The position numbers and the translations under genes are program-made. Shown here piece after piece: positions 1-41,898 of a DNA stretch of 41,898 nt (the first letter of the stretch is position 1; each line of letters starts with the position of its first letter). The notes below the pieces were generated by a model. It did no database searches. It was given only the letters and a program-made list of their open reading frames with translations, and was not told the origin of the DNA. Source of the DNA: Chitinophagaceae bacterium. GTDB taxonomy: Bacteria > Bacteroidota > Bacteroidia > Chitinophagales > Chitinophagaceae. The stretch covers positions 1 to 41,898 of the forward strand of contig JACSRV010000108.1 of NCBI GenBank assembly GCA_014879545.1, in the 5' to 3' direction.

Positions 1-72
1 TTTTGGTAACCATATATTCATTCTGAAACCTATTGTTTCATTTTTTGTTCCTTTGCAAAAAACGTTCAGCTA

Positions 73-1482
73 ATGACCAATTCATATTTGAGCTTTGCAA
101 CCGGGGTACTATTACTGCTTACAACGGCTACAAACGCTCAGAACAAGATCAAGTATTACTTTAATAAACCGGTAAATACGTCTGTTTCAAAGGGGGTGAA
201 TGCCCAATACCTCAACAATTGTATGGGCGATACCGTAGTTGCATACATAAATCGCTCAAAATACACGCTGGATATTGCTGTATATAACTATACCTCCACC
301 TTTCCGGCTATTGCTACCGCCGTCAACAATGCCCACGCACGCGGTGTTCGGGTACGGTGGATATATGACAGCAGTTCCTCTAACACAGGCATACCCCTGC
401 TGAACGGCGCCATCAATCGAACTGCCAGCCCCGATGCAAGTGGCTCGTACAACATCATGCACAATAAGTTCATGATCATTGATGCGAACTCCTCGAATCC
501 CGCGGACGCTATTGTGTGGACAGGTTCCAGCAACTGGAATTCTCAACAGTTCAATAGCGACTATAACAATGCAGTTGTCATTCAGGACCAGGCACTTGCT
601 AAGGCATACAGGGCACATTTCAACATGATGTGGGGCGATACTGGCCTCGTCCCCAACAAGACACTGGCAAAATTCGGCCCAGACAAAACCGATCTTGGCA
701 ACCATATATTCACCATTGAGGGGAAGACGGTTGAATTGTATTTCAGTCCGTCAGACGGTGTTAACAATAAGATACTTTCCGCCCTGAACACAGCCAATAC
801 CGACCTTTATGTTGGCATGAGCACTTTTACGTACAACTCTGATGCTTCTGCGATGGTCTCGAAGAAATCGGCAGGTGTTTACGTAGCCTGCATCGGCGAC
901 GGATCATCAACTTCTTCATCGGTCTCTTCGGCACTAACCTCCGGTCTTGGCAGTACTTTCATCTCGTACCCTGGCCCGGTGCTGTACCACAACAAATTCA
1001 TGATTGTTGATGCGTCTAACAAGTGCTCAGATCCGCTTGTGCTGACCGGTTCCCATAACTGGACGGTGAGCGCCGATACTAAGAATGACGAGAACACACT
1101 CATTATCCATGACGACACTGCGGCTAACATCTACTACCAATCTTTTCACGCAAATTTTACGTCAATGGGTGGCAGCCTCTCCAGTATCACTGATTGTATT
1201 ACTGAAACTGAGACACTTGTTGCTGCTACACCGTCAATCACTATTACCCCAAATCCAGCCAATGGTGTACTGAACATTAACTACTCTATCGTTACGGCAA
1301 TGCCGGTTAGCATTGAAATATTTGATTCCTTCGGAAGGTTGGCGACGCGTTCGTATCTGTCAGATAATGAACCAGCCGGCCACCATCGCTATTCTGTCGC
1401 TTTGCCAAATGCGGGTGTTTATCTTGTGCGGGTCACTACCCCACTCGGCACAACTACGGCAGTGGCTACTTCGGTCGACTAA
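73..1482 (+). CDS. Secreted phospholipase D-like protein with T9SS type A C-terminal sorting domain
   Basis: Two PLD-type HxK motifs (MHNKFMIIDANSS...WTGSSNW and YHNKFMIVDASN...LTGSHNW), N-terminal signal-like segment, C-terminal ITPNPANGVLNINYS...GVYLVRVTT typical of Por/T9SS sorting domains. Confidence 0.88.
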   Translation: MTNSYLSFATGVLLLLTTATNAQNKIKYYFNKPVNTSVSKGVNAQYLNNCMGDTVVAYINRSKYTLDIAVYNYTSTFPAIATAVNNAHARGVRVRWIYDSSSSNTGIPLLNGAINRTASPDASGSYNIMHNKFMIIDANSSNPADAIVWTGSSNWNSQQFNSDYNNAVVIQDQALAKAYRAHFNMMWGDTGLVPNKTLAKFGPDKTDLGNHIFTIEGKTVELYFSPSDGVNNKILSALNTANTDLYVGMSTFTYNSDASAMVSKKSAGVYVACIGDGSSTSSSVSSALTSGLGSTFISYPGPVLYHNKFMIVDASNKCSDPLVLTGSHNWTVSADTKNDENTLIIHDDTAANIYYQSFHANFTSMGGSLSSITDCITETETLVAATPSITITPNPANGVLNINYSIVTAMPVSIEIFDSFGRLATRSYLSDNEPAGHHRYSVALPNAGVYLVRVTTPLGTTTAVATSVD

Positions 1483-1502
1483 TGCAGAGAAGCGCCCCAA
1501 GG

Positions 1503-2060
1503 CTATACATACAACACTCCACGGAAGCCACGCGCTGCGTAGTATGATTGTGCGCCGTTGTGATAGGTGAAAACCGTATCATATCGCCTGTCGCAGAACA
1601 GCGCACCATCCAGTGCACGTATCTTTTCAGGGGTTTGTATCCAGCTCGAAGTCTTCAGGTCGAACTTACCCTTGGTTTGCAGGAACCTGTATTGTTCTTC
1701 GGTCAGCATTTCTATGCCCATTTCTGCAGCCATGGTCATGGCGTCAGTTTGCGGCCGGGCTTCTTTTCGGGCTTCCCATGCAGCAAGGTCAAAGCAACAG
1801 CTGCGACGACCGGCAGGGCTCTCAGCACTGCAATCCATGAATATGATTGCCCCAGTGCCCTTGTCCGCTCCCACCACATCCGGTTCGCCCCCAGTTTCCT
1901 CCATGGCATGCAATGACCGCAGTATCGCGGGCAAATTCTTCAAACGAGTCTCAACATCATCCCAAAGAATACCTTTGTACCTTCCCTGGTTCTTTTCAAA
2001 GCGGTTCTTAAGCACATCCAGAAGTGCTGAAACTTGCGCGGTGGTGAGTTTTGCTGCCAT
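1503..2060 (-). CDS. DUF4256-like protein
   Basis: 185-aa ORF; sequence (RYKGILWDDVETRL..., FMDCSAESPAGRRSCCFD...ALFCDRRYDTVFTYHNGAQSYYAARGFRGVLYV) resembles the DUF4256 family from memory. Confidence 0.8.
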   Translation of the reverse strand: MAAKLTTAQVSALLDVLKNRFEKNQGRYKGILWDDVETRLKNLPAILRSLHAMEETGGEPDVVGADKGTGAIIFMDCSAESPAGRRSCCFDLAAWEARKEARPQTDAMTMAAEMGIEMLTEEQYRFLQTKGKFDLKTSSWIQTPEKIRALDGALFCDRRYDTVFTYHNGAQSYYAARGFRGVLYV

Positions 2061-2192
2061 AATTCCAAAATTACCGTATTCCGTGCTGAATTTCTATGAA
2101 AGTAACTTCACGGAAAGATTTTAAAAACTACTTCAGAGTGGGTTTCATTATATTTGATTTTCAATCAATAAACTACTCGTACCCTGACCGAC

Positions 2193-2804
2193 ATGTCATA
2201 TATCAATCTGCTCCGCACACCGACAGCAACCCACCCTCTTCGTGTGCTTATGAGCGCTTGCCTTTCGGGTATTGCATGCGGTTACGACAGTACTGCAAAC
2301 GGCACCTACCCAAGTGCGCTGAAAATAATCGGCTATGACAATGTCAATGTCATAAAATTCTGTCCCGAAGACCATTCTTTCGGTACGCCCCGCGAGATGT
2401 GCGACATACATGGCGGCACCGGGATAGATGTGCTTGAAGGGCGCGCAAAAGTGCTTACCGATTCGGGCATCGACTGGACCGATGGAATGATCCGGGCATC
2501 TGAAAAAATGCTTGAGATCGCTTTGAATGAACGTATCGAACTGGCAGTGTTGATGGACATCAGCGCGGCCTGTGGCAGTCAGGTGATCTATAGTGGCAGC
2601 CGATTCGCCGAAAACAAGGTTTATCAGATAGGCGCCGGTGTTTGTGCAGCCCAGTTGATAAGGAATGGCATCAAAGTAATCAGCCAGCGCGACTACGCAT
2701 CCCTTGAGGTCCTGTATTCAAAAATAGACCCCACACACGCAATAGACACCACCAGAACAGACCACCACGAGACTGAATGGTACAAAACCTATTTCAACAA
2801 ATAG
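2193..2804 (+). CDS. DUF523-like protein
   Basis: N-terminal MSACLSGIACGYDS, CPE motif and ISAACGSQVIYSG, typical of DUF523. Confidence 0.82.
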   Translation: MSYINLLRTPTATHPLRVLMSACLSGIACGYDSTANGTYPSALKIIGYDNVNVIKFCPEDHSFGTPREMCDIHGGTGIDVLEGRAKVLTDSGIDWTDGMIRASEKMLEIALNERIELAVLMDISAACGSQVIYSGSRFAENKVYQIGAGVCAAQLIRNGIKVISQRDYASLEVLYSKIDPTHAIDTTRTDHHETEWYKTYFNK

Positions 2805-2855
2805 CTAAGATTGTCTTTTCAATTCGACCCAACAAAGGCTCTTGCTGAAGCGGTA

Positions 2856-3917
2856 TTAATTGCCCGCCAACTTAAATGAGTTGAAATACTTATCGCTCAT
2901 TGCATTGCCGTCATTTTCTTTATAGCACAAAGTTTGCATAATGTATGCCCGGCTCTTTACTATGTAAATGCGTAAATTCATGACAGCCTTTTCTTCAAGC
3001 ATATCTATCTTCACACTCCTGCCCGGGTAGCCGCTCATACTTATTTTCTTCTCCTCACGCTTCGTGTAGCCCCGCTTTTTTATCATGCCCCTGATAGCAT
3101 TGCTGAAGAACGAGTCGATCAATTCATCTTTAAAATCAGAGCTTACCATTTCTTCAGGATAGTCTGAATAGATCAGTACATAGGCCTCATTGTCGTCTTT
3201 GTACTTTCCGGTTTGGTAGGTCACGGTATGCATTTTCAACACCCCTATCTTCGTGTCAATATCTTTATCTCCCTCTTCAGGTTGTTCGGGAAACAATATG
3301 CTGAACTCTTTCTTGCTGAATGTGACCCAATTGTTGTTCAGAGCCTTTTCCTTTTTGACATATGCCGGTGCATCCAAAGTAAATGAGCTGAAGAACTTAT
3401 CTATTGCCTGTGGATTGTCTTTCCCAACCTCGTAGGCTGCCTCCAGAAGGTACATCCTCTTTTGCACCAGGTATGTCCTCATGATCATGATATAGTTCCC
3501 CTCGGTCACATGAATCTTGCCTTCCCTGCCCCTGTAGCCTTTTATATAGACCTCCTTTTCGGACATCACTTCTCCCGACATGTTTTTAGCGGCACCGGCA
3601 AGTGAACTGTGCAGCAGATTGTCAATATCGGCGTTATCCATATCCGAGTTTGTATTGGAATCGATCTGATCGACATAACCAATGCCATATATCTCCGATT
3701 CATTTTTGTACTTGCTGCCGTCATAGAGATAGAGTGTCAGCGTAGCCGTGCCCTTTTCTGCGCTAACTTCCTGCTCTGTCTTAGCTGGCTGCCTTGGAAA
3801 CAAGGCATTAAATCCGCCTTCTTTGCATTCAAACTTTACCCATTCGCCCGCCAGTGCCGGTAGGGAAAAGAGCATTACCAATAGAACTGTGGGTAGTATT
3901 TTGTGTATATTTCTCAT
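2856..3917 (-). CDS. Putative secreted protein with two internally repeated domains
   Basis: Signal peptide (MRNIHKILPTVLLVMLFSLPALA); WVKFECKEGGFNALFPRQP...YDGSKYKNESEIYGIGY repeated as WVTFSKKEFSILFPEQP...YQTGKYKDDNEAYVLIY. Confidence 0.8.
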   Translation of the reverse strand: MRNIHKILPTVLLVMLFSLPALAGEWVKFECKEGGFNALFPRQPAKTEQEVSAEKGTATLTLYLYDGSKYKNESEIYGIGYVDQIDSNTNSDMDNADIDNLLHSSLAGAAKNMSGEVMSEKEVYIKGYRGREGKIHVTEGNYIMIMRTYLVQKRMYLLEAAYEVGKDNPQAIDKFFSSFTLDAPAYVKKEKALNNNWVTFSKKEFSILFPEQPEEGDKDIDTKIGVLKMHTVTYQTGKYKDDNEAYVLIYSDYPEEMVSSDFKDELIDSFFSNAIRGMIKKRGYTKREEKKISMSGYPGRSVKIDMLEEKAVMNLRIYIVKSRAYIMQTLCYKENDGNAMSDKYFNSFKLAGN

Positions 3918-4088
3918 AAAAGTGGTGTAGGTGTCAAAAATAGTGAAAATGATGAGCGTTGCGGGCGCGCCTTGTTATTAAAGTGATATTAGTGCTTACT
4001 CCTTCGCTACGTTTGGCTTTAGAATTCTGCTTCCCACTTTGAAATTTTTTCTTCTTTTCGTGTATTTTATCTAACTCGTTGATCCTCA

Positions 4089-4200
4089 ATTGACATGTGG
4101 GAAGTAATACTTCCTGCCACTTCCCAAAACTGCGCAAAAACTTCCCAGTTCTGCGCATCCCGAAGCGCTCGGGACAGGCCCACTGTGCAAAACTGCGCAT
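4089..4200. repeat. Short direct-repeat and palindrome cluster (AACTGCGCA-type repeats, GGAAGT-AAT-ACTTCC and TCCCGA-AGCGC-TCGGGA hairpins)
   Basis: AACTGCGCA at 4128-4136 and 4191-4199, TTCTGCGCA at 4149-4157; hairpins at 4100-4114 and 4158-4174. Confidence 0.7.
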
Positions 4201-4248
4201 GAGAGAGGTGGCATAAAATCGCCATATATGCATTTGCAACCCATTTTG

Positions 4249-4514
4249 TTCAATTGCAATTCAAGTTACACCCGTGCGGGAGAACAGGCAAAAGAAAGTT
4301 TTATGATATGGCATTTTTGGTAGTGTGATAGAAAAAAGTTGCTGTAAGAAAGGTCGTCTGGCTCAGACAAGGTAAAGACGTTCTGAGAACGGGTGGTTCG
4401 ACGGGGAGCTTCTAATCGCCGGACAGAATCCGACTACCGTACGTGCCGTAGGAACAATCTAGGGCAAACCGGCGTTACAAACGCCACACCGCAACATCCT
4501 CGTTGCAAACGAGG
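4249..4514. repeat. Hairpin-array repeat, copy A, with two additional downstream hairpins
   Basis: Shares TTCAAGTTACA, ACAGGCAAAAGAAAGTTTTATGATA, GAAAAAAGTTGC, CGGACAGAATCCG and TGCCGTAGGAACAA with copy B; contains CCCG-TG-CGGG, GTCTG-GCT-CAGAC, CGTTC-TGA-GAACG, TGCCGTAGG-AACAA-TCTAGGGCA, GGCGTT-ACA-AACGCC and CCTCGTT-GCA-AACGAGG. Confidence 0.85.
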
Positions 4515-4566
4515 ACGAGTGGGAAATGACAAACTACTGTTATATAAGTCGATTTGCTCCAATTTT

Positions 4567-4805
4567 CTACACTTCAATTCAAGTTACAATCATGATAGAA
4601 AACAGGCAAAAGAAAGTTTTATGATAGTGCGTTTTTGGTTGTATGAAAGAAAAAAGTTGCAGTCGGCAAGGTTGTCTGGCGCAGACAATGCGAAGCCGTT
4701 TTTTGAACGGTGCCCTGCGGAGCAAAGGGAAAACAGGGCACTTGTAATCACCGGACAGAATCCGGCTGCCATAGGTGCCGTAGGAACAACCTACGGCAAA
4801 CTGGA
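4567..4805. repeat. Hairpin-array repeat, copy B
   Basis: Consecutive stem-loops TTGTCTG-GCG-CAGACAA, CCGTT-n5-AACGG, GTGCCCTG-n16-CAGGGCAC, CCGGA-CAGAA-TCCGG, TGCCGTAGG-AACAA-CCTACGGCA; collinear with copy A. Confidence 0.85.
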
Positions 4806-4816
4806 ACAAACTATAT

Positions 4817-5209
4817 TTGAATGGTAATTTTGAAAATATGCTTAGTGAAAGACATAAATTACTGGAAAAGCTGTTAACTACAAATCACCTCAACGTTTCA
4901 GAACGACGCTGTCTTGACTCATCGCCTACCTTTTCTGAGTTATTGGAAGTCGCCGAGCGTTACTTTCAAAACGGTATTTTTTTGCCCGCGGTCATCATAA
5001 AGTGGGACGACAAGAAGGTATGTTATGAAGGATATTCACTGGAAAAAGTAGACCAGTCGTACATTTTACATTTTCAAATTGCCGGGGCCTCAATGAATTT
5101 GTATGCCAATGAAAAGGAATTATATAGCAATCTAAAAGATGCACTTCATGCCTTTTTATACAACGAACACCATTTCAATATTAACGGTATTCCAATTTTG
5201 GACAAATAA
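4817..5209 (+). CDS. Hypothetical protein (start may be the downstream ATG at 4838)
   Basis: 130-aa ORF with balanced composition and no competing overlapping ORF; no family recognised. Confidence 0.6.
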   Translation: MNGNFENMLSERHKLLEKLLTTNHLNVSERRCLDSSPTFSELLEVAERYFQNGIFLPAVIIKWDDKKVCYEGYSLEKVDQSYILHFQIAGASMNLYANEKELYSNLKDALHAFLYNEHHFNINGIPILDK

Positions 5210-5222
5210 GCTACGCAAGGAA

Positions 5223-5261
5223 TAAAAAAGCCCGTAAAGGCACTTAAAGGCATTTACGGGC
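5223..5261 (-). terminator. Rho-independent terminator downstream of tRNA-Arg
   Basis: On the minus strand: GCCCGTAAA-loop-TTTACGGGC followed by TTTTTTA. Confidence 0.75.
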
Positions 5262-5266
5262 ATCTG

Positions 5267-5338
5267 TAGCTTCGTCAGGAATCGAACCTGAATCTGGAGC
5301 TTCGGAAACTCTTATACTATCCATTGTACTACGAAGCC
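5267..5338 (-). tRNA. tRNA-Arg(CCG)
   Basis: Minus strand GGCTTCG acceptor pairs with CGAAGCT; anticodon loop TTCCGAA gives CCG; T arm CAGGTTCGATTCCTG; 72 nt, CCA not encoded. Confidence 0.93.
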
Positions 5339-5415
5339 GTGTCCCGTAAACTGCGTATGCGGCCCGTTTGCGGGATGGCAAAAGTAACGTAATAAAGCCG
5401 ATTTGTGAAACGACA

Positions 5416-6045
5416 CTACTGATAGTCTTCGATCACCAGTTGTTCGCGACAGAAAAAGTACTCGCGGGGGTCATTGGAAGCGACAAAGACCATGCGGCCG
5501 GCGGCAAATCGCTCTATCCAGTCGCGGTATTGGTTCACACCGTTCTCATCAAGATTGCTACAGGGTTCGTCCAGCATCAGCACGGGGGTATCGGCAAATA
5601 TTGCCTGTATCAGCTTGACCCGCTGCTTCATGCCGGATGAGTAATCATATATGGGTTTATCTGCAGCTTTTCCCAGCCCCGATGCGGCTATCATCGCGTT
5701 GGTATCTAAACCGGGCAGCGGCTTTTTGAAAGAGAAGTGAAATTCAAGGAACTCTCTGAGGGTGAACTCCTCGACCAGTTCCTGACCCGGCGCGCAAAAC
5801 GCCACATTTTGAAATACATCCGCCGGCTTTAACTCTGATCCTGACGCTGACTCAAAAAGCACCTTACCTGCTGATGGTGCCTGCATGCCGGCGATGACAC
5901 GAAGCAACGTGGATTTTCCACTTCCATTGGGTCCCAGCAGGGCATAAGTGCCCGGCCCTTCGAACGTCCGGCTGACGCCTTTAAAGACCCAATGGCGCTG
6001 AAAACGCTTACTTACCTCTGTCAGAGTGATCTTCATGCGGTTCAA
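5416..6045 (-). CDS. ABC transporter ATP-binding protein
   Basis: Walker A GPNGSGKST, signature YSSGMKQRVKL, Walker B PVLMLDEP. Confidence 0.9.
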   Translation of the reverse strand: MNRMKITLTEVSKRFQRHWVFKGVSRTFEGPGTYALLGPNGSGKSTLLRVIAGMQAPSAGKVLFESASGSELKPADVFQNVAFCAPGQELVEEFTLREFLEFHFSFKKPLPGLDTNAMIAASGLGKAADKPIYDYSSGMKQRVKLIQAIFADTPVLMLDEPCSNLDENGVNQYRDWIERFAAGRMVFVASNDPREYFFCREQLVIEDYQ

Positions 6046-6102
6046 AAGTAAAATGAAATTGTGTAGTTTGTTTTAAAATAACTATTTTTCGAAGGGTTAC
6101 TC

Positions 6103-6510
6103 ATGAAAAAAATTATTGACTCGTTTACTTCTTTCACTCGTCCGGAGCGTGCAGGGCTTGTCATTTTGTCCGGAATACTACTTGTATTGGTAGGTATCCG
6201 CACCACTATGAGCCTGTGGGTGCGCCCTGTGACGAACAAAGAAAAAGAAGCCGAAATGGTGAAAGCGTGGGCAGACTACAGACGCTCGCACGATCCATCT
6301 CAAGTAAAGATCAACCTATATACTGCCGATTCTGCGACCATCGTAAAAATTGATGGTATCGGCCCGAAACTCACACATGATATACTGAAGCTAAGGCGGT
6401 TAAACAAACTCACCGATATGAATTCCCTAAATACGGTTTTCATGGACGAAAGCCGACTTGAGCAGGTCAGTCAATATGCCTACGTTGACACCAACGAGAA
6501 AGACAATTAG
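6103..6510 (+). CDS. Helix-hairpin-helix (ComEA-like) protein with one N-terminal TM helix
   Basis: INLYTADSATIVKIDGIGPKLTHDILKLR HhH motif after a hydrophobic segment. Confidence 0.8.
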   Translation: MKKIIDSFTSFTRPERAGLVILSGILLVLVGIRTTMSLWVRPVTNKEKEAEMVKAWADYRRSHDPSQVKINLYTADSATIVKIDGIGPKLTHDILKLRRLNKLTDMNSLNTVFMDESRLEQVSQYAYVDTNEKDN

Positions 6511-7898
6511 CTTTCGGAAAGCAACGTGATCGCATCACCAACGGCCATTCTTTGCTGCTCGCCGGTCACAAAGTTCTTCACACTCACCTGTCCCGCTGCA
6601 CGTTCTTCATCGCCGGGCATCAGCACATACGCAAAACCTCGTTTATTGGCATACTTCATCTGCTTGTCGAACTTGGCCGCGTCCGGATATACCTCGGCAG
6701 CAACACCTGCTTTACGCAACTGAGCCAGAATATTCAATGCAAACACTTCATTTTCGCCACCAAAATTCACCAACATTACCCTAGCGCCTTGCACCAATTG
6801 CTCAGGGAATAGACCTAACTCATCCAACACATCGTAGATGCGATCGATACCGAAAGACACACCGACCCCCGACAAGCCCTTCAAACCGAACAGCCCTGTC
6901 AGGTCGTCATATCGTCCGCCGCCGCCTATGGAACCCATCTTCACGTCGGGGTGACTACATACTACCTCAACAATTACGCCGGTGTAGTAGTTAAGGCCGC
7001 GCGCCAAAGAGATGTCCACAACGACTTCGGCACCCTTGCCCGGATTGAGCGTTTCGTAATATGCCAGCGACTTCCGGATCTCGGCAACACCTGCACGGCC
7101 AGCCTCAGAACCTGCCATAACCCTTTCAAACGCATCCAACTTTTCAGCATTGGTACCGGTGATCATTATGGCGTTTTCCAGGGTAGCGATCCCTTCATCC
7201 GAAATACCACGCGCCTGTAATTCCGTCGTCACTCCGCTCCACCCTATTTTGTCCAATTTGTCCATTGCGATGGTTATATCCATCATTTTCTCAGGATAGC
7301 CACATATAACCGAAAGCCCCTGTAGCAGCTTACGGCTGTTCACTTTTATCACAACCGGCAAACCAAGCTGATGGAACGCCTGACTGTATATGCTCAGCAA
7401 CTCGGCTTCGTTGATGAGGGATGTGCTGCCCACCACGTCGGCATCGCACTGCCAGAATTCACGGTAACGACCTTTTTGTGGTCTGTCGGCACGCCAAACA
7501 GGCTGCATCTGGTACCGGCGAAAAGGAAGTGCCAGATCGTTCTGGTGCATCACCACATACCGGGCGAACGGAATAGTGAGATCATACCGCAAAGCGCGCT
7601 CGGTGACCACCGGAGACGTGTATGGCTTTGTGAGCATGTTGGCCCATTCGGCATTCAGTTTCGCCTTGTCGTTCTCGTTTTTTTCGTGCAGGCCATTGTT
7701 GAGGATCTTAAAAATAAGCCTATCGCCTTCCTCGCCATACTTGCCTGTGAGCGTGACGAGATTCTCCATAGCCGGTGTCTCCAGCGGCTGAAAGCCATAC
7801 AACTCAAATATGTTGCGTAGGGTATTGAATAAATACTGGCGTTTGCGCACCACTTCAGGTGAAAAATCGCGCGTGCCCTGTGGTATTGATGGTTTCAT
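6507..7898 (-). CDS. hisS: Histidyl-tRNA synthetase
   Basis: Starts MKPSIPQGTRDFSPEVVRKRQYLF; class II motifs, ARGLNYYTG motif, GGGGRYDDL. Confidence 0.97.
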   Translation of the reverse strand: MKPSIPQGTRDFSPEVVRKRQYLFNTLRNIFELYGFQPLETPAMENLVTLTGKYGEEGDRLIFKILNNGLHEKNENDKAKLNAEWANMLTKPYTSPVVTERALRYDLTIPFARYVVMHQNDLALPFRRYQMQPVWRADRPQKGRYREFWQCDADVVGSTSLINEAELLSIYSQAFHQLGLPVVIKVNSRKLLQGLSVICGYPEKMMDITIAMDKLDKIGWSGVTTELQARGISDEGIATLENAIMITGTNAEKLDAFERVMAGSEAGRAGVAEIRKSLAYYETLNPGKGAEVVVDISLARGLNYYTGVIVEVVCSHPDVKMGSIGGGGRYDDLTGLFGLKGLSGVGVSFGIDRIYDVLDELGLFPEQLVQGARVMLVNFGGENEVFALNILAQLRKAGVAAEVYPDAAKFDKQMKYANKRGFAYVLMPGDEERAAGQVSVKNFVTGEQQRMAVGDAITLLSES

Positions 7899-7927
7899 TT
7901 CTTACTTAGAATTACAATTGCTTAAAG

Positions 7928-8398
7928 TTACTTACTACCCTGCTGTGCATACCGGCTAATTATTGCATCACAGGTTCTGTTCACAAGATCAAAAACGTGG
8001 TGGTATCCGTCTTCGCCACCATAATATGGGTCGGGAACAGACTCATTCAAACCCGGGTTCAGTTCGTCGAGAAAAAGCCCGATATGACCACGCGACCCAG
8101 CAGACGCTGAAGTGCGGTGAATTTCATGCAACACATCTCCGGCCATGGCATAGATCAGGTCGTAGCGATCTACATCTGCCCCGGTGAACTTTCTTGCCCT
8201 TTGATGGGAGATGTCAATTCCGTGCTCCAGGCATATCTTTTGCGACAAACGGTGTGGTGGCTCGCCAACATGGTAAGACTCCGTTCCGGCGGATTCTACA
8301 ACCCAACCCAACCCCTTCAGGTCGGCTTTGTGCTGAAGTACCCCTTCGGCTATCGGAGACCTGCAAATATTACCTAAACAGACCATGAGAATGCGCAT
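7928..8398 (-). CDS. Low molecular weight protein-tyrosine phosphatase
   Basis: MVCLGNICRSPIAEGVL P-loop (CLGNICRS) and C-terminal VPDPYYGG. Confidence 0.95.
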   Translation of the reverse strand: MRILMVCLGNICRSPIAEGVLQHKADLKGLGWVVESAGTESYHVGEPPHRLSQKICLEHGIDISHQRARKFTGADVDRYDLIYAMAGDVLHEIHRTSASAGSRGHIGLFLDELNPGLNESVPDPYYGGEDGYHHVFDLVNRTCDAIISRYAQQGSK

Positions 8399-8445
8399 GG
8401 ACGCAAAACTACACAGTTTGTGCCACTATTGCACGTGCAATGAGG

Positions 8446-8931
8446 TCAAAGCCATTTCTCGTAAAGCAAACGGGTGACTTTGTAGCCTTCTGATTCCAGA
8501 AAGCGCTGCATGGCGACATTATTTGCCAATGTGAAACGAGTGATACGCCGGACACCGCCGGCGGTGTAATGCTGCTCCAGTGCGTCGTTGAGTTTCCGGT
8601 ATATGCCCATCCTTCTGTAGGTATCATAAACATAGCCGTCAGACACATATAACATATCGCCGGTATCGACCTCTATTCTGCTGTCGTCCTGTTCTTCGAG
8701 GTAGCCAAAGATGAATCCGGCCGGGGCATCGCCAACGTATGCAACCAGACACGCGCCCGCGCTTTCTTGTTGCATTTCTATTACGTGCCGCATATACGAT
8801 GATTCGACATCGGGCCATGGCGCGGTGTTGGGGTTCAGAAGCTGCTCGTTGGCATGCAATCGTGCCATCATATTTGAAATAAGCCCGTACTCATTTTTGA
8901 TAAGTACGGGCCTGATAACTATTTCTTTCAT
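8446..8931 (-). CDS. GNAT-family N-acetyltransferase
   Basis: VSDGYVYDTYRRMGIYRKLNDALEQH...NNVAMQRFLESEGYK. Confidence 0.85.
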   Translation of the reverse strand: MKEIVIRPVLIKNEYGLISNMMARLHANEQLLNPNTAPWPDVESSYMRHVIEMQQESAGACLVAYVGDAPAGFIFGYLEEQDDSRIEVDTGDMLYVSDGYVYDTYRRMGIYRKLNDALEQHYTAGGVRRITRFTLANNVAMQRFLESEGYKVTRLLYEKWL

Positions 8932-8968
8932 TATGCGAATTTCTACATAATTGCGGGTAACACAAACA

Positions 8969-9841
8969 CTAATTCCCTACCTTTCTCGTATTTTTGAAGG
9001 GATTATTGAAAAGGAGGTACTCGCCGCGAACCAATAAGCCATTCGGTGCAGTACGCACCATGTCGCTGAAAAGTTCCTGGCGGTACCCGATATCCAAACG
9101 CGCCTGACTATTGATGATAAACTGAATGGAGGGTGCGATGTCAACTGAATGATGACCGTTCTCTGGGAGGAACTGGCCAATGAGTTCCAGCATCACGTTA
9201 AAGTTAGTTTGCCTGTAACTGGTGTACTTTTTAGGCAATATCAACCTACCAGCTGAGAGTATGTAGTTTGCCGCCTGCGATGGCTGCGCAACGGGAAACT
9301 CATTTCCACCTAGGTTGTTTTCAGCCTTTTCGTAGTATCCGGTGGCGGATAGCGCCAGCTTATGCAGGAGCTGAGTGGCCACAAAACCCACCTGATAGCC
9401 GGTATTGTGCCCATTGGTCTGTATGGTCTCCTGATGAATATCTCCGTTGTTTGAAGACACGCGAGCGAAGGCGGCCATCCTGAAATGGTGATACAGATCG
9501 TCAATGCTAAGAAATCTATACTTGGCATATAGCCCCACGCCCTCAGCGGTGAGCGAACCTTCGCGGTTGCTGATGAATCCTTCCGCATGTATCATCAGGT
9601 TTTTATTTATGCCCCACATCAACTCGGGTATCAGGTGATAGTTGATGCGTCCGGCTGCGGACTCATCCATTATCCAGTTGGTGAGCCTAAGCCCGGTTGA
9701 CTTGGCAGGCATATTACTTGCGGGCTCGGAGTAAACAAACAATTCCTGAGCAGAGACTGCACGTGACAAGAGCAAGCCAATGGCTATTAGTAAGACCCTC
9801 TTATATTGTAACATGGTATATCCTATTTGACTTTGAATCAC
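8969..9841 (-). CDS. Putative outer-membrane protein; likely start is the ATG at 9814
   Basis: Signal peptide in MLQYKRVLLIAIGLLLSRAVSAQE and beta-rich, aromatic-rich repeats; placed beside metal-associated genes. Confidence 0.7.
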   Translation of the reverse strand: MIQSQIGYTMLQYKRVLLIAIGLLLSRAVSAQELFVYSEPASNMPAKSTGLRLTNWIMDESAAGRINYHLIPELMWGINKNLMIHAEGFISNREGSLTAEGVGLYAKYRFLSIDDLYHHFRMAAFARVSSNNGDIHQETIQTNGHNTGYQVGFVATQLLHKLALSATGYYEKAENNLGGNEFPVAQPSQAANYILSAGRLILPKKYTSYRQTNFNVMLELIGQFLPENGHHSVDIAPSIQFIINSQARLDIGYRQELFSDMVRTAPNGLLVRGEYLLFNNPFKNTRKVGN

Positions 9842-10343
9842 TCTTCGGGCAACACTCTCCTACTACGCCGGTCTCGAAACACTTCAGTTTCGTTGCCTTC
9901 GCGTACTTTTTCCGATCTTTCGCTGAAATGAAATTCTTATCTACGATCGTTATCTCTTTGTCTCCTGAAAGAACCTGTTTGGGAACATTCACAAAATGGA
10001 ACGGAATACCACTAACAGAAACGTGTGCATCATTGAATACCTCCGCATTGCTAAAAGCGGCTTTCAATTTCAGTGATGCAACGAAGAAGCCTGCGTCTTC
10101 TACTGCCTTTTTCAGTTCATCGGGCACCACGTCAGCTCCCTGTCTGAAGGAGATACTGTAGCTCGACTTTTCGATGTCTACGTCTACCTTTTCTACAAAC
10201 GGCACTTTTTCAAGGGCTTTAAAAATAGACTTACTACACATGCTGCAGGTGAGCCCACTTGCAACAAGCGTTGCCGATGTGACCTGTGCATTCACCTGCA
10301 ATGATGCCAATGCGAGCAACATTACTATTATCAACTTTTTCAT
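9801..10343 (-). CDS. Secreted heavy-metal-associated (HMA) domain protein with Cys-rich C-terminus
   Basis: Signal peptide, SGLTCSMCSKSIFKALEKV (CxxC) and C-terminal CFETGVVGECCPKSDSK. Confidence 0.85.
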   Translation of the reverse strand: MKKLIIVMLLALASLQVNAQVTSATLVASGLTCSMCSKSIFKALEKVPFVEKVDVDIEKSSYSISFRQGADVVPDELKKAVEDAGFFVASLKLKAAFSNAEVFNDAHVSVSGIPFHFVNVPKQVLSGDKEITIVDKNFISAKDRKKYAKATKLKCFETGVVGECCPKSDSKSNRIYHVTI

Positions 10344-10362
10344 TTTTCAGAATATTTGTTGG

Positions 10363-10719
10363 TTATTTTCCTTCCGGAGCCGGTTTACGTTTGTTATCAT
10401 ATTTGCAGCATTCGTGGAGATTGTCGTATGCTTCCATGTTGGCCGTTACGTTTTCAGTATCGTAACCAACTGAGGCTATTTTCTTCTGTATAGCGTCGTT
10501 ACTGGTCTTTCCGGGATCGTATGTGACAACCAGCACTTTGGTTTTTTTGTCCCAATCAGCTTTTTTTGCGCCCGCGTCTTTTGCTGCAGCTTCAATTTTC
10601 TTTTCGCACATGCCACAATTGCCGGAAACAACAATCTTATCGGTACGCTGTGCAAGAGCAATAGTTGCCGGGAATATCGTCAGCGCCATCACTACAATTT
10701 TTTTCAATTTCTGATTCAT
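10363..10719 (-). CDS. Secreted HMA domain protein
   Basis: Signal peptide, VVSGNCGMCEKKIEAAAKDAG...VGYDTENV, C-terminal HECCKYDNKRK. Confidence 0.87.
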   Translation of the reverse strand: MNQKLKKIVVMALTIFPATIALAQRTDKIVVSGNCGMCEKKIEAAAKDAGAKKADWDKKTKVLVVTYDPGKTSNDAIQKKIASVGYDTENVTANMEAYDNLHECCKYDNKRKPAPEGK

Positions 10720-10806
10720 CTTTTGAGTTTTAATTGTTTGATAATTCGAAGCAGTCGATGTAATGAAATGTTCTATTCCACCCTGAACAGCTACTTAATT
10801 ACTGCA

Positions 10807-10832
10807 CAAAAGTAGAGTGCCTGTCGCGCAGG
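10807..10832 (-). promoter_or_regulatory. Candidate promoter -7 box (TACTTTTG) with adjacent inverted repeat CCTG-CGCGA-CAGG
   Basis: Minus strand TACTTTTG (10814-10807) matches TAnnTTTG; inverted repeat at 10820-10832 immediately upstream; about 85 nt upstream of the HMA gene start. Confidence 0.45.
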
Positions 10833-10878
10833 TCCGTTACACTATTGTGGCAACGATTTGCATAATTCCTACTTTGCC

Positions 10879-11442
10879 CTAAACTTCATCAAGCGGTAAT
10901 CTGTTCTTGTTCCGCAGTGTTTTAAAATAACTAGGAGTCATCCCGGTTACTTTTTTGAATTGATTTGAAAGGTGCGCTACGCTGCTGTATCCCATTCGGT
11001 ACGATATTTCATTCAAAGTGAGTTCATCGTACACGATGTATTCTTTGATCTTTTCGATCTTTTGATGAATTATATAATGTTCGATAGTCACTCCCTCGAC
11101 CTCTGAAAATAGCTTACTGAGGTAAGAGTAGTCGTAATGCAACTGCGCTGCAATCAATTCGCTGTACTTTTCTCTGGGTTGGTCGTCGCTATGGTGAATG
11201 ATGTTGACAACAACATTTTTGATCTTTTCTATGATCCTTCCTTTCCTGTCGTCTATCATTTCAAACCCGAGAATTCTCAAATCATCAGACAATTTAGAAA
11301 GGGTATGTGGAGGCAGGTCATTATCACCTACCTCCACTTCACCTAATTCGATCCGAGAGACAGACAAGCCTGACTTTACAAAAAGGCTTTTTACGGCCTC
11401 TTTGCATCGGTTGCACACCATGTTTTTGATGTATAAGGTCAT
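10879..11442 (-). CDS. AraC-family transcriptional regulator with N-terminal HMA-like domain
   Basis: N-terminal YIKNMVCNRCKEAVKSLF...LRILGFEMID (MxCxxC HMA pattern) and C-terminal HTH (LTLNEISYRMGYSSVAHLSNQFKKVTGMTPSYFK). Confidence 0.88.
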   Translation of the reverse strand: MTLYIKNMVCNRCKEAVKSLFVKSGLSVSRIELGEVEVGDNDLPPHTLSKLSDDLRILGFEMIDDRKGRIIEKIKNVVVNIIHHSDDQPREKYSELIAAQLHYDYSYLSKLFSEVEGVTIEHYIIHQKIEKIKEYIVYDELTLNEISYRMGYSSVAHLSNQFKKVTGMTPSYFKTLRNKNRLPLDEV

Positions 11443-11458
11443 AACTCAGCTATTTAGG

Positions 11459-12523
11459 TCAGTTAGGATCACTAAATGCAGTGTTTGTAAGGAAGTCTTT
11501 ATCGGTCAGAGATTTCAGAAAAGCGACCAGGTCTGCTTGTTCGCTTGCGGTCAGATTGAGTCCTGAACCGAAATCAGGCATATGTTCGTCAATATTCGGA
11601 CTTCCCTGTTTCACACCACTACTGTAAAAGTTCACAACCTGTTCCAATGTCGCAAAACGGCTGTCGTGCATGTAGGGTGCAGTCTGAGCGATGTTTCTCA
11701 ATGTAGGGACTTTGAACTTACCACGATCTGTAGAGAGTCCCGTAAAACTCATGAGTCCGGCGTCTGCAGGATCATTATCAAGGCCATTATTGCGCAATGC
11801 ATGGTCGGTAAAAAGCGTGTTCATAACGTGACAAGTGTTGCACAGCGCTTTACCGGTAAACAATGCGAGGCCGCGTATCTCCTGCGCATTAAGTGCAGAG
11901 CTATCGCCCTGATAATAATACTTGTCGAACAGGGAATTGAAAGATAGTAACGTGCGCTCGAACTGAGCAATTGCTCTGGTTACGAGATTGCTATCGATTG
12001 TGCGTGTGCCGAAGGCCTTGTAAAACAGGTCAGGATAGATGCCGCTGCTTTGAAGCCTGGCGACAACATCGGGCCACATGGCGGCCATTTCAATCGGGTT
12101 GGTAACGGGGTCATGTGCCTGACCTTCCAATGTTGCTCGGCGTCCATCCCAAAAGAACTGCTGACTGAATGCAAGATTTGTTACAGTCATTGCATTGCGG
12201 TTGCCAAGTGCTCCGTTCGTACCCTTACTAAATGGACGAGGGTCATCGAAAGCATTCTCTTGTTTGTGACAGGTGGCGCAACTCATTGAGTTGTCGTTGC
12301 TGAGCATTTTCTCGTAAAACAATTTCCTGCCAAGCGCTACGCCTTCTACGGTGGCGATGTTATCGGAAGGTTGTTTTATTTCACCAATGTACTTTTTAGC
12401 GAAATCAGGAATGGAGAAGTTGTAATTGACCGGGCTGTATACTACTTCGTCTTTTTTTGGCTTACATGCATGCATAACAACTATGCCCGCTGTTATGCAG
12501 GAAAGCAATAGTATTTTCTTCAT
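11459..12523 (-). CDS. Di-heme cytochrome c peroxidase family lipoprotein
   Basis: Two heme-binding motifs CATCH and CNTCH; lipobox-like MHACKPK; FYEKMLSNDNSMSCATCHKQENAFDD. Confidence 0.92.
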   Translation of the reverse strand: MKKILLLSCITAGIVVMHACKPKKDEVVYSPVNYNFSIPDFAKKYIGEIKQPSDNIATVEGVALGRKLFYEKMLSNDNSMSCATCHKQENAFDDPRPFSKGTNGALGNRNAMTVTNLAFSQQFFWDGRRATLEGQAHDPVTNPIEMAAMWPDVVARLQSSGIYPDLFYKAFGTRTIDSNLVTRAIAQFERTLLSFNSLFDKYYYQGDSSALNAQEIRGLALFTGKALCNTCHVMNTLFTDHALRNNGLDNDPADAGLMSFTGLSTDRGKFKVPTLRNIAQTAPYMHDSRFATLEQVVNFYSSGVKQGSPNIDEHMPDFGSGLNLTASEQADLVAFLKSLTDKDFLTNTAFSDPN

Positions 12524-12526
12524 GGC

Positions 12527-13300
12527 CTATTGCTTTACAAGTTTCTGAATAGAAGTATTTCCGTTGATGTCGGTCGCCTTAACCAGATACATACCCGAAG
12601 CCAAACCAGACAGAGAGAATTGTACCGACGTTTTTCCGGCAGCAACTTTTTCAATCCTTACAGTTTTACCGGAAACGGACACCACGTCAATTTTAGTTAC
12701 GTTGTTGAGACCCTCCACAGTAATAACATCATTGGCAGGATTAGGCAATACGGAGAACTTTGCATTATTAGCAGCTTCACCGACACTAAGCGCCGACATT
12801 GCAGTATTTACTGCCGCAGTGATACCTGTAAGATCGTTCGTTAGGCTTCCTTTTTTGTTGTAGTAGATATTGTGATCAGTACCGCCCATCACAATAACGT
12901 GTGGCATACCTGTTCCGCCAAAGTCATTTTCGTCGATAACATTGCCTGCGTTACTGAATATGGTCATGTTTGCGGTAGACCCGACAGAATTGGAAGAAAC
13001 CCAGGATGAAAGACCTGAGCAAGACGCGTCGCCCAAGTCATCTGCCAGATACATGCGCACTTTACCTGGATGGCTAGTTGCAAAGCTTTGGACGGCGTCA
13101 TAGGCTGCCTTTGCACCATTTTTGCAGGAAGCGCATGGCATAACCCATATAAAAACAATGATCTTACCACTATCCAGTGTATTGAAGAGCGTATGACTAA
13201 CTGAATTGCAGTCTGTTGCAGTCCAATTGGTTGCGTATGTCTGAGCATTGGCTGCTGTAACGGCAGCAAGAAGAGATATTGAAAGAATGAGCTTTTTCAT
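12527..13300 (-). CDS. Thioredoxin-like secreted protein with T9SS type A sorting domain
   Basis: IVFIWVMPCASCKNG (CxxC in thioredoxin-like context) and C-terminal VLPNPANDVITVEGL...SGMYLVKATDINGNTSIQKLVKQ. Confidence 0.85.
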   Translation of the reverse strand: MKKLILSISLLAAVTAANAQTYATNWTATDCNSVSHTLFNTLDSGKIIVFIWVMPCASCKNGAKAAYDAVQSFATSHPGKVRMYLADDLGDASCSGLSSWVSSNSVGSTANMTIFSNAGNVIDENDFGGTGMPHVIVMGGTDHNIYYNKKGSLTNDLTGITAAVNTAMSALSVGEAANNAKFSVLPNPANDVITVEGLNNVTKIDVVSVSGKTVRIEKVAAGKTSVQFSLSGLASGMYLVKATDINGNTSIQKLVKQ

Positions 13301-13385
13301 TGTTTAAATTCAGTTTAAGAGTTAAATCACTTAATTTTTGAAAATACGGCACCGTTCGGCGCTGATCCGAAAGAAAATGAAAACT

Positions 13386-13778
13386 CTAAATCCTGAATAC
13401 CCTGAAAAGCAAAAACAGTTTGTTGCCAATTAATTTGGGTGGGCTTGGACCTTTGTTGAGCACCACCTCACCCGACATGAAAAGATGTGCAACTGATGGG
13501 ATATAGGGCAGTGTATGGTTCACTACCACTTCCGATAAAATCTTGAACGCCCTAAATTCAAAAACAGAAGGTGTGTGGTCGTCTTTATACTTTGCAGAAA
13601 CGACCTTGTCTTCACAACATCCACTGCTCTCCTCACCGGATCCGCAACATCCCTCCTCGGTATCAGCGGTGAAGCAAATATCTTCTAATTCGCCGCCACA
13701 ATAATGAAATGAAAATGAGAAGCTAATGGCCGCCGCCACGTATGCGATCATGACTATTGATGCAATTATCCGCTTCAT
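13386..13778 (-). CDS. Small Cys-pair-rich membrane/secreted protein, resembles HYC_CC_PP-type proteins
   Basis: N-terminal hydrophobic segment, FHYCGG, GCCGSG, SGCCED, GPSPPK. Confidence 0.75.
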   Translation of the reverse strand: MKRIIASIVMIAYVAAAISFSFSFHYCGGELEDICFTADTEEGCCGSGEESSGCCEDKVVSAKYKDDHTPSVFEFRAFKILSEVVVNHTLPYIPSVAHLFMSGEVVLNKGPSPPKLIGNKLFLLFRVFRI

Positions 13779-13944
13779 CTATGCCAAAGATATGGGTTCT
13801 TTTCAAATTCGGGTCACTCCAGAGATTGTTAAAATACCGTTACAAATCTTGTTTATGAGCATATAAGCACTTTACAAACAGCATGATGGAACAATTTTTG
13901 GCCTTGTTCCCCTATATTTACAGCAAAAATCAACTACTCAAAAA

Positions 13945-14469
13945 ATGAAAAAACTGATAACAACGCTTGTTCTTGCAGCAAGCGTGGTGTTTACTGCAAA
14001 TGCCCAATATGAGAATACGACCATTAAAGTAGGCATGAAGGCACCGGAACTTGCATTCCCAAATCCTGAAGGGAAAACACTGAAGCTGTCTGAGATCAAC
14101 AAGGGACGTTTTGTGCTTATCGACTTCTGGGCTTCATGGTGTGGTCCGTGCCGTATGTCCAATCCGGGTCTGGTTCAGATGTATAAGGAGTTCTCAGGCA
14201 AGAAATTCAAAAACGCAAAAAATGGCTTCACGGTGCTCAATGTATCGCTTGACAAGGACAAAAATGCATGGGTAGATGCCATTAAAAAAGATGGCTTGGT
14301 TTGGCCTTATCATATGAGTGACCTTGGCTTCTGGAATTCGAAGGCAGCTGAGATATATGGTATACAGTACGTTCCGCAGGCAATTCTGGTAGGCCCAGAT
14401 GGCAAAGTGATCGGTATGTATAGTCGTTCAGAACAAGCTAAAGGCGACCTGGAGAAATTTGTATTATAG
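13945..14469 (+). CDS. TlpA-like thioredoxin family protein
   Basis: Signal peptide, [31 protein letters not shown]. Confidence 0.93.
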
Positions 14470-14509
14470 AAAAAATGTTGCAGACAGGTGATTTTACAAT
14501 AAAAACACC

Positions 14510-14517
14510 TACATTTG
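14510..14517 (+). promoter_or_regulatory. Candidate -7 box TACATTTG for L31
   Basis: Matches TAnnTTTG and lies 50 nt before the expected L31 start at 14568; the -33 element is not clear. Confidence 0.4.
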
Positions 14518-14567
14518 CAGCCTTATTTACCGCATGGCAAAATCCATGCACAAAACACAACAACAAA

Positions 14568-14819
14568 ATGAAAAAAGGAATTCATCCTGAAGCTTACCGC
14601 CTCGTAGTGTTCAAAGACACCTCAAACGAGACAACTTTCCTGACCCGCTCGGCAGCTCCCTCGAAGGAGACTATCGTTTGGGAAGACGGCAATGAGTATC
14701 CAGTTGTAAAGGTCGAGATCTCTAATACATCTCACCCATTCTACACCGGTAAATCAATGTTCGTGGATACTGCCGGTCGTATCGAGAAATTCAAAAAGCG
14801 TTACGAGAAGAAAGCTTAA
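14568..14819 (+). CDS. rpmE2: 50S ribosomal protein L31 type B
   Basis: [29 protein letters not shown]...[27 protein letters not shown]-track start at 14475 is upstream of the true N-terminus. Confidence 0.94.
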
Positions 14820-14849
14820 TTGCACTTCAGTTTACCGACAACAATATAC

Positions 14850-14879
14850 AGAGGGCCGCAAATGCGGTCCTCTTTTTTT
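14850..14879 (+). terminator. Rho-independent terminator after L31
   Basis: AGAGGGCCGCA-AA-TGCGGTCCTCT followed by a T run. Confidence 0.85.
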
Positions 14880-14935
14880 GTGAATATTCACCTTATTACT
14901 TCGGTAATCAATACCATTATCTTTAATTTCGTGAC

Positions 14936-16114
14936 ATGAACTTCGTCCTATTTGACAGCCAAAGCCGAAATAATTTATTGCCCTTCACCCACACAAGACC
15001 TGTGGCGGATATCCGTTGCGGGATATTGACCATGCGCGAAAGATGGGAAAAACTGCTGGGGGTAAATACCTGGACGCTGACACAACCCTACCTTCAACCG
15101 GCCTTCCCGAACATAGATTCATCTGAAAAGACATATATCAACGCGGCAGTATTCGCCACTACAGATCTGGTTAATGCTATAACCGGCCTGAAGGCGGGTG
15201 ACACGTTGTATGCCAATGATATCCTGATAGCCTGGCGGCCAAATGAATCGGTAAACGAACAGGACTTTTTGAAGGAGGCGGCAAATTGCGCGGCAAAGAC
15301 ACAATATGCAGAATCAGTAATGGTGCTGAATAACAACTGGGACATTTTTTCGCTTAACGATCGCGCAATAAGAGCTGATTTTGAAGTGCTGACAAAAGGA
15401 CGAAAAAGTGTGCCTGTTCCGCAAGGCGTGACGGTGGCCGGAGGTGAGAGCCTGTTTATCGAAGAAGGAGCCAACATCCATCCCGGCTGTATCATCAACG
15501 CATCGACCGGCCCGGTTTACATAGGGGCGGATGCTGAGGTGCTGGAGGGCACTATTATGAGGGGCCCCATTGCACTTTGTGAACACAGTGTAGTGAAAAT
15601 GGGCGCGAAAATATATGGTGCTACTACTATTGGCCCCGGTTGCAAGGTGGGAGGAGAGATCAACAACGCGGTATTCTTTGCGAACAGCAACAAAGCACAC
15701 GATGGTTATCTGGGCAATGCAGTAATTGGCGAATGGTGCAATCTGGGTGCAGACACCAACTGTTCAAATCTGAAGAACGATTACGGAACGGTTAAGGTCT
15801 GGCACGAAGCGACCGGAAAGGAGATCAATTCAGGGCTCACTTTCTGCGGGCTTATGATGGGTGATCATTCCAAGTGTGGCATCAACACCATGTTTAATAC
15901 GGGTACCGTTGTTGGGGTATCCTGCAACATTTTCGGCAGTGGATTTCCAAAGAAGTTCATTCCATCGTTCTCCTGGGGTGGAGCTGACGGATTCACTGAA
16001 TACAGATTCGACAAAGCGATCGAGGCGGCAAACCGAATGATGGGCAGACGTGGTAAGGCACTCTCAAGAGCGGAAATAGATGCACTTCTCTTTGTCTATG
16101 AAAATTATATATAG
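14936..16114 (+). CDS. GlmU-like putative sugar nucleotidyltransferase with left-handed beta-helix C-terminus
   Basis: N-terminal FDSQSRNNLLPFTHTRPVADIRCGILTMRERWE and hexapeptide-type repeats (IYGATTIGPGCKVGGEINN..., LGNAVIGEWCNLGADTNCSNLKNDYG). Confidence 0.87.
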   Translation: MNFVLFDSQSRNNLLPFTHTRPVADIRCGILTMRERWEKLLGVNTWTLTQPYLQPAFPNIDSSEKTYINAAVFATTDLVNAITGLKAGDTLYANDILIAWRPNESVNEQDFLKEAANCAAKTQYAESVMVLNNNWDIFSLNDRAIRADFEVLTKGRKSVPVPQGVTVAGGESLFIEEGANIHPGCIINASTGPVYIGADAEVLEGTIMRGPIALCEHSVVKMGAKIYGATTIGPGCKVGGEINNAVFFANSNKAHDGYLGNAVIGEWCNLGADTNCSNLKNDYGTVKVWHEATGKEINSGLTFCGLMMGDHSKCGINTMFNTGTVVGVSCNIFGSGFPKKFIPSFSWGGADGFTEYRFDKAIEAANRMMGRRGKALSRAEIDALLFVYENYI

Positions 16115-16127
16115 AAATTACAATCAA

Positions 16128-17939
16128 TTAATTTTCAAATAATTGAAGCCTATTCAGGTTTCTATAAAGACCATCGTCAATTGCCATCAGATCCTGATGC
16201 GTACCTGACTCTTTTATCCTGCCGTCTTCGAGTACCAATATCTGGTCGGCGCTACGGATCGTAGACAATCTATGAGCGATAACGAACGATGTTCGGTTCT
16301 TCATGAGATTTGTCAGTGCTTCCTGAACCAAAGATTCGGACTCTGAGTCGAGCGAACTCGTTGCTTCGTCCAAAAGCAGGATAACGGGATTTTTCAAAAT
16401 GGCACGAGCAATAGCAATTCGTTGACGCTGACCACCGGATAGCTTTACACCACGCTCACCAACCATGGTTTTGTAGCCCTCAGGAAACCCGCTGATAAAA
16501 TCGTGTGCGTTTGCCTGACGGGCGGCATTTATGACCTCTTCTTCGGTAGCGTCGGGTTTGCCGTAAGCAATGTTCTCAAAAATGCTGCCGCCAAAAAGAA
16601 GGATATCCTGGGGCACCAATGCGATCTGTTTCCTTAACTGAGACAATGGTAATGTTGATGCGGGGCGACCATCGAATAAAATGAGCCCTTTGTCAGGTTC
16701 ATAAAACCTGAGTAACAGCGACACAATGGTGCTTTTACCGGCACCGCTCGGCCCCACTACCGCAATCTGTTGTCCGCTTTTCGCTTCGAGTGTGAGATCT
16801 TTTATGACGTTTACTTCTTTTCTTGAAGGATAGCTGAACGCCACATGTCTTAAAGAAACATTCCCTTCCAGCCTGTATTCATTTTCCAACTTCACGTCCT
16901 CCACGGCAACATCCTCAGTATCTTCTCTCAGTAACTCTCTGACACGCTGGGTAGCCCCTACTGTCTTCTGCAACTGACTGAATATCTCGGCAAAACCTGC
17001 CATTGTAAAGCCAACAAATGATGTGTATAACACAAATGCCGTAAGAGCCCCGAACGAAAGGTCTCCCGCCTGCATCAGCCCCACTCCATACCAAACTACC
17101 AAGACAATTGCGCCAAACACGCTGAAGAGCATAAATGAAACAAATAGACCGCGGTAACGACCGTTACTAATAGCAGTGTTTACTACAGCCGAAACATTAT
17201 TGTGGTATCTACCCACCTCATACCATTCATTAGAAAACGCCTTAACATTACCAATCCCCAGCAACGTCTCCTGAACTACCGTATTAGATTCGGCAAGTTG
17301 GTCTTGTACTTTCTTTGATATTTTTCTGATGAAACGTCCGAACACGAGCGCAATAACAACAACTAAAGGGACGACCGATAACATTACCGCAGTCATTCGT
17401 GGACTGATCCACAAGATAGCCACCATGCCGATAACCATTGTAAAAATACCTCTCAAAAATTCCGCAAGCAACCCTGTTATAGCATCCTGAATCTGCCCTG
17501 CATCGGCTGCAATCCTGCTAGACAATTCCCCTACCCTTCTTTGTGCAAAAAATGACATAGGCATCATTATCATCTTCCTATATATCTCTTCGCGCATGTC
17601 GGCAACAGCATGTTCACCGACGAAAGTAAACAGATAAATGCGCATGAATGAAAATACCATCTGTACACCTAAAACACCTATCAGCATAAGGGCTATCGCG
17701 CCGGGCGAATACGCAAACGGGCCTGTGGCAGTTCCATGAGCGCTGTCTATAAGTTTGTTCAATAAAAAAGGGAACGTCATCGTTGATCCTGCCGACAGGG
17801 CAATAAAGACCAATCCTCCGATGAAGGTCTTTTTATAGGGGGCCAGGTACTTGAAAATTACCAGTGCCTCCTTCAGTGATTCCTTGGTGATCTTTGCCTT
17901 AGGAATGTCTTCGCCTTCTATGTCTCTACGTCTTGCCAT
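16128..17939 (-). CDS. ABC transporter, fused permease/ATP-binding (MsbA/ABCB-like)
   Basis: N-terminal TM domain; GPSGAGKST, LSGGQRQRIAIARA, VILLLDEATSSLD. Confidence 0.95.
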   Translation of the reverse strand: MARRRDIEGEDIPKAKITKESLKEALVIFKYLAPYKKTFIGGLVFIALSAGSTMTFPFLLNKLIDSAHGTATGPFAYSPGAIALMLIGVLGVQMVFSFMRIYLFTFVGEHAVADMREEIYRKMIMMPMSFFAQRRVGELSSRIAADAGQIQDAITGLLAEFLRGIFTMVIGMVAILWISPRMTAVMLSVVPLVVVIALVFGRFIRKISKKVQDQLAESNTVVQETLLGIGNVKAFSNEWYEVGRYHNNVSAVVNTAISNGRYRGLFVSFMLFSVFGAIVLVVWYGVGLMQAGDLSFGALTAFVLYTSFVGFTMAGFAEIFSQLQKTVGATQRVRELLREDTEDVAVEDVKLENEYRLEGNVSLRHVAFSYPSRKEVNVIKDLTLEAKSGQQIAVVGPSGAGKSTIVSLLLRFYEPDKGLILFDGRPASTLPLSQLRKQIALVPQDILLFGGSIFENIAYGKPDATEEEVINAARQANAHDFISGFPEGYKTMVGERGVKLSGGQRQRIAIARAILKNPVILLLDEATSSLDSESESLVQEALTNLMKNRTSFVIAHRLSTIRSADQILVLEDGRIKESGTHQDLMAIDDGLYRNLNRLQLFEN

Positions 17940-18054
17940 TATAAAATAAAGTGCTGCAAAGGTACATTCCTATTGAGCCGCAAATCATTGTTTTCGGTAA
18001 ACGATTGTCTTTTCTCGGTAAAAAGCAGGCTATAAACCATGACCCATCATGGCG

Positions 18055-18513
18055 TTATCTGATAGTGTGTAACACCTTTTTTGTGAAACAACAAGAGGTA
18101 GGCCGGCTGTAATAGTAATATGCAATGCTGTCTGCAGCGTAGTAGTAGGTTAGTGCGGTAGTGTCGGGAAAAACACCCTGACTGAAGAAAATATATTTAT
18201 CGGCAGCAGACCATATAGCGAAACCCAATGTATCGTTTGCGATAACAACAGTGGAGTCGTTGAGAATTGCAACATTGTAGGTTTGGGTGTCGTTTTTACC
18301 CGTAACCGGAAAGAAACCGGTAGTATCGGTGCCGACAAAAGTATGCGCACCTTCCATTTTTTTGGTGTAGTCTTTGGGGCCGGTTGTTGTAACTGCAGGG
18401 GGTGGCGGTGGCGGATTAAAAGGAGTTTGTTTTTCTTTTCTGCAACCTATGATCGAACCGATGGTGACAACCACCAAAACAACCGGAAAAAGGAGACGGA
18501 TATTATTATTCAT
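18055..18513 (-). CDS. Hypothetical lipoprotein (start reassigned to 18513)
   Basis: MNNNIRLLFPVVLVVVTIGSIIGCRKEK lipoprotein signal; upstream track start lacks signal character. Confidence 0.65.
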   Translation of the reverse strand: MNNNIRLLFPVVLVVVTIGSIIGCRKEKQTPFNPPPPPPAVTTTGPKDYTKKMEGAHTFVGTDTTGFFPVTGKNDTQTYNVAILNDSTVVIANDTLGFAIWSAADKYIFFSQGVFPDTTALTYYYAADSIAYYYYSRPTSCCFTKKVLHTIR

Positions 18514-18628
18514 TTTGAGAGCAAGTATATCGCAAAGGTACATCTCACATGATTTTAATTGCTGACGAAGGACAGGATGAGGAAATCTGTTGTATTTCAA
18601 ATAGGTAAAAATATCCCACATTTGCCGT

Positions 18629-19099
18629 ATGAACACTACAACAATTCAGGACAACGCACTTGCCCTCTATCAGAGCTTACTGCAACAATGGAACAAACGC
18701 CAAGCCTCGGGTATGGCTGGCCTGTTTGCATCAAACGGCATCCTTATTGGTTTTGACGGAAGCCAACTGAACGGACAAAAAGAGATCTACATCGTGCTGG
18801 ATGAAATATTCAGTAATTTCCCGACGGCTGCGTATATTTCAATTGTCAAGGAAATCCGTGTGCTTTCAGAGTCATCGGTGCTACTAACTGCCGTTGCAGG
18901 AATGGTTGCCGAGGGGCACTCAGACATCAGTCCGGAGGTAAACGCTGTTCAGAGCATGACCGCTATGCTTGAGGACGGGAAATGGAGAGTTGCGTTACTT
19001 CAAAGCACGCCTGCCACATTCCATGGCCGCCCTGAAATGGCTGAGCAGCTTTCTGCAGACCTGCGCCATGTATTGCAAAGCTCTGCAACACAGAACTAG
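18629..19099 (+). CDS. SnoaL-like/NTF2-fold protein
   Basis: YQSLLQQWNKRQASGMAGLFASNGILIGFDGSQLNGQKEI...GMVAEGHSDISPEVNAVQSMTAMLEDGKWRVALLQSTPA. Confidence 0.8.
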   Translation: MNTTTIQDNALALYQSLLQQWNKRQASGMAGLFASNGILIGFDGSQLNGQKEIYIVLDEIFSNFPTAAYISIVKEIRVLSESSVLLTAVAGMVAEGHSDISPEVNAVQSMTAMLEDGKWRVALLQSTPATFHGRPEMAEQLSADLRHVLQSSATQN

Positions 19100-19133
19100 A
19101 CCAATATTAGTGATTCCATCAGCATTCTAATGC

Positions 19134-19163
19134 AAACAGGCGACCAAACGGTCGCCTGTTTTA
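19134..19163. terminator. Bidirectional terminator between convergent genes
   Basis: ACAGGCGACC-AAAC-GGTCGCCTGT perfect 10-bp stem, TTTT on the right, AAA on the left. Confidence 0.8.
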
Positions 19164-19183
19164 ATATAAACTCAATTTCGGGA

Positions 19184-22100
19184 TCACTCTTCATCATCAC
19201 CGCCACCCTGAGCCTGGCGACCTGCCGCTTTGAGCAGTTCCAGAATCTTAGGATCCTTCTGCATACCTTCCAAACGGGAGAAAAGAGATTTGGCGTAAAC
19301 ACTGTCGCCTTCCTGCATTGCTGCCTGAGCGATACCACCCAATATTTGGTATTGCTGTGTTACTACGTCTGCAACCGCATATCTGCCCTCGTCGTTGAGG
19401 CTTGATATCCATGACATAGTTTGAGACGAGCTCTTCTTGATCTTCTCAGCAATTTCCATAGCTTTCTTCCTTTCACCCGCACGGTAATAAGCAGTTGCCA
19501 TAAAATAGCCCGAGTACTCATAACTGTAAGGGTAAGAGCGATCGCTTATACCATTGTACACCTTATCGAGGACCTGTAGCGCTTTTTCACGCTGCCCGTC
19601 AGCAACCAGCTGGTTTGCCAATGAAGCCGCATTCATGCGATACGTGATCAAAACGTGGCGGTTAGGCTCATCAAAATAGACATCATTGCGATCAGCACCA
19701 CCGAAAGAGAACGTTTTCATGAATAGATCGTAGCTTTTCTTCGTATCAAGTGAGCCGGTGATGCTATAATTCACTTTTACAGAATCATTCACTTTGAACG
19801 GCATCAGTCGGTTAACCATACCTTCGAGCCTCATGTACTCACCGGTTCCGGCATAGTCGCCCTGACGGAGACCTGCATCGAAATAGAGAGGACGTTTCCA
19901 GCCATCGCGCGCTACCGCTGCAATGATATTCATGACTGCGATGTCACTCTTGGTAGCACCATTTTTAGGGAATGTGAACTTCATATCGGTAGACAAACGA
20001 GCGGTATCTTCAGCAGACATCCAGCCACGTTTCACAATTTCTTCTTTGCTCAGGGTAGGAACAAAGAAATTCTTGACCGGCATGTAATTAACACCTTCAG
20101 GACCACGTTGCGCCTTTTTAGCCGGATCATCGCTGTTCATGAAGTTGCATATATCGATCAGATTGAAGAACTGATCCTTCGGTATTTTCAGGTTCGGATT
20201 ATCGAGGTACTGCACGTAATTGTGATTATCGCCCAGATAATCTTTTTTGGTCCAGATCATCGGAACCGCCGGTGCGTCGTTGATCCTATAGTTGAGTTGA
20301 TCGATGTACCAGTCAATCCCCAAGAGACTCGTGTTGATGATCCTAACGTCCTTACGGAATCCTTCCACCTCCTGTATGTACCACAATGGATAGGTCTGGT
20401 TGTCGCCATAAGTGAAGAGAACGGCGTTGGGGGCGCAGCAAGAAAGTGTGTTGCGGGCTTCAGCATGAGCCAGTGTCTTGCGACCGCGATCATGGTCATC
20501 CCACTCTTCTTTTGCCATAAGAACAGGTGCCACAAGTAAACTGAGTGCTACAGCTCCATAAGCGGCAGCGGCGCCTTTACCCATTGACTTCATAAACCAC
20601 TGATACAACATGAGTACGCCTAATCCAATCCAAATGGTGTATGTGTAGGTACAACCCGCAAAAGCGTAGTCGCGCTCACGTGGCTGGACCGGAGTCATGT
20701 TGAGGAAGATACCAATAGCAGCGCCCGTGAAGAAAAATAGTGTCATCACCACAATACCATCCCTCTTATTGCGGTTGAACTGGTAGAGAAGACCCAAAAT
20801 TCCTAAAGCAAAAGGCAGCAGATATAACTTGTTGTGAGCAGGACTGTTGCTGAGGTCGCCCATTTCATCAGTGTTGCCAAGTCCGCGCATCTTATCAATG
20901 AAAGTTATGCCAGATATCCAGTTACCCCTCATCGGGTCACCCTGTCCTTCCACATCGTTCTCGCGACCGGCGAAGTTCCACATAAAGTAGCGCCACCACA
21001 TCCAGTTCATCTGATATTGGAAGAAGAAACGGAAGTTGTCGACAGTGGTCGGATCATCATTTTCGCCCAGATTCAGATAGCTGCGATAGAAACTACCGTG
21101 GCTCGGATTGTTGTAGTCCCATATGCGCGGGAAGAAGTGTGTCTGGCTTTTTCCTGTCATCGGATGTACGCCAAATACAGGCTCACTCTTGTTGCCAACC
21201 TGGATGTAGGCATCTTTACCATCTACTTTAGATGCAGCCCACATCGGCTTCGAGTTGTCAACATCGGTGTATACGCTATTAAAATATGGACCCGTAAACA
21301 GTGGCTGCTGTCCGAATTGTTCGCGGTTCACATAATCCAGGAAACTCATCGGGTTGTCAGGGTTGGTCATGTCTATCGGCACATCAGCACGTGACCGGAT
21401 GATGGCGGTGAAATAGCACGAATAACCAATGATGATGAACATAACACACAGAACACCGGTGTGAACGAGGTACCAACCTTTCTTCTTTGCGAAAAGCAGG
21501 AAGAACACGAGGGAAGCACACATCAACAAAAGGAAAACGATAGCACCGGTGTCGAAAGGCATACCAAGACCATTGGTGAAGAACCTGTCGAAACTTGAAG
21601 CAAAACGTGGAATATATTGGATTACGCCAAACTGAACGAATGCCAGCACTACGCAACCTACAAGAAACGCGATGACTGTACCTTTAGGTGTAGCCTCATA
21701 TCTACGGAAGTAGTAGATCATAGCCAGGGCCGGAATTGTAAGGAGGTTCAGCAAGTGCACACACACCGAAAGACCGATAAGGAATGAGATCAATACTATC
21801 CAGCGGTCGGCATGCTTGTTATCAGCGATGTGCTCCCACTTCAGCATTGCCCAAAACGTAAATGCTGTAAATAAAGAAGAAGTGGCGTACACCTCAGCCT
21901 CTACAGCGGAGAACCAGAAGGTATCGGAGAACGTACAAGCCAATGCACCGACAACACCTGCGCCCATTATCGCAACCGTCTGTGACATATCCGGCTCACC
22001 CTCTGTAGCAAGCAGGCGTTTGGCAAAATGTGTAATGGTCCAGAAAAGGAACAGGATGCTAAACGCACTTGCAAGCGCTGAAAGCGAGTTGATCATAAAC

Positions 22101-22342
22101 GACGCGTTTGGCGCAGGACCGCCAGTGAGCGCTTCACCACCGGCAAACAGCGCAAAAATGCGTTGCAGCAACATAAAGAATGGTGCTCCCGGTGAGTGTC
22201 CTACTTCAAGTTTGTATGCGCACGACAAAAACTCCCCGCAATCCCAGAAACTGGTGGTTGGTTCCATCGTTTTCAAGTACACGATCGCAGCGATAGCTCC
22301 TATGATCCAGCCGGTAAGATTGTTGACTTTACGGTAATTCAT
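19184..22342 (-). CDS. DUF2723-like multi-pass membrane protein (putative glycosyltransferase)
   Basis: N-terminal LKTMEPTTSFWDCGEFLSCAYKLEVGHSPGAPFFMLLQRIFALF typical of DUF2723; multiple TM segments; C-terminal TPR-like region. Confidence 0.92.
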   Translation of the reverse strand: MNYRKVNNLTGWIIGAIAAIVYLKTMEPTTSFWDCGEFLSCAYKLEVGHSPGAPFFMLLQRIFALFAGGEALTGGPAPNASFMINSLSALASAFSILFLFWTITHFAKRLLATEGEPDMSQTVAIMGAGVVGALACTFSDTFWFSAVEAEVYATSSLFTAFTFWAMLKWEHIADNKHADRWIVLISFLIGLSVCVHLLNLLTIPALAMIYYFRRYEATPKGTVIAFLVGCVVLAFVQFGVIQYIPRFASSFDRFFTNGLGMPFDTGAIVFLLLMCASLVFFLLFAKKKGWYLVHTGVLCVMFIIIGYSCYFTAIIRSRADVPIDMTNPDNPMSFLDYVNREQFGQQPLFTGPYFNSVYTDVDNSKPMWAASKVDGKDAYIQVGNKSEPVFGVHPMTGKSQTHFFPRIWDYNNPSHGSFYRSYLNLGENDDPTTVDNFRFFFQYQMNWMWWRYFMWNFAGRENDVEGQGDPMRGNWISGITFIDKMRGLGNTDEMGDLSNSPAHNKLYLLPFALGILGLLYQFNRNKRDGIVVMTLFFFTGAAIGIFLNMTPVQPRERDYAFAGCTYTYTIWIGLGVLMLYQWFMKSMGKGAAAAYGAVALSLLVAPVLMAKEEWDDHDRGRKTLAHAEARNTLSCCAPNAVLFTYGDNQTYPLWYIQEVEGFRKDVRIINTSLLGIDWYIDQLNYRINDAPAVPMIWTKKDYLGDNHNYVQYLDNPNLKIPKDQFFNLIDICNFMNSDDPAKKAQRGPEGVNYMPVKNFFVPTLSKEEIVKRGWMSAEDTARLSTDMKFTFPKNGATKSDIAVMNIIAAVARDGWKRPLYFDAGLRQGDYAGTGEYMRLEGMVNRLMPFKVNDSVKVNYSITGSLDTKKSYDLFMKTFSFGGADRNDVYFDEPNRHVLITYRMNAASLANQLVADGQREKALQVLDKVYNGISDRSYPYSYEYSGYFMATAYYRAGERKKAMEIAEKIKKSSSQTMSWISSLNDEGRYAVADVVTQQYQILGGIAQAAMQEGDSVYAKSLFSRLEGMQKDPKILELLKAAGRQAQGGGDDEE

Positions 22343-22486
22343 GATACATTATTGGTAAGGCGACAAAAATAACAAAAGTTGCCAGTTATCAACATTTTAG
22401 TTGTTGAATAAAGGTTAATAACCGGAAGAGAAGCCCGACCACAAGAGATCGATCGGGAACGTATATCGGAGAATACTAACTAAAAA

Positions 22487-23080
22487 CTAAACAAGGAGGT
22501 TTGCAAGACTCTTTTTAACAAGGTCTGAATCTATCGCTTGCACCAATTGAAAAGTTGGAATGGTCCTTAGTTGCTCCATTATAATATGCGCGTCATGTTC
22601 CGGTTCGGCAGTTTGGACAAGCCACAGGAAGTCGAGATGCTTGGCCTCGGGCAACAAAGTTTTTTTGCCACTTTTAAGCTGGTATAGTAAGTGACTATGT
22701 CCGCTATTGGGGACCTTGTGCAGAAAGGTAGAAAAAAAATACTTATCCGTTTTGTCGCTTTCAGGCACAGGGGCCGTGTCGAACATTGATACCTGCAACT
22801 GTCGCCCACCTTGCTTCAGTGTCTCCTTACCTGAGCGTGTTTCGTTCATCTCGATGAGGTTTTCAGGTACGTTCTCAAAACACATATCAAGAATTTTGTT
22901 TACCAACCAGCAAAAACGATATGCGGGCACGGCAGCAGAAACACCTATCAGTGCTGAGCCAGCAAAGAAACTATCGCGCATTTCGCCCACATCCAACACA
23001 TTACTTGCCATAGCAACAAACGGTAGATAAAAGTGTATTTTCTCAAAGGTACGAGTAAAATATTGTCTTAACTTCGCCAT
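22487..23080 (-). CDS. Hypothetical protein
   Basis: 197-aa ORF divergent from sucA; no family recognised. Confidence 0.6.
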   Translation of the reverse strand: MAKLRQYFTRTFEKIHFYLPFVAMASNVLDVGEMRDSFFAGSALIGVSAAVPAYRFCWLVNKILDMCFENVPENLIEMNETRSGKETLKQGGRQLQVSMFDTAPVPESDKTDKYFFSTFLHKVPNSGHSHLLYQLKSGKKTLLPEAKHLDFLWLVQTAEPEHDAHIIMEQLRTIPTFQLVQAIDSDLVKKSLANLLV

Positions 23081-23103
23081 CCATTTTAGAACCAGCTAAC
23101 CAG

Positions 23104-25839
23104 ATGAAAGACTTCTCTTACGTAACAGGTCCTACCCCAGCCTATATTGAATCATTGTACCAGGAGTTCACTAACGACTCGACCACGGTAGATCCTGAAT
23201 GGAAAAAATTCTTCGAAGGATTTGATTTTGCAGTCAACAATGGTTTGGCTACTTCAGACAATGGGAAAACACCCGTCACTGCCGGACAGGCAGAAAAGGA
23301 GATCGGAGTGTTCGAGTTGATCCGTGCTTATCGTAAAAAGGGTCACCTTGTTGCCACTACCAATCCGATACGTGCGCGGAAAGACCGTAAAGCCCACCTG
23401 GAGATAGAGCGATTCAATCTGTCTCAGGCTGACATGGAATCTTCTTTCTTTGCCGGCAAATTCATCGGTCTGCCAAATGGCAAGTTGAAGGACATCGTAG
23501 CAAAACTGAAGAAACTGTATGCCGGAAATGTGGGTGTGGAGTACAGATACATAAACGATAACGACAAGTGCCAGTGGGTTCAGGAGAAGTATGAGGAGCT
23601 GATGTCAACTCATCTTTCTGTGGACCAAAGAAGGCGCATACTTGAGAAACTCAATGAAGGCGTGATCTTCGAAAAGTTCCTCAATACCAAGTTCATAGGC
23701 CAGAAGCGTTTTGGCCTGGAGGGTGGTGAGTCAACCATTGCTGCACTGGATACGATCATAAATGATGCAGCTGATGCAGGTGTGCAGGAAGTGGTTATAG
23801 GGATGGCCCACCGTGGAAGGCTCAATATCCTGGCCAACACGTTGAAAAAGACCTACCAGCAGATATTCTCGGAGTTTGAAGGTAACATGCCGGAAGACAT
23901 GACAATGGGGAGTGGTGACGTAAAGTATCACCTTGGTTTCCAGAGCGATATCGTTACTCCAAACGGAAAGGCCATCAATGTACAGTTGGCACCGAATCCT
24001 TCGCACCTCGAAGCGGTTAACCCTGTCGTATCCGGGTTTGCTCGTGCTAAGGCAGACACACTGTATAATAAAGAATACGACAAAGTTCTTCCGATACTTA
24101 TTCACGGTGATGCGGCAGTTGCCGGCCAGGGTATTATATATGAGTTGTTGCAAATGTCTAAACTGGCCGGATATTACACCGGTGGTACCATTCACTATGT
24201 GATCAACAACCAGATCGGTTTCACTACAGACTTTGACGACGCTCGTTCTGCCGACTACTGTACCAGTGTAGCTTCTATGGTCCAGTGCCCGGTTCTCCAC
24301 GTAAACGGAGACGATGCCGAAGCGGTTGTTAAATGCAGCATGCTTGCAACGGCATATCGCCAGAAGTATAATGAAGACATCTTCATAGATATGGTTTGCT
24401 ACAGAAAGCATGGCCATAACGAAGGTGATGAACCAAAATTCACACAGCCACAATTATACGCGCTGATCGAGAAACATCTCAATCCGCGCGAGATATATGC
24501 TCAATATCTTAAAGAACATATTGATGCTGACGTGCAGGCGATGGCGAAAGAAATGGAGACACGTTTCTGGAACGACCTGCAGCAGCGTCTTGACGAAGTA
24601 AAACAAAAACCGCTGCCGTACAAATATCAGAAACCTGAAATGTGGTGGAAGGAACTTCGTAAGGCGGCAGTTGCTGACTTCGGGAAATCGCCGGTAACGG
24701 CCATCACAGAAGCTCAATTCAGGCAGTATTTCAGTGCGCTGATGAAGTGGCCTGAAGGATTCAGTCCTCTGCGAAAAGTAGAGAAACTCCTGCAGGACAA
24801 AATAAAGTTGTTTGAGACAGACGGAAAAGTAGACTGGGCAACCGGTGAACTTCTCGCCTACTCCAGCCTGTTGGCAGATGGTCATGATGTGCGACTGAGT
24901 GGTGAAGACGTAAAACGTGGTACATTCTCGCACCGTCATGCGGTTATATACGACCAGAACACGAACATTCCGTACAACCGTCTGGATAAGATAAACGACA
25001 AACAAGGTGTGCCTTACATCTATAACTCCCTTTTGAGTGAATATGCAGTTCTCGGGTTTGAATACGGGTATGCGATGGCAAACCCACATAACCTTGTCAT
25101 CTGGGAGGCACAATACGGTGACTTTGCCAATGGTGCTCAGATCATCATTGATCAATACATAGCAAGTGCTGAACAGAAATGGAGCAATATGAACGGCCTT
25201 GTGATGCTGTTGCCGCACGGGTATGAAGGCGGCGGCCCTGAGCACTCAAGCGCCCGTCTGGAACGTTTCCTCCAGAATTGTGCCGAGTACAACATGGTGA
25301 TCACCAATATCACTACAGCAGCCAACTTCTTCCATGCGCTTCGCAGGCAAATGAAGTGGGAATTCCGCAAACCGATGGTGAACTTCTCTCCAAAAGCAAA
25401 CCTCCGTCACGTTCGTTCATACTCAGCACTGTCTGAATTCACGCAAGGTTCTTTCAATGAGGTATTGGACGATCCGAACATCAAGACGGCTTCGAAAGTG
25501 AAGCGAGTACTCTTATGTTCAGGCAAAATGTACTTCGACCTCAGCGAAAAGCAACTTGCAGAAAACAGGCTGGATGTAGCAATAGTTCGTCTGGAGCAAC
25601 TTTACCCACTACCCGTTGATCAACTGAACGCGCTTCGCGAGAAATACAAAAAGGCTGAGTGGATATGGGTGCAGGAAGAACCGCAGAACATGGGTGCTTG
25701 CTGGTTCTTGCAGATCAGCTTGGGTGAGTCGTTCAAGATGAAATACATTTGCAGGAACGCAAGTGCATCTACAGCAACAGGTTTTGCCAAGAAACATGTA
25801 ATTGAGCAAACATCACTGTTAGAACAGGCGTTTTCTTAG
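23104..25839 (+). CDS. sucA: 2-oxoglutarate dehydrogenase E1 component
   Basis: FELIRAYRKKGHLVATTNPI, GMAHRGRLNILANTLKK, HGDAAVAGQGIIYE, QEEPQNMGACWF. Confidence 0.97.
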   Translation: MKDFSYVTGPTPAYIESLYQEFTNDSTTVDPEWKKFFEGFDFAVNNGLATSDNGKTPVTAGQAEKEIGVFELIRAYRKKGHLVATTNPIRARKDRKAHLEIERFNLSQADMESSFFAGKFIGLPNGKLKDIVAKLKKLYAGNVGVEYRYINDNDKCQWVQEKYEELMSTHLSVDQRRRILEKLNEGVIFEKFLNTKFIGQKRFGLEGGESTIAALDTIINDAADAGVQEVVIGMAHRGRLNILANTLKKTYQQIFSEFEGNMPEDMTMGSGDVKYHLGFQSDIVTPNGKAINVQLAPNPSHLEAVNPVVSGFARAKADTLYNKEYDKVLPILIHGDAAVAGQGIIYELLQMSKLAGYYTGGTIHYVINNQIGFTTDFDDARSADYCTSVASMVQCPVLHVNGDDAEAVVKCSMLATAYRQKYNEDIFIDMVCYRKHGHNEGDEPKFTQPQLYALIEKHLNPREIYAQYLKEHIDADVQAMAKEMETRFWNDLQQRLDEVKQKPLPYKYQKPEMWWKELRKAAVADFGKSPVTAITEAQFRQYFSALMKWPEGFSPLRKVEKLLQDKIKLFETDGKVDWATGELLAYSSLLADGHDVRLSGEDVKRGTFSHRHAVIYDQNTNIPYNRLDKINDKQGVPYIYNSLLSEYAVLGFEYGYAMANPHNLVIWEAQYGDFANGAQIIIDQYIASAEQKWSNMNGLVMLLPHGYEGGGPEHSSARLERFLQNCAEYNMVITNITTAANFFHALRRQMKWEFRKPMVNFSPKANLRHVRSYSALSEFTQGSFNEVLDDPNIKTASKVKRVLLCSGKMYFDLSEKQLAENRLDVAIVRLEQLYPLPVDQLNALREKYKKAEWIWVQEEPQNMGACWFLQISLGESFKMKYICRNASASTATGFAKKHVIEQTSLLEQAFS

Positions 25840-25868
25840 GTTTCGAGAAGCGATAGGAATAAATATTC

Positions 25869-25902
25869 AGAGCGGAACCAGACAGTTCCGCTCTGTTTTT
25901 TT
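25869..25902 (+). terminator. Rho-independent terminator after sucA
   Basis: CAGAGCGGAAC-CAGACA-GTTCCGCTCTG followed by T run. Confidence 0.88.
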
Positions 25903-25930
25903 GTACCGACCGTGTGGATGATAATTCTGG

Positions 25931-26659
25931 CTACTTCCTGATCCATGCAATAAGGTCGGTCATTACTTCTCTGCTTATGGTGTGATCCATACCGGGGTAA
26001 GTATGAAACTCAGGCACGAGACCGATCTCTACCAATCGGTCATTAGCTGCTTTTCCGTCGGCGTAGGGCAAACGGGTGTCGGCCGTACCATGGGCAATAA
26101 ATACTCTAAGCGACTTCAATTTATTATCCGCACGAATTGATGACATAAGACCACCTGACATCTTACCACTCAACACACCAATCCCTTTTATCCTATTTGG
26201 CGATGATGTACCGACCTCGTAACTCATCATTGCGCCCTGACTGAACCCGACCAAATAAACCTTACCCGGATCGGCCTGATATTTCTTTACGGCTTCATCA
26301 ACAAACTTCAGGATGAGTTCTTTGCTGTGTGCAATGTGCTCCGGTTTACCGCTATATTTTCCGTTGACCAACTCGCGTTCAAACCACTGATATCCTCCGA
26401 CATCGGCTTTGTATGGGGCCCTTGCGGAAATGACAAGATATTCGGAAGGAAAGAACTGACTCAAACCCAACAGATCTTCTTCATTGCTACCGTAACCATG
26501 CAGCAGAATGACCAAAGGACGTTTTGTAGCTTTCTGAGCTCTCTCGGCCAAACGATATTTCAAGGACAGCCCGGACTCGAGGCCGGCGGTACTTTGACCA
26601 TGTGCAACTGCACCGATCATTGAAATAAGTACACAAAAAAATATAGCTACACTTTTCAT
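25931..26659 (-). CDS. Secreted alpha/beta hydrolase (phospholipase/carboxylesterase type)
   Basis: LLHGYGSNEEDLL, GFSQGAMMS nucleophile elbow, HGTADTRLPYADG and GMDHTI catalytic regions; signal peptide. Confidence 0.9.
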   Translation of the reverse strand: MKSVAIFFCVLISMIGAVAHGQSTAGLESGLSLKYRLAERAQKATKRPLVILLHGYGSNEEDLLGLSQFFPSEYLVISARAPYKADVGGYQWFERELVNGKYSGKPEHIAHSKELILKFVDEAVKKYQADPGKVYLVGFSQGAMMSYEVGTSSPNRIKGIGVLSGKMSGGLMSSIRADNKLKSLRVFIAHGTADTRLPYADGKAANDRLVEIGLVPEFHTYPGMDHTISREVMTDLIAWIRK

Positions 26660-26720
26660 AAAGTCAAATGTAGCTATAAATCAAACTTGCCCGAAATCCG
26701 GGCAGGAAATGATATATCTG

Positions 26721-27839
26721 TTAATATACAGTACCCTTGATGCGCAGGTGTGACAACATTGAGCTGCCAATCAGAGAATCGACAGTTTTGTTTGTAATGG
26801 TGATCTTACCTGTTCGCATAGCGCGAGCTGTAAACAGACCCAACACGTTCTCGCCCTTAATGTTGGTATAAACAGGTGCAATTTCACTACCCGTGAGACC
26901 TGTTCCTGCTGCCTGAGTTGCTATCCTGTAGTTATTGTAATGAGATGTACTCAGGTACATAGACATATCGCAACGATCGAGGAAACGGATAACATTGTCA
27001 GGTGCCGGCCCCATGCCTGAGTTGATCGCATTGAATAATGTCTTATTTTCAATCTTGTACTGAACATTGGCATTGGAAACACCAACGTACCCTGCGTCCA
27101 TATCGAAATAGCGTGCAGTCTTAGTTTTTGCAACAATATCAGAATCAACCCAGTTAAAACGAATGATTGCTTGTGCTATAGTGGCCGGACTAGTTTCTTT
27201 GACGTTGGGGCTGCTATAGAACACATAATTAGCAGGTGGCACATAACTGGCATCGAACGTATAATAACGGAAGGGCAATGACGAGAAGAAACTCATGCCT
27301 GATGTGTTGATGTCATTATTGTCAACAGGGTAAAACGTAAATCCGGGACCGGTAGCAGAAACAGGGACTCTGTTATCAATTACCGGAGCATCGGCTGAAT
27401 CTGTAACACCGGTTGCAACGTTGGTGATCTTCAACCTGTATATATAGGACGGATTCAGTGTACCTTTAAACTTATAGGCGTAGTTGGGAGATGTTAAGAA
27501 AAGGCCAGGTTGTTTGGTATAACCCTCCTGCGTCAGATCCACTTTGTCGAGGTGTATGGAATCAACGTAAAAGTACTTTTCAGTAGCACTGTATCGCTCA
27601 ATCCTTACGTTCAGGTTAGCATAGAAATTAGAATCAACTTCCTTTGCCATGTTCACGGCACTTTTGTTCTCGTCAATAAAGGCTTTCTGTATACGAATGT
27701 AGTGAGCCGTATCAGCCATATCGAGAAAACCGTATACAACTGTGATATCCTTGTAGGGTGCTGCAACGTCAAATTTTTCTGAGCAAGATGTTCCCAACAA
27801 GGTGCTTGCCGCGATCAGGGAAAGGAGAGATTTTTTCAT
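26721..27839 (-). CDS. Hypothetical lipoprotein
   Basis: Lipobox LLGTSCSEKF; 372 aa; no confident family. Confidence 0.75.
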   Translation of the reverse strand: MKKSLLSLIAASTLLGTSCSEKFDVAAPYKDITVVYGFLDMADTAHYIRIQKAFIDENKSAVNMAKEVDSNFYANLNVRIERYSATEKYFYVDSIHLDKVDLTQEGYTKQPGLFLTSPNYAYKFKGTLNPSYIYRLKITNVATGVTDSADAPVIDNRVPVSATGPGFTFYPVDNNDINTSGMSFFSSLPFRYYTFDASYVPPANYVFYSSPNVKETSPATIAQAIIRFNWVDSDIVAKTKTARYFDMDAGYVGVSNANVQYKIENKTLFNAINSGMGPAPDNVIRFLDRCDMSMYLSTSHYNNYRIATQAAGTGLTGSEIAPVYTNIKGENVLGLFTARAMRTGKITITNKTVDSLIGSSMLSHLRIKGTVY

Positions 27840-28064
27840 TTTACTTTGGCTCTAAAAACAAAAAGCGAACAAAGATAACCGAATCCACGACATTTGAACA
27901 ACGTGCCTGCCTAAGGTGATGCAAATAATCGTTAAAACGATGATCCAATAGACGCAAACCCAATTATCTGAACGAATCAGCCACAATTACCAAACCCTAT
28001 GTGCTGTAAGTCGGTCTTTCATAATACTTTTCGACATTGGAAGTAACATTTTGCAAAAATAAAT

Positions 28065-28072
28065 TACATTTG
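28065..28072 (+). promoter_or_regulatory. Candidate -7 box TACATTTG upstream of the 1363-aa secreted protein gene
   Basis: Matches TAnnTTTG; TTG at 28037-28039 is a possible but distantly spaced -33 element. Confidence 0.4.
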
Positions 28073-28095
28073 TAAATATTGATAAGCACCTCTAT

Positions 28096-31000
28096 ATGAA
28101 ATACATCATTACCCTGATGGTTACCCTATCGTTCATTTCCAGTGGTTATTCCCAATCAGCCATTTGGGCAAACAAGATAGGGAGCACCTCAAACGATGAA
28201 GGGCGCACTATAAAAGTAGCGCCCAATGGTAATGTATATGTAGCGGGCAAATTTCAGGGAACAATGGATCTCGATCCCGGGCCGGGTACATTCAACGTCA
28301 CAAGCGCAGGCGTAGACGATATTTACCTGGCTTGTTACAACTCATCGGGTGGTTTTATTTGGGGTTTCAGTACAGGAGGCGCTTTGTATGACGCAGTATG
28401 GTATCTGACTACGGACGCGAGCAGTAACGTAATCATTTGTGGTTACTACCAGTCAGCCGGTATAGATTTTGACCCGGGAGCCGGTTCAACCACACTACCG
28501 TTTGCAGGTGGTACCAGCCTAACCATGTATGGCGATGGTTTTGTTGCCAAGTACTCTTCGACAGGAGCTTTTCAGTGGGCAAAGCAGTTAGGTGGCCCCA
28601 CTGTTTATGACGTGACACTTTCTCTTGATACCGACCCTGCAGGAAATGTCTACGTAGGCGGTGTCTTCAATACAACAATGGTAGTTTCACCTACAATTAC
28701 CTTTAGCAGCGCTACAGATGGAACAGCTTACCTTATTAAATACGACCCTGCCGGCAACCTGATATGGGGACACAATTACGGTTTACCTGGCATATCGTCT
28801 GTAGATTGTTTTCCGCGTTCGCTGAAGGTGAGCGGAGGATTTCTGTATGTAGGCGGGTTCTTTCAGGGTGTTTCAAACTTTAGTCCATGGACTGCATCAA
28901 CAACGCTTACGTCTTCGGGGCTTTATGACTTTTACATTGCAAAATACGACGTGGATGCGAATCCGATCTTTGCTAAAAAAGTAAGTGGCACGGGAGGTAC
29001 AGACTTCGATGAATTTTTGAGTCTGGCGCTTGACGGGTCTGACAATATATACGTGTCGGGCTATACTACGAGCGCAACCATAGTTTTTGACCCTGCCTCA
29101 CCCCTTACCACAACAGTGTCAACGCCTGGTGGCGGTACTAACCGAGATATTATCATGGCGAAATTTGACAATTCAGGAAATTTTGTCTGGGGTAAATTGA
29201 TAGGAAGCACCGGCAATGATATGGGATGGGGAATAGACGTTGCGGGTAGCTACGTGAACCTTACCGGCGATTTTACCGGCACTGTAGATTTTGCACCTGC
29301 CGCGACAGGCGGAGTGCTGATCAGCGCAGGTGGTACGGACGCAGTGGTAGCAAAGTACGATCTGTTCGGAAATCATCAATGTAGTTTCAAAGTTGGTCAA
29401 ACGACTGTTGATGCAGGGTACGGTATTTCGCACGACCCGGCGGGTTATGTGTACGTAACCGGGCAATTTTCCGGAGCGGCAGTAGACTTTGATCCGGCCG
29501 CAACAACCATGACCCTTAATTCAACCGGTGGCACTGACGGTTTCTTTGCCAAGTATGATCCGTTGTGCCTGGACATGATATGTAACACGCTGTCAATGCC
29601 GGATACAATATCAGTATGTATCGGCGACACGATGACTATTCCGGCTACGATGGGAGGAACTGATTCGGTGTTGAGTTACGCATGGTCGCCGGCTTCGGGC
29701 TTGTCATCAACAACTATCCTAAATCCGATTGTAACCGGCGTATCATCAAATTACTATTACCTAACATTACGTTCGCTCAATGAAAATAACCTTGTTGTAA
29801 ATGGTGACTTCACAGCCGGTAACACAGGTTTTTCAAGTTCCTACACGTACTCCCCACCACCAAGTGCAACATTACTGGAAGGTCGCTACTCTGTTTACAC
29901 CAATCCTTTTGGAGTGCATTCAGGCTTTACCTCGATGCCCGACCACACCACAGGAACAGGGAACATGATGATCATAAACGGTGGTCCGACCGCCGTTGAC
30001 GTTTGGTGTCAAACAATCACTGTGACTCCCAACACCGATTACAATTTTTCGGCATGGTTTGCTAATTGCTCGTCGGTGACCACCGGCCCCAATGTACCTA
30101 TTCTCCAATTCCGTATAAACGGAATACTTCAGGGCACCCCCACAACTGTCACGACCGCGCCGGGGGTATGGATGAATTTTGCCACTACCTGGAATAGCGG
30201 CCCGAGTACTACTGCAACGATCTGTATCTACGACGCAGTTACGACTGCAGCCGGAAACGACTTTGCGATCGACGACATCCTGTTCCAGAGAATCTGCACC
30301 ACTACCGATAGTGTTTACGTACGTGTTAATCCATTTGATACCACAACATCGATCACACGAGATACACTTTGCAGTGCGGGATTGCCAATGATCATATACG
30401 CCCCGGGCGGACACACCTCCTATTTGTGGAGCACAGGCAGCACATCGCCAACCGGCATTATGGCGACTACTGCCGGCACATATTGGGTAACTGCTCAAAG
30501 CGATTGTGCTGTTGTATCTGATACTACAGTTCTTTTCACCTACCCTTCCCCCAACGTATATCTTGGAAACGACACAGGTTTCTGTATCGGAAACACCTAC
30601 GTTTTGTCTTCACCTCAGCCCACGGGTAGCACATTTTCATGGAGCACCGGTAGCGTCACAGATACAATTCACGTATCATCAAGCGGCCATTATGTACTTA
30701 CAGTTACGAGTTCCGATGGATGTGTTGGTGTAGATTCGGTAGACATAATGGTATCACCTCCGCCAGTGGTGAATCTGGGTCCTGACACTACTAACTGTGA
30801 TGGAAGCCCGATTCTGCTGATGTCTTCTGTCATTTATTCTGCTCCTTCCTACCTATGGCACAACGGCACGATCGCCCCCACTTACACGGCAACTGCAAGC
30901 GGAACCTATTGGCTACAAGTAACGGAATTCGGATGTTCGGGAGCCGATACAATTCATCTGGCGATCAAATACGATACTTTCACATTGTACAACCCTGATA

Positions 31001-32187
31001 CGGCTATTTGTAAAGGTCAGTCAGTACAGATACGGGCAACAGGACATCCGGAATTGCAGTTCCATTGGTTACCAACAACGGGAATACCATTCCCTGACGT
31101 GATGACCCCGCTTATCACAACAGATACCTCGGCGATGTACTACATGATCGCTCACCTCGAAGGATGTGCTGACGGAATTGATTCGGTTTATATAGATGTT
31201 CAGCCAAACCCTGATCCGTTCCTCGGAACTACGAGACGTGTTTGTGAATTCGATACTTTACACATAGTCAGCTATGTGGATCCGCCTTGGTACACACATT
31301 ACTCTTACAGCTGGTCACCTTCGATAAACCTTGACCATAACAACCTGCGGTCGGTGACTTTTAAAGCAGGTCCAACCACAAATCTGATTTTGACTGTTAC
31401 TACGCCTGCGGGCTGTACGGGTTCGGATTCCGTGATGGTAGTGATGAGTCCCGGGAATTTCGCATCGGTAATTGCTGATACCGCTATTTGCCCGCACGAT
31501 TCAGTCATACTCACAACAACAGGTGCGATTGGTTATACATGGACTCCTCAATCCGGGCTAAGTAATCCGACCGGAGCTTCACCGTGGGCAAAACCTGTGA
31601 ACAATCAGACGTATGAGGCTCTTGCAAGAAGCGCTGACGGTTGTCTTGATACACTGACCGTGAATATTAAAGTTCATCCGGCTGCTGTGTTGCATATGCC
31701 GGACTCTGTGACCATATTCACCGGAGAATCTTATCAGATCACACCTCAAACGAATGGAACAAAATTCTCCTGGACCCCGTCGGGCGGACTCAGCGGCAAG
31801 TTTATCGCAAATCCGGTTGCTTCGCCTGAGGTAAGCACCCGATATATCCTTACAGCATCAACTGAAGACGGATGTGTTGCAGTCGATTCCATCCGGATTA
31901 ACCTGAACGACAATGCGTTGATAGATGTACCGAATGCCTTCACACCTGATGGCGGAGTGAATAACAAACTTTATGTTGTGAAGCGCGGCATTGTCACGTT
32001 GAAGTCGTTCCGGATATTTAACAGGTGGGGAAACATGTTATTTGAGACTTCAGACATCAACGCAGGTTGGGATGGAACGTATAAGGGTGTTCCGCAACCT
32101 TTGGGTGTTTACGTATACACAGTAGAAGGTTTCAATAATATCGGTAAACCTGTTGTCAAATCGGGTAATGTAACATTGCTGCGGTGA
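28096..32187 (+). CDS. Large secreted multidomain protein: seven propeller-like repeats, carbohydrate-binding-like segment, Ig/PKD-like repeats, gliding-motility-associated (CHU_C, T9SS type B) C-terminus
   Basis: Signal peptide; seven repeats of DFDPx...GGTDxFxAKYDxxGNxxW; NLVVNGDFTAGN...; repeated YLWSTGST...GTYWVTA units; C-terminal NAFTPDGGVNNKLYV...FRIFNRWGNMLFETSDINAGWDGTYKG...GVYVYTVEG. Confidence 0.92.
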   Translation: MKYIITLMVTLSFISSGYSQSAIWANKIGSTSNDEGRTIKVAPNGNVYVAGKFQGTMDLDPGPGTFNVTSAGVDDIYLACYNSSGGFIWGFSTGGALYDAVWYLTTDASSNVIICGYYQSAGIDFDPGAGSTTLPFAGGTSLTMYGDGFVAKYSSTGAFQWAKQLGGPTVYDVTLSLDTDPAGNVYVGGVFNTTMVVSPTITFSSATDGTAYLIKYDPAGNLIWGHNYGLPGISSVDCFPRSLKVSGGFLYVGGFFQGVSNFSPWTASTTLTSSGLYDFYIAKYDVDANPIFAKKVSGTGGTDFDEFLSLALDGSDNIYVSGYTTSATIVFDPASPLTTTVSTPGGGTNRDIIMAKFDNSGNFVWGKLIGSTGNDMGWGIDVAGSYVNLTGDFTGTVDFAPAATGGVLISAGGTDAVVAKYDLFGNHQCSFKVGQTTVDAGYGISHDPAGYVYVTGQFSGAAVDFDPAATTMTLNSTGGTDGFFAKYDPLCLDMICNTLSMPDTISVCIGDTMTIPATMGGTDSVLSYAWSPASGLSSTTILNPIVTGVSSNYYYLTLRSLNENNLVVNGDFTAGNTGFSSSYTYSPPPSATLLEGRYSVYTNPFGVHSGFTSMPDHTTGTGNMMIINGGPTAVDVWCQTITVTPNTDYNFSAWFANCSSVTTGPNVPILQFRINGILQGTPTTVTTAPGVWMNFATTWNSGPSTTATICIYDAVTTAAGNDFAIDDILFQRICTTTDSVYVRVNPFDTTTSITRDTLCSAGLPMIIYAPGGHTSYLWSTGSTSPTGIMATTAGTYWVTAQSDCAVVSDTTVLFTYPSPNVYLGNDTGFCIGNTYVLSSPQPTGSTFSWSTGSVTDTIHVSSSGHYVLTVTSSDGCVGVDSVDIMVSPPPVVNLGPDTTNCDGSPILLMSSVIYSAPSYLWHNGTIAPTYTATASGTYWLQVTEFGCSGADTIHLAIKYDTFTLYNPDTAICKGQSVQIRATGHPELQFHWLPTTGIPFPDVMTPLITTDTSAMYYMIAHLEGCADGIDSVYIDVQPNPDPFLGTTRRVCEFDTLHIVSYVDPPWYTHYSYSWSPSINLDHNNLRSVTFKAGPTTNLILTVTTPAGCTGSDSVMVVMSPGNFASVIADTAICPHDSVILTTTGAIGYTWTPQSGLSNPTGASPWAKPVNNQTYEALARSADGCLDTLTVNIKVHPAAVLHMPDSVTIFTGESYQITPQTNGTKFSWTPSGGLSGKFIANPVASPEVSTRYILTASTEDGCVAVDSIRINLNDNALIDVPNAFTPDGGVNNKLYVVKRGIVTLKSFRIFNRWGNMLFETSDINAGWDGTYKGVPQPLGVYVYTVEGFNNIGKPVVKSGNVTLLR

Positions 32188-32347
32188 TGAAATTTCAGAA
32201 GTATTTGTAGCCCCGGTTATGCAGAGATGGCAGCTTTCCCACGCTCTACACACTTGCAATACCTTTTGATAAATTGGGCTATTATATGGACTTTTGTGGC
32301 ACAGCACAAGAGGCAGTCGGACGCCTGAGCTGCGAAAAGACGGGAAC

Positions 32348-33661
32348 ATGAGGCGACTAAAAAACCTGATACTATTTACATTCATATTGTTAGCCGCAAA
32401 TGGCAGCATTGCACAGACTCGTTTGACGCTGCACGATGCAGTAGAAAGAACATTGAAGAACAACTTTGATATCAGAATCGCTGAGATCGCGAGCGAACAA
32501 GCGGCAACCAATAATACGGTTGGGAATGCCGGTTTTCTTCCTAACATAAATGCCGGCGTTGCGGCCACTGAGAGTAGGACCAATGTGCGTAGTGACCTGG
32601 CCAATGGTACGCAGCAGAATAACCCGAAAGCCATCAATACAAATATCAACCCTGCGGTTACAGCCAACTGGACATTGTTTGACGGAGGCAGGATGTTTGT
32701 GGTAAAAAAGCAATTGTCGGCAATTGAGGCTCTTACAGCTATTCAGCTAAAACTTCAGGCCCAGTCTTCAGTATCGAGAACTATACAGATGTATGCTCAA
32801 TTGGTGCTTCTCCAGCGTCAGATGGTCGCGATAGACACAGCATTGCATCTTGCACGTGCCCGTATGGAGCTATCGGAGATCAAGTACCAAAGCGGCGCGG
32901 GTGCTAAGATAGATTTTCTTCAGGCGAAAGTTGACTACAACGCAAGGCGGGCAGACTCGCTGTCCTTTATTTCAGGTTATGCGCAGGCTTGTGACTCTAT
33001 GAGTGTATTGATGGGTGAACAAGAAGGCGCATGGTATCGTGTTGACGAAGTATTACCAATGAACATGAATTTGCAGGAGACGAATCCGTCGATATTACCC
33101 GACGTAAATTTGTCACTTGCGGTGTATAAGCAAAACAAGAACATTGCGGAATTGAATGTGGACGTTGCGAGGACCTATGCTCTACCTACCCTATCAGTTT
33201 CAGGTGCGTACCTGTACAACAGAAGTACCAATGCGACGGGGTTTGCGTTGTTTAGCAGAAACTATGGTGGGAATGGCACAGTAAACCTAAGCATGCCGTT
33301 GTTTCAGGGTGGCAATATCAGAAGGCAAACAAAAGTAGCATCGCTTCAGGCTATGCGCGAGGAATTGTTGTATGAACGCCAAAACACGATCATAAAACGC
33401 CAGCACCGTACGGCACGGCGCAATTATGAGATAGCAGTGCAGGCTTGGAAACTGGCAACAGAAGACATGAAATTCGCCCGCGAAAATCTTGACGTACAGT
33501 TTGCCCGTTTTAAGGTAGGCGTTGGCACTACCCTCGAATCCCGTGAGGCTGAAAATGCCTATGTTCAGACGCTGATACGGCTGTATTCATCGGAGTACAA
33601 CGTAAAACTTTTTGAAACACAGGTATTGGAATTGGAAAACAAATTGCTTTCCGACAAATAG
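32348..33661 (+). CDS. TolC-family outer-membrane protein (start reassigned to 32348)
   Basis: MRRLKNLILFTFILLAANGSIAQTRLTLHDAVERTLKNNFDIRIAEI; duplicated TolC-like coiled-coil pattern; VGVGTTLESREAENAYVQT. Confidence 0.9.
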   Translation: MRRLKNLILFTFILLAANGSIAQTRLTLHDAVERTLKNNFDIRIAEIASEQAATNNTVGNAGFLPNINAGVAATESRTNVRSDLANGTQQNNPKAINTNINPAVTANWTLFDGGRMFVVKKQLSAIEALTAIQLKLQAQSSVSRTIQMYAQLVLLQRQMVAIDTALHLARARMELSEIKYQSGAGAKIDFLQAKVDYNARRADSLSFISGYAQACDSMSVLMGEQEGAWYRVDEVLPMNMNLQETNPSILPDVNLSLAVYKQNKNIAELNVDVARTYALPTLSVSGAYLYNRSTNATGFALFSRNYGGNGTVNLSMPLFQGGNIRRQTKVASLQAMREELLYERQNTIIKRQHRTARRNYEIAVQAWKLATEDMKFARENLDVQFARFKVGVGTTLESREAENAYVQTLIRLYSSEYNVKLFETQVLELENKLLSDK

Positions 33662-33734
33662 ATATCAGCCCTGATCATTACCTGAACGCTTGCAATCCCA
33701 GAGTTTTCGTTATTTTAGAACTTCATTCATTACT

Positions 33735-34280
33735 ATGAGCACACAATTAAGCATAGGATCTCGTGTAGATCATCCACATTTTGGGAAAGGAGTAGTGGTT
33801 GACACCGCTCTGGAATTTTACATTATCTGGTTCAAGTCGCAGCAAGACACAAAAAGTATCAGTAAAGATTACCCCGACCTCAAGGTCCTTTCGGCAACTG
33901 AGCCTGATGGCTCAACTGACAAAGTGACCATTGCAGACATAGAACAGGCCCTTGAAAATATTCTGGACAGGAAGCTCCATGACATGCAAATGGTTCCGAT
34001 CGGCACGCGTTGGCGCAAGGGCACTATGGTGTTACAGCCGGGAGACACTACACTTCAGGCTAAGGAAGTACCCATCGAGACGTTCTTCCACAAGATAGTT
34101 ATGGTGCGTGACAGATTGCGGGTACTTGAACAAAAGATCAATGCCCATAAAGAAATGGAAGATGATGAAAAGGTGGAGTTACAACAATATATCACTGCCG
34201 TTTATGGATCGCTCACGACATTCAATGTGCTGTTTAAGGAACCACATCATCAGTTCAAAGGAATGTCAGGTAAAGATTAA
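33735..34280 (+). CDS. Hypothetical protein with N-terminal Tudor/SH3-like segment (start reassigned to 33735)
   Basis: MSTQLSIGSRVDHPHFGKGVVVDTALEFYIIWF resembles UvrD/PcrA C-terminal Tudor-like sequence; remainder helical/coiled. Confidence 0.7.
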   Translation: MSTQLSIGSRVDHPHFGKGVVVDTALEFYIIWFKSQQDTKSISKDYPDLKVLSATEPDGSTDKVTIADIEQALENILDRKLHDMQMVPIGTRWRKGTMVLQPGDTTLQAKEVPIETFFHKIVMVRDRLRVLEQKINAHKEMEDDEKVELQQYITAVYGSLTTFNVLFKEPHHQFKGMSGKD

Positions 34281-34355
34281 AACGACATTCTTTAACACGA
34301 CATCTATCAGTAAAAAATAGAGAAAATTCACGGTTCTACATCCGCTCCGGTAAAA

Positions 34356-35723
34356 ATGAAAATTACACGAACACTTGCCATACTCGCTGGTCTGGCGACA
34401 AGCACAAGCAACGCTCAGGATTCACTCATGTTCAGGAACATTTCAAAGGAAGTGATGCTGCATGGTACTTGCTACGAAAATCTGAGAGTATTATGCAAGA
34501 CAGTGGGACATCGTCTTAGCGGCACTCCTGCTGCGGCAAAAGCAGTAGAATGGGGGAAGAAAGCCATGAAAGAAGCCGGAGCGGATAATGTTTGGCTTCA
34601 GCCGGTGAACGTCCCCTATTGGTACCGGGGCAAAGAATCTCTCGAACTGAAGATGTCCGGGAAATATCAGAAAGTGCCTGCATTGTCTCTTGGCAACAGC
34701 CAGGGAACAGGGGGTAAGCCTCTAGAAGCTGAAGTTGTGATGGTGAACAACTACGATGAATACAAAGCGCTATCAGACGTTGCTGTAAAGGGTAAGATCG
34801 TTTTTTTCAATTACAGGTTCAGGCAAGATCTGATCAACAGCTTTGAAGGGTATGGTGATGCTGTAAACTATCGTTGGAACAGCCCGAATGTTGCTGTAAA
34901 GCGCGGGGCTGCGGGAGTCATCATCCGGTCTATGTCCACAGGAGAAGACGATTTCCCGCACACCGGCAGCATGCATTACGAGGATACTGCTGCTTCGAAA
35001 TTGCCTGAAATGGCCATAGGAAATTATACCGCGGACGCTCTTGCCAAAGCCTGCAAAACCGGCAAGGTGATGGCCAGAATGACCTCGGAATGTAAAATGA
35101 TGGGGATGCGCCCGTCATTTAATGTAATAGGCGAACTGAAAGGAACCGAGGTGCCCGAAAAGATAATCACCGTAGGTGGACACCTCGACTCTTGGGATGT
35201 AGGTGAAGGCGCCCATGATGACGGCGCAGGATGTGCCCAGTCTATTGAAGTGATCCGTGCACTGAAAGCGATCGGATACAAACCACGGTACACTATCAGA
35301 GCTGTGTTGTTCATGAACGAAGAAAATGGCAACAAAGGTGGTTGGGCATATCTGGATTCTGCCAACGCCCGGAACGAACAGCACATTCTGGCGATGGAGA
35401 GTGACGCAGGTGGTTTCTCTCCGCGCGGAATAGGTCTTGAGATGTCGGAGAAACAGAAAGAACACATTCGGAAATATCGCGACCTTTTTATGCCATACAA
35501 TGTTTATGACTTCGAAAAAGAAGAAGGAGGTGTGGACATATCGCCGCTGCACAACAAAAAAAATGTGCCCGCTGCAGGTTTGTTACCCGACTCGCAAAGA
35601 TATTTCGACTACCATCACACTGCAAATGATGTGTTCGAAACTGTGAACCATAGAGAGCTGAAGCTGGGCGCAGCGACGATGGCACAATTCATCTACCTGA
35701 TATGTGAACACGGACTGGAGTAA
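34356..35723 (+). CDS. M28-family zinc peptidase (carboxypeptidase Q-like)
   Basis: GGHLDSWDVGEGAHDDGAGCAQSIEV, NEENGNKGGWAY, MESDAGGF, DYHHTANDVFE metal-ligand motifs. Confidence 0.92.
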   Translation: MKITRTLAILAGLATSTSNAQDSLMFRNISKEVMLHGTCYENLRVLCKTVGHRLSGTPAAAKAVEWGKKAMKEAGADNVWLQPVNVPYWYRGKESLELKMSGKYQKVPALSLGNSQGTGGKPLEAEVVMVNNYDEYKALSDVAVKGKIVFFNYRFRQDLINSFEGYGDAVNYRWNSPNVAVKRGAAGVIIRSMSTGEDDFPHTGSMHYEDTAASKLPEMAIGNYTADALAKACKTGKVMARMTSECKMMGMRPSFNVIGELKGTEVPEKIITVGGHLDSWDVGEGAHDDGAGCAQSIEVIRALKAIGYKPRYTIRAVLFMNEENGNKGGWAYLDSANARNEQHILAMESDAGGFSPRGIGLEMSEKQKEHIRKYRDLFMPYNVYDFEKEEGGVDISPLHNKKNVPAAGLLPDSQRYFDYHHTANDVFETVNHRELKLGAATMAQFIYLICEHGLE

Positions 35724-35732
35724 TGCAGCAAC

Positions 35733-37301
35733 TTAGTGTTTCTCAGGAATAATGAAAGTAAAACGTGCGCCTGTGCCCGGAATATTCTCGGCAAAAATCA
35801 CCCCGTGATGGTATTCAAGGATCTTTTTACAGATAGCCAGACCGATACCGGATCCGGGATACTCCGACCGACCATGTAGCCTCTGAAATACCTGAAAAAT
35901 CCTATTGGCATATTCGCTATCAAAGCCGATACCGTTGTCAGTAACAGAGATCTTGTGATACCGTTTCTGAGGCTGGAGGCTAAAGTTCCTGATCTCTGTG
36001 TCGGAAATTTCGCCGACCTCAATTCGAATGATCGGCGGCATATCCGGTTTATGGAACTTGATTGCATTACTAATAAGGTTCTGAAAAAGTTGCTTCATTT
36101 GAGGTGCGACCGCCTCAACAGATGGCAGTCCAGTGCATCGGATAGCTGTACCAGTTTCTTCTATTTTCACCTCCAGGTCGTTCATTACATCCTGCAGAAT
36201 GGCATCAAGACCAACTTTTTCGAAAGGAACCGAGGTTTGTGAAATACGCGAAAACTCAAGCAATGCATTGATCAGAAGCCTCATGTTCTCTGCAGAAGCC
36301 ACCATACGGGAAAGATACATCTGACCATCGCCGATCAAGACACTTTTGTACTTCTCCTGAAGCCTGTCGCTGAATGTGGTGATCTTTCTGAGTGGCTCTT
36401 GAAGGTCGTGGCTGGCAGCATAGGCAAATTCTTCAAGTGCCTTGTTAGACCTATGGAGCTCGTCTACCATATCCTTCATATTGAGTTCTATGGTCCGCTG
36501 AGTTGTAATATCGCGTAGACTGCCCACCATCTTTACCGGTTTCCCTGACTCATCATTTACGATATTTGCCAGACAGTGTAGTTGTTTCAGGTTGTTCTTG
36601 CCGGAAATGATCCTGTATTCCACGTCAATGTTACCATCAGCTTTCACGGCGTCAGCTATCAATTTCAATACACGGTCCCTGTCGTGCGGATGGATGAAGC
36701 TGGTCGTATAATCAGCGTCAAGACCAATTTTTTCAGAACTCACCTCGTAGATACGATAGACTCCGGGCGACCAATAAACTCCCTTTGCTGCAAACATCCA
36801 CTCGAACGTACCGAACTCCTCCACGTTAAATTGCTCAAGAAATAACTCCCGCGATTCAAAAGAGGTGAAAGGCATGCCCCATTTCGACTGATCTAAAAGC
36901 AGGAACAAATGGTACATTTTCTCCCCGTCGTTATCCCCGTCATTTACTGCTGCTATGTAGACATAAAATGACTTTCTTACACCATTACTATCAGCCAGCT
37001 CAAAGATCATAAAACTGGGAAAATCGGGATCACTCCGGTCAAAATCATTTACAAGTATATCGAACCGGCGTTGCTGAAAAGAGTCAAGAAATGAACTAAA
37101 ACTCCGGCCAGTCAGCTTTCCTTCAGGGATGCCGGTAAACTCTGTGAACGCATCATTTGCAAAAACGATCTTCTTATCACTACCGGTGAATACGACCGAC
37201 ATGCCGGGACCGGACCGCGCTAACCGTTCAAAAAAGGACTTACCACCAGACTGGTTATCGTCCGATACAATATTCTTATTTTGGGTAAATATACTTTTCA
37301 T
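35733..37301 (-). CDS. PAS-domain sensor histidine kinase
   Basis: N-terminal PAS (VFTGSDKKIVFANDAFTEFTGIPEGKLTGRS), PAC-like MVGSLRDITTQR, H-box ASHDLQEPLRKI, N/G boxes NLISNAIKFHK and PGSGIGLAICKKIL. Confidence 0.95.
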   Translation of the reverse strand: MKSIFTQNKNIVSDDNQSGGKSFFERLARSGPGMSVVFTGSDKKIVFANDAFTEFTGIPEGKLTGRSFSSFLDSFQQRRFDILVNDFDRSDPDFPSFMIFELADSNGVRKSFYVYIAAVNDGDNDGEKMYHLFLLLDQSKWGMPFTSFESRELFLEQFNVEEFGTFEWMFAAKGVYWSPGVYRIYEVSSEKIGLDADYTTSFIHPHDRDRVLKLIADAVKADGNIDVEYRIISGKNNLKQLHCLANIVNDESGKPVKMVGSLRDITTQRTIELNMKDMVDELHRSNKALEEFAYAASHDLQEPLRKITTFSDRLQEKYKSVLIGDGQMYLSRMVASAENMRLLINALLEFSRISQTSVPFEKVGLDAILQDVMNDLEVKIEETGTAIRCTGLPSVEAVAPQMKQLFQNLISNAIKFHKPDMPPIIRIEVGEISDTEIRNFSLQPQKRYHKISVTDNGIGFDSEYANRIFQVFQRLHGRSEYPGSGIGLAICKKILEYHHGVIFAENIPGTGARFTFIIPEKH

Positions 37302-37316
37302 TGTTTATCAACTGTA

Positions 37317-38750
37317 TCAAAGATTAAATTCCTTGAACTGCCTCATTTTATTATAGAGTGTCTTTCTGTCTATGTTTAATAGTTTTGCTGCCTTGCTCTT
37401 GTTGTAGTCCGATTGTTTCAGTGCCTTCAGTATCACTTCATACTCAGTACCCAAATTGGCCGCTTTCAATTTATTCTTCAACATGTTGGCTATATCGTCT
37501 GATTGGTGGTGTTGGTCAATTTGCTCGGCACCTTTGATATTTTCATCATTTTCAAACTGCAACTTGTAAAAATTGCTGATCTCAAAAGGGAGCGACCTCA
37601 CATCAACAATGTCGCCGTCGGTCAGAAGCGTTGCACGCTTCACTACATTTTTCAACTCGCGCAGATTGCCATACCATATGTACGACCTCAACGCCTGTTC
37701 AACCTCAGCAGAGAAACCTTTTATGGACTTACCCAACTCAGCATTGGTTTGCCTGAGGAAATAATGTGCAAACGTCATTATGTCTTCTTTGCGTTCTCGT
37801 AACGGTGGTACTTCTATACTAAACTCATTGAATCGGTGATATAGATCTTCGCGAAATTTACCTGCTCTTGCCATATCCCACAATCGCTCATTACTGGCGA
37901 TAATGATCCTGACATCGATGTCTATATCGGTGGTTCCACCAATACGCCTGATCTTACGTTCCTGCACTACCCTCAACAGAGACACTTGAATATCGTAGGA
38001 CAAATTGCCGATCTCATCAAGAAATATGGTACCTCCATTCGCGAGTTCCAGACTACCGATCTTACGATTAGTGGCACCGGTAAAGGCCCCCTTCTCATGG
38101 CCAAATAACTCACTACCTGCAAGTTCTTTCGACAACGCACCGCAGTCGATGGCTATGAACGGCTTTGAAGAACGCTTACTTTGCAGATGGATCTGTTTAG
38201 ATATCACCTCTTTACCGCATCCGCTTTCACCATAGATAATGACGCTGAAATTGGTAGGTGCAACCAATGATACCTGACGCAAAATAGACTGAAACTGTGC
38301 ACTGTTACCGGCAAGAAAACCTTCACCACTATCATTATGTTTGGATCTGTCCTGACCTGTCAGTTTCTTGTCACCAGCATCGGTGTCACTAACATCATTC
38401 AGTGCCTCACTGATTGTAAGTAGGATTTCGTCGGGAAATAGTGGTTTGGTCACATAATCAAATGCCCCCAATTTGGTCACCTCAACAGCGTCCTTCACAT
38501 CGCTATAACCAGTGATTATGATGACCTGGGTGTGAGGATCAATTTCCTTGATTTTTCTCAACAACTCAGCTCCATTCATATCATCCAGGCGGAAATCGCA
38601 AAGCACAAGGTTGGGATGAGTTTCTGTCACCACCTTAAGCGCGACAGCACCGCTATCCGCATTAAACGTCTCAAAACCATGTTTGGTCAGAAAACGCGTC
38701 AACAGAAGGCGCATATCCTTATCATCATCGACAACCAGAATTTTTCGCAT
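37317..38750 (-). CDS. Sigma-54-dependent response regulator (NtrC family)
   Basis: Receiver KILVVDDDKDMR...; AAA+ GESGCGKEVISKQIH, GAFTGA; Fis-type HTH SKAAKLLNIDRKTLYNKM. Confidence 0.96.
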   Translation of the reverse strand: MRKILVVDDDKDMRLLLTRFLTKHGFETFNADSGAVALKVVTETHPNLVLCDFRLDDMNGAELLRKIKEIDPHTQVIIITGYSDVKDAVEVTKLGAFDYVTKPLFPDEILLTISEALNDVSDTDAGDKKLTGQDRSKHNDSGEGFLAGNSAQFQSILRQVSLVAPTNFSVIIYGESGCGKEVISKQIHLQSKRSSKPFIAIDCGALSKELAGSELFGHEKGAFTGATNRKIGSLELANGGTIFLDEIGNLSYDIQVSLLRVVQERKIRRIGGTTDIDIDVRIIIASNERLWDMARAGKFREDLYHRFNEFSIEVPPLRERKEDIMTFAHYFLRQTNAELGKSIKGFSAEVEQALRSYIWYGNLRELKNVVKRATLLTDGDIVDVRSLPFEISNFYKLQFENDENIKGAEQIDQHHQSDDIANMLKNKLKAANLGTEYEVILKALKQSDYNKSKAAKLLNIDRKTLYNKMRQFKEFNL

Positions 38751-38817
38751 AGTGGCCTAAACTACGGCATTATTTTGCCGTAACTCAAATATACCAATTA
38801 ATCGGAAGCAGCGGAGA

Positions 38818-41358
38818 TTACCATTCACTGTCCAGAGGATTATTTCTCGACACTGCTACCCCGCGCATATTAATACCCAAACGAATACCGGAATTTCGTC
38901 CCAAGTAGCTATCCCAACTCTGTACAAAATCTACCCTTAGGAACCGAACAAGTTTCCAACCAATATTGTCTATTCCGATAAAAGCTTCAGTATAGAAATG
39001 ATCTGCATCCGAATAGAAAGCGTTACCCCCGACCAACAAATAATACCTTGCCTGACGCAACAACGGAATCTTATTACTCAGCAAACCATTCAGGTGATAT
39101 TCAAGGTGTGCCTCCCCATAAATCGGGGCTACATTACTGAAGAGGTAGTATGGCGCAAACTGAAAACTGTTCAGATAAGGTGCGGCATACCCTACCCCTC
39201 TCATCCCGTTAAGGTGCTTCATATCGGCCAAAGAAACGTATGTGGAATTGAGAAATCCACCAACTGACACATTATAACTGATACTTCCAAGCAATTTCAA
39301 TCTCACGTCATCGGTTATACTAAAATTCCACTTATCGAAATCGGTTGCTGAGTTGAAGACACCCGCAAAGCCCTTTTGAAATTCGATGTTGAACCTGGGC
39401 CAGGAACTGCCATTGGCTACTTTGTAGTCGGGATATTGAGTATAGGTGAAGCCAGGCTTGAATGAAAACCCGGCTGTGACGATCATTGCCTTATGTGGCT
39501 GCCAGGGCTGGGCCGTACCACCAACGGTCGGCAGGTTCGAAGTATATCCACCCCTGTCTCCACGAGCAAATGACAGACTGTCTGAGTTTTCCAGCGGAAT
39601 TCTATCCTGGAACGAGGTGCGTATTTTCCAGCTGAATCCATTGCCATAATTGCGACGAGCAATGACGCTCAATTCACTCCGTTCATATATTTTCAGATCA
39701 TTTTCTCTCGCAAAAAGTGATCTGTATGTATTGAGCATCGGTATAACAGGGTTATCAGGATTAAATTGAAACACATAACGACCGCCTTCTATTCCAAATA
39801 ACCAGGTTCGATTCAGCCATTTGCGATCTCGCGTTAGGTAATACACTCTGCCTATCGAATTGAACCGCTCATTTGAAAATCCATAACGGGGTGCAAGGTC
39901 CACTACAAGAGTTTTTCCGGTATCCAGCTTTCTTTTAATATTTATCTTCGGCGCAATATTTAAACCCTCCACTGTATTGTAGTTGATGATATTGTTGCCG
40001 TCCAGTCCCATAAGCAACGAGTTGAAAGAAACAGTGGTCTTGTATTCCTTTCCGGAGAATGAGGTCTCACCGATCAAAGTGCCCAACGGCCTGAATTTGT
40101 TCCCTTTTCTTCTTATTGAGTCGCGATATACGGGGTCAGCACGTTTTTGGGCAATACTGTCCTTGACCACAAAGTCTTTCGCCTCATCTTCGGCCAACGG
40201 AACCGGTCGATTCTGCCAGTGGGAAGTATCTACTTTATTGGCTGTCTTATCGTAAATGCTCACAAACTTGCCTGAAAGTACCGAGTCATTCACTTCTTCA
40301 TTGATCTTTTGCCTGTTATACACGGCAACGCCCTGCCCGGTAATATCAAACATCATGAAGTTGACAGCAAAATACATGACCTGGCTTTTGATAACCCAGA
40401 GATCTTCTTTAAGCGGCAAATAAACCTGCTCAACCCTGAGCGTATCGATCATGTCCATACCCGACTGCTTCACCAGCGACAGGTCAAGGCTGTGAATCGC
40501 CCATTCGTCATCGGCAATGTAAATCACACCATTAAAACAAGGCTCATACAAGCGCTTTTGGACCACCTGAATCTTATTGATCATTCGGCCATGATCCATA
40601 AATGTGCCCAACATCTTGTACCGATAATAACTGAGAGCATTTTCGCTTACCGGCGATATGTACCCACGACTGCCATCACCAATAACGTCAATGTTGTTTT
40701 TGTAGAAGGAAATGACGGAGGGGAATTGTGAAAATCCCAGCCCGGATTTGTTACCACTTTCGTGTACTGAGTGAATGATAGTCTTTTCTTTCTCGCCGTT
40801 TGAGTAGTAGTCAGCATCCTGCTCTACGAGGTACAACACACCTTTGCCCGAACTGTCTACGCCCATACCTGCAGCATTTATCTCCTTGCCCATGAACTTG
40901 CCCGGCAGCTTTCGGGACCGCATCACACCCTTGAAGTATATACCGGTGCTGAATGATTGCAGCTGATCGAGATGGAATTTGCGCCTTGCAATCGCCTTTC
41001 TTATCACCGCGTAAGCAGGGTCTTCACCCGAGGCGCTCACGATAACTTCCTTCATTTCAGTGGCCTCGTCCCTTAGCTTGAAATTGTGGATATTAGTCTC
41101 TGCGCCAGAAAATGTGACAGAATATGTAGCGGCTTTATAACCAACATACTGACATACTACTTTAAATGTACCTGTCCCTGTACTCAATTCGTAGTCACCG
41201 TTGGCATTTGCGTTCACACCAATGGTAGTCCCCTGAATATATACGGTAGCATAGGGCAACGAAGCTCCGGATGTATCTGTCACACGTCCTTTCAATATAC
41301 CGGCATGTGCACCCACCGAAAAAAGAAGAGTAAGGGCAATAGCGAAAATATCTCTCAT
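38818..41358 (-). CDS. DUF5686-like outer-membrane protein with N-terminal carboxypeptidase-regulatory-like domain
   Basis: GILKGRVTDTSGASLPYATVYIQGTTIGVNANANGDYEL, then DPAYAVIRKAIARRKFHLDQLQSFSTGIYFKG, C-terminal beta-barrel-like region. Confidence 0.88.
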   Translation of the reverse strand: MRDIFAIALTLLFSVGAHAGILKGRVTDTSGASLPYATVYIQGTTIGVNANANGDYELSTGTGTFKVVCQYVGYKAATYSVTFSGAETNIHNFKLRDEATEMKEVIVSASGEDPAYAVIRKAIARRKFHLDQLQSFSTGIYFKGVMRSRKLPGKFMGKEINAAGMGVDSSGKGVLYLVEQDADYYSNGEKEKTIIHSVHESGNKSGLGFSQFPSVISFYKNNIDVIGDGSRGYISPVSENALSYYRYKMLGTFMDHGRMINKIQVVQKRLYEPCFNGVIYIADDEWAIHSLDLSLVKQSGMDMIDTLRVEQVYLPLKEDLWVIKSQVMYFAVNFMMFDITGQGVAVYNRQKINEEVNDSVLSGKFVSIYDKTANKVDTSHWQNRPVPLAEDEAKDFVVKDSIAQKRADPVYRDSIRRKGNKFRPLGTLIGETSFSGKEYKTTVSFNSLLMGLDGNNIINYNTVEGLNIAPKINIKRKLDTGKTLVVDLAPRYGFSNERFNSIGRVYYLTRDRKWLNRTWLFGIEGGRYVFQFNPDNPVIPMLNTYRSLFARENDLKIYERSELSVIARRNYGNGFSWKIRTSFQDRIPLENSDSLSFARGDRGGYTSNLPTVGGTAQPWQPHKAMIVTAGFSFKPGFTYTQYPDYKVANGSSWPRFNIEFQKGFAGVFNSATDFDKWNFSITDDVRLKLLGSISYNVSVGGFLNSTYVSLADMKHLNGMRGVGYAAPYLNSFQFAPYYLFSNVAPIYGEAHLEYHLNGLLSNKIPLLRQARYYLLVGGNAFYSDADHFYTEAFIGIDNIGWKLVRFLRVDFVQSWDSYLGRNSGIRLGINMRGVAVSRNNPLDSEW

Positions 41359-41415
41359 ATACTTGCTTTACCCCTATTAATCGTATAATACCGGGAAATG
41401 TTACAAATAATGCAT

Positions 41416-41898
41416 CTACTTTTTGCTGAACAGACCGTACAACTGTGCGTCAATTTTCTTCACCACCTCGGCAAAATCTTCTTCCTTCTCGGCAAAATTG
41501 CAGTTGTCCACATCGATGATCAGTAATGGACCGTCAGTATAGGTTTCGATCCACTTATTGTAAAAGCCGTTAAGCCGCTTCAGGTAGTCAAGTCTGATAT
41601 TCTCTTCATACCCACGTCCACGCTTTTGAATCTGATCGACGAGAGTCGGGATAGATGCCTTTAGGTAAATTAGCAGATCCGGTGGTTTTATCAGCGCCTT
41701 GAGATTCTGGAAAAACGAAGAATAATTTTCATAGTCACGTTTCGTCATCAACCCCATGTCGAACAAGTTCGGTGCGAAAATGTAAGCATCTTCAAACACT
41801 GTACGGTCCTGAACTACTGTTTCCTTACCATTACGGATATCGATGAGGTGTTTTATACGATTATTTAGAAAGTATATCTGCAGATTGAATGACCAGCG
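41416..41898 (-). CDS. Deoxynucleoside kinase family protein, truncated at the window edge
   Basis: Open frame to the edge (RWSFNLQIYFLNNRIKHLIDIRNGKETVVQDRTVFEDAYIFAPNLF...PDLLIYLKAS...RGRGYEENIRLDYLKRLN); the track start at 41799 is an internal GTG. Confidence 0.9.
   Translation of the reverse strand, partial: RWSFNLQIYFLNNRIKHLIDIRNGKETVVQDRTVFEDAYIFAPNLFDMGLMTKRDYENYSSFFQNLKALIKPPDLLIYLKASIPTLVDQIQKRGRGYEENIRLDYLKRLNGFYNKWIETYTDGPLLIIDVDNCNFAEKEEDFAEVVKKIDAQLYGLFSKK

Follow-up and report, generated by a model that had tools for sequence, protein, structure and literature searches.

Phage small terminases (TerS) form rings that bear outward-facing HTH domains, and in one published model, which has no supporting site data, DNA is wrapped around the ring as in a nucleosome (PMC9611059). 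The pac sites may lie in or beside terS itself, as in P22 and SPP1 (PMC9611059, PMC4737164), and the TerS proteins known from pac phages bind DNA weakly in vitro and with little sequence specificity (PMC4737164, PMC9611059). SaPIs provide their own TerS and redirect packaging (PMC8494744). Among dispersed repeats, the BrickBuilt MITE of Porphyromonas gingivalis (PMC4596501) combines a leader, an internal repeat array and a tail with IS5-like terminal inverted repeats and 23-nt tandem units.

Here we analyze a window of 41,898 nt, the whole stretch of DNA under study, from a Chitinophagaceae MAG (3.48 Mb, 250 contigs, 87.5% complete) whose closest named relative is Flavipsychrobacter. Two repeats in the window, A and B, are members of a single family of dispersed intergenic repeats, ~310 nt long, which we call m1. 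Like BrickBuilt, m1 is dispersed and intergenic in a member of the Bacteroidota and has a leader-array-tail layout, but it has neither the terminal inverted repeats nor the 23-nt units, and unlike BrickBuilt it has its ends in common with a gene for a TerS-like protein. As in P22 and SPP1, that gene encodes an HTH protein of the TerS kind with repeated candidate sites at its own gene, and its phage homologues stand directly before terL. Unlike terS of P22 and SPP1, it is multi-copy, chromosomal and away from terL, and the sites are helically phased and species-specific, most of them (those in m1) lying away from any terS gene. By analogy, a second TerS next to a packaging cluster of the host would follow the same logic as SaPI/PICI elements (PMC8494744), although here there is one gene per element, with no integrase, no repressor and no sign of packaging.

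A and B belong to a dispersed repeat family

An initial annotation described A (4249-4471) and B (4567-4805) as collinear, diverged copies of a hairpin-array element, and they do align as direct repeats, with 78% identity over 152 nt and 83% over 72 nt (BLAST E ~1e-44). Their repeat status is borne out by 41 matches in the same genome with A as query and by copies in a sister MAG; most of the 41 matches extend over no more than the initial ~100 nt of the query, beyond which the sequence varies by copy. The limits given for A were wrong. Conservation among full copies begins ~220 nt upstream of the reported start, and alignment and profile place the element at ~4027-4341. The nhmmer profile match for A runs from 3999 to 4377 (profile positions 66-422, E 2e-85), and that for B, which covers the 3' third only, from 4516 to 4690 (profile 243-417, E 7e-38). 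The interval 4249-4805 contains the repeats as annotated, but the main feature, a 10/11-bp phased array, lies outside it. The locus reads as follows.

4027-4341, plus strand: copy A, a nearly full-length m1 repeat (nhmmer and family alignment)
4079-4089, no strand: palindrome TTGATCCTCAA, a variant of the family's TTGATNATCAA (from the sequence; the pairs are conserved in the family and also at TerS-like gene 3' ends)
4097-4104, minus strand: inverted array word GTGGGAAG (from the sequence and its position in the family)
4110-4199, plus strand: phased array of A, spacings 10/10/11/10/32/10 bp, with words at 4120, 4130, 4141, 4151 and 4193 and variants at 4110 and 4183
4158-4178, no strand: small hairpin insert TCCCGAAGCGCTCGGGACAGG that interrupts the array (related inserts occur in other copies)
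4298-4334, plus strand: 3' core of A, GTTTTATGATATGGC...GATAGAAA, matching the 5' flank of the TerS-like gene, antisense to the gene
4346-4472, plus strand: tail of A, with a CGTTC-TGA-GAACG module and a degenerate TGCCGTAGG..CCTACGGCA module (4444-4466)
4471-4524, no strand: double-hairpin REP (GGCGTTACAAACGCC / CCTCGTTGCAAACGAGG) between A and B, similar to units that flank a transposase gene on contig C39
4558-4663, plus strand: copy B, the 3' third of m1 with its core at 4616-4652 and 0 array words (nhmmer)
4664-4805, plus strand: tail of B, with a B-only hairpin (4710-4741) and a REP-like hairpin TGCCGTAGG-AACAA-CCTACGGCA (4777-4798)

Lacking the array, B is probably a dead fragment. The TGCCGTAGG-AACAA-CCTACGGCA hairpin of its tail occurs at 6 places in the genome, itself and A counted. 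Directly behind B lies a small ORF of 123 aa (4838-5209, plus strand) that is closely preceded by a Bacteroidota-type TATATTTG promoter box and has no Pfam match.

In consensus order, m1 consists of TGCGCA, a T-rich stretch, often a second TGCGCA, ATTGATTATCAAT, GTGGGAAG, the array, TGAGAAGTG, a spacer ending in ATTCAAGTTAC and the core GTTTTATGATAGTGCG...TATGATAGAAA; a complete copy thus has a T-rich start between TGCGCA words, the TTGATNATCAA palindrome, a heptamer array, a spacer and a 37-nt 3' core. Three interchangeable heptamers make up the array: CTGCGCA (118), CTTCCCA (92) and CTTCTCA (58). They stand 10 or 11 bp apart in 153 of 192 heptamer spacings up to 45 bp, a count in which two overlapping profile matches of one locus (L058) are both included; such a spacing puts a word on each turn of the helix. 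A scan of 1.06 Mb gave 39 clusters with three or more words at 10/11 bp, 36 of them in m1, and no cluster at four control spacings. The array adjoins the TTGATNATCAA palindrome, and a like layout is found at the 3' end of TerS-like genes.

Copies of m1 are intergenic, except for small overlaps with called gene ends. Where neighbors could be called on both sides, their orientations were (-,-) for 14 copies, (+,+) for 9, (-,+) for 7 and (+,-) for 6; with genes in all orientations, we rejected a promoter, leader or terminator role. About 18 copies were found in ~0.97 Mb of the sister MAG. An exact 26-nt stretch of the core occurs on six contigs of one other genome, the Flavipsychrobacter sister MAG JAEUVY01, and an exact 22-nt stretch in no viral contig, and we set aside a phage origin of m1 itself on this ground. 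Allowing three mismatches, a 23-nt stretch occurs 36 times in the genome, with single matches in two of 149 other genomes of the family, a number not above that of a reversed control pattern.

The copies within the genome share 64% mean identity, and the nearest tree neighbor is from the same species for 23 of 41. Nine of 11 comparable sites are common to the sister MAG, and at the other two the copy is absent there or a remnant. The low identity and the common sites indicate that most copies are older than the species split, which makes present mobility of m1 doubtful. The element encodes no transposase, and neither the family alignment nor the ends of elements in the related genome G010 show the terminal inverted repeats of a MITE; one end of m1 (TGCGCA-T-rich) is not the inverted copy of the other (GATAGAAA). 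The autonomous transposase partner of a MITE is missing too, the gene with common ends encoding a TerS-like protein. We found no feature in support of an integron attC or an IS200-type substrate. m1 fits none of the definitions tested, namely REP, MITE and structured RNA.

Two related repeats were seen in the same genome. A second m1 subfamily (L029, L036, L039) has CTCCCA words about 11 bp apart and another spacer, with the same 3' core. A CGTC-tagged repeat (CGTCATTGCGAGGAACAAAGCGAGGC...GAAGCAATCTCGC; L041, L015, L029, L058), common elsewhere in the genome, forms arrays whose spacers include m1 3' core copies, and resembles the CGTC super-family (PMC3733652).

Inverted repeats and RNA structure

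The inverted repeats listed in the initial annotation can be read in the sequence, and the GTGCCCTG-n16-CAGGGCAC hairpin was found, as reported, in B only. The claim that pairing is kept while sequence changes breaks down at its leading example: CCCG-TG-CGGG (CCCGTGCGGG) in A against ATCATGAT at the same place in B is at chance level. Among 49 family copies the first register is perfect in A only and the second in B only, and mean pairing is 1.08 against 1.11 in a column-shuffle null (p=0.66). In alignment A2 (34 sequences), 33.8% of cells pair against 34.0% after shuffling, and neighboring registers do equally well. The palindrome coincidence between A and B is mostly chance. Just upstream, the family hairpin GTGGGAAG-n5-CTTCCCAC averages 5.16 pairs against a null of 5.09; in 11 of 32 copies it keeps at most two of its 8 pairs, with the second arm shifted or replaced, mostly by TGCGCA, and it arises only if the first array word is CTTCYCA. 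The TTGATNATCAA palindrome, unlike the other hairpins, is perfect in 22 of 32 copies. CGTTC-n3-GAACG and TGCCGTAGG-n5-CCTACGGCA, also offered as preserved pairings, are indeed found again in certain other copies, where they form tail modules of their own.

The reading of the element as a structured RNA, RNase P-like RNA included, is contradicted by several results: an Rfam search gave no match for the repeat, the RNAalifold consensus fold of the m1 3' third, the part covered by the fold and covariation tests, has an energy of -0.16 kcal/mol, pairing is at the shuffled level, and there is no orientation to genes. By the annotation's own terms, its element would fall if further copies and covariation were both lacking; the copies exist, and the covariation is absent. 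We also rejected a leader peptide (MIVRFW..) in the 3' core, in which codon changes, judged by eye, are not coding-like.

REP-like modules and RAYTs

The suggestion of a REP/BIME-like element holds for the inserted module at 4471-4524, the tails being REP-like as well, but fails for the ~310-nt body common to A and B, which has no RAYT of its own. On contig C39, five units similar to 4471-4524 flank a REP-associated tyrosine transposase (NF047646, 96.5 bits against a cut-off of 80), so that the same repeat both flanks a RAYT and occurs elsewhere, the pattern that marks a REP. This RAYT, with its NHIH, WQ and YVHNNP motifs, and the 4471-4524 module fit Bacteroidetes RAYT subclass 2.6 / group 5 (PMC6006769); subclass 2.6 RAYTs go with atypical REPs, a description confined to the inserted module, with A and B themselves falling outside it. 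Both tails look like further REP-like modules, and the gathering of such modules at the core end of m1 explains the mosaic.

m1 itself has no palindromic unit of the 20-40 nt expected of REP/BIME, as it lacks a palindromic core and its pairing is unconserved. No Y1 transposase gene flanked by m1 was found; the C39 RAYT is flanked by the other module, and an m1 copy is merely nearby. Nor is there evidence for a single-strand transposon relic, since the gene with m1's ends is TerS-like and not a Y1 transposase. Elsewhere, a second RAYT-like gene (L045 270-848, contig C16) is flanked by a different repeat, GGGTCTCC...GGGACCCGGCGGCACC, and a Y1 transposase lies on a contig (C153, L044) that may be MAG contamination. 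In the sister MAG, a serine-recombinase island (L095 2471-4108) stands beside tRNA-Arg(CCG), the same tRNA that forms the right-hand border of the window feature, and leaves no orthologous empty site to compare with the window.

m1 has both ends in common with a TerS-like gene

All four complete close TerS-like genes of the window's genome match the m1 profile twice, at positions 105-227 with their 3' end (E 1e-14 to 6e-19) and at positions 340-380 with their 5' flank (E 1e-7 to 1e-10); a fifth, truncated by the end of its contig, matches at 105-227. Both ends of m1 are therefore those of the gene; they keep the order and orientation of its 3' end and 5' flank, the gene being antisense to m1, and m1 looks like the gene's two ends minus the coding part. 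The spacer of m1 (profile 228-339) is matched by none of the present TerS-like genes, which counts against simple deletion of one of them. Two of the three word clusters found outside m1 fall within the gene's 3' coding part (L159 261-1196; L156 2099-2830). Repeated sites in or beside a terS gene, as expected of pac or cos, are present here.

The N-terminal ~145 residues of the protein match phrog_4151 'DNA binding protein' (E 2.6e-14). Pfam Terminase_5 scores 21.0 bits against a cut-off of 20.3, with weaker matches to several small-terminase families, and a homologue in Bacteroides phage p00 (3e-10) is annotated as TerS and stands directly before the TerL and portal genes. An AlphaFold model of moderate confidence (AF2 pLDDT 76, pTM 0.41) has an HTH followed by long helices, and Foldseek with this model gave no PDB match below E 0.6. 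The label TerS-like thus comes from sequence and phage gene order and not from the fold; by sequence, the gene family resembles phage small terminase. The dispersed copies stand alone and not beside terL.

TerS-like genes and their arrays across the genus

Each of the 12 other genomes that we examined from the genus has TerS-like homologues (2-15 matches), and none of 8 other genera of the order has any; in a wider draw of genomes, a few further genera belonging to the same family had them as multi-copy families. Both homologues in one genome (G012) precede a terL-like gene, and elsewhere most copies are alone. Exact 7-mer repeats in the last part of the gene and the 420 bp behind it peak at a spacing of 11 (43; next 17), with 0 at this spacing in the N-terminal coding part and upstream. 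Such repeats at 10/11 bp are present at 9 of 25 non-redundant loci against 1.4 expected from shuffles, although array words are not evident in every one of the 25 loci. The palindrome, with at most one mismatch, is found in 16 of 25 genes against 0.6 expected, and upstream of the genes in 0 of 22.

The phased words of relatives include TGCGCA/TGGGAAG, GTTACATTT, GTGATATTTTT, CGTACA, AGTGCAG and CCGGAAA, and are often species-specific. Because the words differ by species while spacing and palindrome stay constant, we conclude that the array is renewed. In G010, eleven copies of the gene, 97.6-100% identical over the first ~208 residues, the conserved part, lie at unrelated places and look recent; their homology stops at the last TGCGCAAAA word, with stop codons mostly beyond it. 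The TGCCGTAGG..CCTACGGCA module lies directly upstream of two of the G010 genes. In another genome (G007, L204-L208), TerS-like ORFs are 430-526 aa long, and their 3' coding part contains the palindrome with CCGGAAA words, two or three times in tandem.

A single terS-terL-portal cluster

TerS, TerL and portal genes are also present together in the window's own genome, on contig C235 (L236 3405-8685) beside ubiD. An apparent absence of TerL in a Pfam search (PF03237) was a false negative, as a protein query found it. The group is single-copy and genus-wide (L236; L237-L242). In some genomes it adds capsid, tail sheath and endolysin genes, which in G004 are interspersed with host genes, a DEAD-box helicase being one. 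At the canonical terS beside terL, neither array nor palindrome is present. Interleaved with host genes, the group may be a domesticated prophage or a gene transfer agent.

Origin and possible role of m1

We favor, at somewhat better than even probability, the reading of m1 as a gene-less derivative of a TerS-like element whose array is a TerS-binding, pac-like site. m1 would have arisen as a deletion derivative of a one-gene element, and the TerS-like HTH protein, as an oligomer, would touch the array once in each turn of the helix, as though the DNA wound around the protein. We infer this binding from the phasing, since a wrapped site would need a word on every helical turn; an array read in this way would be a pac-like site. 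The weak, little-specific DNA binding of known pac-phage TerS in vitro counts against it, as do the array-free canonical terS of this genus and the fragmented state of the MAG.

The numerous intergenic copies without orientation bias, the differences in presence at two of 11 sites and the eleven near-identical full elements at unrelated places in G010 would also suit an ordinary MITE-like or selfish repeat moved in trans, in which array and palindrome are transposase or replication signals and the TerS-like gene is a passenger. We consider this unlikely, though far from negligible: neither the family alignment nor the G010 ends show terminal inverted repeats, the element has no transposase, and words that differ by species around a constant palindrome fit a site and a protein diverging together better than they fit a passenger. 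That same G010 multiplication resembles the spread of an element rather than host architecture, and so weighs against the array being the site of a cellular DNA-organizing, partition or regulatory protein, with the TerS-like gene as a domesticated regulator. One word per helical turn with a conserved palindrome does resemble a nucleoprotein site, the copies are old and mostly kept in both species, and the gene family runs throughout the genus; but the copies lie in all orientations to genes, which argues against a common promoter role, and we regard this explanation as decidedly improbable. A structured RNA or REP/BIME hairpin element draws on the true REP between A and B and the conserved hairpins in the tails. 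For the body of A and B it is already largely refuted by the missing Rfam match, the shuffled-level pairing and negligible fold (-0.16 kcal/mol), the lack of gene orientation and of a Y1 transposase associated with the m1 ends, and we give it very little weight.

The orphan TerS proteins could, speculatively, serve as alternative adaptors for the genus's single terS-terL-portal cluster, like the satellite-encoded TerS proteins that serve helper phages in this way, and by analogy it is possible that they redirect packaging, as in SaPIs. It is a rather improbable extension that a genus-wide class of one-gene elements encodes orphan TerS proteins, each recognizing its own helically phased arrays, and that these elements and their gene-less derivatives, copy A among them, seed packaging-start sites on the chromosome. 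From such sites the domesticated cluster, which in some species includes capsid and tail sheath, would package chosen chromosomal segments in the manner of a GTA or a minimal satellite.

The full-length partner of m1, a dispersed bacterial repeat, codes for a protein of the packaging type rather than for a recognizable transposase, and the finding points to a phage packaging cluster retained throughout the genus. The way in which TerS recognizes a particular DNA sequence has yet to be settled. If our reading is correct, the arrays, present by the dozen in a genome and re-spelled in each species beside a matching TerS-like gene, would constitute a natural data set on TerS recognition.
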